Source of the DNA: Cyanobacteria bacterium REEB459
GTDB taxonomy: Bacteria; Cyanobacteriota; Cyanobacteriia; Phormidesmidales; Phormidesmidaceae
DNA length: 64,000 nucleotides
Direction: 5' to 3'
Assembly (NCBI GenBank): GCA_018970085.1
Contig: JAGWXD010000003.1
Span: forward strand, 62,001 to 126,000
Position numbers and translations under genes: made by a program. Positions within the stretch are counted from its first letter, which is position 1, and each line of letters opens with the position of its first letter. The notes below the pieces were generated by a model. That model saw only the letters and a program-made list of their open reading frames with translations, was not told where the DNA came from and did not search any database. This document shows positions 1 through 64,000 of the stretch, in pieces.

Positions 1-1
1 G

Positions 2-937
2 ATTGCCGGTCTGGCCGGCACCTTGCATGTTTTCCCCCAGACTCGTCGCTATGCCTCGGATTTGTTTAAAGTGCCAGTTTTATGTCTACTGACCTGGTTT
101 ACCAGTGGGTTGTTAAATCGGCTGGCCAATATTGGCATTGACGGGTTTGCCCAGGCTTGGGAAAAAAACGATTTGGGCAGTGGCCGCAATGTGGCGCACC
201 GAGCTATGCGAATCTCTACTATTATTAACGCTGCCAAAGGCTTCAAAACCGTTGTTATCTATCTTTTAGCGGCATCACTGCTGCTACAGGCTTTAAAGCT
301 TGCTCCTGTGTCAGTCTTTGCCCTGGGGGCGATCGCGGCTTTAGCCCTATCCTTTGCTGCCCAGAGTTTGGTCAAAGACCTGGTAAATGGCGTTCTGATT
401 CTCCTAGAAGACCAGTATGCCATCGGCGATCTAGTCTCTACCGGAACCGCCACTGGCATTGTAGAGAACCTCAATCTTCGTATTACCCAAATTCGGGGGG
501 AGGACGGGCGCCTGGTCACCCTACCGAATAGTCTGGTTACCCAGGTAGCCAACCTCAGTCGAAACTGGTCACGGGCGGTGATTACCATCGACGTAGCCTA
601 TCATACAGACGTCGATCGAGCTCTGGCGGTGGTCCAAACAACTGCCCAGACCATGGCCCAAGACCCCAACTGGCGGGGTGACATTATTACTCCGATCGAA
701 AACCTGGGAGTCAATGAGGTCACCCACGCTGGCCTCACCCTACTCCTCTGGATTCGAACCCAGCCCTTGAAACAGTACGGGGTAGCCAGAGAATTTCGGC
801 GTCGACTACGGCTGGCCTTAGCCGCAGCGGGCATCCCCATCGGCATTCCTCAGCAGGAGTTAACCCCCTTACCGGAGGAAAAACCACCAGAAAACCACCC
901 CGGGCCCGATCACCCCAAGCCAGACCTATTGACCTAA
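2..937 (+). CDS. MscS-family mechanosensitive channel (5' truncated by window edge)
   Basis: Membrane pore protein of the small-conductance mechanosensitive channel family, which opens under membrane tension to release solutes. The frame is open to the first bases, so the true start lies upstream; a TTG at 23 is only an internal possibility. Hydrophobic segments occur near the N-terminus and before the glycine/alanine-rich pore helix (LGAIAALALSFAAQSL), followed by the typical beta domain (DLVNGVLILLEDQYAIGDLV, then LPNS). The C-terminal alpha/beta domain ends in a proline-rich tail (about the last 25 residues). The neighbour is convergent. Family assignment is solid; substrate or gating class cannot be told. 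Confidence 0.88.
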   Translation: MAGLAGTLHVFPQTRRYASDLFKVPVLCLLTWFTSGLLNRLANIGIDGFAQAWEKNDLGSGRNVAHRAMRISTIINAAKGFKTVVIYLLAASLLLQALKLAPVSVFALGAIAALALSFAAQSLVKDLVNGVLILLEDQYAIGDLVSTGTATGIVENLNLRITQIRGEDGRLVTLPNSLVTQVANLSRNWSRAVITIDVAYHTDVDRALAVVQTTAQTMAQDPNWRGDIITPIENLGVNEVTHAGLTLLLWIRTQPLKQYGVAREFRRRLRLALAAAGIPIGIPQQELTPLPEEKPPENHPGPDHPKPDLLT

Positions 938-985
938 ATAATCCAGCGGCCTGGCCCAGGCCGCAGACAGGGTACATCCCCGGCC

Positions 986-2761
986 CTACCCGGGAGGCAC
1001 CTGGTCACCCCCAGGGGCTGGGCCAGCGGGCGGGTTAGCAGGCTGATAGGGGACTGAAGGCTGGCTAGATCTGTCAGGACTCTGGCCCCCAGAGGGTGGG
1101 GAGAAAGTGCTATCTGCAGATCCAGAGGAGGGGTCAGCGGCAGGGCGACCGACCGGAACAACGGGTTGGTTAAGTTCTTTCTGAGTAGCCTCAGCAACCC
1201 GACGAATTAACTCGCTGGCCCGGCCGTCATTATCAGGCCGCTGCACCAAAATAGCCAGCACATAACGCCTACCATTAGCCGTATCTACCAGGGCCACATC
1301 CCCCAGGGAGGTAGCGATGTCTCCGGTTTTATTCGCTACAATGGTACCATCCTCAGCACCGATGCCCTTGGGTATCAGGCTCCGACTAGCGGTACGTTGC
1401 ATAATACTCAGCATGCGATCTCGAGAACGGGGCGACAACAATCCTCCTTGATCGATCAGGGCCATCAACAGAGCCAGGTCGTGGGCACTGGTCGTATTGG
1501 TACCCTGCAGATCGGGCAAGGCATTGTGCAAAATAGTAGAGCCCAATCCCCAATCGGCAAAGCGCTGATTCAAGGCCTCCTGTCCCCCCAGGGCCTCAAT
1601 CAACATATTTGTGGCGGTATTATCGCTATGAATAATCATGCGGGTAGCCACATCCAGGGCACTATACTGAGTACCCACCGGATCGTTAGCCATAGATCCC
1701 GATCCACTGGCGATCTGATTTTCCTTCAACACCAGGGTCTGGTTGAGACTCATGGCACCGCTATCGACCTGCTGCAAAAAAGCTATCAGAATCGGTACCT
1801 TGATCGTGCTGGCCGCCGCCATCGATTGACTACCCTTGAGATCAATATAGTGGCCAGAGTCTAGATCTAGGGCAAACAGGCTAGGGGTAAGACCAGGGGT
1901 AAGGGTAATGAGTTGCTCAATCTGAGCCTTAAAGCGAGTGAGCTCGTCGGTCAACTTTACGTCATCCACCCTATTGATGCCAGCCGAAGAGCCAGAATCG
2001 GTTCTTGAGGCTGGCAGCTGTTGGGCTGTTATGCCCTGGCTGGGCTGGGGTATAGAGCTAGCCTGCCGGGCTGGACTGAAGGCAGCTAATAGGGTACCGG
2101 CGATCGCCGCAATGCCAACCCCAAGAATAATTAGCCGAATTAAATACAGCAGGGGAAGGGAGGTCTTGGGTAGGCCAGGCCCCCGACTGCGACTCCGCCG
2201 CGGTCGGTCCGGCGAGCGAGAGTCCATGGCAGCGGCTGGAGGCTCAAGCCGGGGGCTAAGAGCGTGGTGAGGAGCCTTTGGTACCAATTCAGAGGCCTGG
2301 CCAGGGGGGCGGCGCGCTCCCCTGACCAGGGGAGAAACCGATCTGGATAGGGGAACCGCCCGGTCGATCTGCGTCTGGGGGTTGACCCTCAAGGGCCGCT
2401 CAGCAGGGGCTGCCTGTTCCCGGGATGGGGGTCTAGATCGCGCTGGTAACACTGGCATTGTCAAAAATCTGGTGTCAGGATTGTCCAGCCGTTTGGGGGG
2501 CGATGGGTCTACCCCATTAGCCTCTGACCTGGTCTCATACTCGTGTTTCATGTGCTTATATTGACGCCATTGATTGCGCCGACGAGAAACCAAAGAAGGC
2601 CGCAGGGACCCATCGGCGGTCTCGGGTTGAGGCCGGTCATTACCGAGCAAATTCGGCTGGGATGGGTTAACCCCCTGGGGCGGTGCTGAGGAAACCTGGC
2701 CATAGCCAGAGCCCTGGGATGAGGAAGCCGAATTAGGATCACCAAACTGTGCCATCGCCAC
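986..2761 (-). CDS. Membrane-anchored class A beta-lactamase-fold serine hydrolase
   Basis: About 200 low-complexity, proline/serine/arginine-rich N-terminal residues precede one membrane segment (about 205-230, LLYLIRLIILGVGIAAIAG) and a periplasmic class A beta-lactamase-like domain. The catalytic motifs are visible: STIK (Ser318, Lys321), SDN (379-381) and KTG (478-480). Aligning from SDN through the conserved GG and Pro167 positions puts Leu where class A enzymes have the deacylating Glu166, so efficient beta-lactam hydrolysis is doubtful. It may be a penicillin-binding or peptidoglycan-related hydrolase. A long Pro/Gly/Ser-rich tail follows. GTG at 2761 gives this length; ATG at 2755, two codons in, is equally possible. 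It is the last gene of the minus-strand run from rpsP. Confidence 0.85.
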   Translation of the reverse strand: MAMAQFGDPNSASSSQGSGYGQVSSAPPQGVNPSQPNLLGNDRPQPETADGSLRPSLVSRRRNQWRQYKHMKHEYETRSEANGVDPSPPKRLDNPDTRFLTMPVLPARSRPPSREQAAPAERPLRVNPQTQIDRAVPLSRSVSPLVRGARRPPGQASELVPKAPHHALSPRLEPPAAAMDSRSPDRPRRSRSRGPGLPKTSLPLLYLIRLIILGVGIAAIAGTLLAAFSPARQASSIPQPSQGITAQQLPASRTDSGSSAGINRVDDVKLTDELTRFKAQIEQLITLTPGLTPSLFALDLDSGHYIDLKGSQSMAAASTIKVPILIAFLQQVDSGAMSLNQTLVLKENQIASGSGSMANDPVGTQYSALDVATRMIIHSDNTATNMLIEALGGQEALNQRFADWGLGSTILHNALPDLQGTNTTSAHDLALLMALIDQGGLLSPRSRDRMLSIMQRTASRSLIPKGIGAEDGTIVANKTGDIATSLGDVALVDTANGRRYVLAILVQRPDNDGRASELIRRVAEATQKELNQPVVPVGRPAADPSSGSADSTFSPPSGGQSPDRSSQPSVPYQPANPPAGPAPGGDQVPPG

Positions 2762-2822
2762 ACTACCTAGCTAGTACATCGCCACGATCCCCCGCCACCG
2801 GTTCCGGGTAACGCAGGCCTAA

Positions 2823-3596
2823 TCAATCCTGACGGGCTGTTAAAGCCCAGGTCATCTGTCTCAAAACCCCCCTCAGCATAGCTAATTCCTTTTGAGTGGG
2901 GTCAGCTCGATTCAGCAACTGCCGCAGCTTTGCCATCCGAGGAGAAGCGGTATGGGGGTAAAGATAACCGATTCTGAGCAAAATGGCTTCTAAATCTTGA
3001 TAAAATTCCTCTACTTGATTCAGGTCAGCAGTCAGGTCAGCCTGGCGATACCCACTTTCATCGGGTCCAGCCCCGGCCTCAGCGATCAACAGCGCCGATC
3101 TGCGTAGCAGGTAACTACAGACCCCTACCGCCTGGGCCAGGTTCAAAGAAGGGTAGACCTGGCTAGCCGGAATTCGCACCCAGCGTTGGGCGTGGACTAA
3201 CTCTTCGTTACTTAACCCCCGGTCTTCAGGTCCAAAGATTAAGGCTGCCCCCCAGTTGGTCTGGGGGGTTGCAGGGAGCAACCAGGGTAAGGCTGTTTCG
3301 GGCAATTCTAAGGGCTGGTTCTGAGGATGTAGCCGGCCCGTGGTCGCCACCGCCCGCTGACAGCCCGCCAGGGCTTCCACCAGGCTGCTAACAACGCTGG
3401 CTGCCGCCAGTACGTCATCAGCATGAACCGCCATTTGGCAAGCCAGAGGATCCCCAGGATCGCAGCGGGGATTGACTAATACCAGGCGATGCAGACCCAT
3501 ATTTTTCATAATCCGGGCCGTCGCCCCCAGGTTCAAAGGCCCGGCTGGTTCTACCAGCACAATTCGAATCGAGTCTAAGGGCCATACCTGCAACAC
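2823..3596 (-). CDS. RNA 2'-O-methyltransferase, TrmJ/SpoU family
   Basis: SPOUT-class methyltransferase, probably acting on tRNA ribose 2'-OH (TrmJ methylates position 32) with S-adenosylmethionine. The three SpoU motifs are present: motif 1 near the N-terminus (EPAGPLNLGATARIMKNMG), motif 2 (LIFGPEDRGLSNEE) and motif 3 (YPSLNLAQAVGVCSYLL), which form the trefoil-knot cofactor site. A helical C-terminal extension of about 90 residues is TrmJ-like. The start is GTG at 3596 (TTG at 3593 is possible). It begins 13 bp after the phoH stop, so co-transcription is likely. The exact target nucleotide is inferred from the family only. Confidence 0.85.
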   Translation of the reverse strand: MLQVWPLDSIRIVLVEPAGPLNLGATARIMKNMGLHRLVLVNPRCDPGDPLACQMAVHADDVLAAASVVSSLVEALAGCQRAVATTGRLHPQNQPLELPETALPWLLPATPQTNWGAALIFGPEDRGLSNEELVHAQRWVRIPASQVYPSLNLAQAVGVCSYLLRRSALLIAEAGAGPDESGYRQADLTADLNQVEEFYQDLEAILLRIGYLYPHTASPRMAKLRQLLNRADPTQKELAMLRGVLRQMTWALTARQD

Positions 3597-3609
3597 TCAG
3601 CACTCCTGA

Positions 3610-4617
3610 TTAGAGATCGGATTGATCCGGAGAGGGAAGGGGCCTGGTAGCGTCAGGCGAGCTCTGACTTTCGTAGGTTTCATAGGCAGCCACAATCCGC
3701 TGCACCAGAGAATGGCGTACCACATCCCCCTGGCCCAGGCGACAAAACGCAATCCCCTCTACCTGGTGTAGAATTTGCTGGGCCACCGCCAGTCCAGAAC
3801 TCTGGTAACTAGGCAGGTCAGTTTGGCTGGTATCACCAGTGACGACCATGCGAGAGTGGAACCCTAAACGGGTCAGCACCATTTTCATTTGGGCAGCGGT
3901 GGTATTTTGGGCTTCATCTAAAATCACAAAGGCGTTACTGAGGGTACGACCCCGCATGTAGGCTAAGGGGGCGACCTCGATAATGCCCCGCTCCATTAGA
4001 CTGATGGCTTTCTCTGGGTCTATCAGCTCATGGAGAGCATCGTAGAGAGGGCGCAGGTAAGGATCCACCTTCTGTTGCAAGTCTCCTGGCAGAAATCCCA
4101 ACCGCTCGCCGGCTTCTACCGCCGGGCGGGTAAGAATGAGGCGGTCGTATTCATTCTTCAAGAGAGCCTGGGCCCCTACCAGGGTGGCCAAATAGGTCTT
4201 ACCGGTACCAGCAGGACCAGCACAAAAAATTAAATCTTGGCTCCTTAAGGCCTTGAGATACTGTTTTTGCCGAAAGGTTTTGGCCCGTACTATCTCCCCC
4301 CGACGGGTACGAGCCACAATATCCTGGTGAATTGCCTGTAGTTCTTCCAGGCGATCGCTACCCAGGGCCTGACAGGCCGTAATCACGTCAGCGCCCGTAA
4401 TATTTTGGCCCTGGCTCCACAACGGTTGCAACGCTTGCACTAACCGCTGAGCCAGTTGGATACTGTCCTCCGTACCTGAGATTAATAACTCTTGTCCCCG
4501 CAACACCAGACCGGCTCCGGTTTGCTGCCCCAGCAGCTTAAGATTCTCATTCCGGTAGCCTGACAGGGCTATAGCAGCATCGTTACTGGCAATTGCAATG
4601 CGAACCAGAGCAGGCAT
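3610..4617 (-). CDS. phoH: PhoH-like ATPase
   Basis: Cytoplasmic PhoH-family P-loop ATPase related to the RNA-helicase core, widely linked to RNA metabolism. About 120 N-terminal residues resemble the KH/R3H-like lead domain of long PhoH proteins. The Walker A motif is GPAGTGKTYLA and Walker B is FVILDEAQNTT, followed by the TGDTSQTDLP sensor region and an RHSLVQRIVAAY arginine-finger-like stretch near the C-terminus. It follows khpA by 11 bp and precedes a tRNA methyltransferase, an RNA-centred cluster with rpsP that is common in cyanobacteria. Confidence 0.92.
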   Translation of the reverse strand: MPALVRIAIASNDAAIALSGYRNENLKLLGQQTGAGLVLRGQELLISGTEDSIQLAQRLVQALQPLWSQGQNITGADVITACQALGSDRLEELQAIHQDIVARTRRGEIVRAKTFRQKQYLKALRSQDLIFCAGPAGTGKTYLATLVGAQALLKNEYDRLILTRPAVEAGERLGFLPGDLQQKVDPYLRPLYDALHELIDPEKAISLMERGIIEVAPLAYMRGRTLSNAFVILDEAQNTTAAQMKMVLTRLGFHSRMVVTGDTSQTDLPSYQSSGLAVAQQILHQVEGIAFCRLGQGDVVRHSLVQRIVAAYETYESQSSPDATRPLPSPDQSDL

Positions 4618-4628
4618 CAGATACCTAT

Positions 4629-4973
4629 TTAAGATTTAGGACGGAGTTGGGGCTTGGATCGGGGAGAGGGTTTGGGAGTAGGGCGAGCCGCAGACTGGCT
4701 AGGGGTACCATCCTGGTCCGATACGCCGTATACATCAAAATAGGCCAGCCAGCCCCACAGGGCCGCTGTAGCCCTAATTACACTACGAATGGCCTGAATA
4801 TTACGGCCTCCCCGGCCAAACACCTTGCCGCGGTCATCGGCGTCAAAGGCAATTCTGATCCAAACCTTAGCTTGAACGGGATTGGCCTCGCAATCAACCC
4901 GTAAAGTGTCAGGAGAGTCTAAAAAAGGCTCCACCAAAAATTTAACCAGTCTTGAGAAATCAGGGGTACTCAT
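4629..4973 (-). CDS. khpA: KH-domain RNA-binding protein KhpA (YlqC family)
   Basis: Small type II KH protein that binds RNA through the G-x-x-G loop, seen here as GRGGRN followed by the IQAIRSVIRA helix. The core domain spans about residues 5-85; the last 30 residues are a Pro/Ser/Lys/Arg-rich tail likely to be disordered. It starts at ATG 4973, 21 bp after rpsP, and is followed closely by phoH. In other bacteria KhpA pairs with KhpB/EloR to influence RNA and cell shape; that role is not shown here. Confidence 0.88.
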   Translation of the reverse strand: MSTPDFSRLVKFLVEPFLDSPDTLRVDCEANPVQAKVWIRIAFDADDRGKVFGRGGRNIQAIRSVIRATAALWGWLAYFDVYGVSDQDGTPSQSAARPTPKPSPRSKPQLRPKS

Positions 4974-4994
4974 GACCAGAAACAGGCAGTTAAA

Positions 4995-5264
4995 TCAGGA
5001 CTGGAGAGATGAAACACCGCTCTTAAGCTGCTCAAAGACGTTAGCTTTCTCTAAAATACGATGAACGGTTTTAGTGGGTTGGGCGCCCTGCTGCAAACGC
5101 TTGAGAATAGCCGGAATTTCCAGCCGGGTTTCGTCGGTGCGGGGATTATAAAACCCCAGCTCTTCTAAAGGACGCCCATCGCGACGGGCATCGCTATTGA
5201 TGGCGACAATTCGATAGCTAGCTTCTCGCTTTTTCCCAAAACGCTTCAATCGGAGCTTAATCAT
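4995..5264 (-). CDS. rpsP: 30S ribosomal protein S16
   Basis: Structural protein of the small ribosomal subunit. The sequence begins [20 protein letters not shown] and continues with the conserved [14 protein letters not shown] block, giving 89 residues, normal for the family. An upstream in-frame start at 5336 would add 24 residues unlike any S16, so ATG 5264 is chosen. First gene of the minus-strand run rpsP-khpA-phoH-trmJ-like. The gap to the divergent methyltransferase gene (about 180 bp) must hold both promoters. Confidence 0.97.
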
Positions 5265-5442
5265 AAAACCACTGCAAGCAAAGTCTGAAAGGCAAATTAC
5301 TACGGGCAAACGTCCTAAAGACGAGTCTATTATCATAGCAGTATAAAAGTTTCAAGCCAACGATTCTAATCAAATTTTGTTTGGCAGCCCTGAACCAACC
5401 CCAGCAGTGGGGAGATTTAAGTCTTAATATTCCGAGCTTGTT

Positions 5443-6105
5443 ATGGCTAATCACACGCTGTCGTTGACCAAGGACCTGCACCAGTACCTGATCGCCCACT
5501 CTTTACGGGAACCCTCTATTTTGCTGGCCCTGCGCCAGGAAACCGCCCGCCAGCCCCTGGCAGCTATGCAGATTGCCCCAGAGCAGGGGCAGTTTATGGC
5601 CCTGTTAGTGCAATTGGCAAGGGCGAAAAAAGCCCTGGAAATAGGGGTTTTTACTGGCTATAGTGCTCTTTGCATCGCCCTTGCCTTACCCCCAGAGGGC
5701 CAGTTGGTAGCCTGCGATATCAACCAGGATTACACCGCCATTGCTCAACGCTATTGGGCCATGGCAGGGGTTAGCAATCGCATTCTGCTACGCCTGGGTC
5801 CCGCCCTAGATACCCTGGAACACCTAATTAGGGCGGGAGACAGTAATAGTTTTGACTTTGCCTTTATCGATGCCGATAAAAGCAACTACCCCCAGTACTA
5901 CGAGCAGGTACTGCAGTTGGTGCGACCGGGAGGCTTGATTGCCATCGATAATGTGCTGTGGTCAGGGCGGGTCGCTGATCAAACTGTGCAGGACCGGCGT
6001 ACTCAAGTGTTGCGGCGCTTTAATCAGGCCCTTTACCAAGATCAGCGGATTAGTTTGAGTATGGTGCCGATTGCCGATGGGTTAACCTTAGCCCTGAAGA
6101 AATAA
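5443..6105 (+). CDS. Class I SAM-dependent O-methyltransferase
   Basis: Cation-dependent O-methyltransferase of the CCoAMT/catechol OMT type (methyltransf_3). The cofactor loop is EIGVFTGYSALCIALAL. The acidic metal-binding block FIDADKSNYPQYYEQVL and the IDNVLWSGRV motif are characteristic of this family. The 220-residue length is typical. The gene stands alone, divergent from rpsP. The natural substrate (a phenolic or polyketide hydroxyl) cannot be read from sequence. Confidence 0.9.
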   Translation: MANHTLSLTKDLHQYLIAHSLREPSILLALRQETARQPLAAMQIAPEQGQFMALLVQLARAKKALEIGVFTGYSALCIALALPPEGQLVACDINQDYTAIAQRYWAMAGVSNRILLRLGPALDTLEHLIRAGDSNSFDFAFIDADKSNYPQYYEQVLQLVRPGGLIAIDNVLWSGRVADQTVQDRRTQVLRRFNQALYQDQRISLSMVPIADGLTLALKK

Positions 6106-6173
6106 GACGATCTCGGCAACTCGACTCGACGGCCTACCCCCCACTCCTAGTTGGCCATCCCCTCCAGCTGCAG

Positions 6174-7700
6174 CTAAGAGCCACCGCCATGGAGATAGTC
6201 TAAAATACCCTGGGCGATCGCCCGGGCCATCTGGGCTTGCCACTGAAGATTACGTAACCGGGGCGCATCCGTAGCACCGGTCAGAAAACCAATCTCAATC
6301 AGCGCCGAGGGCATCGAGGTGCGCCGCAACACAAAGAAGCGAGCCTGGCGCACCCCCCGGTCGTTCATTCCCATGCTCTCCATCACCCGACGATGCAATC
6401 GATTAGCCAGCGGTAGACTGGAGTCAGAAAAGTAGTAGGTTTCCACCCCATTAACTTCTGGCCGTTGCCGATTCACAGCATTGGCATGAATACTCACAAA
6501 CAAGCTAGCCCTGGCTGCTTCTGCCCGATCTACCCGGGGCTGTAAATCCAGGGTTTGATCCTGTTGACGGGTCAGGTCCACCGTAATTCCCTGCTGACGC
6601 AGAATAGCAGCCACCTGAGTCGCCACCGATAAAACTACCCCCTTTTCCTGTAAGCCCTCCAGGCCAATCGCCCCCGGATCGGCGCCCCCATGACCCGGAT
6701 CCAGCATGACCACAATGGAACCCCGGGGCAGTGGCGATCGCTCAGCTCCATGACCGGGGCTGGCCCCACTCTGGACCAGCGGCGCCTTAGCAGGCTGTAT
6801 GACCGGTAATAAGACTGTCATCGTTCCCTGGGGAATCTGACTGGCGGCCATGCCAATGGGCATCAGACGAATTCCTGTAGGCCCTAGAAACACCTGCCAG
6901 TCTGGACTCACCTGATTGAGATTAAGGGTAATGCGGACTGCCGGAGGAGCCGTGGCAAACTGAGTCAGGTTCCAGCGATCAACCCCATAGCGACTATCGG
7001 GCAACCCACCTGCGCCCAGGTTGGGGGCAAGGGCTGCATCCAGCACGTCAATCACCAGTTGGCGATGGTAATTAGCATCGCGGGTACGATAGACATGTAC
7101 CTGGGGTGTAGCCCCCTGGGTAGACAACCAAAATCCCTCCGTGGTGGTCTGCACCGCACCAATGACGGTAGCCGTAGGGGGTACGGTCAGATAACTAACC
7201 TGATTAGGATGCAGTCGGGGAGAGAGGGAGACAGGTGCATTACCCTGGGCTGACCATCCCACCGCCTTAGCACGATCAGGGCCACCAGAGGCAACGACCG
7301 GGGTTGGGTGAGGTAACTGCACCACCCATTCCTGGTCAGTTAGACCCCACACCTTTACCTGTTTAGGATCCAAGGTGAAATCAGTATTTAATTCCAGCAC
7401 CATACGACTAGTGCGGGCATCAACCTGCATCACCTTAACGGCTTTAACAGCACCACCAATAAAAGCATCTGCCCTAGTCTCATCGGTGACAATACCTGGT
7501 AGATCAATCACTAACCGGCGAGGCTTAGCCAACCAGCTAACCTGGGGTTTTACCCCAGTTGCTGTGGTAAATCGCAGGCAGTTCTGGTGCGCATCAAATT
7601 GCCAGGTCTCTAGCCGCGAGGTTGCCTTAGCTGGCAAACTGCCCAATAGGCCAATCCCAACAACGCCGATTACCCCAGTCATCAGTCGCTTAATCTGCAA
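6174..7700 (-). CDS. amiC: N-acetylmuramoyl-L-alanine amidase with AMIN domain
   Basis: Periplasmic zinc amidase that cleaves the bond between N-acetylmuramic acid and L-Ala in peptidoglycan. In filamentous cyanobacteria AmiC-type enzymes are needed for cell separation or septal nanopores. An N-terminal signal peptide (about 1-27, hydrophobic core ending in AKA) is followed by AMIN-type beta-rich domains and a C-terminal Amidase_3 domain (about 325-505). Zinc-binding blocks are visible: DPGHGG, the Glu in LQEKGV, SIHANA, and the catalytic Glu in ALIEIGFLTG. Standing close to hetR makes a role in filament biology an attractive but unproved idea. Confidence 0.93.
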   Translation of the reverse strand: MQIKRLMTGVIGVVGIGLLGSLPAKATSRLETWQFDAHQNCLRFTTATGVKPQVSWLAKPRRLVIDLPGIVTDETRADAFIGGAVKAVKVMQVDARTSRMVLELNTDFTLDPKQVKVWGLTDQEWVVQLPHPTPVVASGGPDRAKAVGWSAQGNAPVSLSPRLHPNQVSYLTVPPTATVIGAVQTTTEGFWLSTQGATPQVHVYRTRDANYHRQLVIDVLDAALAPNLGAGGLPDSRYGVDRWNLTQFATAPPAVRITLNLNQVSPDWQVFLGPTGIRLMPIGMAASQIPQGTMTVLLPVIQPAKAPLVQSGASPGHGAERSPLPRGSIVVMLDPGHGGADPGAIGLEGLQEKGVVLSVATQVAAILRQQGITVDLTRQQDQTLDLQPRVDRAEAARASLFVSIHANAVNRQRPEVNGVETYYFSDSSLPLANRLHRRVMESMGMNDRGVRQARFFVLRRTSMPSALIEIGFLTGATDAPRLRNLQWQAQMARAIAQGILDYLHGGGS

Positions 7701-7922
7701 ACCCGAGCGTCTCCCCTACCCCAATCGCCTTACTCTACCCCCGCCAGGCAAGCTCAGCAGGGCCGTCTCTTACGTTGCAAGATCCTGCCTACTGCCTGAA
7801 TCGGCTTAGATATTAGCTCAGTTTGAAGATTTCAGGACAGGGATAACTACACCGACGGTCTAAAGCAGCAGCCCTAACCCTGGCGACTGAGGCCCATGGG
7901 GGCGGCCTTAAGGCCACTGGCG

Positions 7923-9101
7923 TCAGCTAAACCGCTGCTTTACAAAAGCCTCTAGCCGGTCCATACCCTCTAGAATTGCCTCCATAGAGGTGGCATAGGA
8001 GAGGCGAATCTTACCTTCGGTACCAAAGGCAATACCTGGAATAGCCGCCACGTATTTATCGATTAATAATTGGGTGCAAAATTCTAGAGAAGATATTCCC
8101 AGGGGCTCAATATCGATATAAAGATAAAATGCCCCTTCCGGAGTGCCGCAGGTGAAACCGGGAATTTGGCGACATCGTTCTAAGATCACCTGGCGTCGGT
8201 CTGCAAAGGCTCGACCCATGGTTGTTACACAGTCCTGAGGTCCCTCCAGGGCAGCGATCGCCCCGTACTGGGCAAAGGTACACACATTAGACGTACTGTG
8301 ACCTTGAATGGTCCCGACCGCCTGAATTAACTCCTGTGGTCCGGCCAGATAGCCTACCCGCCAGCCCGTCATTGAATAGCCCTTGGCAAAGCCATTACTA
8401 ATAATGGTGCGATCAAAAGCCTCAGCAGACACTGCCCCAATGCTCAGGTGAGTCGCCCCATCGTAGAGAATTTTCTCGTAGATTTCATCTGACACCACCC
8501 AGATATCAGCCTCTATAACCACTGCCGCCAAGGCCCGAATCTCCTCCGGGGAATAGACCATCCCAGTCGGATTAGAGGGAGAATTTAACACCAACAGCTT
8601 GGTCTTAGGGGTGATGGCCTGCCGCAGTTGGTTGGGGGTAATGCGATAGTTTTGCTCAGGGCTAGTAGGTAGCAAAACCGGGGTACCCCCAGCCAGTTTC
8701 ACCATTTCTGGATAACTTACCCAATAGGGAGAGGGAATGATCACCTCATCACCTGCCTCAATCAGCGCCATGATCAACCCATAGAGAGAGTGCTTGCCGC
8801 CATTAGTGACAATCACATTTTCGGGCCCATAGCAGAGGTTGTTATCCTGCCGTAGTTTATTGGCGATCGCTTGGCGCAGGGCTGGTTCCCCAGCCGCCGG
8901 GCCGTAACGGGTCTTGCCCTCATCTAGGGCCAGCTTAGCAGCAGCCTTAATATGATTAGGAGTATCAAAATCTGGCTCCCCTGCGCTAAAACTGCACACC
9001 GGTAAACCATCAGCCTTCATGGCCTTAGCCTTAGCCGCGATGGCTAGGGTCAGAGAAGGGGTGACGCGATTCACTCGACTAGCTAGAGAAAGGGAGGGCA
9101 T
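7923..9101 (-). CDS. aspC: Aspartate aminotransferase (class I/II, PLP-dependent)
   Basis: Fold-type I pyridoxal-phosphate aminotransferase of the Ib subgroup, interconverting aspartate and oxaloacetate and possibly prephenate and arogenate. Recognisable are [10 protein letters not shown] near the N-terminus, the [12 protein letters not shown] substrate/PLP block, [10 protein letters not shown], and the lysine of [20 protein letters not shown] that forms the internal aldimine. ATG 9101 gives 392 residues and the expected [13 protein letters not shown] start; a GTG nine codons earlier (9128) is less likely. It lies about 220 bp upstream of amiC on the same strand. Confidence 0.92.
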
Positions 9102-9368
9102 AGGAGTCCCACAAAACCGACATGACACCTAGAGTAGATCTTTTCTGAGCCCCCCGATCAGCTTTCTCATGACATCCCAACATTTCCACAGCCCGCCCCT
9201 TCAATACAGGCCGGGCTGCCCCCAGCCCCCAGCAGAGGCACCGGAGTTGCAACCCCAGTCCTAAGGTCTCCTCCCCAGGCCAGACTACCCCAGCCTTACC
9301 CCCCAATTCCTGGTAATCTAGGGCCAAAACCCCGAAGCTATTGCCAAATTTCTAGCAAAGGGCCTGCC
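9102..9368. other. Non-coding stretch upstream of aspC
   Basis: No convincing ORF or RNA gene. A weak inverted repeat (AGCCCG near 9190 with CGGGCT near 9213) is the only structure I notice. The promoter of the minus-strand aspC gene should lie at the left end. Confidence 0.5.
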
Positions 9369-9370
9369 AA

Positions 9371-9562
9371 AGAGGGGCATCACCATTGATCCTATAAATC
9401 AAAAATTCTCTTAAGGTAGATTGTTCCTGAACGCTCACTGTGTTTGTTCATGAAACCTCTTGAAAAAGAGGGGCATGACCATACACCCCATAATTGGAAA
9501 TTCCTTTTAGGGTAGATCATGTCCATTCATCTGGTAAGTGCGTTCATGACATCTTGCAATTC
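9371..9562. repeat. Imperfect tandem duplication, two 96-bp units
   Basis: Unit 1 (9371-9466) and unit 2 (9467-9562) align without gaps at a constant 96-bp offset. Identity is highest in AGAGGGGCAT at the unit start, around GGTAGAT near the middle, and in GTTCATGA near the end (9446 and 9542). Both units have an AT-rich central block (CCTATAAAT in unit 1, CCATAAT in unit 2). It lies 380-575 bp upstream of the patX-like start and may duplicate a promoter or operator. Confidence 0.75.
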
Positions 9563-9816
9563 TGTGATGCCCTGGCAAGGGACCGGCTATTTGCAAAATA
9601 CCCCCAAAAATATCCTCAAAAGTTGGCTGCCATTTTCCCTTGCGGAGGGCGACAACTATGGGGCAAGCCAATCGTCACAAAAATTAACCTTTCCCCTGGG
9701 CTTTTTGGGTAAGAGCATCACCGTTGTAGGGGTCATCTCCAGGTCCTATCTGGAGCCGCCTGAAACCAGTAAACCCCTGAGAAATTGCCACTTTCTTCCA
9801 TCGATCAGTGGAACTA

Positions 9817-9833
9817 CCCTGGCTCAGCCAGGG
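9817..9833. promoter_or_regulatory. Perfect inverted repeat upstream of patX-like gene
   Basis: CCCTGGC-TCA-GCCAGGG, 7-bp arms with a 3-base centre, flanked by TGGA (9808-9811 region) and TCCA so the symmetry continues imperfectly. It lies about 113 bp before the patX-like start codon. It could be an operator or a hairpin in the leader; there is no T-run, so it is not an obvious terminator. Confidence 0.5.
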
Positions 9834-9858
9834 CTCCATCACCCGGGAATTGAGAAAA

Positions 9859-9874
9859 TCCGTAGAACTACGGA
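9859..9874. promoter_or_regulatory. Perfect 16-bp palindrome-like inverted repeat upstream of patX-like gene
   Basis: TCCGTAG-AA-CTACGGA: 7-bp arms around a 2-base centre, 71 bp before the patX-like ATG. Its compact symmetry suits a dimeric DNA-binding protein. It is not an NtcA site (GTA-N8-TAC), because only four bases separate GTA and TAC. I cannot name the regulator. Confidence 0.5.
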
Positions 9875-9945
9875 CAAATATCTTCCTGATTTCGATCGAT
9901 AACCCCTGTATTTAGGACTAGATGCGCTGAGAAATTTAAAGACCT

Positions 9946-10194
9946 ATGCACCTTTATTCCATTTTCTCCAAGAACACTGTTTTGGCTTCCTTAACTGGCA
10001 TTAGCCTGCTAATGGCAGCAGCTGCGCCGCTGGCGGGGCAAATTTCCGTCTTAAGAACCGGGTCGGTAATGCCAGCCCTGGGCTCTACAGACCAAGACCG
10101 GGGTAGCGGTCGCCTGGCGGCTAACCCCTCTGACCTCCATGCCGCTACTAGCTGGCGGGGTAGTGGCCGCATTAACGACGACACTACCAGCTAA
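9946..10194 (+). CDS. patX: PatX-like secreted peptide precursor with two RGSGR motifs
   Basis: An 82-residue protein with a signal peptide: a Lys at position 9, hydrophobic core about 11-27, and a possible cleavage site after PLAG (about 31). The rest is polar and carries two complete RGSGR pentapeptides, at residues 52-56 (in QDRGSGRLA) and 71-75 (in SWRGSGRIN), the second seven residues from the C-terminus. RGSGR is the HetR-binding inhibitor sequence of PatS, HetN and PatX; PatX is a short exported precursor often near hetR in filamentous cyanobacteria, as here (567 bp upstream, same strand). Two copies in one precursor are unusual as far as I know. No clear Shine-Dalgarno precedes ATG 9946. 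The processed product is inferred. Confidence 0.85.
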   Translation: MHLYSIFSKNTVLASLTGISLLMAAAAPLAGQISVLRTGSVMPALGSTDQDRGSGRLAANPSDLHAATSWRGSGRINDDTTS

Positions 10195-10275
10195 ATCAGA
10201 GACTGCTGCGGTTGATTGCATATCGGGTTTTGCTTCAGTTTAGCGACTGCTAGGCACAATCTCAGCGGATGTAGT

Positions 10276-10309
10276 CAACCTTAGAGAGGGGTGTTTCTCT
10301 GAGGGTTGG
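10276..10309 (+). other. Imperfect stem-loop in patX-hetR intergenic region
   Basis: CAACC-TTAGAGAG pairs with CTCTGAGGGTTG around a GGGTGTTT-like loop, with one bulge or mismatch. It is 80-115 bp downstream of the patX-like stop codon and could shape its 3' end. No T-run follows. Confidence 0.45.
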
Positions 10310-10421
10310 CTATGTTGCTCCCGAGAGCCTTCGTAGCATCGCCTTAAGCCCCAATCCCTGGCAACCAGTTGATTAGTTTCAGGCTAGGCCATAGGTTGTC
10401 ACTGATCAACTGATGCGTGGG

Positions 10422-10482
10422 GTCGGCAGCCGACAAAAAAGTTGAGATAAGTTATCACACCTATCTGAGTTTTGCTGTCGGC
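10422..10482 (+). promoter_or_regulatory. GTCGGC palindrome overlapping a large imperfect hairpin, upstream of hetR
   Basis: GTCGGC-A-GCCGAC (10422-10434) is a perfect 13-bp palindrome. Its right half with the next A-run (GCCGACA at 10429-10435, then AAAAA) can instead pair with TTTTGCTGTCGGC ending at 10482, enclosing an inner GAGATA/TATCT stem. The palindrome and the long hairpin use the same bases, so they are alternatives. It lies about 280-340 bp before the hetR start. Confidence 0.45.
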
Positions 10483-10752
10483 GACTAAGGTTATGGATTT
10501 CCCCTGGTCTGTTCAGTCCAAGCCTTTATCTATCTAGGTAGGCAAGGAGGCTGGGCAGACCACTTTTTCCACTAGTCCAAAATCCCTATCCCAGCATGAG
10601 TGGGGGTTTACCTGGTCGGTGGGAGGTATCCACCTGAATTTTTCTTTAACCCGGTAACTCCCTAAGGGATAGGCCTTAGCTGCTGGCCATGGTAGCTAGA
10701 GGTGCTGTTCTCGGTGGAGCTTAATTTTTCTATTCCTGATTCGTCTATCTGA

Positions 10753-11700
<948 letters not shown>

Positions 11701-11769
11701 GCGATCTATGGCACTGCCCGGGGGCTAAGCTCAGACCCAAGCAAGCCAAGGGGCGGCTCGTTTAAACCA

Positions 11770-13080
11770 CTACTGAGACCGGGGACGACCAAAGCTGGGT
11801 AGCTGCACTGCGGCTAGAGAACTGATTTTTTTGGGCGATCGCAGGGGATAAACTACCGGGGAAGGGGACACTCCGGGCTCAGTAGTCAGGATCGCAGGTG
11901 GCTGTTGTAGATAGCTAGAATAAGCGGGAGCTAAATTCTCGGGCGCTGGTAAAGTAGGTGCTTCGGCCACCAGGACAGGCTGGGCACCGATCTCGGCGGG
12001 CAGATCTAAGGGAGTCAGGGGAACACCCCAGGGCGATGGCTCGGTAAACCCTGGTTGTTTAGAGCTGGTCTTGAGGGTTTGCCAGGGGTCTGGGGCCGTT
12101 TCCAGCTGAGGGGTAGCCGCCGTCACTGGTGGCAGATCTGGGGTAGGTTCTGGCAGACTAGCGGCAGCATCACCCAAAGCAATAGTAACAGTAGAGGAGT
12201 CCTGGGCCAGGGCTATATCCAACTGAGGCGAGGAGGGAGGCTGCTCTGGGCTCTGTGCCGGGGGTTCTGGCTGCCTGAGGCTGCGCAACAAACTCTGGAG
12301 ATGGGCAGGTCGGCCTTCTTGAGCCGACCAGGGCTTAATTTCACCCGAACGGGGCATAAAACCCGATGGGGCAGGGCTGCTAACCAGGGGAGAAGCTGGG
12401 GGATGATCGGTATTTAGACACTTTTCCAGGGCCGCTTTAAATTGCAGCGTATAGTGTTGCTGACGGTGAAGACGAGACCTGAGGTCGCGGCAACTTTCTT
12501 CTGCCTGCATCAGGGCAGCACTCTTTTCGCTAAAACGCTGCTGCAGCAAGGTAAACTCCCGCTCCAGTTGAGCAACTCGCTGCTGCTCGGCAGCCAGTTC
12601 TGCTTGCAAAGTCTGATTATGAATGGCGGTGCGACGCAGCCCATCGTTAGCCAGGTCCAGCTCTTGCAGTAACTGGGCGGTGGCGGCTGACGCAGGGGGC
12701 GTCGGGGGAGTTGGGCTCTGGCTGCGCTCTAGTTCCGATTGCAGAGCTGTTTGAGAGCGCTCTAGATACTCTTCTAGTTCACCTACCCTGGCTAGCAGGG
12801 CGTCATTACACTGATTTAAGTCCTGAATCAGGGTAATCAGGTCCTGGGGGTTACCTGCAAAATCGATGCCGGGGTCTGAGGCACTGCCAGTAGTTATCCA
12901 GTCGGGGGCAATATTAACCGGCGGGGGATCGGCTTCTATCATCAATTGATCGGGGAAATTAATAGTCTCCCAGGGCTCCGCTGCGGCCGTAGCCCCATCA
13001 CCAGATGAATACCCACTAGAGGAAGCAATAGGCTGATCAGGCGGGTTAGGAGTGGGCTGGGCGCTATTAGTTTGGCTCAT
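11770..13080 (-). CDS. Unrecognised coiled-coil protein convergent with hetR
   Basis: A 436-residue soluble protein I cannot name. An acidic, low-complexity N-terminus (about 1-75) is followed by LITLIQDLNQCNDALLARVG and a long coiled coil (about 80-225, rich in Leu, Gln, Glu), with one proline-rich break (PTPPTPPAS). The C-terminal 200 residues are Pro/Ala/Ser-rich, with a short basic end. No signal peptide or membrane segment. It faces hetR tail to tail across 69 bp. Cyanobacterial pattern-formation genes of the PatU type also encode coiled-coil proteins, but I have no residue-level support for that link. Confidence 0.7.
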   Translation of the reverse strand: MSQTNSAQPTPNPPDQPIASSSGYSSGDGATAAAEPWETINFPDQLMIEADPPPVNIAPDWITTGSASDPGIDFAGNPQDLITLIQDLNQCNDALLARVGELEEYLERSQTALQSELERSQSPTPPTPPASAATAQLLQELDLANDGLRRTAIHNQTLQAELAAEQQRVAQLEREFTLLQQRFSEKSAALMQAEESCRDLRSRLHRQQHYTLQFKAALEKCLNTDHPPASPLVSSPAPSGFMPRSGEIKPWSAQEGRPAHLQSLLRSLRQPEPPAQSPEQPPSSPQLDIALAQDSSTVTIALGDAAASLPEPTPDLPPVTAATPQLETAPDPWQTLKTSSKQPGFTEPSPWGVPLTPLDLPAEIGAQPVLVAEAPTLPAPENLAPAYSSYLQQPPAILTTEPGVSPSPVVYPLRSPKKISSLAAVQLPSFGRPRSQ

Positions 13081-13538
13081 AGTCTTATCGGGTCCTGGTC
13101 GGCTAAATCTAAGGTCGATTTTGGATGGATAGGAACAGCGGATGGGCTAAGAACTAGATCGGGGCAGTCCCCTAAACCAATCACATCCCTGGAATTTATC
13201 TAGAGTGTTGGCGACCATTAAAAATGGCTGGCAACACTAGACTAATCATCTGATTAATAACAGTTGATCACTCTTTATTAAAAAATAAGGGTAGCCGACT
13301 TTTGCAATTTATTCATCCCTTTTAGGGTTATTTACCAAATCATCTATTCCGCCACAAACCCAAGATCAAGACCTGGAGGTTGGGGGTTGATGAAACCCTT
13401 GAGCCAGCCCCGCGGCTATGGGCCCAGCTTGACTACTGGGGAACTGGGTAAACTGAGCCGACGAGACGGTCTTAACCTCAGGATGAGGTTGGCACGATAG
13501 GATGAAATGGCCACATACAGGGAAAGACTCTCAGGACT
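13081..13538. other. Divergent intergenic region with stem-loop, upstream of ppk
   Basis: 458 bp between the coiled-coil gene and ppk. A hairpin occupies 13199-13242 (AGTGTTG 13204-13210 pairing with CAACACT 13232-13238, inner CCAT/ATGG), directly followed by TAATCA-TC-TGATTA (13243-13256). A single CTTAACCT at 13471-13478 matches one half-unit of the cyanobacterial Pho box, without the expected neighbouring repeats. No gene seen. Confidence 0.5.
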
Positions 13539-15692
13539 ATGACTGAAACCGAGTCCGGGCACCAGCCAATTAACCTAGACGATAGCCGCTATTACATTAA
13601 CCGTGAACTCAGTTGGTTGGGCTTCAACCAACGGGTACTACAGGAAGCCCTTGATTCCCGCACCCCCCTCCTTGAGCGGCTTAAGTTTCTGGCGATCTAC
13701 AGCTCTAACCTGGATGAGTTTTTTATGGTGCGCATCTCTGGGGTAATTGAGCAGGTGGATGCCGCAGTCCACCCTGTTGCCCCCGATGGCCTCTCTCCTA
13801 ATCAACAGTTGGCGGCCATGCGGGCACTGCTGCTAGAGGATATCCAGCTATTGCACCAGACTTTTGAGCAGGTGTTGCGGCCGGCCCTGATGGACCACGG
13901 TGTCTATTTGGTCAACTATGATCAGCTAAATCCAGAGCAGCGGGGGTTTTTGCGAGACTATTTTGAAAGGCGCATCTTTCCCGTGCTGACTCCCCTCAGT
14001 GTTGATCCATCCCATCCCTTTCCCCGCATGTCTAACTTAAGCTTAAACCTGGCGGTGCGGGTGGTTAATCCTGAAAATGGCAATGAGAAATTTGCCCGGG
14101 TCAAGGTTCCCAGTAGTCTGCCCCGTTTTATTCCCATGCCCGATGCCCTGGCAACCATAGAGGGAAAGCCCTGCCTATGGATCGGGGTACCCCTAGAACA
14201 GGTGATTGCTGAACATTTGGACTACCTGTTTCCCGGTATGATGATTGCTGGTCACCATGTTTTTCGAATTACCCGCGATGCAGATTTTCCGATTTTAGAA
14301 GATGAAGCAGATGACCTGCTAATTGCTATCGAGCAGGAAATTAGTAAGCGCCGGCTAGAGGGCTTTGTGTGTCGTCTGGAATGGGAAAGCTCAATGCCAG
14401 AAGACTTACAGCAGTCAATTCAACGGGAGCTCAAAGTCAACGAGGACCGGGTCTATGCTATCGAGGGCCTGATTAATCTCAAGGACCTGTTTTTTTTCTC
14501 ATCCCTACCCCTGCCCCATCTCAAGGATGGGCCCTGGGTGCCCCTGGTACCCCCCCGGCTGAAGCCTGTGATCGATGTTGATGAGGAGGGTTATAGAGAA
14601 CAGACTCCAGATATCTTTGCTGTGATTCGGCAGGGTGATATTCTAGTCCACCATCCCTACGAGTCCTTTACGGCCTCGGTGCAGGAGTTCATTACCCAGG
14701 CAGCTACTGATCCCCAGGTGCTTGCCATTAAGATGACCCTCTACCGCACGTCGGGGGACTCTCCTATTGTCAAAGCCTTAATTACGGCGGCGGAGAACCG
14801 TAAGCAGGTGGTGGCGCTGGTGGAGCTAAAGGCCCGTTTCGATGAGGCTAATAATATTATTTGGGCTAAAAAACTAGAGGATGCAGGGGTACATGTGGTC
14901 TACGGTATTGTGGGGCTCAAGACCCATACCAAAACCACCCTGGTGGTGCGGGAAGAGGGGGATGAAATTCGCCGGTATGTCCATATTGGTACGGGCAACT
15001 ACAACCCTAAGACCTCTACCCTTTATACCGACCTGGGCCTATTTAGTTGCCGCCAAGACCTGGCGGCAGATCTGTCCGATCTGTTTAACTTCCTCACGGG
15101 CTATTCGCGGCAGAGCGCCTACCGCAAGATTCTGGTAGCCCCCCTGACCCTGCGCGATCGCATAGAAGCCCTGATTCGCCGTGAGATCAACCATAGTCGC
15201 CAGGGTCGAAGGGGAAAAATTGTAGCCAAAATGAATTCCCTGGTTGATCCTAGAATTATTAAGTTGCTGTACCAGGCTTCCCAGAGTGGAGTCGACATTG
15301 ATTTAATTGTTCGGGGTATTTGCTGTTTGCGCCCTGGTGTTGCCGGGGTTAGCGACAACATTCGGGTTATCAGTGTGATTGGTCGATTTTTAGAACACTC
15401 CCGGATTTTTTGTTTCCATAATGATGGCGACCTCGAGTACTACATCGGTAGTGCCGACTGGATGACCCGTAACCTGGATCGGCGGGTAGAGGCGGTTACC
15501 CCGGTCGAAGACTCGTCCCTGGCGGCAGAACTCCAGGGTATTCTGGCTACCCTGTTGGCGGATCATCGTCAGGCCTGGCAGATGGCTGCAGACGGTAGTT
15601 TTAGCCAGCGCCATCCCCTCGGTGAGGAGATAGACCAGGGGACCCATGCCACCCTGATGGCCCGAGCCCTGAAACGAGACCGGGACCTATAG
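13539..15692 (+). CDS. ppk1: Polyphosphate kinase 1
   Basis: Membrane-associated enzyme that polymerises the gamma-phosphate of ATP into inorganic polyphosphate and can run in reverse. The N-terminal domain starts YYINRELSWLGFNQRVLQEA. The phospholipase D-like catalytic domains contain IKMTLYRTSGDSPIV and the autophosphorylated histidine in YVHIGTGNYNP (His482). The C-terminal half has LIVRGICCLRPGV and FLEHSRIFCF, completing a full-length 717-residue PPK1. The gene stands alone, convergent with glmS (20-bp gap). Confidence 0.97.
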   Translation: MTETESGHQPINLDDSRYYINRELSWLGFNQRVLQEALDSRTPLLERLKFLAIYSSNLDEFFMVRISGVIEQVDAAVHPVAPDGLSPNQQLAAMRALLLEDIQLLHQTFEQVLRPALMDHGVYLVNYDQLNPEQRGFLRDYFERRIFPVLTPLSVDPSHPFPRMSNLSLNLAVRVVNPENGNEKFARVKVPSSLPRFIPMPDALATIEGKPCLWIGVPLEQVIAEHLDYLFPGMMIAGHHVFRITRDADFPILEDEADDLLIAIEQEISKRRLEGFVCRLEWESSMPEDLQQSIQRELKVNEDRVYAIEGLINLKDLFFFSSLPLPHLKDGPWVPLVPPRLKPVIDVDEEGYREQTPDIFAVIRQGDILVHHPYESFTASVQEFITQAATDPQVLAIKMTLYRTSGDSPIVKALITAAENRKQVVALVELKARFDEANNIIWAKKLEDAGVHVVYGIVGLKTHTKTTLVVREEGDEIRRYVHIGTGNYNPKTSTLYTDLGLFSCRQDLAADLSDLFNFLTGYSRQSAYRKILVAPLTLRDRIEALIRREINHSRQGRRGKIVAKMNSLVDPRIIKLLYQASQSGVDIDLIVRGICCLRPGVAGVSDNIRVISVIGRFLEHSRIFCFHNDGDLEYYIGSADWMTRNLDRRVEAVTPVEDSSLAAELQGILATLLADHRQAWQMAADGSFSQRHPLGEEIDQGTHATLMARALKRDRDL

Positions 15693-15712
15693 TCGCCTTG
15701 CCCTGCCACGAC

Positions 15713-17620
15713 CTACTCTACGGTTACCGACTTAGCCAGGTTGCGCGGTTGGTCCACATCCAGGCCGCGGCGGGCGGCAATATGGTAGGCCAGAAGTTGA
15801 AGTGGAATGACCGCCACAATGGGAGACAGCAACTCATCTACGGGGGGCACGGGTAAGACCTGATCAAATACCTCTGGGGCTTCCCGATCCTCTGCCGAGA
15901 CTACGCCGATCAGCAAGGCATCCCTGGCCTTGGCTTCTTGGGCATTGGACAACACCTTATCGTAAACCCCTCCTGGCATGGCTACTGCCACCACCGGCAC
16001 CCGGGCATCTAGCAGGGCGATCGGGCCATGTTTCATCTCACCTGCCGGATAGCCCTCAGCGTGAATATAGCTAATTTCCTTCAGCTTCAGGGCTCCCTCC
16101 AGGGCGATCGGGAAATTAATCCCCCGACCCAGGTAGATAAAGTCCTGGGTGTCACTAAAATCGTGGGCCAGTTCTTCGATATACCGTTCTTGACTTTCCA
16201 GAATCTGCTCAATTTGAGCCGGTAGCTGGTGCAACCCCATCAGCATAGTTTCTAAAGCTTGAGGGGACAGGGTCTGGCGTCTATAGGCCAGATCTAGGGC
16301 CAAGAAATAAAAAGCCATAACCTGGGCGGTAAAGGTTTTGGTGGCGGCCACCCCAATCTCTAAACCGGCATGGGTATCAATAATGGCTGGCACTAGTCGG
16401 GCCAGGGAGCTTTCTGGTCGGTTGGTAATTCCCAATAGGCGAGGGGCAAAGGCGGCATCCTGGCGATCGCGGCGGCGATTCTGCTCCATTTCCAGTGCTG
16501 CCAGGGTATCGGCGGTTTCACCAGACTGGGTAACACCAATGGTGAGGGTATGGCGGGTCAGGGGCGTCGGCGAATAGCGAAACTCCGAGGCATACTGCAC
16601 CAGGGTCGGTAGGCCGGCCAACTGTTCAATTAAATACTTACCCACCAGGCCCGCGTGCCAACTGGTGCCACAGGCCACAATCTGCACCTGCTCTAGATCT
16701 TCAAGCAGGGGGGTGGGGAGATTCAGGTGAATCGGACTGGCATTGTTGTGGTTGGGGCTCCAGTTACTATCAATATAGGTTTCTAGAGCCGTTCGTACCA
16801 CCCCTGGTTGCTCGTAGATTTCCTTCAACATGAAATGCCGAAACCCCTGTTTTTCCACCATGATGGGGTTCCAGTTAAGGGTCAGGGGATGCTTGCGTAG
16901 GCGATCTCCACTAAAGCTATAGATCTCCACTCCCAGGGGCGTCAAGCTGGCCAGTTCGCCGTTCTCTAGAGGTAACACCGCCCGAGTATAGGGGACAATA
17001 GCGGGGGTGTCAGAGGCGCAGAAAAACTCCCCCTGACCAAAGCCGATCACCAGAGGAGCCTGCTGCCGTACCACCACCAGTTCATCGGCAAAGTCAGCAC
17101 TGATAACAGCCAGCGCAAAGGCACCCTGCAGGTCTTGAGAGGCCAGCCGCACCGCCTCTAGCAGCACCGACCGACCTGAGGGTGTGGCGCCGGTCTGCTC
17201 CAGCTGATGGAGATAGGAGGCAATTAAGTGGGGGACGACCTCGGTGTCGGTATCGGAAATAAAGCGATGCCCCTGCTGCTTAAGGGTTTCCCTTAAATCT
17301 CGATAGTTTTCGATAATGCCATTTTGCACCACCGCCACCCGTCCATGGTTATCCAGATGGGGATGGGCGTTGTATTCCTCCGGTTTACCATGGGTAGCCC
17401 AGCGGGTATGGCCAATCCCCAGGCGAGCCGGGTTGTCTACTCCATCCAGCTTATCTTGCAGGTTTTGCAACTTACCCTTGGCTCGTATACAGAGAATCTC
17501 TCCCTCTAAAACGGTGGCAATACCGGCAGAATCGTAGCCGCGGTATTCCAGTTTGCGCAGACCCTCCATGAGAATATCGGCTGCCGCCCGGGTGCCGATA
17601 TATCCGACGATGCCACACAT
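15713..17620 (-). CDS. glmS: Glutamine--fructose-6-phosphate aminotransferase (isomerizing)
   Basis: Makes glucosamine-6-phosphate from fructose-6-phosphate and glutamine, the entry step of UDP-GlcNAc and peptidoglycan synthesis. The protein must start MCGIVGYIGTR so that Cys2 becomes the N-terminal nucleophile; this fixes the start at ATG 17618-17620 rather than an ORF start 35 codons earlier. The glutaminase domain (about 1-240, LGIGHTRWATHG) is followed by two SIS isomerase domains (ACGTSWHAGLVGKY, GVTQSGETADTL, LGRGINFPIALEGALKLKE) and the C-terminal DQPRNLAKSVTVE. 635 residues. No glmS ribozyme was recognised upstream. Confidence 0.97.
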   Translation of the reverse strand: MCGIVGYIGTRAAADILMEGLRKLEYRGYDSAGIATVLEGEILCIRAKGKLQNLQDKLDGVDNPARLGIGHTRWATHGKPEEYNAHPHLDNHGRVAVVQNGIIENYRDLRETLKQQGHRFISDTDTEVVPHLIASYLHQLEQTGATPSGRSVLLEAVRLASQDLQGAFALAVISADFADELVVVRQQAPLVIGFGQGEFFCASDTPAIVPYTRAVLPLENGELASLTPLGVEIYSFSGDRLRKHPLTLNWNPIMVEKQGFRHFMLKEIYEQPGVVRTALETYIDSNWSPNHNNASPIHLNLPTPLLEDLEQVQIVACGTSWHAGLVGKYLIEQLAGLPTLVQYASEFRYSPTPLTRHTLTIGVTQSGETADTLAALEMEQNRRRDRQDAAFAPRLLGITNRPESSLARLVPAIIDTHAGLEIGVAATKTFTAQVMAFYFLALDLAYRRQTLSPQALETMLMGLHQLPAQIEQILESQERYIEELAHDFSDTQDFIYLGRGINFPIALEGALKLKEISYIHAEGYPAGEMKHGPIALLDARVPVVAVAMPGGVYDKVLSNAQEAKARDALLIGVVSAEDREAPEVFDQVLPVPPVDELLSPIVAVIPLQLLAYHIAARRGLDVDQPRNLAKSVTVE

Positions 17621-17746
17621 AGCCTTACCCCCCTTGCCTAGAACATTGAGCCATCCCAGCCCTGCTGTTGGGATACCGCTGCTTGGAGTTGGACCAACAA
17701 GCTGGCGATTCAGCAGTATAAACAATCCATACCTGAACTATATAGC

Positions 17747-20203
17747 TTATCCAGGAACATCCGGTTCGAGCTCAGGGGTCAAGTTTCTACCCCAGCTGCC
17801 ATAGAGGGAAAGGGAATTGACCACTACTGCCACCGAGCTAAAGGCCATTAGCCCGGCCGCCAGCACCGGGCTCAAACTGAGGCCCAGGGTGGGAAGCAGT
17901 AATCCAGCCGCCAGGGGAATGGTCACCAGGTTATAGGTAAATGCCCAGGCCAGGTTCTGACGAATTTTGCTAACAGTGGCCTGGCTTAATGCTAGGGTAT
18001 CTAGCAAGCTGGTGAGGCGGTTGGTCATTAAAATAACGTCAGCGGTTTCTACGGCGATGTCAGTGCCGGCGGCAAAGCTAATGCCCACATCGGCCTGGGC
18101 CAGGGCTGGAGCGTCGTTAATACCGTCGCCCACTAGCGCCACGATGTGGCCCTGTTGCTGGAGCTGGCGGACAACCTCTACTTTGGCCTGAGGTAGCATT
18201 TCTGCCCGAATTGCCGATGGCGGCAGATGGATGTGATCGGCGATCGCCCCGGCTACAGCCGAGCGATCTCCGGTTAAAACCATGACTCCCAGGCCTCGCT
18301 GTTGCAGGCTATGGACCACCTGCCTGGCATCTTGCCGCAGCGGATCGCTGACCACCAACAGACCCAGCAGTTGGTCCGCCAGACTCAGAAACACCACGGT
18401 CTGGCCCAGGGCAGCCAGGGCCTCTGCTTGACTGCGGGCCGTCATCGGCAGCTCAATGCCCTGCTGCTCCATCCATAGGTCGTTACCCAGGGCACAGGTG
18501 AGGCGGCTATCTTGCCAGATCACTTGGGCTTTGATCCCCAAACCAGGCTGGTTTTCAAAATCCGTCGCCACTAACAGAGGCAATGTCTGGGCTTCAGCAG
18601 CGGCCTGAATCGCCAGAGCCAGGGGATGGCTGGCGCCGGTTTCTACCGTTGCGGCCAGGCGTAACAGATCCCCGGCAGCGATGGCTGGCACCAGGCTCTC
18701 TACCCTGGTGATGTGGGGCTGCCCCAGGGTCAAGGTGCCGGTTTTATCAAAGATCACCCAGTCGACCCGATGCAGAGTCTCTAAACTATCTCCGCCGCGA
18801 ATTAGCAGGCCCCGCTCCGCCCCTAACCCCGACCCCACCAGAATCGCCGTGGGAGTGGCCAACCCCAGAGCACAGGGACAGGCTACCACCATCACCGCGA
18901 TCGCCAGTTTCACGCTAGCGAGCAGCGGCGACGGCATAGCGGCCATCGCCTGACCGGGATGAGCCATACCCAATACCATTGGCATCACTTGGGGCCAATG
19001 GGAAAATCCCACCAAATACCAGAAGAGAAAGGTGATAGTGGCCAGGGCCAGGACTCCGTAGGTAAAGTAACCAGAAACCTGGTCCGCCAAGCCCTGTAGG
19101 GGAGCTTTGCGGCTCTGGGCCGTTTCTACCAGTTCTACCATTTGGGCCAGCAGGGTATGCTGGCCAGACTGGGTGACCTGAACCGCCAGCTTGCCATCTT
19201 GGTTCAGGGTGCCAGCCGCCACTAAGTCGCCAGGATGTTTAGAAACCGGCGCCGATTCACCGGTCAACATTGATTCATCAACGCTGGATTGGCCCCACCC
19301 CACCCGACCATCGGCAGGAAACTTTTCCCCCGGTAACACCTGCAGCCAGTCCCCCGGCTGGAGACAATGGGCGGGCACCTCGACCCCAACCTGACTGACC
19401 GGATTAACCTGGGGATCGGCAATTAATCGAGCCAGGCTGGGCTGGAGGGCCACCAGCGATCGCAGGGCCGTCATGGCTCGAAACCGGGCCCGTTGTTCTA
19501 GGGTCCGACCCAATAAAATAAAGCTGAGTAGCATCACCGGCTCATCAAAAAAGCACTCCCAGCCCAGTTGGGGAAACACCAAAGCGACCAGACTGGCTAG
19601 ATAAGCTGTGCCACTGCCCAGGGCCACCAGGGTATTCATGGTTGGGGCCAGATGGCCCATGGCCCTCCAGCCCTCAACAAAAATCTGGCGAGCTGGTCCC
19701 AACAGGGTCAAGGTGGCTAGCAGGGCATGAAACCAAAGATCACTGAGAACCGGCACATTGACCCCACCCGAATGCTTGAGATGCCCCAGGGTAGAGAGCA
19801 ACAACAGGGCGATCGCCCCAGCCAGCCGACGGCCCTGCTGCTGCTGCTGAGCTTGCAACCGCTCAACCCACTGCTGCCGATCCATCAGTCCGTCTCGACC
19901 CTCTGGAGTTCTCACCGTGGCGGTAAAACCAGCCTGCTTAACCGCTACCACTAGGTCTTGCGGGCTAGGAGGATCGCCACCAACAGTAACCACTGCCACC
20001 TCCGTCACCAGATTGACCGTGGCCTTCAAGACGCCTGTGACCGCAGTCAAGCGATTTTCTATGGCCCGCACGCAACCAGCGCACTTCATCCCCGCAATAT
20101 CCAGCACCAGGGTAGACCCCTCTGGAGCAGAGGTAAACTGCAACGCTGGGGAGGGCCCAACCTGATCTGAGTGATCTAAAACCGCTTGATCTAAAACCGC
20201 CAT
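17747..20203 (-). CDS. Copper-type P1B ATPase
   Basis: Heavy-metal translocating P-type ATPase, most likely for Cu(I). An N-terminal HMA domain (about 30-95) holds the CxxC metal site in [11 protein letters not shown]. Membrane helices follow, then the actuator TGES motif, the intramembrane CPC (about 442-444, [11 protein letters not shown]), the phosphorylated Asp485 in DKTGTLT, and the hinge [17 protein letters not shown]. 818 residues is full length. Cyanobacteria carry two such pumps, CtaA (cytoplasmic membrane) and PacS (thylakoid), feeding copper to plastocyanin; I cannot decide which this is. No adjacent copper regulator is seen. Confidence 0.92.
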
Positions 20204-20690
20204 GGGTATGGCTTAAATAATGGGTTAGGTTCAGCCTAGCAAGCTAATTGGTTTTTAGCATCGGGGTAGGGCCGACTGCCGCACCTGGGCACCATCGGTG
20301 TGACGATGGTCTTCAGAGGTGGCTGGACAAGCCAAAGAGGGTCTTAAACTATATCTAGGAAGTCGGATAATCTCCTCGGAATTCAACATTGTGGCCGCCT
20401 TTTGGCGGTCAACCATAGCTGGGTCAAGCCTTTGCAAACCACCCCTCACACTCATGTGGTTCATTTAAGACTATTTGAAACCATAAACTTGAAACCATAA
20501 ACTGGGCATACTTAAGCATACTAAGTTACTCAATATAACCATCACACTTGTTTTTGCTAAAGTGGCAGCAGAAACATCCTTAACCCGGTCGCGGTTAGGG
20601 CAGCAATTTGCAGGATACTGTTTGTAATTGATACATGCTCAGTCATTTGAGATTTAAACAGCACAGGTTAATCCCCAGTACGACAAAACA
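20204..20690. promoter_or_regulatory. Divergent intergenic region with short tandem repeats
   Basis: 487 bp between the copper ATPase and the pseudokinase gene. A short hairpin GCCGCC-TTTT-GGCGGT lies near 20393-20408. Two exact 14-bp units TTGAAACCATAAAC are adjacent at 20475-20488 and 20489-20502, followed by GCATACTTAA at 20506 and GCATACTAAG at 20516 (10-bp period). The spacing suggests regulator-binding sites about 170-215 bp upstream of the start codon. No gene seen. Confidence 0.55.
20475..20502. repeat. Exact tandem repeat, 2 x 14 bp
   Basis: TTGAAACCATAAAC occurs twice without a gap. It is followed within 4 bp by a second, different 10-bp near-repeat beginning GCATACT. Candidate direct-repeat operator for the downstream kinase-TPR gene. 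Confidence 0.7.
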
Positions 20691-22709
20691 ATGGTTGTGA
20701 AAAGACTATTGAATGGACGATTTCAGTTCATTCGAGCAGTAAGCACCAAGCGCTACATTAAAACCTACCTGATGCTGGATCAAAACGACCTGGCTAAGGG
20801 TAAGTGTATTGTCAAGCGTTTGCAGTTACCTGCCCAAACCCCTACAACCCTGAAGGTTCTTCGTAGCTTACTGGACAAGCGTCTGGATGCCCTTGATCGC
20901 CTGAAACCAGATCCCTGTCTGGAAAAAAAGTTGGCCACAGTCTGGGAAGGTGAGGACTTTTACTGGATTAGAGGTTACGTGCCGGGCCAAGCTTTTGCCC
21001 AGGAACTGGCTAGTGGTCAGGCAGACTCTGAGAACCAGGTGCGGGACTTTTTAGTAGAGGTTTTAACCATTCTAGATAGGCTGCAAACCCAGGGGGTTGT
21101 TCATCAAAATTTGCATCCCAACAACCTGATTCGCCGCCACCCTGGAGGTGAATTGGTGTTAGTAGATTTTGGCTTGATCCAGGCTGGTACCCCTGCCAGG
21201 GCAAGTTATCCTGGTCTGCACAACGGCAAGGCAGAGAAAGACCCTGGGCCAGAATTCTATCAGCCCCTACTTAAGGATCCAGGTAAGCCCTGGTCGACCT
21301 TCTATCCAGACCATTTTGCCCTGGGTATGATGGCGCTGCAACTCGCTACGGGACTATCCCAGGAAGCCTTACCCCAGGCCCAGCAGTTAGACTTTTCAGG
21401 CCAGATCAAACTGCAACTAGATGAATGTTCTGTTCTGACAGAAGCACTAAAGACGACCATCATTACCATGATCGACCCGGCCCCTGGTAGGGAGTTCCTC
21501 AGGGCTCAAGATATTCTGACAGTGCTAGGCGGGCCCCAGGGGGCTGGACCCAATCAAACGTCTCCAGGACAGCTTTCTCCAGCCGATCAGCAAAGCGCCC
21601 CGGAGAAAGCTTCGGAGGCCACGGTCCTACCTCCCATCTCCGATCAGAACTCCAACTCAACCAGGGCCGAAACACCTACCAGAGAATGGGGCTCGCTCCT
21701 CAGTCGTCGGCCAGGGGGCAAGGTCGGGCTACTGATAACCGGATTATTGATGCCCCCCGTTCTGATCATTGGTCTCTGGTTTGGGTTACAGCTGCCCCAG
21801 CGCTGGCAGACTATGCGTCTATCTCGGCAAGCCCACCAGCAGGAGGAAAAGGGCGATGTCAAAGCCGCGATCGCCAGTCTTGATGAAATTATGACCCATC
21901 ACCCTAACCACACCCCTACCCTGGTGTATCGATCCCAACTGTTGCAGAAAAGCGGCCAATCACAAAAAGCCCTGGCGGACCTGAACCAGGCTATCGAAGG
22001 GGAGCCCGCTTCAGCTCGGCTACACTTTCTGCGGGGTAACCTGCAGCTAGACCTGGGGGATCTGCAAGGGGCCATGGCAGATTATAGCCAGACTCTAGAA
22101 CTGGACCCCAACTACAGCGAGGCCTATCTGAATCGGGGCAACGCCAGGGCCGATCTGGGGGATGAAAGTGGCGCGGTAGAGGATTACACCCAGGTTCTCA
22201 ACCGGACTCAAAACACTAAAACTAAGGCTCTAGCCCACCTGAATCGCTGTCTTTCGCGGTCTAATCTAGGAGACCAGACTGGGGGCATGGCCGATTGCTC
22301 AGCTGCCATTAACCTGCAGCCGGGCAATGGGCTGGCCTACGGCAACCGGGGGCTGGTGAAGCGGCGATTAGAGGATTTCAAAGGAGCTCTCCAGGACTTT
22401 ACGATTGCTATTCAACTCCACCCTGACAACCCAGAGCCTTACTATAATCGAGGCTTAACCCGGCAGGGCCTGGGCGATTTGAGGGGGGCGATGGTTGATT
22501 TTAACCAAACGATTAAAATCAACCCTGACCATCCCTTCGCCTACTACGACCGCGGCCTGTTGCATGCCGCCCTGGGGGAAACCCAGGCAGCAGTTGCCGA
22601 TCTAGAAAAAGTCGCCAGTCGATGCCTAAATCTGGGCCGCACCGACTGCTTTAAGGACGCCCAGTACCAGCTGCAGCGACTGAAGCAGAGACCGACCACC
22701 AACCCCTAG
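20691..22709 (+). CDS. Predicted pseudokinase-transmembrane-TPR protein
   Basis: A Ser/Thr kinase-like domain (about 1-275), a linker, one membrane segment (about 343-366, VGLLITGLLMPPVLIIGLWF), then about seven tetratricopeptide repeats (about 375-660, for example SARLHFLRGNLQLDLGDLQG). The likely beta3 lysine is Lys42 (VKRLQ) and DFG is present (159-161), but the catalytic loop reads HQNLHPNN (138-145), where active kinases have HRDxKPxN, so the catalytic Asp is Asn. A glycine loop is also not obvious. It is therefore probably a non-catalytic, ligand-sensing scaffold. The tail end overlaps the convergent small gene by 4 bp. Confidence 0.82.
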   Translation: MVVKRLLNGRFQFIRAVSTKRYIKTYLMLDQNDLAKGKCIVKRLQLPAQTPTTLKVLRSLLDKRLDALDRLKPDPCLEKKLATVWEGEDFYWIRGYVPGQAFAQELASGQADSENQVRDFLVEVLTILDRLQTQGVVHQNLHPNNLIRRHPGGELVLVDFGLIQAGTPARASYPGLHNGKAEKDPGPEFYQPLLKDPGKPWSTFYPDHFALGMMALQLATGLSQEALPQAQQLDFSGQIKLQLDECSVLTEALKTTIITMIDPAPGREFLRAQDILTVLGGPQGAGPNQTSPGQLSPADQQSAPEKASEATVLPPISDQNSNSTRAETPTREWGSLLSRRPGGKVGLLITGLLMPPVLIIGLWFGLQLPQRWQTMRLSRQAHQQEEKGDVKAAIASLDEIMTHHPNHTPTLVYRSQLLQKSGQSQKALADLNQAIEGEPASARLHFLRGNLQLDLGDLQGAMADYSQTLELDPNYSEAYLNRGNARADLGDESGAVEDYTQVLNRTQNTKTKALAHLNRCLSRSNLGDQTGGMADCSAAINLQPGNGLAYGNRGLVKRRLEDFKGALQDFTIAIQLHPDNPEPYYNRGLTRQGLGDLRGAMVDFNQTIKINPDHPFAYYDRGLLHAALGETQAAVADLEKVASRCLNLGRTDCFKDAQYQLQRLKQRPTTNP

Positions 22710-22921
22710 GAAATACGAGGGCGGTGACCGCTGCCAGACCGTTTGCGCCCCATATCAATTATTCGGCTGTAGTCCGTCTTAGCGAGATGGAAGCTGGCAC
22801 TGGTTTGGTCTAGCAGGTCTAGATTAGCGACTGGCACGATTGGAGCTGGGGGCGAGGGAACATGCGCTAGCCCGACTATCATCAAGGTGATTAAACAGGT
22901 AGAAAAACGTTGCACTAACAT
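22706..22921 (-). CDS. Small predicted secreted protein with C-terminal RSGSGHR motif
   Basis: A 71-residue protein from ATG 22921: hydrophobic signal-like N-terminus (about 3-20, FSTCLITLMIVGLAHV), a short acidic/polar middle, and a basic end, GRKRSGSGHRPRIS. An earlier in-frame ATG (22990) would bury the signal segment, so I prefer the shorter form. Size, export signal and a basic Arg/Gly/Ser C-terminus recall RGSGR precursors such as the patX-like gene at 9.9 kb, but the exact pentapeptide is absent. I do not recognise the family. Its stop codon overlaps that of the TPR gene (CTAG, 22706-22709). Confidence 0.5.
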   Translation of the reverse strand: MLVQRFSTCLITLMIVGLAHVPSPPAPIVPVANLDLLDQTSASFHLAKTDYSRIIDMGRKRSGSGHRPRIS

Positions 22922-23200
22922 AAAGGAATTCCCAACAGGATACTTAGTTATTCCTGGATCAGGGCAAGGATTCAGGCCAGTTTTAGACATTCCCTATGAG
23001 AATTTGATTAATTCTTAGCCTGCTATTTAAAGGGATGGTGTCGCCCTTGAGCATCCTACTCTGGCTGGCTCCTAGGGAATTGATCTAGGGGGCTCATGCA
23101 TACCCCCAGCCCGACTGGTTGTGGGGAATTACTGAAATTCTCCCGGGGTGGGGGTAAGGTATCGGTAGCAACTGGCAACGCATGGGGAGCAGATCGGCCA

Positions 23201-24364
23201 ATGTATAACCTCAAGGTGATCATTATCGGCGCTGGCATCGGCGGATTAACCGCAGCCATCGCCATGGCCCAGGCAGGCTACCGGGTGGAGGTGTACGACC
23301 GGGTGCAGCAATTGCGGCCGGTGGGAGCAGGTATTTCCCTCTGGTCCAATGGCGTCAAGGTCCTCAATCGCCTCGGTCTGGGGGATCAAGTGGCTGCGAT
23401 CGGCGGTTGCATGAACACCATGGAATACCGTAACCATCGGGATGAGCAGCTTAATTATATTGACCTCCACCCCCTGTTTGAGCAGGTGGGGCAGCGGCCT
23501 TATCCGGTGGCTCGAGCTGACCTACAGAGGATTTTGCTAAGGGCCTGCGGCCCTGACCGGGTACGACTGGGCATGACCTGTACGGAGATCGAGCAGGATG
23601 CCAGCTCGGCTACAGCTATCTTTGCCAATGGTCACCGGGCCACAGGAGATCTAATCATTGGGGCCGATGGAGCCCGCTCAACCCTACGTAATCAGGTCCT
23701 CGGCCAATCTGTAGAGCGTTGTTTCGCCGGCTATGTTAACTGGAATGGCTTGGTACCGGCGGCGGCCGATCTCTGCCCCAGCGATCGCTGGGTGATCTAT
23801 GTAGGCGATAGTAAGCGGGCCTCGATGATGCCTGTGGGGGGCGATCGCTTTTACTTCTTTTTTGGGGCCCCCATGGCCCCTGGTACCCAGGTCAGCCCTG
23901 CCGATCTACGCCAAGAGCTAGCCCAACTGTTTCAAGGATGGCCCCCAGCGGTAGAACGGCTAGTTCAACGGCTTGATCCAGCTACCACCAACCGTCTAGA
24001 TATCAGCGATCTAGACCCCCTAGAGCGCTGGGTTCAGGGGCGGGTTGCCCTGCTAGGGGATGCTGCCCACGCCAGCACCCCCACCCTAGGTCAGGGCGGC
24101 TGTCAAGCCCTGGAAGATGTGGAGGTGTTAAGTCGCTATTTACTGACCACCAATATCGGCGTGGCCGATGCCTTAGAACGCTACCAGCAAGCCCGCCAGG
24201 ACCGCACCGCCCAACTGGTACTCAAGGCTCGCAAACGGGCTGCTACAATCTATGGCCACAACCCGGCGGTAACCCAGCAATGGTATGCCGATCTCCGCCA
24301 GGAACCCCCTAGCGCCGTGATCAATGCCTTGACTGCAACGATTTTAGCCGGGCCCCTGGCATAG
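23201..24364 (+). CDS. FAD-dependent monooxygenase (UbiH/zeaxanthin epoxidase-like)
   Basis: Group A flavoprotein hydroxylase. The Rossmann motif GAGIGGLTAAIAMAQAG comes right after the start, the DG-type middle motif is GDLIIGADGARSTLR, and the C-terminal ribityl-binding block is ALLGDAAHASTPTLGQGG. 387 residues from ATG 23201; an ORF start 35 codons earlier adds an unrelated leader and is rejected. Close family members act on aromatic rings, ubiquinone/plastoquinone precursors or carotenoids; the substrate here is unknown. tadA follows 65 bp later on the same strand. Confidence 0.87.
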   Translation: MYNLKVIIIGAGIGGLTAAIAMAQAGYRVEVYDRVQQLRPVGAGISLWSNGVKVLNRLGLGDQVAAIGGCMNTMEYRNHRDEQLNYIDLHPLFEQVGQRPYPVARADLQRILLRACGPDRVRLGMTCTEIEQDASSATAIFANGHRATGDLIIGADGARSTLRNQVLGQSVERCFAGYVNWNGLVPAAADLCPSDRWVIYVGDSKRASMMPVGGDRFYFFFGAPMAPGTQVSPADLRQELAQLFQGWPPAVERLVQRLDPATTNRLDISDLDPLERWVQGRVALLGDAAHASTPTLGQGGCQALEDVEVLSRYLLTTNIGVADALERYQQARQDRTAQLVLKARKRAATIYGHNPAVTQQWYADLRQEPPSAVINALTATILAGPLA

Positions 24365-24429
24365 CTCTGGCAGCAACACCTGCTACTCCGGTCTGAACGC
24401 CCCATCGCAACGCTGATCTGTTCCCCGCT

Positions 24430-24948
24430 ATGGCCTCCTCCCTCCCCCCAAGCCCGATCACCGATCCGAGCTACCAGCGCCACCGCCATTGGATGAGCTA
24501 CGCTCTAGAGCTGGCAGAGGCGGCAGCCGGGCAGGGCGACATCCCGGTGGGAGCCGTGGTGGTGGGGCCAGAGGATAGGTTACTGGCGGCAGCCGGGAAT
24601 CGCCGCGAGCAAGACCAGGATCCCACTGCCCATGCCGAGGTTCTAGCTTTGCGCCAGGCCAGTCAGCGACTGGGTACCTGGCGGCTGACCCAGTGTACCC
24701 TCTACGTCACCCTAGAGCCCTGTGCCATGTGTGCCGGAGCGATGCTTCTCAGCCGCCTGGGACTGCTGGTCTACGGCGCCGATGACCGCAAAGCGGGAGC
24801 CGTAGGATCGGCCATTAATCTGCCTGCCAGCCCCTGTAGCTACCATCATCTGCCGATCCTGGCGGGGATTCTAGCTGTCCCCTGTCAGCAGCAGTTACAG
24901 CAGTGGTTTCAACGGCGGCGGGAACAGGGCCATATCCCACCGATCTGA
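24430..24948 (+). CDS. tadA: tRNA-specific adenosine deaminase TadA
   Basis: Zinc enzyme converting A34 to inosine in tRNA-Arg(ACG). The deaminase signature is complete: HAEVLAL supplies the His ligand and catalytic Glu, and LEPCAMCAGAM the two Cys ligands. A 172-residue protein, normal length with a short N-terminal extension. Convergent with the next ABC gene, only 8 bp apart. Confidence 0.93.
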   Translation: MASSLPPSPITDPSYQRHRHWMSYALELAEAAAGQGDIPVGAVVVGPEDRLLAAAGNRREQDQDPTAHAEVLALRQASQRLGTWRLTQCTLYVTLEPCAMCAGAMLLSRLGLLVYGADDRKAGAVGSAINLPASPCSYHHLPILAGILAVPCQQQLQQWFQRRREQGHIPPI

Positions 24949-24956
24949 TCAAGGGC

Positions 24957-25688
24957 TCAGCCCAGCCCGGTGAGGTCCTCCGGACGCAGATGGGCATTCA
25001 CCACCTGACCATCTTTGAACCAGAGAATACGTTGGCTGGTGCGCGCTACATTGAGCTCGTGGGTCACCATTACAATGGTGATGCCCTGGCTATGGAGGTT
25101 GGCAAAGATCGCCAGAATTTCTTCAGTGGTGTGGCTATCAAGGGCTCCAGTGGGCTCATCGGCAAGCAGTAGCAGGGGGCGATTAACAATCGCCCGGGCG
25201 ATCGCAACTCGCTGCTGTTGCCCTCCCGACAGCTGGGCAGGGCGGTTTTTTAAACGCTCTGCCAGTCCTACCTGTTGCAGCGCCGCGATTGCCCGTTCCT
25301 GCCGCTCTGCGCGCTCCACGCCGGCGTAGATCATGGGTAATTCAACATTTTCTTGAGCACTCAATTGGGGCAACAGGTGAAATTGCTGAAACACAAAGCC
25401 AATTTTTTGGTTGCGGATATGGGCCAGGGTGCGGTCGTCTAAACTAGCAACATTCTGGCGATCGAAATAGTAATCTCCCTGGGTGGGTCGGTCCAGACAG
25501 CCAATCATATTCATGGCGGTGGATTTTCCCGAACCCGATGGTCCCATAATGGCGCAGTATTCCCCGGAGACAATGGTTAAGCTCACATCCCATAGGGCCC
25601 TGACCTCGGTATTACCACTACCGTAGGTCTTGTTCAGGTGGGTAAATTCAATCAAAACGTCAGTTATTGCGTCAGTCATTGCTGGCAT
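24957..25688 (-). CDS. MacB/LolD-type ABC transporter ATP-binding protein
   Basis: Nucleotide-binding subunit of a MacB/LolD/DevA-type exporter. Walker [13 protein letters not shown]-loop GFVFQQFHLLPQLS, signature [14 protein letters not shown], Walker [14 protein letters not shown] and the switch His (VTHE) are all intact, so it should be an active ATPase. 243 residues. No permease or membrane-fusion gene adjoins it, so its partners must be encoded elsewhere. DevA-type exporters deliver heterocyst glycolipids in some filamentous cyanobacteria, but the subfamily cannot be assigned by eye. Confidence 0.9.
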   Translation of the reverse strand: MPAMTDAITDVLIEFTHLNKTYGSGNTEVRALWDVSLTIVSGEYCAIMGPSGSGKSTAMNMIGCLDRPTQGDYYFDRQNVASLDDRTLAHIRNQKIGFVFQQFHLLPQLSAQENVELPMIYAGVERAERQERAIAALQQVGLAERLKNRPAQLSGGQQQRVAIARAIVNRPLLLLADEPTGALDSHTTEEILAIFANLHSQGITIVMVTHELNVARTSQRILWFKDGQVVNAHLRPEDLTGLG

Positions 25689-25825
25689 CTAGCAGGGGGT
25701 TGGGTTACCACCATCCTGAGCCCCCAGGGGTTTGAACAGCCTGGAAGGAGTAGCCCATGGACTGGGAGAAGATAATTCCGTACATTAACTATTAAGACTC
25801 CTGGCTCGAAAAACCGCAACCGACC

Positions 25826-25843
25826 AGACTACCCCGGTAGTCT
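25826..25843. promoter_or_regulatory. 18-bp inverted repeat between divergent genes
   Basis: AGACTACC-CC-GGTAGTCT, perfect 8-bp arms around a 2-base centre, with CCGC and GCGG further out. It lies between the divergent ABC ATPase and DCC genes, 63 bp before the latter's start, so an operator is plausible. Confidence 0.45.
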
Positions 25844-25905
25844 GCGGCGGCGATAGAGATGGGCTCAGCAGTAGATAGCAACAGGGTATACAGGCAGTAT
25901 TGACC

Positions 25906-26349
25906 ATGACAAATCCTGAGTCGGGCTGGCACATTGATTTACTCTACGATGGCGAGTGTCCGCTCTGTTTACGGGAGGTGGACTTTTTGCGCCGGCAGGA
26001 CCGCGGCAGGGGTCTGGTTCGATTTACCAACATCGCTGACCAGGACTACCATGCTGAACACCACGGCGGAGTAGACTATGCCCGCGCGATGGGCCGGATT
26101 CATGCCGTACTCGCCGATGGCCAGGTGATAGAGAGCGTTGAGGTATTTCGCCAGGTCTACAAAATTCTGGGCCTGGGCTGGGTCTACGCCCCTACGGGTT
26201 GGCCCTTAATCGCCCCACTGGTAGATTGGCTCTACGGGCGATGGGCCGATTGGCGGCTGGCCCTAACCGGTCGGCCCAGTTTAACCACCCTACTGGCTGA
26301 GCGACAAACCCGGCAATGCGGCGATCTCTGTGGCACCGGCGATGGCTAG
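25906..26349 (+). CDS. DCC family thiol-disulfide oxidoreductase-like protein (DUF393)
   Basis: Small protein of the DCC1 family, named for the Asp-x-x-Cys-x-x-Cys signature, here DGECPLC near residue 15, which resembles a thioredoxin-type CxxC site. The DRGRGLVRFTNI and VFRQVYKILGLGW blocks fit the family. Starts at ATG 25906 (a TTG two codons earlier is less likely). The biological substrate is unknown. Confidence 0.85.
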   Translation: MTNPESGWHIDLLYDGECPLCLREVDFLRRQDRGRGLVRFTNIADQDYHAEHHGGVDYARAMGRIHAVLADGQVIESVEVFRQVYKILGLGWVYAPTGWPLIAPLVDWLYGRWADWRLALTGRPSLTTLLAERQTRQCGDLCGTGDG

Positions 26350-26421
26350 CCGCCCCCTAGTCGATGGCAGAAACACCGACATACCGCAAGAGCCAGTCTC
26401 AAGCCCCAGGGGCCAGCCCTG

Positions 26422-27900
26422 TCAACCGGTCAACACCCACTCCACCAGGGTGCGCACACCAAAGCCAGTACCACCAGCATTGTTATAACCACTCTCTTTC
26501 TCTGTCCAAACCGGGCCAGCAACATCCAGGTGCACCCAGGGAGTCTGCTGAACAAACTGCTTCAGAAAAAGGGCAGCCGTAATCGACCCGGCTGCTCGAG
26601 GGCCGGTATTTTTCATATCCGCCACAATCGATTTCAAGCCATCAAAGTACCTGTCTTCCATGGGTAAACGCCAGAACTGTTCACCCGCCACGGTCGCCGC
26701 CTGGATAATAGCGCCAGCTAGCTCGTCATTATCTGTAAACAGGCCCGCAATATCATCTCCCAGAGCAACAATACAGGCCCCGGTCAGGGTAGCCAGGTCA
26801 ACAATCGCATCCACCCCCAGTTTCTCTGCAAACACCAGGGCGTCGGCCAGGGTCAATCGCCCCTCGGCGTCGGTATTATTCACCTCGATGGTTTTACCAT
26901 TAGATGCGGTCAAAATATCTCCAGGGCGCAGCGCTTTACCACTGATCATATTTTCAGTAACCGCCGTAATGAAGTGCACTTCAACCGCCGGTTTAAGCTG
27001 GCCAATGGCTTGAGCAGCGCCAAGGGTAGCGGCCGCTCCCGCCATATCAACCTTCATCATTTCAATGCCACTGCCGGAGCCTTTGATGTTAAGCCCACCG
27101 GAATCAAAGGTCAGCCCCTTACCGACGATCGCCAGCTTACGGGTAGCAGGACTGGCAGGACGATAGGTCAGATGAATAAACTTGGGGGGCAAATCGGAAG
27201 CCCTGGCTACCCCTAGATAAGCCCCCATACCCAGGGCTTCGCACTGGTCACGGTCTAAAATTTCCACCTCCAGCCCAGAGGCAGTGCCAATTTCTAGGGC
27301 AGTTTGAGCCAGAAATTCTGGGGTCACCATATTAGCAGGAGCAGAAACCAATTCTCGGGCCAGAATCACCCCAGAACAAATCGCCTCGGCCGTAGCAAGA
27401 CTAGCTTGCTGATGAGCCATAGCCAACAGGTCAACCCGATCCAGCTTGACCTTACCAGCCTCCCGGTCTTCAGATTTAAACCGAGTATCTTGGTGTAGGG
27501 CCAAGAGCACTCCCTCTGCCACGGCTTGGACTGTCAAGGCGGGGTTGGCTGACAAAACCGGCAAACTCAGCCCCAGGCTAGAGCATTTTTCCCTCTTTGC
27601 TAGCCGGGCCGCCGCCGCCGCTGCCCGTCGCAGGGTATCGAAGGTAATGCCATGGTCAGGACCCAGACCCACCAGACCTAGCTTGCGCACCGGCCCTGAT
27701 TGACCCACCCGAATCATGGCTGTAGCCCCCTCCTTACCAGTAAACTCGGCTTCGTCAATCAGCTCTTGCAATAGTCCTGACACCTGAGTATTTAAATTCG
27801 CCAGATCGCCCTCAAAGGGCACAAACCCTTCTGGTACACCTATAACTAAACCGTCTCCTGCCCAAGTCAGACAGGTTTGATCAGATACTTGAAGCTGCAT
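26422..27900 (-). CDS. pepA: Leucyl aminopeptidase (M17)
   Basis: Cytoplasmic di-metal exopeptidase releasing N-terminal residues from peptides. The M17 signature [14 protein letters not shown] is exact, the metal-site lysine/aspartate block is [14 protein letters not shown], and MKVDMAGAA and [14 protein letters not shown] follow. 492 residues from ATG 27900; a GTG twelve codons upstream is rejected. Stands alone, divergent from lexA. Confidence 0.95.
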
Positions 27901-28079
27901 TATGCCGTCTACCCAGAAAATATAATTTCTAGCCACATTCCATAAAATTATAGTCCTCCAGTTCGTTGTTACAGGGACCGCCGGGGGGACTTATTAGGGT
28001 TGACTGCAGCGATCTCAGCGGGTAGGCAAATATCTATCCCCAGGGATTTTCTTTAGACTAGACAGAAGTCTACCAACTT

Positions 28080-28093
28080 GGTACAATTGTTCT
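28080..28093 (+). promoter_or_regulatory. Cyanobacterial LexA (SOS) box upstream of lexA
   Basis: GGTACAATTGTTCT fits the cyanobacterial LexA consensus RGTACNNNDGTWCB at every defined position. It ends 34 bp before the lexA start codon, so LexA probably represses its own gene. Confidence 0.75.
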
Positions 28094-28127
28094 GTAAACC
28101 ATCTTGGTTAGCTCCCTTAAGTTACCT

Positions 28128-28742
28128 ATGGAATCCTTAACCCCTGCTCAGCAAGAACTCTATGATTGGTTGGTGGACTATCTACGGGCCAACCAGCACG
28201 CTCCCTCTATTCGGCAAATGATGGGAGCCATGCATCTGAAGTCTCCAGCACCGATTCAGAGTCGCCTGGAGCATCTCAAAAACAAAGGCTACATAGAGTG
28301 GACTGAAGGCAAAGCCCGCACCATTAGAGTGCGAGAAGACTTACGGGGGGTACCAATCCTGGGCACCATTGCCGCTGGTTTTGTCAACGAAGCCTTCACC
28401 GACGATGTTGAACGCCTTGATTTAAATGGCTTGCCCCTAAAGGTTGGAGACTATGCCCTCAGGGTAACAGGAGACAGTATGGTAGATGCCATGATTCTGG
28501 AGGGGGATGTGGTCATTATGCGTCCGGTAAAGGATCCCCAATCCGTACGGGAAGGCACCATCGTCGCCGCTAGGGTTGAAAGTGGTACCACCCTTAAGTC
28601 CTTCTATCGCAGTGGTAACCAGGTCAAGTTAAAACCGGCCAATCCCAACTATCCAGTGATGGAGTTTCCCGCCGACATGGTCGATATCCAAGGTCGGCTA
28701 ATTGCAGTTTGGCGAGGGATTGATCCCGACTTCAATCTTTAA
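28128..28742 (+). CDS. lexA: LexA repressor
   Basis: SOS-response transcription repressor with autoproteolysis. A winged-helix DNA-binding domain (about 1-70, LTPAQQELYDWLVDYL, PSIRQMMGAM) is followed by a peptidase domain. The self-cleavage elements are all visible: Ala83-Gly84 in IAAGFVNEA, nucleophile Ser117 in GDSMVDA and the general-base Lys157 in TTLKSF. Some cyanobacterial LexAs have lost these residues and act outside DNA damage; this one retains them. 204 residues from ATG 28128. A matching LexA box sits just upstream. Confidence 0.95.
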   Translation: MESLTPAQQELYDWLVDYLRANQHAPSIRQMMGAMHLKSPAPIQSRLEHLKNKGYIEWTEGKARTIRVREDLRGVPILGTIAAGFVNEAFTDDVERLDLNGLPLKVGDYALRVTGDSMVDAMILEGDVVIMRPVKDPQSVREGTIVAARVESGTTLKSFYRSGNQVKLKPANPNYPVMEFPADMVDIQGRLIAVWRGIDPDFNL

Positions 28743-28764
28743 TGTCTTACTTTAATTTCTCGGG

Positions 28765-29190
28765 TCAGGGTTTAACCACCAGAACCGTACAGGGAGCTTG
28801 CTCCACCACTAGGCTGCTAACCGATCCCGCCAGAATTCGATCAACACCAGTCAGGCCACGAGTCCCTAAAATAATTAAGCTGGCTTGGTAAATGTGAGCT
28901 AACCGAAGAATTTCGGTTTCCGCATCCCCCTCTACCATTTCAAAAACAAGGTGATAGCCCGGCAATTCCTGACCCCTTTGTCTCAAATACTCTTCAATCT
29001 GATGATTGCTCAGTTCCTCCGAGAGGGGACGGGACACATCGCGATCGCGATTGGTCTGGGGAACAGGTAATACATGAACCAAAATCAGTTTAGCCAGGGG
29101 CGGCAAAACTAAATGTTTGGCGGTCTCCAGGATTTTTGTATCCAGGGGAGAGTGACTGAGGGCAATAACAACTGATTCAAACATGGGCAT
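28765..29190 (-). CDS. Universal stress protein (UspA family)
   Basis: Single-domain USP of 141 residues. The C-terminal ATP-binding-type loop GTRGLTGVDRILAGSVSSLV matches the G-x2-G-x9-G-S/T pattern. Its ATG directly abuts the hisD stop codon, so the two are probably co-transcribed and translationally coupled. The specific stress it serves is not shown. Confidence 0.9.
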   Translation of the reverse strand: MPMFESVVIALSHSPLDTKILETAKHLVLPPLAKLILVHVLPVPQTNRDRDVSRPLSEELSNHQIEEYLRQRGQELPGYHLVFEMVEGDAETEILRLAHIYQASLIILGTRGLTGVDRILAGSVSSLVVEQAPCTVLVVKP

Positions 29191-30486
29191 TCAAGAATTA
29201 GTGCGTCGTTTAACCGATTCCCCGTGGGAGGGCAGGCCTTCTGCAGTGGTTAGAACATCAATAGCGTCGGCCACTTGTGCCAGAGCAGAGGAGGAGTACT
29301 GAATTAGGCTGGAATGCTTCATAAAGGTCTCAGTGGATAGGGGAGACGCATAGCGGCAGGCTCCAGAGGTGGGCAGGGTATGGTTAGGCCCCGCCAGGTA
29401 ATCGCCCACAGCCTCAGGGGTAGAATGACCCATAAAAATGGCTCCGGCATGGCGAATGTGCTTCAGCCAAGTCCAGGGGTCGGCTATTTCTAATTGCAAA
29501 TGTTCTGGGGCAAATTGATTGGAGAGCTCACAGGCGATCTCCAGATTTTCAACCACGATCGCCAAACCGTAATTGGCGATTGATTTCTCTGTTAGGGTTT
29601 GGCGAGGATGACCCACCATCTGATGGTCAATTTCTGCCGCTACTGCTGTGGCCAGATCAACGCTGGTGGTCAGAAGAATAGCCGCCGCCATCGGATCATG
29701 CTCGGCCTGAGCCAGTAGATCGGCAGCTACATGGGTGGGATTAGCTGTGTGGTCAGCAATAACCAGCACTTCCGATGGGCCCGCCAGAGAATCAATACCG
29801 ACCCGCCCAAAGACCAATTGCTTGGCCAGGGTAACGTAGATATTGCCGGGGCCAGTAATCACATCCACCGATGGAATAGTTTCGGTACCGTAGGCCAGAG
29901 CGGCGATCGCCTGAGCTCCACCGACTCGATAGATTTCAGAAATACCAGCTACCTGAGCCGCTACCAAAACCGCTGGATTGGTGGCCAGCCCGGGCCCCGG
30001 AGGAGTAACCATAACAATTCGCGGCACCCCTGCTACCCGGGCTGGCACCGCATTCATTAGAACCGTACTGGGATAAGCCGCCTGACCTCCAGGGACGTAG
30101 ATACCAGCTCGATCTACGGGGCTGTAGCGTTTACCTAACACTACCCCGTTGTCCTTAAACTCTACCCAACTGGTGGGAATCCGCTGCCGGTGAAACGCTT
30201 CAATATTTTGACAGGCCAGATGCATAGCATCCAACAGAGATTTACTAACCTGCTGATAAGCTGCGTCCAGCTCTGCCCCAGAGACCCTGAGACTGTCTGG
30301 AGTTAGAACAACCTGGTCAAAGTCTGCTGTGTACTGAATTAAGGCTTGATCTCCTTGACGTTTAACAGCGTGCAGAATCTCTCGAACGGTGGCTTCTTTA
30401 TGAACCATCTGATCGTCGTGAGTACGATTACAGACGCGTTGTAGCTCTGTTTTAGCCTCAGTTAGCTGATGGATGATGCGCAGCAT
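29191..30486 (-). CDS. hisD: Histidinol dehydrogenase
   Basis: Zinc- and NAD-dependent enzyme that oxidises L-histidinol to L-histidine, the last steps of histidine synthesis. Family blocks are clear: RYSPVDRAGIYVPGG, PPGPGLATNPAVLVAA, the GPGNIYVTLAKQ stretch, DSLAGPSEVLV, LAQAEHDP and the C-terminal HTLPTSGACRYASPLST. ATG 30486 gives about 431 residues; a start nine codons earlier is possible. It stands apart from hisIE, another histidine gene 24 kb away, as is usual in cyanobacteria. Confidence 0.96.
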   Translation of the reverse strand: MLRIIHQLTEAKTELQRVCNRTHDDQMVHKEATVREILHAVKRQGDQALIQYTADFDQVVLTPDSLRVSGAELDAAYQQVSKSLLDAMHLACQNIEAFHRQRIPTSWVEFKDNGVVLGKRYSPVDRAGIYVPGGQAAYPSTVLMNAVPARVAGVPRIVMVTPPGPGLATNPAVLVAAQVAGISEIYRVGGAQAIAALAYGTETIPSVDVITGPGNIYVTLAKQLVFGRVGIDSLAGPSEVLVIADHTANPTHVAADLLAQAEHDPMAAAILLTTSVDLATAVAAEIDHQMVGHPRQTLTEKSIANYGLAIVVENLEIACELSNQFAPEHLQLEIADPWTWLKHIRHAGAIFMGHSTPEAVGDYLAGPNHTLPTSGACRYASPLSTETFMKHSSLIQYSSSALAQVADAIDVLTTAEGLPSHGESVKRRTNS

Positions 30487-30820
30487 GGGGGCAGGACTGT
30501 CCAAGTAAACCACCGATAGAGAACTGTTTGCAGCTTAGACCAGTAGTTGAATATCAAGGGAGGCACCTAGGGGAAGACTAATGTCAGAAATACAGTCAAG
30601 GATTGCCCCGGTATTGCTTACCCTGGTTAGCTTCCATCATAGCTTGCTTCAAATAACTTGCCTCTAACTTGCCTCAGAGGTGAGCTAAAAAGGAACTAGG
30701 GTGGCAGGGCTGAAGCCCTGAAAAGTTTAACTAATGGGTTACCAAAATCCATTTTCTTTTCCAAAGGGTGCTATGATATCTTATTCAGGTTGAACCAATC
30801 TTGTTAAACTAGGGTAAGCT
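30487..30820. other. Divergent promoter region of hisD and rpsT
   Basis: 334 bp with no gene. A small hairpin CAGGGC-TGAA-GCCCTG lies at 30705-30720, and a TATGAT -10-like element occurs near 30772, about 45 bp before the rpsT start. The hairpin may lie in an rpsT leader; function unknown. Confidence 0.5.
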
Positions 30821-31138
30821 GTGGCAAACATTAAGTCTGCACTTAAACGCATTGAGGTTACGGAGCGTAATCGTCTTCATAATCGCTCCTATAAGTCTGC
30901 GGTTAAAACTCTCAGTAAACGGTACCTGGCGACCGTCGATGCCTATCATGCTGATCCCAGTCCCGACAGTTTAGCCGCTGTCACCGCCAGCATGGCGGCT
31001 GCCTACAGCAAAATTGATAAGGCTATTAAGCGGGGAGTGTTGCATCCTAATACCGGTGCCCGTAAAAAGTCTCGCCTGGCCAGGGTGCTCAAAACCATGG
31101 AGGCTCCAGCATCGAGCTCGGCATCTCAGGATAGCTAA
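30821..31138 (+). CDS. rpsT: 30S ribosomal protein S20
   Basis: Primary 16S-binding ribosomal protein. The sequence begins [21 protein letters not shown] and has the long basic helices typical of S20, then the conserved [14 protein letters not shown] block and a 13-residue Ser/Ala tail. GTG start. First gene of rpsT-tatD-rpoB-rpoC1-rpoC2, an arrangement shared by many cyanobacteria. S20 is autoregulated in some bacteria; no clear signal is seen here. Confidence 0.96.
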
Positions 31139-31190
31139 ACTTGGTTCTGGTTATCTGCCTGGTTTTTCCTTCTTCGCTGCCCTCCTTCCT

Positions 31191-31985
31191 ATGCCGTTGG
31201 TTGATACCCACGTCCATTTGAATTTTGATGTATTTGCTCCAGATCTTGATCGGCTGGCGCAGGCCTGGCGTCAGGTTGAAGTAGTGCGGCTGATTCATGC
31301 CTGCGTTCTACCCAGGGAGTTTCCTGCTATGCAGGCGATCGCTGATCGATTTCCAGAGCTATACCTGGCGGTAGGGTTGCATCCCCTGGATGCCGATCAA
31401 TGGCAGTCGACCATGGCCGCCGAGATGGTTGCTATGGCCAGGGCTGACGAACGGGTCGTCGCCATCGGTGAAACCGGGCTTGACTTTTATAAAGCCGATA
31501 ATGGCGATCGGCAACGGCAGGTATTCTGGAGCCAACTGACTATTGCCCATGAGCTCGACTTGCCAGTGATTATTCATTGCCGTAACGCCGCCGCTGAGAC
31601 CGCTGAGATGATTAGAGCCTTTCATCAAACCGTAGGTCCCCTGCGGGGCGTGATGCATTGTTGGGCCGGGACCCCAGAGGAAACTCGCTGGTTTCTAGAG
31701 CTGGGTTTTTACATTAGTTTTAGTGGCATTGTCACGTTTAAAAATGCTGATCAAATTAGAGCTTCGGCCCAACTGGTTCCTGCTCACCGCCTATTGATTG
31801 AAACCGATTGTCCCTTCCTATCTCCCGAACCAAAGCGTAAGGAGCGTCCTAATCAACCCGCCTTTGTTCAGCATGTAGCTAACTGTCTAGCGGATCTGCG
31901 CCAGATTGACTTTGCCGATCTGGCCAACCTCACCACCCACAACGCTTGGGATTTATTCAGGTTACCTGGGCCGATGCCAGGCTAG
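31191..31985 (+). CDS. tatD: TatD-family metal-dependent hydrolase/DNase
   Basis: Amidohydrolase-fold nuclease. Metal ligands are visible in DTHVHL at the start, the Glu in [10 protein letters not shown], His in IIHCRNA, His in MHCWAG, and Asp in [13 protein letters not shown] 31191 gives 264 residues starting [10 protein letters not shown]; the longer open frame overlaps rpsT and is rejected. It sits between rpsT and rpoB, 52 bp after rpsT. Confidence 0.93.
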
Positions 31986-32091
31986 GGCTGATTGTAATCC
32001 TGACTTTTGCTTGATTGGCTGTATGCGTTTACTCGTTACCTGTTCATCCATACCACCCCAAAGCTAGGGCCTGACGTGCTTTAGGATACCC

Positions 32092-35000
32092 ATGACTGAA
32101 ACCACCACCTACACCACCTCCAACTTTGTTTTGCCCGATCTGGTTGAAATTCAGCGCTCTAGTTTTCGCTGGTTTCTTGAGGAAGGGTTAATTGAGGAAT
32201 TAGAGAGTTTTTCTCCGATTACAGACTACACGGGTAAATTAGAGCTGAACTTTTTGGGTAAGCAATATAAGCTCAAAAGCCCGAAGTACGATGTTGATGA
32301 AGCTAAACGGCGGGATGCCACCTACGCCGTGCAGATGTACGTGCCAACTCGCTTAATCAACAAGGAAACTGGAGAAATTAAGGAGCAGGAAGTCTTCATC
32401 GGTGATTTACCGTTGATGACCGATCGGGGTACCTTTATTATCAACGGGGCGGAACGGGTGATCGTTAACCAGATCGTCCGTAGCCCTGGGGTTTACTACA
32501 AGTCAGAAACCGATAAAAACGGTCGGCGCACCTACAATGCCAACTTGATCCCCAATCGGGGGGCCTGGCTGAAGTTCGAGACCGATAAAAATGACCTGGT
32601 ATGGGTACGTATTGACAAGACTCGTAAGCTTTCTGCCCAGGTGCTGCTGAAGGCCCTGGGGCTAACGGATAACGAAATCTTTGACTCTCTGCGTAACCCG
32701 GAGTACTTCCAGAAAACCATCGAAAAGGAAGGTCAGTTTAGCGAAGAGGAAGCTCTGCTAGAGCTATACCGGAAGCTACGCCCCGGTGAACCCCCCACCG
32801 TCGCAGGAGGTGAGCAATTGCTCTTTTCCCGTTTCCACGATCCCAAACGTTATGACCTGGGCCGGGTAGGACGCTATAAGTTAAACCGTAAGCTGCGATT
32901 AAATGTGCCCGATACAACCCGGGTACTAACGCCGGTAGATATTTTGACGGCGATCGATTACCTGATCAACCTGGAGTTTGACATTGGCAGTGTGGACGAT
33001 ATTGATCACCTCGGTAACCGTCGGGTGCGATCGGTGGGGGAATTGCTACAAAACCAGGTGCGGGTAGGGTTGAATCGGCTGGAGCGAATTATTCGCGAAC
33101 GCATGACCGTCTCTGATGCTGATGCCCTCACCCCTGCCTCTTTGGTCAACCCCAAACCCCTGGTGGCGGCGATTAAGGAATTCTTTGGTTCCAGTCAGTT
33201 GTCCCAATTCATGGACCAGACTAATCCCCTGGCAGAACTGACCCATAAGCGCCGCATCAGTGCCTTGGGTCCCGGTGGCTTGACCCGGGAACGGGCTGGT
33301 TTTGCGGTGCGAGATATTCATCCCTCCCACTACGGTCGAATTTGTCCGATTGAAACTCCAGAAGGTCCCAATGCGGGGTTGATTGGCTCCCTGGCTACCC
33401 ACGCCCGGGTGAATCAGTTTGGTTTTATTGAAACGCCCTTTTTCAAGGCAGAAAATGGTCGAGTCAGAAAGGACCAGTTGCCTATCTATATGACCGCCGA
33501 TGAGGAGGATGACCTGCGGGTTGCCCCTGGGGATATTGCCACCGATACAGAGGGCTACATTTTGGGTAGCACTGTGCCGGTGCGCTATCGCCAGGACTTC
33601 ACCACCACCGACTCTAGTGAAGTAGACTACGTGGCAATTTCCCCTGTACAGATTATTTCGGTGGCTACCTCCCTGATTCCCTTTCTGGAACACGATGATG
33701 CTAACCGGGCCCTGATGGGCTCCAACATGCAACGCCAGGCGGTACCGCTGTTAAAACCTGAGCGTCCCCTGGTGGGAACGGGACTGGAAGCCCAGGCTGC
33801 CCGTGACTCAGGCATGGTGATTATCAGTCGTAGTGACGGCGTAGTTGAATCCCTGGATGCGGACTGGATTAAGGTGCGTGATCCCCAGGGGGCTTTACAT
33901 CAGTACGAGTTGCAAAAGTACCAGCGGTCTAACCAGGATACCTGCCTGAACCAGCGGCCTATCGTTTTCCCGGGCGATCGCGTCCAGAGTGGCCAGGTAT
34001 TGGCAGATGGTTCCGCCACCGAAGGGGGCGAACTGGCCCTGGGGCAAAACGTCCTGGTGGCCTATATGCCCTGGGAAGGCTACAACTACGAAGATGCCAT
34101 TCTGCTCAGCGAGCGGCTGGTTTACGACGATGTGTATACCTCGATCCACATCGAGAAGTTTGAGATCGAGGCCCGTCAAACCAAGCTAGGCCCCGAGGAA
34201 ATTACCCGGGAAATCCCCAACGTCGGGGAAGACGCCCTACGTCACCTCGATGAAACCGGCATTATCCGCATTGGAGCCTGGGTTGAGTCCGGCGATATCC
34301 TGGTGGGTAAGGTCACCCCCAAGGGGGAATCGGACCAGCCGCCGGAGGAAAAACTCCTGCGGGCCATCTTTGGCGAAAAGGCTCGGGATGTACGGGATAA
34401 TTCCCTGCGGGTACCTAACGGCGAAAAAGGCCGGGTGGTGGATGTGCGGGTCTTTACCCGGGAACAGGGAGACGAACTGCCGCCAGGGGCCAACATGGTG
34501 GTGCGGGTTTACGTCGCCCAGAAGCGCAAGATCCAGGTAGGGGATAAAATGGCCGGTCGCCACGGCAACAAGGGTATTATTTCCCGGATTTTACCGATCG
34601 AAGATATGCCCTATCTGCCAGACGGCACACCAGTGGATATTGTATTAAACCCCCTGGGGGTGCCTTCCCGCATGAACGTTGGTCAGGTGTTTGAGTGTTT
34701 GCTGGGTTGGGCGGCCGAAAATCTCAATGCTCGCTTTAAGGTGATTCCCTTTGACGAAATGTACGGAGAAGAGGCCTCCCGTAATTCTACCCATGGCAAA
34801 CTCATGGAAGCTCGCCAGGTGACTGGCAAGGATTGGGTATTTAACCCTGAGGATCCGGGTAAAATCCAGGTCTTCGATGGTCGCACTGGTGAGCCCTTCG
34901 ATCGCCCCGTCACCGTCGGCAAAGCCTACATGCTCAAGCTGGTGCACCTGGTGGATGACAAAATCCATGCTCGCTCCACCGGACCCTACTCCCTAGTTAC

Positions 35001-35394
35001 CCAGCAACCTCTGGGCGGTAAGGCCCAGCAAGGCGGCCAACGGTTCGGAGAAATGGAGGTGTGGGCCCTGGAAGCCTTTGGCGCCGCCTATACTCTGCAG
35101 GAACTGCTAACGGTGAAGTCCGACGATATGCAGGGCCGTAACGAGGCCCTCAATGCCATTGTCAAGGGTAAGTCGATTCCTCGCCCCGGCACTCCAGAGT
35201 CCTTTAAGGTGTTAATGCGAGAGTTGCAGTCCCTCTGTCTAGACATTGCGGTGCACAAGGTAGAAACCCGCGAAGACGGCACCAGTCGAGACGTTGAAGT
35301 AGACTTGATGGCCGACGTCAGTGTTCGTCGGGCTCCCTCTCGGCCCACCTATGAATCTATTGCTCGAGAGGACGGTGACGACATCGATGAATAG
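32092..35394 (+). CDS. rpoB: RNA polymerase beta subunit
   Basis: Catalytic beta subunit of RNA polymerase. Canonical blocks run from the N-terminus ([20 protein letters not shown]), through the rifampicin-region [20 protein letters not shown] and [20 protein letters not shown], to [33 protein letters not shown] and the C-terminal [19 protein letters not shown]. 1100 residues, typical for cyanobacteria. Rifampicin-pocket residues look wild type. A strong hairpin follows 12 bp after its stop. Confidence 0.98.
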
Positions 35395-35406
35395 GCCGAT
35401 CCCTAT

Positions 35407-35445
35407 CCCCAGATGCCCTAAACCGCTGGTTTAGGGCATCTGGGG
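35407..35445 (+). other. Perfect 18-bp-stem hairpin between rpoB and rpoC1
   Basis: Positions 35407-35424 and 35428-35445 are exact reverse complements around the loop GCT. It begins 13 bp after the rpoB stop and ends 81 bp before rpoC1. Only a short GTTTCCCCC follows, so it is at best a partial terminator. It could cause attenuation, protect an RNA end or be an RNase III processing site. Confidence 0.8.
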
Positions 35446-35526
35446 GTTTCCCCCTGACCCGAGATGGAATCCCTTTAGTTCGTACTCTCCTGTTGATGAC
35501 GCGCCCCTACAAGGAAGACACCCAGC

Positions 35527-37398
35527 ATGCCCAAGATCGAACAGCGATTTGACTACGTCAAAATTGGATTGGCATCCCCAGAACGGATTCGTCAGTGGGG
35601 TGAACGTACCCTGCCCAATGGTCAGGTAGTGGGGGAGGTGACTAAACCTGAAACCATCAACTACCGTACCCTCAAGCCCGAAATGGATGGTCTTTTCTGC
35701 GAGCGTATTTTTGGTCCTGCCAAGGATTGGGAATGCCACTGCGGTAAGTACAAGCGGGTCCGGCACCGTGGTATTGTCTGTGAACGCTGTGGTGTGGAGG
35801 TAACAGAATCCCGCGTGCGGCGCCACCGCATGGGCTATATCAAGCTAGCCGCCCCCGTTGCCCATGTCTGGTACCTGAAGGGGATTCCCAGCTATATTGC
35901 TATTTTGCTGGATATGCCCCTGCGGGATGTAGAGCAAATCGTCTATTTTAACGCCTACGTAGTTCTGGACCCGGGTAATGCCGAGAACCTCACCTACAAG
36001 CAACTACTGACAGAAGACCAGTGGATTGAAATCGAAGATCAGCTCTACGATGAGGACACCGAACTGGCTGGGATCGAGGTGGGCATTGGGGCGGAAGCGC
36101 TACAGCAACTGCTCCAGGACATGGAATTAGATATTGTGGCCGAAAAGCTGCGGGAGGACATTGCCAACTCCAAGGGGCAAAAACGGGCCAAATTGATTAA
36201 GCGGTTGCGGGTAATTGACAACTTTATTGCCACCGGTTCTAAGACCGAATGGATGGTGCTGGATATTATTCCGGTGATTCCCCCCGATCTGCGGCCGATG
36301 GTGCAGCTCGACGGGGGGCGTTTTGCCACCTCTGACCTGAATGACCTCTATCGCAGGGTGATTAACCGTAACAATCGCCTGGCCCGTCTACAGGAAATTC
36401 TGGCTCCTGAGATTATTGTCCGCAACGAAAAGCGGATGTTGCAGGAGGCGGTGGATGCCTTGATTGACAATGGTCGTCGCGGTCGCACGGTGGTGGGAGC
36501 CAATAACCGTCCCCTCAAATCCCTCTCCGACATTATTGAGGGCAAACAGGGACGTTTTCGGCAAAATCTACTGGGTAAGCGGGTCGATTACTCTGGTCGA
36601 TCGGTGATTGTGGTGGGGCCCAAGCTGCAAATTCACCAGTGCGGGTTACCTCGTGAAATGGCGATCGAGCTGTTCCAGCCCTTTGTGATTCACCGGCTGA
36701 TTCGTCAGGGTTTGGTCAACAATATCAAGGCCGCTAAAAAGATGATTCTGAACCAGGAGGCCAGCGTTTGGGAAGTGCTGGAGGAGGTGATTGAAAGCCA
36801 TCCAGTCATGCTGAACCGGGCTCCCACCTTACACCGGCTGGGAATTCAGGCTTTTGAGCCGATCCTGGTGGAAGGGCGCGCTATCCAACTCCATCCCCTG
36901 GTCTGTCCAGCCTTTAACGCCGACTTTGACGGAGACCAGATGGCGGTCCATGTGCCCCTTTCTCTAGAGGCTCAGGCGGAGGCTCGGCTGTTGATGTTAG
37001 CCTCCAATAACGTCCTATCCCCAGCTACGGGGCAACCAATTATTACCCCTAGTCAGGATATGGTGCTGGGTTGCTATTACCTGACCGCCGAGAACCCCAA
37101 TGCCACCAAAGGAGCAGGCCGTTACTTTGCCAGTCTGGATGATGCCATCATGGCCTTTGAGCAGGGCCTGGTGGATCTCCATGCCCAGGTTTGGCTACGC
37201 TTTGACGGCGAGGTGGAGTCAGACAAACCCAGTGCGGACCTGCAGCGGACTGAAGCTGAAGATGGCACGGTTACCGAGGTCTACAGTGACCGGCGGCGAC
37301 GACTAGATAGGGAAGGAAACCTGATTTCTCAGTACATCAAAACTACCCCTGGTCGAATTATCTATAACAAGGCGGTGCTGGAGGCGATCGCCGGTTAG
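35527..37398 (+). CDS. rpoC1: RNA polymerase gamma subunit (beta' N-terminal half)
   Basis: N-terminal part of beta', a separate polypeptide in cyanobacteria and plastids. A zinc-binding cluster (Cys70, 72, 85, 88 in [20 protein letters not shown]) precedes the clamp region, and the Mg-binding active-site motif NADFDGD is at 464-470. 623 residues. A clear AGGAAG precedes the ATG by about nine bases. Confidence 0.98.
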
Positions 37399-37464
37399 AT
37401 CAAGGCCCGCTGGCTGGCGGAGCAACGGTAAGGCAAAGCAACACATCACACAAAGGCTAAACCT

Positions 37465-40400
37465 ATGGCGGAACACGGGTCGACTGAATCTTCAATGGTT
37501 TTTCGCAATCGTATTATCGATAAAAAACAGCTGAAGAAGCTGATTTCCTGGTCCTTTACCCACTATGGCACTGCCCGTACGGCCCAGATGGCTAACCGTA
37601 TTAAGGACCTGGGCTTCAAGTACGCCACCCGGGCCGGCGTGTCCATCAGCGTAGAAGATCTACAGGTGCCTCAGGAGAAGCGCCAACTTCTAGCGGCGGC
37701 GGAGGAAGATATCCGGGCCACTGAGGAGCGCTACACCCGGGGAGAAATTACAGAAGTCGAGCGCCTCACTAAGGTAATCGACACCTGGAATGACACCAGC
37801 GAAGAACTCAAGGACCAGGTGGTTCGCAACTTCAAGGAAAATAATCCCCTCAACTCCGTCTATATGATGGCCTTCTCCGGGGCCCGGGGTAATATTTCCC
37901 AGGTGCGGCAATTGGTAGGCATGCGGGGATTGATGGCCAATCCCCAAGGGGAAATTATTGACCTGCCGATTAAAACTAACTTCCGGGAAGGTCTAACCGT
38001 TACCGAGTACGTGATTTCCTCCTACGGGGCCCGTAAGGGTCTGGTGGATACGGCCCTTCGCACCGCTGACTCGGGGTACTTAACCCGTCGTTTGGTGGAT
38101 GTATCCCAAGATGTAATTATTCGGGAACAGGATTGCGGCACCACTCGGGGGATTCCCCTACGCAGTATGACCGATGGAGAACGGGTGTTGATCCCCCTGG
38201 AAAGTCGACTGCTGGGTCGGGTAGCCGGTTGCGATGTGATCCATCCTGAAACCGGTGAAGTCCTGCTGGAGAAGAATCAACCCATTTCTCCAGAAATGGC
38301 TGAGACCTTGGTTAAGGCTGGGGTAGAAGAGGTGCTGGTGCGATCGCCCCTGACCTGCGAAGCCACCCGATCCGTTTGTCGACTCTGCTACGGCTGGAGC
38401 CTGGCCCACTCAGAACTGGTTGATTTAGGAGAAGCGGTGGGCATTATCGCCGCCCAATCCATCGGCGAACCCGGGACCCAGATGACCATGCGGACCTTCC
38501 ACACCGGCGGTACCTTTACCGGCGAAATAGCCCCCCGCATCAAGGCTGGTAAAAGCGGCGTCATCCGCATGTCTAAACGCTTTAAGACCCGCTCCTTTAG
38601 AACCCGCTACGGCGAAGACGCCCTGATGCTAGAGTCCAACGCCGACCTGGTGATTGAGGGTAGTGGCAAAAACCAAACAGAAAGCCTGCCCCAGGGCACC
38701 ATCCTATTTGTTAACGACGGAGACACCGTCGCCAAGGAACAACTGCTAGCGGAGCTCCCTTCTGCAGGTCGTACCCGCAAAGTGACAGAAAAAGCCACCA
38801 AGGACGTCACCTCTGATCTGGCCGGGGAGGTCAAATTTGACGGCCTAGTGCAGGAAGAACGCACCGATCGCCAGGGTAACACTACCCGTCTGGCCCAGCG
38901 GGGCGGTCTGCTGTGGGTGCTATCGGGAGATGTCTACAACCTGCTGCCCGGTGCCGAACCCGTTGTCGGCAATGGAGATTACGTCAACGCCGGGGATACT
39001 CTGGCCGCCACTAAATTAACCACAGAACGGGGTGGGTTAGTCCGCTTACCAGGGTCTGAGGATGACAAGGGTAGTCGGGAGGTAGAAATTATTACCGCTT
39101 CCGTTATCCTGGACCAAGCCCATGTCCGTAAGGAACAGGGCCAAGGTCGGGAGCACTATTTTATTGAGACCACCTACGGCCAACGCTTTTCCCTGATTGC
39201 CACCCCCGGCGCCAAGGTCACCAGCGGCCAGGTAATTGCTGAACTCGAGGATGACCACTATCAAACCCAAACCGGGGGAATTGTCAAATTCTCTGGTATA
39301 GAGGTAGCTAAAAAAGGTAAGGGTAAGCAGGGCTACGAAGTGGTCCAGGGGGGTACCCTGCTATGGATTCCAGAGGAAGCCCATGAAATCAACAAAGATA
39401 TTTCTTTGCTGATTGTAGAGGATGGTCAGTACGTCGAAGCTGGCACAGAAATTGTCAAAGATATTTTCTGTCAAAATAGGGGCGTCGTTGAGGTTACCCA
39501 GAAAAACGATATCTTGCGGGAGATTTTAATCAAACCCGGAGACATCCACATGGTGGACGGACCAGAAGAGGTGATGGAGCGCGACGGCACCATCGTCCCC
39601 CCTGGCGAAGAGGTGATGCCTGGGTTGACAGCCACCACCCTGAGCTACATCGAGTATGTTGAAACCCCGGAAGGACCAGCGATTCTGCTGCGTCCTGTAG
39701 AAGAATATGCCGTGCCTGACGAACCAGCCGTGCCCAGTCAGGGATCATCGGCTGATGCGGTTAGTTCCATTAAGCTGCGGGCAGTGCAGCGAGTTTCCTT
39801 CAAAGATGGAGAACGGGTCAAGTCGGTAGACGGAGTAGAGTTGCTGCGCACCCAGTTGGTCCTCGATATCGAAGACGAAGCCCCCCACGTGGTGGCGGAC
39901 ATTGAACTGGTGCCCGACGAAACCGATGCAGACCTGATGCGTTTGCAAATGGTTGTTCTAGAAACCCAGGTGATTCGCCGTGACGTGGCCGCCGATCAAA
40001 CCCAGGGTAGTACGGTAACCACCTTGTTGGTGACAGATGGCCAGCAAATTGCCCCCGGAGCCATTCTGGCCCGCACCGAAATTAAATGTAAGGAGTCAGG
40101 GGAGGTGCGAGGTATCCGATCCGGCCAGGAAGCAGCCCGGCGCTTACTGGTGGTGCGGCAGTCCGATCGTATTCAGGTGGCTTTAAATGGACAATCCCCT
40201 ACCCTCCAGGTAGGAGATCTGGTGGTAGCCGAAAGTCAGATAGCTCCCGGCGTGATCAGCGAAGAGTCCGGTGAGGTGACGGCGATCGACGCCACCAGTG
40301 TGACCCTCCGTTTAGCCCGTCCCTATCGGGTCTCTACCGGTGCAGTTCTCCATATTGAGGATGGCGACCTGGTGCAACGGGGGGATAACCTGGTATTGCT

Positions 40401-41475
40401 GGTGTTTGAACGAGCTAAAACCGGCGATATCATCCAGGGGTTACCCCGCATTGAAGAACTGCTAGAGGCCCGTAAACCCAAAGAGGCCTGTGTTCTGGCT
40501 CGTCGCCCCGGTACCGCTCAGGTAGTCTATGGAGAGGACGAGACTGTAGAAGTTAAGGTGATTGAAGAAGATGGTGTGGTGGCCGACTACCCCATTAGTC
40601 CTGGTCAGAATGTAATTGTGTCTGATGGCCAGGTGGTTAGCACCGCTGAGCACCTCACCGATGGTCCTGCTAACCCCCACGAAATCTTAGAGGTGTTTTT
40701 TGACTATCACCTCAGTCTGGGGCAAGGCATTCACGATGCCGCCATGGTTAGCCTACAGCAGGTACAGTCTTTTCTGGTAAACGAAGTGCAGTCAGTATAC
40801 CAGTCCCAGGGGATTGATATTTCTGACAAGCACACCGAGGTGATCGTTCGTCAGATGTCCTCCAAATGCCGCATTGATGACGGCGGAGACACCATTATGT
40901 TGCCGGGGGAACTGGTGGAAATTTACCAGGTTGAGCAGGTTAACGAAGCCATGTCTATTACCGGTGGGGCTCCCGCCCAGTACACCCCGGTTCTATTGGG
41001 CATTACCAAGGCATCGTTGAATACCGATAGCTTTATTTCGGCGGCCAGTTTCCAGGAAACCACCAGAGTACTCACAGAAGCCGCCATTGAAGGTAAATCA
41101 GACTGGCTGCGGGGGCTAAAGGAGAACGTGATTATTGGTCGGTTGATTCCTGCCGGTACCGGTTACAATGCTTACGAAGAGTCTCCTGCCCTGGAACTGG
41201 ATCCGGCCTACGATTCAGCTATCCTGGATGACGATATGATACTCCAGGACGTGGTGCTAGACGATCGCACCGCTCGCACCTACGATATGGAGTCAGGCCT
41301 GGGTATGCTGGCCGATGATGAAATGATCGGTGGCCTATCCATTGAGGAACGGCCCGACCATCGTTCTACCTCAGCCCCTGAGGAAGAAGATGACTTCTCT
41401 GCCATGGCAGAGGAACTGGCGATGCTGGATCTAGACGATGACCTGTTAATCGACGACCAGACTGAAGCTCCCTAG
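37465..41475 (+). CDS. rpoC2: RNA polymerase beta' subunit (C-terminal half)
   Basis: C-terminal part of beta'. The bridge-helix/trigger-loop region is [20 protein letters not shown] (326-345), preceded by the second zinc site (DCGTTRG and [13 protein letters not shown]). A long insertion of sandwich-barrel hybrid repeats (about 370-970) typical of cyanobacterial polymerase follows, then the conserved [17 protein letters not shown] and a very acidic C-terminus. 1336 residues. Stop codon overlaps that of convergent rbsK. Confidence 0.98.
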
Positions 41476-42425
41476 GCCGGAGCAAGGTTCTGGCTGGCCG
41501 GTAACCGCTGGCCAGCCAGCCAGCCCTCTAACTGCGATCGCTCGGGCATAGCCGCTTGGGCCCCTGGTTGGGTAACCGTGTAGGCCGCCACTGCAGTGGC
41601 AAAGCCAACCGCTTCGCCTAGGGGCCTGCCCTCGGCTAAGGCTACCGCTAGCCCTCCATTGAACGCATCTCCCGCCGCTACCGTATCTACTGCTGCCACC
41701 GTCAGGGCCGGCTGATGAAAGCAACCCTCCTGGCTGGCCACCACCACCCCAGCCGCCCCTAGCGTCACTAGGGCGATGTCAACCCCTTGCTGCCGCAAGG
41801 TCTGGGCTGCCCGCAGGGCGGTTGTTTGATCCTGTACTGGCCATCCCACTAACTGGCTGGCTTCAATCTGATTTGGGGTAATCAGGTACACATGGCAATA
41901 GAGGCCATCGGTGAGAGGGGCCTGAACTGGGGCGGGATCTAAAATCACCCGTACTCCCCGCTGCTGGGCCAGGGCGGCTGCGGCCATCACTACTGGCTGG
42001 GGAATCTCTAACTGCAATAGCAGGAAATCTCCAGGGTGCAGGTGCTGGTCAAGGACCTGTAATTCTGATTCTCCTACCTGGCCATTGGCACCAGGAACCA
42101 CCACAATCTGGTTCTGTCCTTGCCGGTCTACCACGATCGCGGCTACTCCGGTGGGGCTACGGTGATCCTGACTTATCCCCGCACAGTTGACCCTGGCAGC
42201 CCTGGCAGAGGCGATCAGGCGATCGCCAAAGCTATCTTGACCGACCCGACCCACCAGGTGACTGGCTCCAGCCAGGCGAGCAACAGCCACCGCCTGGTTG
42301 GCCCCCTTGCCCCCTGGTTGGATTTCAAACTGGCTACCTAGAACCGTTTCCCCCGACTGGGGCAGGTGCGAGCTATGGCAGACCAGGTCCATATTCAAGC
42401 TACCCAGCACGTAGATAAGGGCCAT
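41472..42425 (-). CDS. rbsK: Ribokinase (PfkB family)
   Basis: Sugar kinase phosphorylating ribose at O5. PfkB signature 1 is the [16 protein letters not shown] block after [14 protein letters not shown]; signature 2 is [20 protein letters not shown] with the catalytic Asp in GDAF. 317 residues. No ribose transporter or regulator adjoins it; the neighbours downstream on the strand of transcription are the polymerase genes, convergent with a 4-bp overlap. Confidence 0.9.
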
Positions 42426-42427
42426 CC

Positions 42428-42688
42428 CTAGGGGTCCTGGTATTCTGGTTTAGTAAAGCAACTGGGGGGGCGATCGCTACTCCAAGCCCACCAAGCGGTT
42501 TGACATTGGCCACAAAGGTAAAATTCCTGCCACTGGCGCCGCTGCCCGTCACGGTAGACTGGGGCGCTACGGTTGATCCACACCGCCTCTGCCTGTCGAC
42601 TGGCAGCACCGCAGCCCGAACAACAAAAGCCTAGGGCATGGCTGGCCCGAACAACCCACTGGGGAGGAACCGGAGAAAAAGCGTCCAT
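42428..42688 (-). CDS. Small conserved cysteine-rich (zinc-ribbon-like) protein
   Basis: 86-residue protein with two cysteine pairs, FCCSGCGAA and YLCGQCQTAWWAW, spaced as in a zinc ribbon, and a tryptophan-rich segment. No export signal. I do not know a function. Its stop is 2 bp from the rbsK start and it follows ndhO, so it probably shares a transcript with them. Confidence 0.65.
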   Translation of the reverse strand: MDAFSPVPPQWVVRASHALGFCCSGCGAASRQAEAVWINRSAPVYRDGQRRQWQEFYLCGQCQTAWWAWSSDRPPSCFTKPEYQDP

Positions 42689-42695
42689 CCCTGCC

Positions 42696-42914
42696 CTAAA
42701 ACTTTTCCAACTGATCTAAACGTAACCAAATATTAGGGGTAGGCACGTAGCCAAACTTAACCAGGGCGTAGTCTTGGCGAATCTCCACAATTTCCCCTCG
42801 AGTTTCAAACAAATAGGGCGGTAACCGGGTATCGCTAGCCTTGATTTCGAGGCTATCTTCTAACCTGTCCCGTAGGGCCCGCACCAGATCACCCCGTTTT
42901 AGCGCTACCGCCAT
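42696..42914 (-). CDS. ndhO: NAD(P)H-quinone oxidoreductase subunit O
   Basis: Small peripheral subunit of the photosynthetic NDH-1 complex, which carries electrons from ferredoxin to plastoquinone. Diagnostic blocks are KRGDLVRALRDRLE, KASDTRLPPYLFETRGE and YALVKFGYVPTPNIWLRLDQ. ATG 42914 gives 72 residues, the family's usual length; an upstream start (42974) adds 20 unrelated residues. Placed between mutM and a zinc-ribbon-like gene. Confidence 0.93.
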   Translation of the reverse strand: MAVALKRGDLVRALRDRLEDSLEIKASDTRLPPYLFETRGEIVEIRQDYALVKFGYVPTPNIWLRLDQLEKF

Positions 42915-42977
42915 AGTTTTTCTCCAGTTAAGTGCAAATGCTATTATCCTAGCGGTCTTGAGTGTTGGGCTCAACCC

Positions 42978-43826
42978 TTAGCGTTGGCAGCAGGGGCAAT
43001 AGTGGGCCGATCTCCCGGCTAGTTTCAACCGTCGAATCGGAGTCTGACACACCCGACAGGGCAATCCTTCGCGGTCGTAGACCCAGGCCACACCCCCATA
43101 GTTACCATTGATGCCGTAAATATCACGGTAGTCACTAAAGCTCGTGCCGCCTGACTCAATACTGGTTGTTAGTACAGACTGAATCGACCGATGGAGACGG
43201 GTTAGCCGCCTGAGCCCCAACCGTTGAGCCGGGGTAGGGGGGCGAATACCACTTAAAAACAGAGCTTCATCAGCATAAATATTACCAATTCCCGCCACCA
43301 GATGCTGATCAAGCAAGGCGTTTTTGATCGGTCGCTGGCTAGTTTGCAGGCGCTGCCGCAAGTAGGTAGGGCTAAACTGAGAGTCAAAGGGCTCTGGCCC
43401 CAGGGTCTGGAGTCCGGTCATCACCGCTAGGGGGGTTTGATGGGGAGGAACCCACCAGATGCGGCCAAAGGTGCGTTGGTCTACAAACCGCAACTCCCGG
43501 TCAGCCCCCAAAAACAGTCGCACTCGGCAATGAGAAGGCAGAGGGGTAGTCGGGTCGAGCCAGAGCAACTGCCCCGTCATTCGCAGGTGAACCCCCAGAT
43601 AGCCACCAGCAGAACCATTAGGGTACATCAGTTCAGCCAACAGGTACTTGCCCCGGCGTCGCCAGACCTTAAAGGTTTTGCCCACCAACCCAGAACCAAA
43701 TAGCTGGCCGTTGGCAGGATAGGCCACACTGCGGTTCAGCAGAATGTCAGTACCCTGAATGGGCAGGTGCAAGGTAACCCGGTTCAGACCCCGACATACA
43801 GTTTCAACTTCAGGTAACTCGGGCAC
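42978..43826 (-). CDS. mutM: Formamidopyrimidine-DNA glycosylase
   Basis: Bifunctional base-excision repair enzyme removing 8-oxoguanine. It starts PELPEVETVCRGL after the initiator, so Pro1 is the nucleophile and Glu2 is present. Lys in the GKTFKVWRRRGKYL block, the H2TH region (LLDQHLVAGIGNIYADEALF) and a C-terminal zinc finger (CRVCQTPIRRLKLAGRSAHY then CPCC) complete it. 282 residues, GTG start at 43826. Lies next to psaE and ndhO; repair of light-induced oxidative damage would fit. Confidence 0.95.
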   Translation of the reverse strand: MPELPEVETVCRGLNRVTLHLPIQGTDILLNRSVAYPANGQLFGSGLVGKTFKVWRRRGKYLLAELMYPNGSAGGYLGVHLRMTGQLLWLDPTTPLPSHCRVRLFLGADRELRFVDQRTFGRIWWVPPHQTPLAVMTGLQTLGPEPFDSQFSPTYLRQRLQTSQRPIKNALLDQHLVAGIGNIYADEALFLSGIRPPTPAQRLGLRRLTRLHRSIQSVLTTSIESGGTSFSDYRDIYGINGNYGGVAWVYDREGLPCRVCQTPIRRLKLAGRSAHYCPCCQR

Positions 43827-43854
43827 GGTGACGGAGAAAATAAACTGAGAAATC

Positions 43855-43896
43855 TAAACCCATCGACACCCCTACCAGGCATCAGGTACCGATGGG
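43855..43896 (-). terminator. Probable terminator of psaE
   Basis: On the minus strand CGATGGG and CCCATCG (43890-43896 and 43859-43865) form a stem followed by TTTAGATTT. It starts about 25 bp after the psaE stop. The loop is long, so confidence is moderate. Confidence 0.45.
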
Positions 43897-43920
43897 AGTG
43901 ACGCCTCGACCAGAACTGGG

Positions 43921-44109
43921 TTATTTGACTTCTTCTAACTCAGAGAGGGCAAAGTTGTTGGTGTTGATCCCTGAGTAGTTGACCGTATCAAAGCGCACCA
44001 CTGCCGCATACTTAATTCCACTTTGATCGATGGTGGCAACCGTACCCACCTGCCGGTACCAGTAAGATTCTTTGCGGAGGATGCGAACCTTAGAATTACG
44101 TTGAACCAT
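43921..44109 (-). CDS. psaE: Photosystem I subunit IV (PsaE)
   Basis: Stromal-side SH3-like subunit of photosystem I that helps dock ferredoxin and supports cyclic electron flow. Clear family sequence: [38 protein letters not shown]. 62 residues, ATG start. It is followed by a likely terminator, suggesting a monocistronic, highly expressed gene. Confidence 0.97.
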
Positions 44110-44224
44110 GGCTAATGTCCTCTTTAAATAGATTATTTAAGGCCTGTTGCTGATCAGATTACTACGACTGTAGCCACCCCATGGCGGCAGGGAATTTAAG
44201 TTTTGTTGCAATCTGGGCCAAGGC

Positions 44225-44259
44225 AACAAAATAAAAGAGCCGGCTTGGAAACCAGCTCT
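44225..44259 (-). terminator. Rho-independent terminator for the DUF3155-type gene
   Basis: Read on the minus strand, AGAGCTGG and CCGGCTCT (with one G-U pair) form an 8-bp stem followed by TTTATTTTGTT. It lies about 57 bp after the gene's stop codon. Confidence 0.7.
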
Positions 44260-44315
44260 AATAACTCAAGGATAAACGGTTACCTAACAGACTACCCCTG
44301 AAAATAAAAATAACC

Positions 44316-44627
44316 CTAGGAAACTACTGCAGACACATCCTGCTCTTCTCCCAATAACACCCGTAGGCTGGGAAAGAGGAAATGGTTTTCTTCAACGTAT
44401 TGAGCACCGAATAATCCCTTTTCCGCCCAAAAGTATCGATCAGTGGTATGCTCATTGCGCTTCACCAGCAACAGAGCTGGCGGAGCAATACCTTCGGAAT
44501 GGATAAAGTTTCTAGCTGCAGTTACAGGTTTTTCATCGCCGCTCTCAATACTATACTGAGGAACAGCTTCTAATATACGGCGACCTTCCAGTCGACGACG
44601 GCTCTTGCGCTTGCGTCTCCTTGCCAA
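44316..44627 (-). CDS. Conserved cyanobacterial protein, DUF3155-like
   Basis: 103-residue soluble protein with a strongly basic start (RRRKRKSRRRLEGRR) and a conserved body (ARNFIHSEGIAPPALLLVKR, TTDRYFWAEKGLFGAQYVEE). I recognise it as resembling the DUF3155 family of cyanobacteria, function unknown; nucleic-acid binding is suggested only by the basic N-terminus. The start is a TTG at 44627, supported by a strong GGGAGG Shine-Dalgarno a few bases before. It has its own terminator. Confidence 0.72.
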   Translation of the reverse strand: MARRRKRKSRRRLEGRRILEAVPQYSIESGDEKPVTAARNFIHSEGIAPPALLLVKRNEHTTDRYFWAEKGLFGAQYVEENHFLFPSLRVLLGEEQDVSAVVS

Positions 44628-44870
44628 GTGGCCTCCCTCCCTCTCTCTGGATATTTCAATGTAGTTTTAGTTACAAATTCTTGCAACAGGCCCAGTATAT
44701 CGGCTTAAAATGAGAATTTCAACTTCTCTTAAAAATCTATCTTAGCTCCCCCAAACCTCTACCATAAAAGCAATTCGGCCTTTTGCACCAAGTCCCCATG
44801 CACAGAACTGTTAAAAAGTTGACAAAACTTTAAATTACCTGTCGAGATAATTACCAATTGGGCTTCTTCC

Positions 44871-46328
44871 ATGACTGTTGCCAGCGCAGAATTCATTGCC
44901 CTTTGTCGATCTCAGGTTATGTTGCTGGGGCAAGCTCTGGGGGCAATTTCGACGGTGGTGTATCTAGCGGACCATGGCGCTAGCCCCGCTCAGATTTCTC
45001 TGGTGCCCCTGGTAGCCTACCCGGAAACCACCGATCCCTGGTTAGGCTTTAATCCGGCAGAGACCTCTGGCAGCGTAGTTGGGGTGGGGCTGGGAGCTGA
45101 GGTTTGGGACCTAGAGCACTTAGACTATTTACAAACAGAGCCGCTGGCTGAGAACTCTGCCAGCGCCGATTCCCCGACCGGTGAGGGCCTGCAGGAGCCG
45201 GCTTTGGCAGCTAAAACCGAGCCTCCATCGGGCTCTCCCGGGGCACCCTCACCTCCTCTGATTTTACCCTTGGTTCATGAAGGGGTGGCCCTGGGGGTAA
45301 TTGTTAGCACCCGGGACAGTCCCCTGTGGAGCCGGGAAGACTGGCAACAAGGCAAAGCCGTGGCTAATACCCTGATCCTCGGATGGGTGCTAGATCAACG
45401 AGGTCAATGGTTGCAGCAGCAGTTACAACGACAGCACCATGGCCAGTTGCGCCAGTCGGAAACCTTTCACGACCTGCTTCACCAATTTCGCAACCCAATC
45501 ACGGCCTTGCGAACCTTTGGCAAATTACTAGTCAAGCGCTTGCCGACGGAAGACCCGAATCAGTCTATAGCTGAGGGTATTGTGCGGGAAAGTGGACGAC
45601 TAGCGGATCTAGCAGAAGATTTTGATCAAACCCTGGAACACCTGGATGCCAATTTTTACCCGGCGTCTGGCTCGGCAGCGGCAGCTTGGCTACTACCACC
45701 AGCCGACCCAGTCGGGGCAGAACTGGCAAGGCCGGAACAGTCTGTCATCGATCTGGCCAGCTCCCCCCACCAGAGCTGGAGGCGATCGCTCAAGGGTGAA
45801 TCCACAGCCCTGGCGGCGGTCGTTGTGCCCCTACTAGAGTCGGCTCAGGCGATCGCCCAGGACCGGGGATTACAGCTATGGGCAGAGTTACCTGAGGGTT
45901 TGCCGGCTGTATGGACAGATCGATCAGCGTTGGGAGAAGTGCTGAATAATTTGCTGGATAATGCCCTTAAGTATGCCCCGACTGGAGCCCTGGTCTGGTT
46001 ACGCAGCGGCTTGGAACAGCGGCTTGACGGTCGATTATTGGAGGGGATCGCCGTAGGAGACACAGGACCCGGTATCCCTCCCCAGGATCAAGCGCAGGTG
46101 TTCGATCGCCACTACCGGGGGGTCCAAGCCCAGGGGACGATCCCTGGCACGGGCTTAGGTTTGGCCATTGTGCAGGATCTGGTGACTGCTATGGGAGGGC
46201 AGTTGACCCTGATCAGTCCGGCTCCGGTGGAGCAGTGGTTGCCGCAACCACCCCAGGGATTTATCCGGGGGCCGGGGACGGTGTTTGTGGTTTGGCTGCC
46301 GGTGGCGACCGACGCCAGGCCAGGGTGA
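44871..46328 (+). CDS. Soluble sensor histidine kinase with GAF-like N-terminus
   Basis: Two-component kinase without membrane segments. About 200 N-terminal residues look like a GAF-type sensor interrupted by an Ala/Pro/Ser-rich insert. The dimerisation/phosphoacceptor helix is LLHQFRNPITALRTFGKLL with the phosphorylated His. N box (NNLLDNALKYAPTG), G1 (DTGPGIPP) and G2 (GTGLGLAIV) of the ATPase domain are intact. The H-box wording recalls the cyanobacterial Hik2/chloroplast CSK group, a tentative link. No response regulator adjoins it. Its last 68 bp overlap the convergent prmC. Confidence 0.85.
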   Translation: MTVASAEFIALCRSQVMLLGQALGAISTVVYLADHGASPAQISLVPLVAYPETTDPWLGFNPAETSGSVVGVGLGAEVWDLEHLDYLQTEPLAENSASADSPTGEGLQEPALAAKTEPPSGSPGAPSPPLILPLVHEGVALGVIVSTRDSPLWSREDWQQGKAVANTLILGWVLDQRGQWLQQQLQRQHHGQLRQSETFHDLLHQFRNPITALRTFGKLLVKRLPTEDPNQSIAEGIVRESGRLADLAEDFDQTLEHLDANFYPASGSAAAAWLLPPADPVGAELARPEQSVIDLASSPHQSWRRSLKGESTALAAVVVPLLESAQAIAQDRGLQLWAELPEGLPAVWTDRSALGEVLNNLLDNALKYAPTGALVWLRSGLEQRLDGRLLEGIAVGDTGPGIPPQDQAQVFDRHYRGVQAQGTIPGTGLGLAIVQDLVTAMGGQLTLISPAPVEQWLPQPPQGFIRGPGTVFVVWLPVATDARPG

Positions 46329-47199
46329 AGCGATCGCGCCCTGCCAGGTCCAACTGTATCTGAATATCGCGGTAGGCACCGCTGGCCTCTAGCAGTGCCC
46401 TTACCGCTGGCCCCTGGCCCTGCATCATTTCTACCAGCCATAGCCCCCCTGGCGCCAGGTAGGTGGGAGCCTCTGTCACCAGGGTAGCTATGGCTTCTAG
46501 CCCATCCATACCTCCATCCAATGCCGATCGGGGTTCGTGGCCAATCACCTCTGGGGGTAGGCTGGGCAACAGGCCGGAGGGAATGTAGGGGGGGTTGGCC
46601 ACCACGGCGCTAAGCAGACCGCGGTAGGCGGCTAGGGGCGTAAACCATGACCCCTGGTAAAAGCGGATGCGATCGCCTAAGCCCAGGGCTTGGGCGTTAG
46701 CTTGAGCCAAGGCCAGGGCCGCCTGACTTTGGTCCACCGCTAAAATCGTCGCTTCTGGCAGGGCCCGGGCTAGGCCCAGGGCAATGGCTCCACTGCCGGT
46801 GCCCAGATCCACCCAAAGGCCCTGGCCCAGGGCTGGGACCTCTTGACTAGCCGCCATCGCCAGGTCGATGATTAATTCCGTTTCGGGACGAGGAATTAAT
46901 ACCGCTGGTGTCACCTGCAGGGTAAAGTCTCGCCAGGGCGTCTGCCCCGCCAGGTACTGCACGGGTACCCGTTGTTGTAGGCGTTGCTGCCAGCGCCGAT
47001 CCAGTTCCGCCAGGGGAAGGGCAAGGGGAATGGGGGGTGCCTCGGCCAAGCGACCGAGTTTTAGAGACAAGGGGTCGAGGGGACTCAGGGCCTGCAGCAA
47101 CCAATCTACCTCCTCGGGGTCAATCCCGACAGACCGGGCCTGGCGCTGGGCCCGGGTCCGCCAGGCCGCCAGATCCGAGCCGGAAACTTGGGTAACCAC
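46261..47199 (-). CDS. prmC: Release factor glutamine methyltransferase PrmC
   Basis: Methylates the Gln of the GGQ motif in peptide-chain release factors, using SAM. The cofactor loop is DLGTGSGAIALGLARALPEA, and the catalytic NPPY is present (VVANPPYIPSG). An N-terminal helical domain (about 1-100, PVQYLAGQTPWRDFTL) binds the release factor. GTG start at 47199. The proline-rich tail (PAAKPQTPSPAPG) lies in the 68-bp overlap with the histidine-kinase gene. Confidence 0.92.
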   Translation of the reverse strand: MVTQVSGSDLAAWRTRAQRQARSVGIDPEEVDWLLQALSPLDPLSLKLGRLAEAPPIPLALPLAELDRRWQQRLQQRVPVQYLAGQTPWRDFTLQVTPAVLIPRPETELIIDLAMAASQEVPALGQGLWVDLGTGSGAIALGLARALPEATILAVDQSQAALALAQANAQALGLGDRIRFYQGSWFTPLAAYRGLLSAVVANPPYIPSGLLPSLPPEVIGHEPRSALDGGMDGLEAIATLVTEAPTYLAPGGLWLVEMMQGQGPAVRALLEASGAYRDIQIQLDLAGRDRFTLAWRRSPPAAKPQTPSPAPG

Positions 47200-47203
47200 T
47201 CCC

Positions 47204-47530
47204 CTAATCTAGGCGCACTGCTGTACCACTGGCGGCCACCATCAGCATGGTGCCACCATTACTAATGGCAATGGATTCGTAATCAATATCTACCCCAATG
47301 ATGGCATCGGCACCCACAGATTGGGCCGCCTGCACCATCTCCTGGATGGCGGTACGGCGAGCTTCCTGCAGGGACTTTTCGTAGGCTCCCGATCGCCCTC
47401 CGACGATATCCCGAATGCCGGCAAAGAAATCCTTGAAAATATTGGCCCCCAAAATCGCTTCGCCATTCACCAGACCGCAGTATTCTCGAATTGGGCGGCC
47501 TTCCACCGTAGGGCTCGTAGTGATAATCAT
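47204..47530 (-). CDS. YbjQ/UPF0145 family protein
   Basis: 108-residue protein of the YbjQ (UPF0145, heavy-metal-binding-like) family, recognisable by [18 protein letters not shown] near the start and [15 protein letters not shown]-like text (here [15 protein letters not shown]). Function is not established. Starts 83 bp after nadC on the same strand and stops 4 bp before the prmC start, so an operon nadC-ybjQ-prmC is plausible. Confidence 0.85.
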
Positions 47531-47613
47531 GGTTTCCAGTTCTCCGGCCCCAGGCCTATCTGTAGTTTAAGACTTTAAGAAAGTCTATGGGGATAATTGA
47601 GCCCCCTAGGGGC

Positions 47614-48483
47614 CTAAACCACCAACCGCATGCTTAAATCTAGCCAGGCAGCCCGAGTGACTGGGCCACTACTGGATATAAAGTCTACACCGGTGGCGGC
47701 GATTGGTCCCAGGGTGGCCAGGCTAACGTTACCCGAGGCTTCAATCTTCAGCCGGGGTTGAGCCTGCCGTAGACGCTGGACCGCTATGGCCATGGTTTCT
47801 ACGGGCATATTATCCAGCATGATAATGTCTATCGGGCAGGTAAGGGCCTCCTCCACCTGGGCCAGGCTACTGACTTCTACTTCCAGACTGAGGGGGTAGG
47901 GCATGGTCTGGCGCACCTGCTCGATCGCTGCCCGTACTCCTCCGGCGGCGGCGATGTGGTTGTCCTTCAGCATCACCGCATCGTCTAGCCCCAGGCGATG
48001 GTTGGTGGCTCCCCCCACTCGACTGGCGTACTTTTCCAGGATTCTCAGGCCAGGGGTAGTTTTGCGGGTATCGACAAACTGACTGGGGTAAGGGGCCAAG
48101 GCCTCGACGTACTGGCGGGTGGCGGTGGCAATGCCACTCAAACGCATAGCCAGGTTAAGGGCCACCCGTTCCCCCATCAGTAGGTAGGCCAGGGGACCGC
48201 TGAGGCGGGCGATGGGACTGTTAACCTCACAGCTCTCGCCCTCGGCCACCAGGGCCTCAAACTCTACCCCACCCTCCAGCAGGCTAAAGACCCGCGCCGC
48301 TACCGGCAGGCCGGCAACGATGCCCGGGGCCTTAGCGACCCACTGGGCCTGGAGCGATCGCTGCCCTAGGGACCCCAGGCAAGCACTACTCCAGTCGCCC
48401 CGGCCAATATCCTCCTGGAGCCAGGTGCGGAGTAGGGGATCGAGGGCGATCGCCGGTAGGGTAAGGGGCAACGGGGTAGACAT
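47614..48483 (-). CDS. nadC: Nicotinate-nucleotide pyrophosphorylase (quinolinate phosphoribosyltransferase)
   Basis: De novo NAD synthesis enzyme forming nicotinate mononucleotide from quinolinate and PRPP. Family blocks: WLQEDIGRGDWSS, ARLSGPLAYLLMGERVALNL, DTRKTTPGLRILEKYA, MLKDNHI, LEVEVSSLAQVEEAL and EASGNVSL. ATG 48483 gives MSTPLPLTLPAIALDP and 289 residues; a longer start (48546) is less likely. Divergent from a structured RNA region. Confidence 0.94.
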   Translation of the reverse strand: MSTPLPLTLPAIALDPLLRTWLQEDIGRGDWSSACLGSLGQRSLQAQWVAKAPGIVAGLPVAARVFSLLEGGVEFEALVAEGESCEVNSPIARLSGPLAYLLMGERVALNLAMRLSGIATATRQYVEALAPYPSQFVDTRKTTPGLRILEKYASRVGGATNHRLGLDDAVMLKDNHIAAAGGVRAAIEQVRQTMPYPLSLEVEVSSLAQVEEALTCPIDIIMLDNMPVETMAIAVQRLRQAQPRLKIEASGNVSLATLGPIAATGVDFISSSGPVTRAAWLDLSMRLVV

Positions 48484-48684
48484 GGAACACAGCTCAGGAT
48501 AGGCAGGAGAGCCTTGATCAGGATGGGGACAGGATGCATCGGTCAAATCCCGGGTTTGGGTTGGTACTTGATTGTCCTAGCCAGCTTGGGCACGACCACA
48601 GCTATTCTGTGCTATGGTACAGTCAATGTTGAGTACTCAGCAGATTAACCCATTGTACCCTTTAGAACCCAGGAGGTGATGCCC

Positions 48685-48756
48685 ATGCAAGAGAGTAGTA
48701 AACGTGTGGGTCTTCAGGTTAATGTAGGCCGACTGTGCGCCGGGGCTGTACTTTAA
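48685..48756 (+). CDS. Tiny ORF (23 residues) with near-perfect Shine-Dalgarno
   Basis: Encodes MQESSKRVGLQVNVGRLCAG plus AVL. The AGGAGGTGAT just upstream fully complements the 3' end of 16S rRNA with 8 bases between AGGAGG and ATG, the ideal spacing; an ATG two codons earlier (48679) is too close. The 3' part of the ORF (48711-48722) can pair with 48826-48836. An overlapping reading frame from a GTG near 48735 runs to a stop near 48833. No known family. Could be a regulatory leader peptide or a small protein. Confidence 0.4.
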   Translation: MQESSKRVGLQVNVGRLCAGAVL

Positions 48757-48836
48757 TTGAGTTAGTTCCTGAAGCAATTAATACTTTTGTAGCCGACTGG
48801 TTTGGGTTCCTCCCGGCAGTCAGGTTTAACTGAAGA
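48711..48836 (+). ncRNA. Candidate structured RNA closed by a long-range helix
   Basis: TCTTCAGGTTAA (48711-48722) pairs with TTAACTGAAGA (48826-48836) with one bulged G. Inside, TTAATTG (48753-48759) pairs with CAATTAA (48775-48781), and GACTG/CAGTC arms close a hairpin near 48795-48821. GTAGGCCGACTG (48724) and GTAGCCGACTG (48789) are near-identical direct repeats. A terminator follows 10 bases later. Not recognised as tmRNA, 6S RNA or Yfr1. Confidence 0.45.
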
Positions 48837-48846
48837 TCCGACTAGA

Positions 48847-48879
48847 CCGCCCTTACCCTGGTAAGGGCGGATAGTTTTT
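48847..48879 (+). terminator. Rho-independent terminator
   Basis: CCGCCCTTAC-CCTG-GTAAGGGCGG, a perfect 10-bp stem with a 4-base loop, then ATAGTTTTT. It ends a short plus-strand transcript, since no full-size gene precedes it on this strand. Confidence 0.85.
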
Positions 48880-49037
48880 CGGGGGGGTAGCTCTGCCAGC
48901 CTTCACAGTGCAGCCATTACAAGGTTGCCAGGGCCCCTAGGGCTAGCCAAATCTAGCCGCTGTGAATAATCATTTCTCGGCCGCTAGACCACTATCAGGC
49001 CCCCTAAACTAGAGAATAGACGGTCTGGAGAAACACC

Positions 49038-50009
49038 ATGACTCTAGAACTGCACCCCCAGCAGCCGATCACCCCAGAAGCGATTGATGCGGTCAGGGGC
49101 CAAACCATAGGGGAGTATGCCTGCAGCATTATTGCTCAGCAGTACTACCACCTGATCGAACAGGAGGCCGGGGTACGGGCTGACTGCAATCCTGAGTACT
49201 TGCATCAGATGCGGGTGGGCTGCCGCCGCCTGCGTACAGCACTACAGGTATTTAAGCCGGTGATCACGCTACCCAAACAGGCCCGGGCCCATTCGATTCG
49301 GGCGATCTCCCAGATTCTGGGTCGCTTACGTGACCTAGATGTCCAAATTGCCAGTATTGAAACTGACTACAGCCCGCGAATTCAGGCTCACGCAGAGCAA
49401 CGACTCCTCCGGCAAACTCTAAAACAGCTAAAACACAGACGGGGTCTAGTGTTAATCGAGGTGAGAACCCTACTCACCAGTCCCTCCTACCAAGAGTTCA
49501 AACGGGCCTACGAAAAATGGTTACGGTTTCCCCGCTACAAGCCTATGGGGACACTTCCCTTGCAGCTAGTATTACCAGATTTACTCAATCCCCTCATCAG
49601 TAAATTGCTCCTCCACCCCGGTTGGCTAATAACCCTCCAGGAAAGCTCTACCCCCAGTCGACAAACCCTCCACAACCTGCGCAAACTGTGCAAGCATGTG
49701 CGGTACCAGGCTGAATTCTTCAGTCCCTTCTATGGTCCCTCCTTTCGTAGCTGGATCCAAGAACTAAAAATCTGGCAAGATAACCTGGGTACTGTTCAAG
49801 ATATTTACGTTTTTAGAGAGCTAATGGCCACCCAGACGGGCCCACCGGAGACAACTCCGGCAGAATTACACCAGATCACTGAAACCAGCCGCCACCAGGC
49901 CCTCCAGGGCTGGGAAGAGTTGCGTCACCGCTATCTAGACTTGAACTACCGGCGATCGCTGTATGGTCTGATTCTCTATCCCCAAGACCAAACCCCCGAG
50001 ATCGCCTAA
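49038..50009 (+). CDS. CHAD domain protein
   Basis: Alpha-helical CHAD domain, named for conserved histidines and known to bind polyphosphate. The first conserved helix is LHQMRVGCRRLRTALQVF, followed by RDLDVQ and the second repeat LHNLRKLCKHVRYQAEFF. 323 residues, no CYTH partner domain. ppk1, whose product makes polyphosphate, is 33 kb away, so any link is only inferred. Its stop overlaps the convergent DUF1350 gene by 4 bp. Confidence 0.88.
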   Translation: MTLELHPQQPITPEAIDAVRGQTIGEYACSIIAQQYYHLIEQEAGVRADCNPEYLHQMRVGCRRLRTALQVFKPVITLPKQARAHSIRAISQILGRLRDLDVQIASIETDYSPRIQAHAEQRLLRQTLKQLKHRRGLVLIEVRTLLTSPSYQEFKRAYEKWLRFPRYKPMGTLPLQLVLPDLLNPLISKLLLHPGWLITLQESSTPSRQTLHNLRKLCKHVRYQAEFFSPFYGPSFRSWIQELKIWQDNLGTVQDIYVFRELMATQTGPPETTPAELHQITETSRHQALQGWEELRHRYLDLNYRRSLYGLILYPQDQTPEIA

Positions 50010-50785
50010 CTACCTCGGCCGGGGGACTCCAGCCAACTCAGCAGATCCTGTTTTAACTGTTGCAGGTCACGGTACCATTCCTGCTTGAGAAACTGACCCA
50101 AAACATCCAGGGGAGTGAAGGCTTGTCCCGGTTGCCAGGCTACATCCTGGGCAATAGGGGTGGTGTGGCTACCCGGCAGAATTCGCACCGCCGTTGAGTG
50201 GGGAAAACGCCGTATTAGCACCTCCGAAAGGGAACGGGTTTGATCGAGATTGTCACTGCGAAACTTAATCAGTAAATTGCGACTAACGGGATAGTCTTCA
50301 GCCACTAGGGCCAGGGTAGCCGAGGGAGAGGGAGTAAACTCCACATTGAAGGTGGAATTCAATTGTCCCAGTTGCTCCAGCAGGGGAATAGCCGCCTGGG
50401 CCGGATAGTTGTTAAAACTAATATAGATATTGCCGGCCCGTTCCACCTCCCAAAGGCTATTAATCAACAGGTGCAGCTTACAGCCCATACTATGGCCCAG
50501 GCCGTAGACTGGCAGCCTAGCCCTGGTCTGCAGGTAGGGCTGGGCCTGGATAAAATTTCGCAGTACTGTTTCTGCCATTGCCTCATGGTCAAGGCCATTG
50601 AGAAAGGGGGTCGCGACTACCAGGTAGCCGGCCTGGGCCAGGTTTTCCAGCAACCAACCATAGGTCAGACTAGGGGCAGTGGCAACAAAGGCACCCCCTA
50701 AAAAATGAAGTATAGCGATGGGATGGGCCGGTGCCAGGATCCAATTCCCCGATACCTGTTGCCACTCCATAGGGGGCTGTGCCAT
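50006..50785 (-). CDS. DUF1350 family alpha/beta-hydrolase-like protein
   Basis: 259-residue protein of the cyanobacterial/plastid DUF1350 family. The ILHFLGGAFVATAPSLTYGW block and the nucleophile elbow-like GLGHSMGCKLHLL (G-x-S-x-G) suggest an alpha/beta hydrolase. An Asp and His in the usual later positions (EDYPVS, PGSHTTP) are compatible with a triad. Substrate unknown. Divergent from the RND pump. Confidence 0.85.
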   Translation of the reverse strand: MAQPPMEWQQVSGNWILAPAHPIAILHFLGGAFVATAPSLTYGWLLENLAQAGYLVVATPFLNGLDHEAMAETVLRNFIQAQPYLQTRARLPVYGLGHSMGCKLHLLINSLWEVERAGNIYISFNNYPAQAAIPLLEQLGQLNSTFNVEFTPSPSATLALVAEDYPVSRNLLIKFRSDNLDQTRSLSEVLIRRFPHSTAVRILPGSHTTPIAQDVAWQPGQAFTPLDVLGQFLKQEWYRDLQQLKQDLLSWLESPGRGS

Positions 50786-50850
50786 AGATTCTCCAGAGGT
50801 ACAGGCTGCACGCTAAACTTAACATTTAGATACTTTACTGATCCTAGCCC

Positions 50851-53800
50851 ATGAACATCTCCGCCTGGTCTGTTCGCCGCCCGATCCCAGTGATTGTGAT
50901 GTTTCTGGTGTTAACCCTGGCAGGTCTGCTGGCCTTTGGCCGGCTGGGTATCGACCTTAACCCAAATGTGGACTTTCCGGTGGTGACAGTCAGTGTTGCT
51001 CAAGTAGGGGCAGCACCAGAGGAAATGGAAAAACAGGTCACCAAAAAAATTGAAGATGCCGTGGCGGGGCTGGGGAATATCGATAAAATCACGTCCACGG
51101 TCAGAGATGGATCCTCCACTACCTCCATTGCCTTTTTGTTGGGAACTAATATTGATCGAGCCACCAACGATGTACGGGATGCGGTGACCCGCATCCGTCA
51201 GGATTTGCCGGGAGGCATTCAAGAACCCGTAGTACAGCGATTAGAGTTTGGCGGCGGGGTGATCATGACCTACGCAGTCAACTCCGATCGCCGATCCGTC
51301 GAAGAACTCAGCGATCTGGTTGATCGCACCATCAGTCAAGAAATTCTCACCGTTAAGGGAGTGGCCCGGGTAGCCCGAGTCGGGGGGGTCGATCCAGAGA
51401 TTCGCCTGGACCTCGATCCACAGCAACTGGATGCCCTGGGCATTACCGCCACCCAGGTAAACGACCAGGTGCGAGCCTTAAACGTTAATCTACCCAGCGG
51501 TCGGGCTAACCTAGGCAACCAGGAACAAAGCTTTCGTACCCTGGGCAGCGCCTCTACCCTCGAAGCCCTGCGCAGTTACCGGATTGCCCTGCCCCAGGGA
51601 GGCACTGTGCCCCTGAGTAGTTTGGGTAAGGTAGAGCGCAGCTACCGAGAAGCTCGCCAGTCGGCCTATTTTAATAACCAACCAGTGGTGGCCTTTTCTA
51701 TCTATCGCAGCACCGGTAGTACCCTGGTGGCGGTAGAAGATGGGGTGAAGACGGCCCTAGAACGGCTGGCCCAAACCCTGCCTAAGGATATCTCTACCGA
51801 CCTCATCTTTACCCGGGCCGATGATATCCGCGAGTCTTACCTGGCTTCGATTGAGGATTTGATCCTGGGGTGCGCCCTGGCGGTAGTGGTGGTGGGGCTG
51901 TTTCTGCGGGATTGGCGATCGACGATCATTACCTCTATGGCCCTGCCCCTCTCGATTATTCCTACTTTTTTGGTGTTGCAGTGGTTTGGCTACACCCTCA
52001 ATAGCATGACCCTGCTAGCCCTCACCCTGGCTATCGGGAACCTGGTCGATGATGCCATTGTAGAAATTGAAAACGTCGAGCGCCACAGCCGCATGGGTAA
52101 GTCTCCCTACCAGGCAACCCTGGACTCCACCGCCGAAGTGGGTCTGGCGGTGCTGGCCTCCACCGCCACCATCGTGGTGGTATTTCTACCTGTAGCCTTT
52201 ATGGGGGGTATTCCAGGGCAATTTTTCAAGCCCTTTGGGTTAACGGTGGCGGTTGCCACCATTTTTTCTATTCTGGTGGCCCGCCTGGTAACCCCGATCA
52301 TGGCTGCCTACTGGTTAAAACCTAAACCCGAGACCATGGCTGAGTCTGAGCTAGTCCAGGGGCCGGGCTTTTACCGAGCCATGCTGAGCTGGGCGCTACG
52401 CCACCGGGGCGTGACCCTGGCCCTGGCGGTGATCTTTTTTGTAGGTAGTCTGCAATTGGTTCCCTACATTCCGACTAATTTATTTGATCGCAGCGATACA
52501 GGTCTATCTACCCTTGCCCTTGAGTTACCTCCAGGGTCTACCCTCAAAGATACAGAAACTGCGGCCAATCGGCTTACCCAACTGCTTAAGCAAGACCGGG
52601 TAGTGGCCACGGTATTGTCCCTGGCGGGGGGAGAAGAGGTGAATCAGGCTACCCTCTATGTGCGGTTGGTAGCCAAGGGCGATCGCACCCTTTCCCAGTG
52701 GCAATTTCAAGACCAGGCTCGCAACCTCTTTCAACAGGTCCCTGGGGCCCGGATTAGTTTCAAGTCCCAGGGTGCCACAGGGGATGGCAAGGATTTAACC
52801 GTTGTGCTCAAGGGGGAAAACCCTGACGGACTGTCACAGGCCGCCGACACCTTAAGTCGAGAAATGCGATCGATCCCGGGGTTGGTGGATGTCAGTTCTA
52901 GCGCCAGTCTGGTAAAACCGGAGGTGCAGATTATCCCCGACCGCGACCGGGCCGCCGACCTGGGGGTGACGGTACAGAGCATTGCCCGCACCGCTGCCCT
53001 AGCTACCCTGGGAGACAGCGACGCCAACCTGGCTGACTTTAACCTGGGCGATCGTCAGATTCCCATTCGGGTCCAAATCGATCCGATTTTTCGAGATGAT
53101 CCAAAAATTCTTCAAACCCTTAGGGTTCCCGGCCAGAATGGGGAGTTAATTCCCCTGGCGGCGGTAGCCCAGGTGAACTTTAGCAGTGGGCCAGCCCAGC
53201 TGGATCGGGTAGACCGCTCTCGGCAGGTAACCCTGGGTGCTAACCTGCAGGGCCTTACCCTAGGCCAGGGTCTGGCTGCAGTGAGCCAGCTACCAGCCAT
53301 GAAAACCCTGCCTTCGGGGGTAACCCAACAGCCAGCGGGGGATGGAGAAATTATGAAGGAAATTTTCGGTCGCTTCGCCCTCGCCCTGGCCACCGCTATT
53401 TTGCTAATCTACGCGGTGCTGGTGTTGCTCTACAACAACTTTATGCACCCCATAACGGTGATGGCTGCCCTCCCCCTTTCCATCGGGGGTGCCTTACTGG
53501 GTTTACTGGTGACCCAAAAACCCATGGGACTCTACGCCCTGATTGGCATTGTGCTGTTGATGGGGCTGGTGACTAAGAATTCTATTCTTCTGGTGGATTA
53601 CGCCCTGACAGCCCAACAGGAGGGCCTAGGGCGTAAGGCCGCCGCCATTAACGCTGGCGTCACCCGATTGCGACCGATTTTAATGACATCGGTGTCTACG
53701 GTAGCGGGAATGCTGCCCCTGGCCATGGAACTGGGGGCCGGTGGAGAAACCCGCAGTCCCATGGCGATCGCGGTAATCGGTGGCTTTACTACCTCCACCC

Positions 53801-53967
53801 TGCTCACCCTGGTGGTCGTGCCGGTGTTGTTCACCTACATTGACCAGATCAATAGCTTTTTAGACCGCCGTTTGAATCGATCTCCCCAACCACCTGGGCC
53901 GATCACCCCCGAGCCGAAGGCAGAAACCCCCGCCAGCCCCTATACCCTAATTAAATACCTTGATTAA
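50851..53967 (+). CDS. RND (AcrB/HAE1-like) efflux permease
   Basis: Proton-driven inner-membrane pump. The N-terminal amphipathic start (WSVRRPIPVIVMFLVLTLAG) precedes the first helix, two large porter loops follow, and helix 4 carries the proton-relay double Asp in LAIGNLVDDAIVEIENV. The second half repeats the layout, with LIYAVLVLLYNNFMHPITVM and IGIVLLMGLVTKNSILLVDY. 1038 residues, complete. No membrane-fusion protein or outer-membrane channel adjoins it. Substrate unknown. Confidence 0.95.
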   Translation: MNISAWSVRRPIPVIVMFLVLTLAGLLAFGRLGIDLNPNVDFPVVTVSVAQVGAAPEEMEKQVTKKIEDAVAGLGNIDKITSTVRDGSSTTSIAFLLGTNIDRATNDVRDAVTRIRQDLPGGIQEPVVQRLEFGGGVIMTYAVNSDRRSVEELSDLVDRTISQEILTVKGVARVARVGGVDPEIRLDLDPQQLDALGITATQVNDQVRALNVNLPSGRANLGNQEQSFRTLGSASTLEALRSYRIALPQGGTVPLSSLGKVERSYREARQSAYFNNQPVVAFSIYRSTGSTLVAVEDGVKTALERLAQTLPKDISTDLIFTRADDIRESYLASIEDLILGCALAVVVVGLFLRDWRSTIITSMALPLSIIPTFLVLQWFGYTLNSMTLLALTLAIGNLVDDAIVEIENVERHSRMGKSPYQATLDSTAEVGLAVLASTATIVVVFLPVAFMGGIPGQFFKPFGLTVAVATIFSILVARLVTPIMAAYWLKPKPETMAESELVQGPGFYRAMLSWALRHRGVTLALAVIFFVGSLQLVPYIPTNLFDRSDTGLSTLALELPPGSTLKDTETAANRLTQLLKQDRVVATVLSLAGGEEVNQATLYVRLVAKGDRTLSQWQFQDQARNLFQQVPGARISFKSQGATGDGKDLTVVLKGENPDGLSQAADTLSREMRSIPGLVDVSSSASLVKPEVQIIPDRDRAADLGVTVQSIARTAALATLGDSDANLADFNLGDRQIPIRVQIDPIFRDDPKILQTLRVPGQNGELIPLAAVAQVNFSSGPAQLDRVDRSRQVTLGANLQGLTLGQGLAAVSQLPAMKTLPSGVTQQPAGDGEIMKEIFGRFALALATAILLIYAVLVLLYNNFMHPITVMAALPLSIGGALLGLLVTQKPMGLYALIGIVLLMGLVTKNSILLVDYALTAQQEGLGRKAAAINAGVTRLRPILMTSVSTVAGMLPLAMELGAGGETRSPMAIAVIGGFTTSTLLTLVVVPVLFTYIDQINSFLDRRLNRSPQPPGPITPEPKAETPASPYTLIKYLD

Positions 53968-53974
53968 ATAGTTC

Positions 53975-53980
53975 TATAAT
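53975..53980 (+). promoter_or_regulatory. Perfect -10 element before tRNA-Gly
   Basis: TATAAT 37 bp upstream of the tRNA 5' end, just after the RND gene's stop. No good -35 match at the usual spacing. Confidence 0.5.
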
Positions 53981-54017
53981 GGAGGTCGGGAAAAATTTTG
54001 GCCTCTAGCTGCCTGAC

Positions 54018-54089
54018 GCGGGTGTAGTTCAGTGGTAGAACGTCAGCTTCCCAAGCTGAATGTCGACGGTTCGAGTCCGTTCACCCGCT
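54018..54089 (+). tRNA. tRNA-Gly (CCC anticodon)
   Basis: Cloverleaf reads directly: acceptor GCGGGTG pairs with CACCCGC (discriminator T), D arm GTTCAGTGGTAGAAC, anticodon arm TCAGC-TTCCCAA-GCTGA with anticodon CCC, T arm with TTCGAGT. 72 nt without an encoded CCA. It decodes GGG glycine codons. Confidence 0.95.
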
Positions 54090-54155
54090 TTTGCTGCGGT
54101 CTTGCAGCTCCAGACTAGCCATCGCTGCCCAACTCTGTCAAAGTCCCAGCCAGGG

Positions 54156-54800
54156 TCAACGGCGACGGTCCTGTAATTTACGGTAAACACTCTTTAAGTC
54201 GACCTGGTGATAGGCTAGGGCCACCAGGGTGTGGTAGAACAGGTCAGCCACTTCGGCAGCGATCGCTTCTGGATCGTCATCTTTGCAGGCCATCACCACT
54301 TCTGCCGCTTCTTCGCCGATTTTTTTGAGAATTTTATTATCCCCCCCCTCCATTAACTTACAGGTATAGGAGTTAGGGTCTGGTTGCAAGCGGCGCTGGG
54401 TAACCACTGCGAATACCTGGGATAGGGTATCGGCAGGGGGCAGGACGCGATCATCACCGATCTGATGAAAACAACTGCGCTCGCCGGTATGACAGGCCAC
54501 CTCACCCCGCTGCTCTACCGTGAGTAGCAGGGCGTCACTATCGCAGTCGTAACGGATAGTTTGAACCCGTTGAGTGTGGCCCGATGTCGCCCCCTTATGC
54601 CAGAGGGACTGGCGAGATCGACTCCAAAACCAGGTTTCCCCCGTGGCCAGGGTCTGGCGCAAAGCCTCTGAGTTCATCCAGGCCATCATCAGCACCGTAC
54701 CATCCAGGTGGTCCTGCACAATGGCAGGCACCAGCCCATGGTCGTTATAACGGATGCGATCAACCGGTACAGCGTTAAGTAAGGAGGGCAGAGAAGCCAT
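54156..54800 (-). CDS. hisIE: Bifunctional phosphoribosyl-AMP cyclohydrolase / phosphoribosyl-ATP pyrophosphatase
   Basis: Fused HisI and HisE, catalysing steps 2 and 3 of histidine synthesis. HisI part (about 1-115): [42 protein letters not shown] and the Cys of [11 protein letters not shown] for metal binding. HisE part (about 120-214): [16 protein letters not shown] and [14 protein letters not shown] 54800 gives 214 residues; an earlier start (54869) overlaps ccmP and is rejected. It follows ccmP by 28 bp. Confidence 0.94.
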
Positions 54801-54828
54801 GGGAGTCGGGGTAAGGACTAGATAGGGG

Positions 54829-55470
54829 TTACTCGTGGCGCTGGTCAGGGTCGTGGTCTCGCCCAGCAATCGCCTCCATAGACGCTAAAACAGCCTGCTG
54901 GGCAGCTAAGATATCTCGCTCTTCTCCCCCCAGATAAAGACGACCAAAGCTGCCTACCGAGCTGATCTGCAAAATGTTAATCAGGGCGGCTTTTTCTGCC
55001 TGGTTAGCCGCCAAAGAAGCGTAGGCCGCTGGCTCAACCTCAAACACATAGAGGGTTTGCCCTGCTACAATCATATTACCGCGGCGGTTGCGATTAATCA
55101 GTTGGACATGGTGGGGATCGAGGTTCCGAATCACCTGACTGGAAATCACCCGTGGTTTAAGGCGATCTCGATAACTAACTCCCAGGGCCTCTAACATGGC
55201 CTTTCCGGCTGCATGCACTTCCCCCTGTTTACTGGCGTGTACTTCCAACAGACCGTAGAGACGCTCAACAATCAAGGTGCCCGATCTGACCACCGCTGCC
55301 TTCAAACCAATATCTAAAATTCGGTTGATTTCAATGCCTGGAGAGATCTCAATCCATAGAGAAGCGTCCCCAGGTAAGGGCAAAAAACCCAGGGCAACGG
55401 TGCCCATATAGGCGGCATGCTGAGGTTGTAAGCTGTCAATGTATACGTAACTGCGAAGATTAACGCCCAA
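54829..55470 (-). CDS. ccmP: Carboxysome shell protein CcmP (tandem BMC)
   Basis: Tandem bacterial-microcompartment-domain protein whose trimers stack into a gated double-layer pore in the beta-carboxysome shell. Family blocks: [40 protein letters not shown], and in the second half [20 protein letters not shown] and [13 protein letters not shown]. 213 residues matches CcmP. The start is a TTG at 55470 giving MGVNLRSY, as in homologues. It stands apart from any other ccm gene in this window and precedes hisIE. Confidence 0.9.
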
Positions 55471-55522
55471 AAAAGTATCCCGCTTGTTTCTCCTTGTAGT
55501 AGCAGTATAGCGGCCAGTGGGG

Positions 55523-55873
55523 CTAAAACTTAGAACCGAAACCGACGGAGGTAGTCCCCATAGTGCTGTAAATAATCAGACCCATGGGCAGGGTCAGTCG
55601 ACCATCGCGATCAAGGATATCCGCCAGGATGGGCAGTTGCTTTAAATCTAAGACCGGCTTAACAACCGCAGCCGGATCTGGGCCAGCCGGGTGAGCAACA
55701 TTCATTTGTTGAGCCAATTCCTCTAGTTGATGGGCCCTGACCGCCCGGCCAGCCCCGGCGGCAACCTGGGCCTGACGGTCTACCGATAGGGGGGTAATGG
55801 CCCAACCAGGCAGGGGTAACAAGCCTATTGTGCCCAACACAACCGTAGCCAACTTTAAAGTATTAATCATCAT
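55523..55873 (-). CDS. Small predicted exported protein, unknown
   Basis: 116 residues with a clear signal peptide (about 1-26, [20 protein letters not shown]) and cleavage after GWA. The mature part is Ala/Gln/Pro-rich ([20 protein letters not shown]) and ends in [11 protein letters not shown]. No domain recognised. Starts ATGATG at 55873. A perfect 24-bp palindrome lies 183 bp upstream and may control it. Confidence 0.65.
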
Positions 55874-56474
55874 AGTTAGAATGTCCCTGACTAGTTGTCA
55901 TCTAAACTGAAGTATTGACTAAGGCGGGGCGGACAAACAAATAGTTACGACTGCTAACCCGGCAATTGCAATGCAGTTCACGCCGGTAAACCCAACCGTC
56001 TCTCTCTGCTTCCAGCAATTCTCATTGTGAAAACCTTGACCCTATCTTAGCTCTGGCTATTGAGAATATTCTCAATAGCTCTGCCTGGCAAGCCTATGCT
56101 TTGGTCAGACGATCTAAGGTCGAAACGGCGTCTTTGATACAAGAGTTCTAAAATGAGAAGGGCTGCTCTATTTCCGTGGTTCTGACCATTAACTAGACCC
56201 ATAGAATTTTTAAGATTGATACTTGGAAAGCCAAGCCTGAGTCGACAGTAAACTGAGTTGCTAGTCTGCTTGCTGGCGATCGCAGACTTAACCCTAACAA
56301 GTCAATGTTGGAGCTGACTATACCACGGTTGACTGGGCGACCAGTATTAAGAAATATACCTAAATCAATGGGAGTTCGGTCACCCTTGAGATCGGTTTAA
56401 ACCCGGTTGCGGCTCAGGTAGATGCGTAGACGGTTACCAGTTCCCTCAGCCTGCTCCTTAGGGTGACCCTCGTC
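55874..56474. other. 601-bp intergenic region with perfect palindrome
   Basis: Between the small exported protein (start) and the 3' end of rnc, both on the minus strand. Apart from the palindrome at 56056-56079 I find no ORF with coding character and no RNA gene. AT-rich stretches near 56140-56220 could contain the promoter for the exported protein's gene. Confidence 0.5.
56056..56079. promoter_or_regulatory. Perfect 24-bp palindrome, Fur-family-like
   Basis: The sequence GCTATTGAGAAT followed by its exact reverse complement ATTCTCAATAGC. The TGAGAAT/ATTCTCA core resembles Fur-superfamily operators (7-bp arms), although the usual central base is missing. 183 bp upstream of the small exported protein gene. 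Confidence 0.6.
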
Positions 56475-57209
56475 CTAGGGCTGAGCTGAGGAGCGACCCA
56501 AAGGTTGCAGCTTGCCCCATGCTTCAGCCGCCGCTGCTTGTTCTGCCAGTTTTTTAGTAGGGCCCCGGCCAACGCCCCAGCAAGCACCACGAAACCACAC
56601 CTCCGATCGATAACGACGGGCCTGGTTATCCCTAGGGGCTACTTCTACGGTGCGGTATTCGGGTCGAGTCCGGTCATGGGCCTGGGTGAGAACCTGCAAG
56701 GCATCTTTATAATTTTGCCGAGCCGGGTCTTGCTGCAGACGGTGGGTGAGCCGTTGCAGGTGAGGGTCGAGCCAGGGGCGAATCAGATCAAGGTTGTGGT
56801 TCTCCAGATATAAAACCGCCAGAATAGCTTCAAAGCTATCAGCCAGGAGGGCTGGAGATACACTCTCTGGTCGCGCCAACCCTCTAGCCGTTAATAGATA
56901 GCGATCAAGCCCCAGTTCGGCGGCCAGCTGGGCCAGGGTGCGATCGCTGGTGAGTACCGATCTCAGGGCAGAAATTTCCCCCACCGTAGCTTGGGGAAAG
57001 GCACTTTGCAGGTACTCCGTTGCCGCCAGCCTGAGTACAGCGTCCCCCAGCAGTTCGAGCTGCTCGTAGTTATCCTCAGCATCGGCAGAGTCATGGGTCA
57101 ACGCTCGATCTAGCCGTTGCCAATTGACCTCAATGGGTTCGGGCAGACCCAATTTCTGTAAGCAGCGGTGAAGCTGACGATGGGCTCTTGAGGGTAGGGA
57201 GTCGACCAT
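56475..57209 (-). CDS. rnc: Ribonuclease III
   Basis: Double-strand-specific endonuclease for rRNA and other RNA processing. The catalytic signature is NYEQLELLGDAVL (canonical NERLEFLGDSVL), the second acidic cluster is ALLADSFEAILAVLYLE, and a C-terminal dsRNA-binding domain (about 165-240, NYKDALQVLTQ, GVGRGPTKKLAEQAAAAEAW) follows. 244 residues. The start codon lies only 5 bp after the 3' end of rnpB on the same strand, with no Shine-Dalgarno. Confidence 0.95.
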   Translation of the reverse strand: MVDSLPSRAHRQLHRCLQKLGLPEPIEVNWQRLDRALTHDSADAEDNYEQLELLGDAVLRLAATEYLQSAFPQATVGEISALRSVLTSDRTLAQLAAELGLDRYLLTARGLARPESVSPALLADSFEAILAVLYLENHNLDLIRPWLDPHLQRLTHRLQQDPARQNYKDALQVLTQAHDRTRPEYRTVEVAPRDNQARRYRSEVWFRGACWGVGRGPTKKLAEQAAAAEAWGKLQPLGRSSAQP

Positions 57210-57214
57210 AGAAA

Positions 57215-57605
57215 GGGGGAAGGAGCTAGACGTAAGCCGGGTTCTGTTCCCCCGTTGGGGGGCGGTTATCTATCTGGGACGGCTGTTACCAGCCGCCTCT
57301 TGCGGTGCTCTATAACGGGGCCGGAAAAAGACCAACCCTTGCCCCTCTGACCTTGCACCCGACCGGGGTTTACCGAGCCAGCACCTCTCGATGCTGCTGG
57401 TGCGCCCTTACCGCACCTTTGCACCCTTACCTGTGCCACCCAAAAAGCCAGGCTTTTGGAGGCCATTGGCGGTATGTTTCTGTGGCACTATCCTCACGGT
57501 CACCCGCACTGGGCGTTACCCAGCAAGTCTGGTCTTTCGGGAGCCCGGACTTTCCTCAAACTGGCTAAACCAGCCTGCAACCGCCTGCGCTACCTCCTTC
57601 CCCCC
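57215..57605 (-). ncRNA. rnpB: RNase P RNA
   Basis: Catalytic RNA that matures tRNA 5' ends. On the minus strand the universally conserved GAGGAAAGTCCGGGCTC stands near the 5' end, AACGCCCAGTGCGGGTGACC with GAGGATAGTGCCACAGAAAC follows, and the 3' part has GATAACCGCC and AGAACCCGGCTTAC. Terminal P1 helix GGGGGAAGGAG...CTCCTTCCCCC sets ends at about 57605 and 57215; these are estimates of a few bases. About 391 nt, type A. Confidence 0.95.
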
Positions 57606-57673
57606 TTAGTGTAACCCCTAACCATCAGCAGGAAGATAACCAGGCCAGGGTAGCAGGGTGCGATCTCCACCCC

Positions 57674-57707
57674 AAAAAAGGGGGATACTGATTGACAGCA
57701 TCCCCCT
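57674..57707 (-). terminator. Rho-independent terminator of cpcG
   Basis: On the minus strand AGGGGGAT pairs with ATCCCCCT (with an inner CTG/CAG extension), followed by TTTTTT. It lies 74 bp after the cpcG stop. Confidence 0.85.
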
Positions 57708-57780
57708 GAGCTTGAGTTCGGTCTCCACCCTTCCACCTACCCCACCCTAGGGGCGCAGTAGATGATTACATAGGCTGGGC

Positions 57781-58536
57781 CTAGAGTTGGCGATAGGGTA
57801 CGGCGGTGGCAATGTTGATGTCGCCCACCGAAACCCTGGCCGGAGCAGCACTGGCTGGAGCTAGACCACGAGCCATATCCAGGAACATTCTCGGGTTACC
57901 AGGGGTAATCTGTTTCTCCTGGGGAACAAAACGCTTCACCTGAGACTGCCAGATAATTTGGGGGAAGCCCAGTAAATTACGATGGTAGGCATCGTAACGG
58001 GGATTTTTGATATGAATGGGCCGTTCCCCTTCAACCCGACCGGGAAGAACTCGACGACGCTGATAGGGCACAATGTTGTAGCCGAAGCTGTCTAGATACT
58101 CTTGACTATCTAGGAGTTGATCGACAAAGCCTTGGATCCCCTTAGTGGCCACGACAATCGACCAGGCAATTTTTTCCCGCTCGCTGTAAACATCACGGCC
58201 CAAAAACTTCTGAACGCAGTGCTCAACAAACTTATAGTTGCTATTTTTCTCGTAGAAGCTGTTGTAAAAGGTAGGGGACAAGGCAAGACCGCGGATGAAA
58301 TCCCGCACCGTAATCTGACCATTACGCAGTTGAGACTCTAGAAAAGTCTGGCGGTCCCACTTAAAGGCATGGAAAAACACTTGCCGATAGGCAGCCTCGA
58401 TCAAGGCATCCATATCACTGGCACTAAACAAATCATCGGTGGAAAACACCCTGGGCTGCTCGTCACCCCCCACTTCGTAGGCAGCAACCCGTTGGTTTTG
58501 ACTGGACGGAGAATAGCTTAATAACGGAAGAGACAC
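57781..58536 (-). CDS. cpcG: Phycobilisome rod-core linker polypeptide CpcG
   Basis: Linker joining phycocyanin rods to the allophycocyanin core. The N-terminal linker domain (about 18-155) has [59 protein letters not shown] and [20 protein letters not shown], and the core-binding tail begins [15 protein letters not shown]. 251 residues, GTG start. Shows that the organism builds phycobilisomes. It has its own terminator. Confidence 0.96.
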
Positions 58537-58664
58537 GTTTGAATCTCCAGACTCTTAGCAAAATTTACAAACTTTACAGATGATCATACGGGAATGGCTG
58601 CCTTGAACTAAAACCCGATGAAAAAATCAACACAGTCCTTAACATTTTGGCCCCAGGCTACTGC

Positions 58665-59645
58665 CTAGCCTGACAGAGGGGGAGGCAGTAGCACTCGGTT
58701 GCCCCTGGCACCGTTAGAGAGTACCTGACGATGGGCCGTAGCTGCTGCTTGCAGGGGTAGACACTGGTTAACGATGGGGCTAAGACTACGGTTGATTAAA
58801 CCAGCGTAGAGGGCTTTTTGAATACGATGGAGGGTCTCGGGGGGGCTGCTAAACAGGTTTACCCCCGTCACCCAAATTTCCCGACTAAGAATATGGCGAG
58901 GATCAATGGTGATCTCACCCCGACTACCCACCACCACCACTCGCCCGGCCGGGGCCAGCCAGGTGAGGTCCTGGTTGAGATTAAGGTTGGCCAGCATTTC
59001 TAGAATAATGGTTACCCCCTCTCCTCTGGTGGCCCGGCTTAAGTCGGCAGAGTAGGTCACACTGTGGTGGTCAAGCACCACCGCATCGCCCTGTTTGGCC
59101 ACCAGGTCGCGCCCGGCGGTACTACCGCCGGTACCAATGACGCTTAAGCCAGCGGCTAGGGCCAGTTGTACCGCCGCCAAACCTACGGCTCCGGTGGCTC
59201 CATGAATTAATACCCGATCTCCGGGCTGGGCCCGGCCCTTTTCAAACAAAGCCCGGTAGGCGGTGGAGTAGGGAACAAACAAGCAAGCCCCCTGTTCAAA
59301 GGACAAATGGGAGGGCAGGGGATAGACCCAGGGGCGATCGTAGCGGGCAATCTGGGCATAGGTGCCGGTCTGGGGCCAGCCACCGTAGACCCGATCGCCC
59401 ACCTGTAGATCCTTAACCGCTGCGCCCACCGCCAGCACCCTGCCGGCGCCATCCACCCCTGGAGTGTAGGGTAGACAGGGCAGTCGACCATAGGTGCCGG
59501 CCCGAATGTAGGTATCTACAGGGTTAACCCCCGCCGCTAGAATTTCTACCAAAACCTGAGTATCGGTTTCCAGAGTGGGGGCAGGGATGGTTTCCATGCG
59601 CAACACCTCAGGTTCACCAAAATGATCGACACGAATGGCTTCCAT
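58665..59645 (-). CDS. Quinone oxidoreductase / zinc-independent MDR alcohol dehydrogenase
   Basis: Medium-chain dehydrogenase/reductase of the NADPH:quinone reductase type. The N-terminal GroES-like part (AAGVNPVDTYIRAGTYG, TPGVDGAGRVLAVG) precedes the nucleotide-binding part (GATGAVGLAAVQLALAAGL). Zinc-binding cysteines of classical alcohol dehydrogenases are absent. ATG 59645 gives 327 residues. Ends the minus-strand series ftsZ-thiD-ABC. Substrate unknown. Confidence 0.87.
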   Translation of the reverse strand: MEAIRVDHFGEPEVLRMETIPAPTLETDTQVLVEILAAGVNPVDTYIRAGTYGRLPCLPYTPGVDGAGRVLAVGAAVKDLQVGDRVYGGWPQTGTYAQIARYDRPWVYPLPSHLSFEQGACLFVPYSTAYRALFEKGRAQPGDRVLIHGATGAVGLAAVQLALAAGLSVIGTGGSTAGRDLVAKQGDAVVLDHHSVTYSADLSRATRGEGVTIILEMLANLNLNQDLTWLAPAGRVVVVGSRGEITIDPRHILSREIWVTGVNLFSSPPETLHRIQKALYAGLINRSLSPIVNQCLPLQAAATAHRQVLSNGARGNRVLLPPPLSG

Positions 59646-59704
59646 AGGCTGTGAGTATCCAGGGTAGGTAGGGATGGCCAGAACTCTAGTGGCCCCCAGC
59701 AACC

Positions 59705-60439
59705 TTACCATTCCAACTGATCGGGGGTGGCTCGCTGGACATGGTGCTCAATGCTTTGAATCTGGCCATCGCGCATGGTAATCACCCGATCGCCCATGGC
59801 TCCAATGCCGGCGTTGTGGGTAATGACAACAACGGTAGTGCCTAGGTCCTGATTGACCCGGGCCAGCACCTCCAGCACCCGTTTACCTGTACTATAGTCT
59901 AAAGCACCGGTTGGTTCATCACAGAACAACACTTCGGGACGCTTGGCAATGGCCCGGGCAATGGCAACCCGCTGCTGCTCGCCCCCCGAGAGTTGGGCGG
60001 GGAAGTGGCTTAGGCGATCGCCTAAGCCTACCAGTTCCAGGGCCGTGGCTGGAACCATGGGATGAAGGGCGATATCCGTAACCAGGGCGACGTTTTCCTC
60101 AGCAGTGAGACTGGGGATCAGGTTATAAAACTGAAAGATAAACCCAATAAATTGGCGACGAAACTGAGTCAACCTCCCCTCACCGGCCTGGGTGAGATTT
60201 TGTTGGCGAAAATAAACCTCTCCATTAGTGGGCACATCCAGCCCCCCCAGAATATTGAGCAGGGTGGATTTGCCACTACCCGAGGGGCCGAGAAAGACCA
60301 CAAACTCGCCTTCATAGAGGTCTAGATCGACCTGCCGTAAGGCCTGTACCTGGACTTCTCCCATGGTGTAGGTCTTGGTTACCTGGCGGGCGTGAAAAAG
60401 CACCACAGGCGCCGTGGCCGGGGCAGCAGAGCAGGCCAT
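59705..60439 (-). CDS. MacB/DevA-type ABC transporter ATP-binding protein
   Basis: Second exporter ATPase of the MacB/LolD/DevA type. Walker [18 protein letters not shown]-loop [16 protein letters not shown], signature [14 protein letters not shown], Walker [15 protein letters not shown] and the switch His (VITHN) are intact. 244 residues. It starts 2 bp after thiD, implying translational coupling. No permease or membrane-fusion gene follows. Confidence 0.9.
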
Positions 60440-60441
60440 CG

Positions 60442-61275
60442 CTAGTCGACCGAGCCCAGTAGCGGAAAGAAGTGCCCCACCGGGCCCTGGCCCTGGCCCA
60501 GAGCCAGGGAGTGTTTGAGAGCTTCTGTAACGTAGGCCTTAGCCGCCTCTACCGCCCTCCGGAGGGAAGTGCCAAGGGCCAGATGGGCCGCGATCGCAGC
60601 TGACAGGGTACAGCCAGTCCCATGGGTATGGGGGGTATCGACGGTTTCAGTGGCCAAGACCAGCACCTCCCTGCCGTCAAACCACAGATCTACCCCTCGC
60701 AACGGCTCAGCCATTCCCCCGCCCTTGACCACAACCGCCTGAGGACCAAGCTGATAGATAGCCCGGGCGGCCGCCTCCATATCCGCCAGGGTGGTCAGGG
60801 TCAGACCACTCAACAGCTCAGCTTCGTAGCGGTTGGGAGTGACCAGGGTAGCCAGGGGCATTAGTTGGGTGATCAGGGCATTAATCGCTCCATCATCAAT
60901 TAGCTGAGCCCCCGTGCGAGAAACCATCACCGGGTCCACCACCAGGGGTGGGCAAGCAGACAGGCCCTGGAGGGTAGCCGCCACCGCCTGAATAATCTCC
61001 TGATTCAAAAGCATGCCAGTTTTTACAGCATGGGCCCCAATATCATCGAAGACCGCCTCCATCTGAGCGACTACCGCCGCTGCTGAAAGGGCATCAACCC
61101 GACGCACCCCCAGGGTATTTTGAGCGGTAACGCAGGTCAGGGCGCTGGTACCATGGACACAATGAAAGGCAAAGGTACGTAAATCAGCCTGAATCCCTGC
61201 TCCACCACCGCTGTCAGAGCCAGCAATGGTAAGGCCAACAGGAATTGCCGCAGAGGAAAAATCACCCGAAACCAT
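60442..61275 (-). CDS. thiD: Hydroxymethylpyrimidine/phosphomethylpyrimidine kinase
   Basis: Phosphorylates HMP and HMP-phosphate in thiamine synthesis. Start block [39 protein letters not shown] and the ATP-site [20 protein letters not shown] are diagnostic. 277 residues. 6 bp after ftsZ, so probably part of its transcript. No TPP riboswitch was found. Confidence 0.94.
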
Positions 61276-61281
61276 GACAAT

Positions 61282-62490
61282 TTAGCGGTTATTAGGCCGT
61301 CGTCGCTGCAAAAATTCAGGAATGTCTAACCCCCCTACCAGACCACTAGGATTACTACCCCCACTTGCTTGTAACGGAGGGCTGGAGAGATTGCGCTTAA
61401 AGGGGGTTACCCGGGCTATTTCCAGGTCCGAGGGATGGCTGACCCGGGTGTTAAATCCAGTGGCAATCACGGTAATTCTGACCTCACCCTGGAGCCGTTC
61501 GTCAATGACGGCACCGAAAATGATATTGGCGTTGGGATCAACCCCTTCGTAGATAATTTCTGCTGCCGCATTGACTTCGTGCAGGGTCAGGTCACTGCCA
61601 CCCGTCACGTTAAACACCGCCCCTGAGGCACCATCAATGGAAGCTTCCAGTAGGGGAGAAGAAATAGCAGCAATGGCCGCTTCCCGGGCCCGCGACTTAC
61701 CCGAGCCCACCCCAATGCCCATCAGAGCTGTACCGGCATCGGCCATAATCGCTCGCACATCGGCAAAGTCGACATTCACCAGACCAGGGATGGTGATAAT
61801 GTCAGAAATACCCTGTACCCCTTGACGCAAAATATCGTCGGCGGCACGAAAGGCCTCCTGCACCGGGGTCTGCTCAGAAATAACAGACAATAATTTATCG
61901 TTAGGAATCACAATCAGGGTGTCCACCCGCCCTTGCAGCGCGGCAATGCCCTCATCGGCCTGGGTCATGCGTCGCCGCCCTTCAAAGGTAAAGGGACGGG
62001 TCACCACACCCACGGTTAGGGCTCCCGCTTCCTTAGCCGCCTCCGCCACAATTGGGGCTGCCCCGGTGCCCGTACCGCCCCCCATACCCGCTGTAATAAA
62101 AACCAGGTCGGCGCTATCAAGGGCCGTGGCAATCTCATCACGAGACTCTTCTGCTGCCTTCTGGCCAATGGCAGGGTTGCCCCCTGCCCCCAAGCCGCGA
62201 GTGAGCTTTTGACCGATGTGCAGGGTGTTGGATACGTCGGTATGGTCAAGAGCCTGGGCATCGGTATTTACGGACCAAAACTCAATTCCGGTCAGACCGC
62301 TGTGAATCATCCGGTTGACCGCATTACAACCGCCTCCACCAACCCCAATCACCTTGATACGGGCAATACTACCAGGCGTGGGATAACTGTGGTTGAGCGT
62401 ATCTGCGGACATGGGGTTAGCACCGTTAAGTTGACTGTGGTTGAGCCCGACAAGGCTAAAAGGATTGGGGGATGCAGCTGAATGGTTCAT
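61282..62490 (-). CDS. ftsZ: Cell division protein FtsZ
   Basis: Tubulin-like GTPase that forms the division ring. [12 protein letters not shown] near residue 51 opens the nucleotide site, the tubulin signature is [17 protein letters not shown], and the C-terminal partner-binding peptide is [10 protein letters not shown]. 402 residues including about 43 non-conserved N-terminal residues before [11 protein letters not shown]; an internal ATG at residue 27 could be an alternative start. Downstream of ftsQ across a 219-bp gap. Confidence 0.97.
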
Positions 62491-62709
62491 AAAATCTGCC
62501 GACTGAAAAACATCGCAGAAGCTAAAGGCAGCCTGGACAGGGGTGAAACGGCAACCTGAAGGAAGGGAACGGTGAAAATCTAAGGATTTTTATGGGCCCT
62601 AAATTTTGGTACTGAACTAGCAACCCCTGCCTGGTTTCAGACAACTATAGATTACTTCATCGAGAAAGGAACAAACCAGGCAAAAAAACTGAAAATCTTA
62701 AAGCCTACT

Positions 62710-63570
62710 TCATTCCTTTGCCGGCAACTTTGCCATGCCATCGGGGGTGAGGGTAATGGCTGGTTGCTCGGGCTTGGTTAAATCAATGTGGGCTACCAGG
62801 GATTTTTTCACCCGTTGGGGCAGGTTGCGCATTTTATCAAGGGTGGCTAGCTGCTCTCCCAGTTCTGCCGTATAGGGGCCCAGATAGACCTTACCCAGGT
62901 CTGTCTCTAACACCAGGTTGGCGGGATCTCGCCAGTCTATGGTGTGAATGGCAACCGGACTACGATGGATAGTGGCATAGAGTTGGGGCCAATAGCGCTG
63001 GTATTCGGGTTTCATGCCCTGAAGTTTTAAGGCTGGTAGAGGTGGACTGGCAGTCCTGAGCTGGCCCAGGCTGGACATCGGCATCCAGGCTCCCTGGTCG
63101 TCGATTAGACCAGCCTGGAGAAATTGACCCTGAGCCTGCTCAGTAGGCAACACCACCGCTACCGGTAGCCGTTCCTGCACCGTCACCAGCAAACCGGGGG
63201 GAAGCAGTTGACGATTGACCTTGACCCTGACCACCGGAGCCCGTTGCCGCAGTTGCTGGGCGATCGCCTGGGGATCAATCTCCATCAAGGACTGGGGATA
63301 GGAGAGCGGCACCAGGTCCTGAATCATCTCGGCACTCAATAGGCGGGTACCTGTGACCTGAATCTGACGGGGGGACTGAATCACCCAGTTGGGTCGGGTA
63401 GCGACCCAAAAGCTGGCTGCCGTCAGACCCAGCAGGGCCAGCCAGCGCCAGCAAGATTGACCCAGGGAAATTTGGCGTTGACGCCGCAGGGCCTGCCGAC
63501 GGGTCTGGAGTTGCTGACGGGATAGGGGAGCCAGGGGTGTCATACCAGATTCAAGTATTTTCAATGTCAT
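62710..63570 (-). CDS. ftsQ: Cell division protein FtsQ/DivIB
   Basis: Bitopic division protein with a POTRA domain. A basic cytoplasmic start (LSRQQLQTRRQALRRQRQ) is followed by one membrane helix (about 42-60), then POTRA (IQVTGTRLLSAEMIQDL, RQRAPVVRVKVNRQLLPPGL) and a beta domain. 286 residues from ATG 63570, or 277 from ATG 63543. It overlaps the upstream ORF by about 20 bp, indicating translational coupling. Confidence 0.9.
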   Translation of the reverse strand: MTLKILESGMTPLAPLSRQQLQTRRQALRRQRQISLGQSCWRWLALLGLTAASFWVATRPNWVIQSPRQIQVTGTRLLSAEMIQDLVPLSYPQSLMEIDPQAIAQQLRQRAPVVRVKVNRQLLPPGLLVTVQERLPVAVVLPTEQAQGQFLQAGLIDDQGAWMPMSSLGQLRTASPPLPALKLQGMKPEYQRYWPQLYATIHRSPVAIHTIDWRDPANLVLETDLGKVYLGPYTAELGEQLATLDKMRNLPQRVKKSLVAHIDLTKPEQPAITLTPDGMAKLPAKE

Positions 63571-63994
63571 TAGAGGCCGATTTTAGCGTCTGTAGCAATT
63601 CCTGCAATACTTTTTGCCAACGACTGGCTAACTCAACTTCGGTAAAGGGAATCTGATGGCCTGGGCCCTGGTGAAGGCCCAGGTGCAGATAGATCTGCCG
63701 ACCGGCCCGGGGGTGATCCCCGGGCTCTAGCAGCTGGCCATCCACCTGCAGTCGAATCTGGTCTACCTCAAGCAGGGATACCCTGATCAGGTCTACCGGT
63801 CCCTGGCGGGTCGGGCGACCCCAGGTCAGGGTCGGCCCCACCTGGCCTAACACTGCCCTAATGTCGTACTTACTGCGATCAAACTGGGCGGCCCAGCGCT
63901 GGTAGGCCTGGACCTTTTGATATTCATGCCAACCAGCCCAGGCTAGGCCGACAAAAGCAGCTAAGAGGGGCAGCCATAGCAATCCTCGTTCCAT
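63551..63994 (-). CDS. Unknown small membrane-anchored protein upstream of ftsQ
   Basis: 147 residues beginning with one hydrophobic segment (LLWLPLLAAFVGLAWAGWHE) followed by a soluble domain rich in Leu, Gln and Arg (YDIRAVLGQVGPTLTWGRPT). In-frame stop at 63998-64000 fixes ATG 63994 as the start. No family recognised. Its end overlaps ftsQ, so it belongs to the division transcript; the role is unknown. Confidence 0.72.
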   Translation of the reverse strand: MERGLLWLPLLAAFVGLAWAGWHEYQKVQAYQRWAAQFDRSKYDIRAVLGQVGPTLTWGRPTRQGPVDLIRVSLLEVDQIRLQVDGQLLEPGDHPRAGRQIYLHLGLHQGPGHQIPFTEVELASRWQKVLQELLQTLKSASNDIENT

Positions 63995-64000
63995 ACTCTA

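Follow-up and report, generated by a model that had tools for sequence, protein, structure and literature searches.

A two-copy PatX precursor upstream of hetR in a Nodosilinea-like cyanobacterium, and the multi-copy PatX arrays of its family

The window, the 64,000-nt stretch of the Cyanobacteria bacterium REEB459 genome analyzed here, encodes a small protein that, on the features tested, qualifies as a true PatX and carries two copies of the HetR-binding motif RGSGR. A two-copy PatX is ordinary for this lineage; the interesting part is the family-wide occurrence of RGSGR arrays whose copies are apparently under selection. We read the protein as a multi-copy, prohormone-like PatX precursor of a Nodosilinea-like cyanobacterium, from which several HetR-binding peptides would be released, and put the probability of this reading at roughly 0.62.

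The patX-hetR locus of the window

The patX ORF (9946..10194, + strand, TAA stop codon included) specifies an 82-residue precursor with recognizable relatives. Translation confirms the two complete RGSGR motifs of the original prediction, the first at residues 52-56 (10099..10113, + strand), preceded by D and followed by L, and the second at residues 71-75 (10156..10170, + strand), between W and I. The motifs start 19 residues apart, and their ends are separated from the C terminus by 26 and 7 residues, respectively. Residues 1-35 (9946..10050, + strand) form a putative Sec signal with a hydrophobic stretch at approximately residues 10-30; 15-residue hydropathy means of up to 1.86 agree with the secreted-type N terminus that had been proposed, export itself remaining putative. 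The ORF thus combines what is expected of PatX: RG(S/T)GR in a small protein, here twice, a hydrophobic N terminus judged from hydropathy, and co-occurrence with hetR, which begins 567 nt downstream. PatS, by comparison, is a very short peptide with RGSGR at its C terminus, a description that the 82-residue protein does not fit. The N terminus, the nearby hetR, and a TCCTGA element 62 nt upstream together bear out the assignment as PatX-like.

The two linkers of the window protein have no visible kinship with each other, and only three of the five motif codons are common to both copies (CGG GGT AGC GGT CGC versus CGG GGT AGT GGC CGC), in line with the earlier view that this is not a very recent duplication. 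No Pfam or NCBIfam family was matched by the precursor up to an E value of 1, and two longer RGSGR arrays gave only subthreshold Pfam matches. The genome holds one other match to the precursor (G000:C81, L002; E = 2.7e-4), which was rejected as a chance match because it contains an internal stop and runs antisense to a gene that, from a reading of its ORF, is menD-like. A degenerate DNA pattern for RGSGR applied to the whole genome was uninformative (113 forward and 105 reverse matches; the reversed control gave 170 and 177). The window ORF is more than a chance occurrence, because the ORF type, the N terminus, the promoter element, and the position ahead of hetR recur across the family.

The TCCTGA element, which is DIF1-like and conserved in relatives, occupies 9884..9889 (+ strand). 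Upstream regions were compared for 100 of the 102 patX genes in our survey, namely those having at least 160 nt of upstream sequence and a methionine before the motif. In 99 of these 100, TCCTGA precedes the first methionine by no more than 80 nt, mostly by 58-65 nt; in the few genes with an odd distance, the first methionine is probably not the true start. It is present in 47 of 47 genus representatives, versus a mean of 0.9 of 47 in shuffled sequences. In the 2018 study of PatX by Elhai and Khudyakov, DIF1 reportedly lies within 69 nt upstream of patX. The published DIF1 word is TCCGGA (PMC7377430), and no exact TCCGGA occurs within 110 nt upstream of any of the 100 genes; TCCTGA would then be the form that DIF1 takes in these groups. 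No HetR box (GGGN5CCC) was found at 9223-12018, the window as a whole containing 65 against 61 expected, and we claim no HetR site. A 53-nt direct repeat (9369-9421 and 9465-9517; 77% identical, 96 nt apart) is also located upstream of patX.

The presumed target of the peptides, hetR (10762..11700, + strand), was identified by PF03574 (236 bits), PF18460 (115 bits), and NF009718 (478 bits, slightly below the cut-off of 489). Its product was aligned to the solved HetR structure 3qod, from which the residue numbering was derived and then checked against the residues named in PMC4649674. In the window HetR, the positions equivalent to R223, E253, E254, D256, D270, and D278 are kept, and each of these residues is described as lying at the bound peptide or as assayed for binding it (PMC4649674). 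By HetR, the nearest named relatives are Nodosilinea, Leptolyngbya, and Phormidium. The window genome is small (3.24 Mb, in 102 contigs) and has a second, diverged hetR-like gene on another contig (G000:C23:73536-74414, L004; 46% identical), whose product has V at the place of E254 in an alignment made by eye. The 3.2 kb around this second gene contain no RG[ST]GR ORF of fewer than 260 residues. A similar second hetR match is seen in many genomes of the window's family.

Copy number beside hetR and in arrays elsewhere

We surveyed 136 hetR places, 56 of them in the window's family (f1) and 80 elsewhere. The f1 places represent 54 of 63 genomes, the window included, with two places in each of two genomes; of the 80 places outside f1, 74 were hand-picked among the matches listed and 6 came from another search. 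An ORF was scored when it contained RG[ST]GR, had at least 40 residues, and lay on the same strand as hetR in the region scanned (up to 2.2 kb upstream of hetR, ~1.5 kb at some loci, and less at contig ends). The patX-hetR gene order was found at 102 of the 136 places.

In f1, a patX ORF is present at 52 of 56 places, with one copy of the motif in 4, two in 5, three in 27, four in 11, five in 3, and nine in 2. Named genomes, apart from these counts, follow suit; Nodosilinea nodulosa PCC 7104 (L011) and Leptolyngbya PCC 6406 (L031), for example, have three copies. A contig end truncates one array (L040), whose three copies are therefore a lower bound and whose remainder is probably L203. Of the four f1 places without a patX ORF, two hold a second hetR (L080 and L081), one is at a contig start (L064), and one is a short stretch (L092). 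Four of the five patX found in genus g10 of f1 have one copy; therefore, several copies are not essential.

Outside f1, a patX ORF was found at 50 of 80 places, 49 of them single-copy and one eight-copy (L166); adding two genomes from the array search described below (L182 and L183; outside the 74 hand-picked places, with arrays next to hetR or in the same genus) brings the multi-copy precursors to 3 of 52. The 30 places lacking an RG[ST]GR ORF beside hetR include all those of families f31 (14 of 14), f33 (4 of 4), and f21 (4 of 4), and also L113, where a 39-residue, single-motif ORF falls below the length cut. The expectation of one copy per precursor was thus wrong for f1, where 48 of 52 have two to nine. 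Whether multi-copy PatX is common, a point on which the original prediction had staked itself, depends on the scope: it is common within f1 but not class-wide (1 of 50 beside hetR outside f1, or 3 of 52). The eight-copy PatX at L166 (G219) belongs to family f15 and mixes Y- and H-headed motifs; the other 20 patX beside hetR in f15 are single-copy in the survey.

Used as the query against 388 genomes, a nine-copy array matched 27 at E ≤ 0.01, RGSGR being absent from several of them. This search is insensitive, in that only three of the listed genomes of the window's genus came up, although nearly all genomes on that list have three copies, and absence elsewhere is not to be inferred from it. 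It returned arrays of three (L182) and five (L183) copies in genus g52 of f15, two further arrays in f1 (five copies in L178 and six in L179), and one of eleven copies in G371 of family f44 (L180/L205). Searched against f44, the eleven-copy precursor matched 6 of 14 genomes, of which five have RGSGR arrays, with 17 (G413, L206), 11 (G371), 3, 3, and 3 copies (L208, L209, and L210); the sixth, G406, has no RGSGR array in the fetched locus. The f44 array precursors look exported and, wherever hetR was also located, lie apart from it. A HetR_C match exceeds the cut-off in 13 of the 14 f44 genomes, the exception being G371, where HetR_C matches reached at most 13.1 bits and a HetR search up to E = 10 came back empty. 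G371 was rejected as evidence of a HetR-less group with arrays, being a single outlier in its family, and may reflect an assembly gap. Judged from these sequences, arrays appear to have arisen, or grown, in two genera of f15 and in f44 as well as in f1.

Apparent selection on the copies, and the residues flanking them

The 49 distinct multi-copy precursors contain 176 motifs, intact by the definition of the count, of which 14 are RGTGR. Beyond residue 25, these precursors contain no other five-residue word that is one change away from the motif. Codons were compared by pairwise counting in 20 of the 21 distinct three-copy genes of the window's genus (L040 was left out). For motifs 1, 2, and 3, pS is 0.41, 0.39, and 0.55, and pN is 0, 0, and 0.015, the last value arising from shifts between AGA and CGN arginine codons. 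The two linkers have pN of 0.17 and 0.37 (computed from the equal-length pairs, 139 and 137 of 190), and the 30 codons ahead of the first motif have a pN of 0.45. Because motif residues are constant while synonymous codons vary, each copy, and not one alone, seems to be held by selection on its residues.

The motif order D-F-Y (the residues heading the three copies) occurs in 19 of 25 distinct multi-copy precursors of genus g1 and in 2 of 2 of g4. A tree built from 36 HetR proteins places the window inside g1, joined first to the three-copy L062 and L063 (support 87/81) and then to the two-copy L047 (support 82/85). The place of the window is unsure because its HetR has the longest end branch (0.41, versus a median of 0.036 over the 36 rows), and a sister relationship of the window and L047 is not rejected (p-AU 0.158). 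Copy number would have changed twice on the HetR tree, or once if the two are sisters. Since relatives in the genus mostly carry three copies, the two-copy state of the window is probably derived, one copy having been lost.

The residues flanking the motifs are also patterned. Ahead of the first motif (n = 49) stand D in 29 precursors, H in 12, N in 3, E in 2, Y in 2, and F in 1; ahead of the last stand Y in 38, W in 6, H in 3, and F in 2. The first residue is non-aromatic and the last aromatic in 45 of 49, the order is reversed in 2, and the remaining 2 have H twice or F throughout (the latter cut by a contig end). With one precursor per genus, the pattern holds in 9 of 12, is reversed in 2, and is neither in 1. 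The window conforms to it, with D...L at the first motif and W...I at the last. I, L, or V follows 161 of the 176 motifs, and successive motifs are spaced 10-35 residues apart (127 spacings). In the 20 three-copy genes, the codon ahead of motif 2 has a pN of 0.038 and that ahead of motif 3 a pN of 0; the D ahead of the first motif is fixed by the choice of genes in this comparison (the one of 21 left out being the contig-cut L040). Eight precursors of genera g3, g5, and g11 alternate H and Y (HYHY).

The structural work on HetR bears on these flanks. E254 and D256 are reported to hold the amino group of the first residue of the peptide, whose side chain has no effect on affinity; high affinity is linked to the hexapeptide having a free amino end, and longer N termini are expected to clash (PMC4649674). 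The flank pattern, if functional, is therefore more likely to concern cutting or transport than affinity for HetR. One rival account holds that the arrays supply two kinds of peptide, D/H/E-headed from the front and Y/W/F-headed from the end, which would differ in processing, transport between cells, or target, and not in affinity for HetR. We regard this as a tentative and rather unlikely account. The 45 of 49 pattern, the near constancy of the residues ahead of motifs 2 and 3, and the H/Y alternation of some lineages speak for it, but the reversed order also occurs (2 of 12 genera), as do precursors with H twice or F throughout; common descent may account for much of the pattern; and the first residue is neutral for affinity. 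The earlier suggestion of two peptides with different flanks gains weight from the pattern and loses some to that neutrality; the precursor may supply a double dose or two such peptides. A broader proposal, that PatX repeatedly evolved into a multi-copy prohormone of 2-17 units, co-releasing D/H-headed and aromatic-headed HetR ligands that travel or are processed differently, we consider unlikely. If it were true, a single gene would determine how much of an inhibitory morphogen is supplied and how far it reaches in filaments without heterocysts.

Proposed processing and comparison with known systems

For the preferred reading, a multi-copy precursor of HetR-binding peptides, we infer the following course. 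The precursor would be exported through its hydrophobic N terminus, and cutting would free each RGSGR block as a short peptide, roughly DRGSGR from the first and WRGSGR from the second. These would bind the hood domain of the HetR encoded next door and release HetR from DNA, and with several copies each round of translation would yield more inhibitor molecules, much as with multi-copy peptide hormone precursors. In Nostoc, a single-copy PatX is reported to undergo export and cleavage by PatP, with cut sites taken from an E. coli reporter (PMC12756182), and HRGTGR reportedly inhibits HetR (PMC12756182, PMC7476756); by analogy, a two-copy precursor should yield two inhibitor peptides.

Several observations weigh against a HetR-inhibitor array: the single copies of g10, decayed copies in some precursors, the probable loss in the window, and results from Leptolyngbya BL0902. 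In BL0902, which has three hetR-like ORFs, deletion transcriptomes led to the description of PatX effects as "basically independent of HetR" (PMC11298460). A genome of the window's genus, G039, has a three-copy patX (L063) and three hetR-like matches and is probably that of BL0902. PatX in this clade might then act mainly on a target other than HetR, with the arrays serving that role. The eleven-copy precursor of G371, where no HetR match was found, would fit such a role, but 13 of 14 genomes in its family have HetR_C, patX stays beside hetR in f1, and the window HetR keeps its binding residues; we judge this account quite improbable. That one copy is a functionless relic kept by chance is very unlikely: decay does occur, as RASGR twice in L185, RGGGR in L094, RGSDR in L149, and terminal motif remnants read in L056 and L057, but no one-substitution variant stands beside the 176 motifs of the 49 precursors, and within the genus the motif residues are invariant against varied synonymous sites. 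The bivalent ligand of the original prediction, an uncut or partly cut precursor bridging the two clefts of a HetR dimer, is barely credible, since, although two motifs are present and two PatS6 peptides are reported per hood dimer (PMC4649674), spacings of 10-35 residues and copy numbers of 2-17 argue that no fixed geometry is kept, and N-terminal extension is said to lower affinity (PMC4649674).

The PatX/HetR pair is reported to be older than PatS, HetN, and heterocysts (PMC12756182), and its role outside heterocyst formers has been called a mystery (PMC11298460). The portions available to us of the literature on PatX and RGSGR, a coverage that stops short of the 2018 PatX survey, contain no mention of several RGSGR copies per precursor; such silence is no evidence that arrays are unpublished, and they may already have been described in that survey. 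The patP-hetR-patX patterns are reported to be limited to a few orders, with one Leptolyngbya scored as hetR-positive and patX-negative (PMC12756182); such a score could arise if the search model had been fitted to one-copy precursors. With the inhibitor encoded as two to nine apparently selected copies, f1 offers a natural dosage series for the inhibitor need of a filament. Its arrays are also suited to asking whether flank residues sort the peptides by processing or by spread.

Yeast alpha-factor and animal neuropeptides are made from exported precursors that hold several near-identical signal units with spacers; the resemblance of the window PatX to such multi-copy hormone precursors would be one of analogy only, without homology. 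With the PatX of Nostoc PCC 7120 (HRGTGR), the window protein shares a small precursor, a hydrophobic N terminus, RG(S/T)GR, a putative DIF1-type element, and co-occurrence with hetR; the element reads TCCTGA in the window versus the published TCCGGA. In the 49 single-copy PatX outside f1, the motif is mostly followed by R (23 of 49) or by a stop (11 of 49) and is H-headed in 41 of 49, whereas the window protein has two motifs, headed by D and W and followed by L and I. In Leptolyngbya BL0902, probably of the same genus, patX (GFS31_32390) is likewise immediately upstream of hetR (PMC11298460), and the patX of G039, probably this strain, has three motifs versus two in the window. PatS and HetN are alike in carrying RGSGR and inhibiting HetR (PMC7761841) but differ in that their precursors are reported as likely cleaved in the cytoplasm (PMC12756182).
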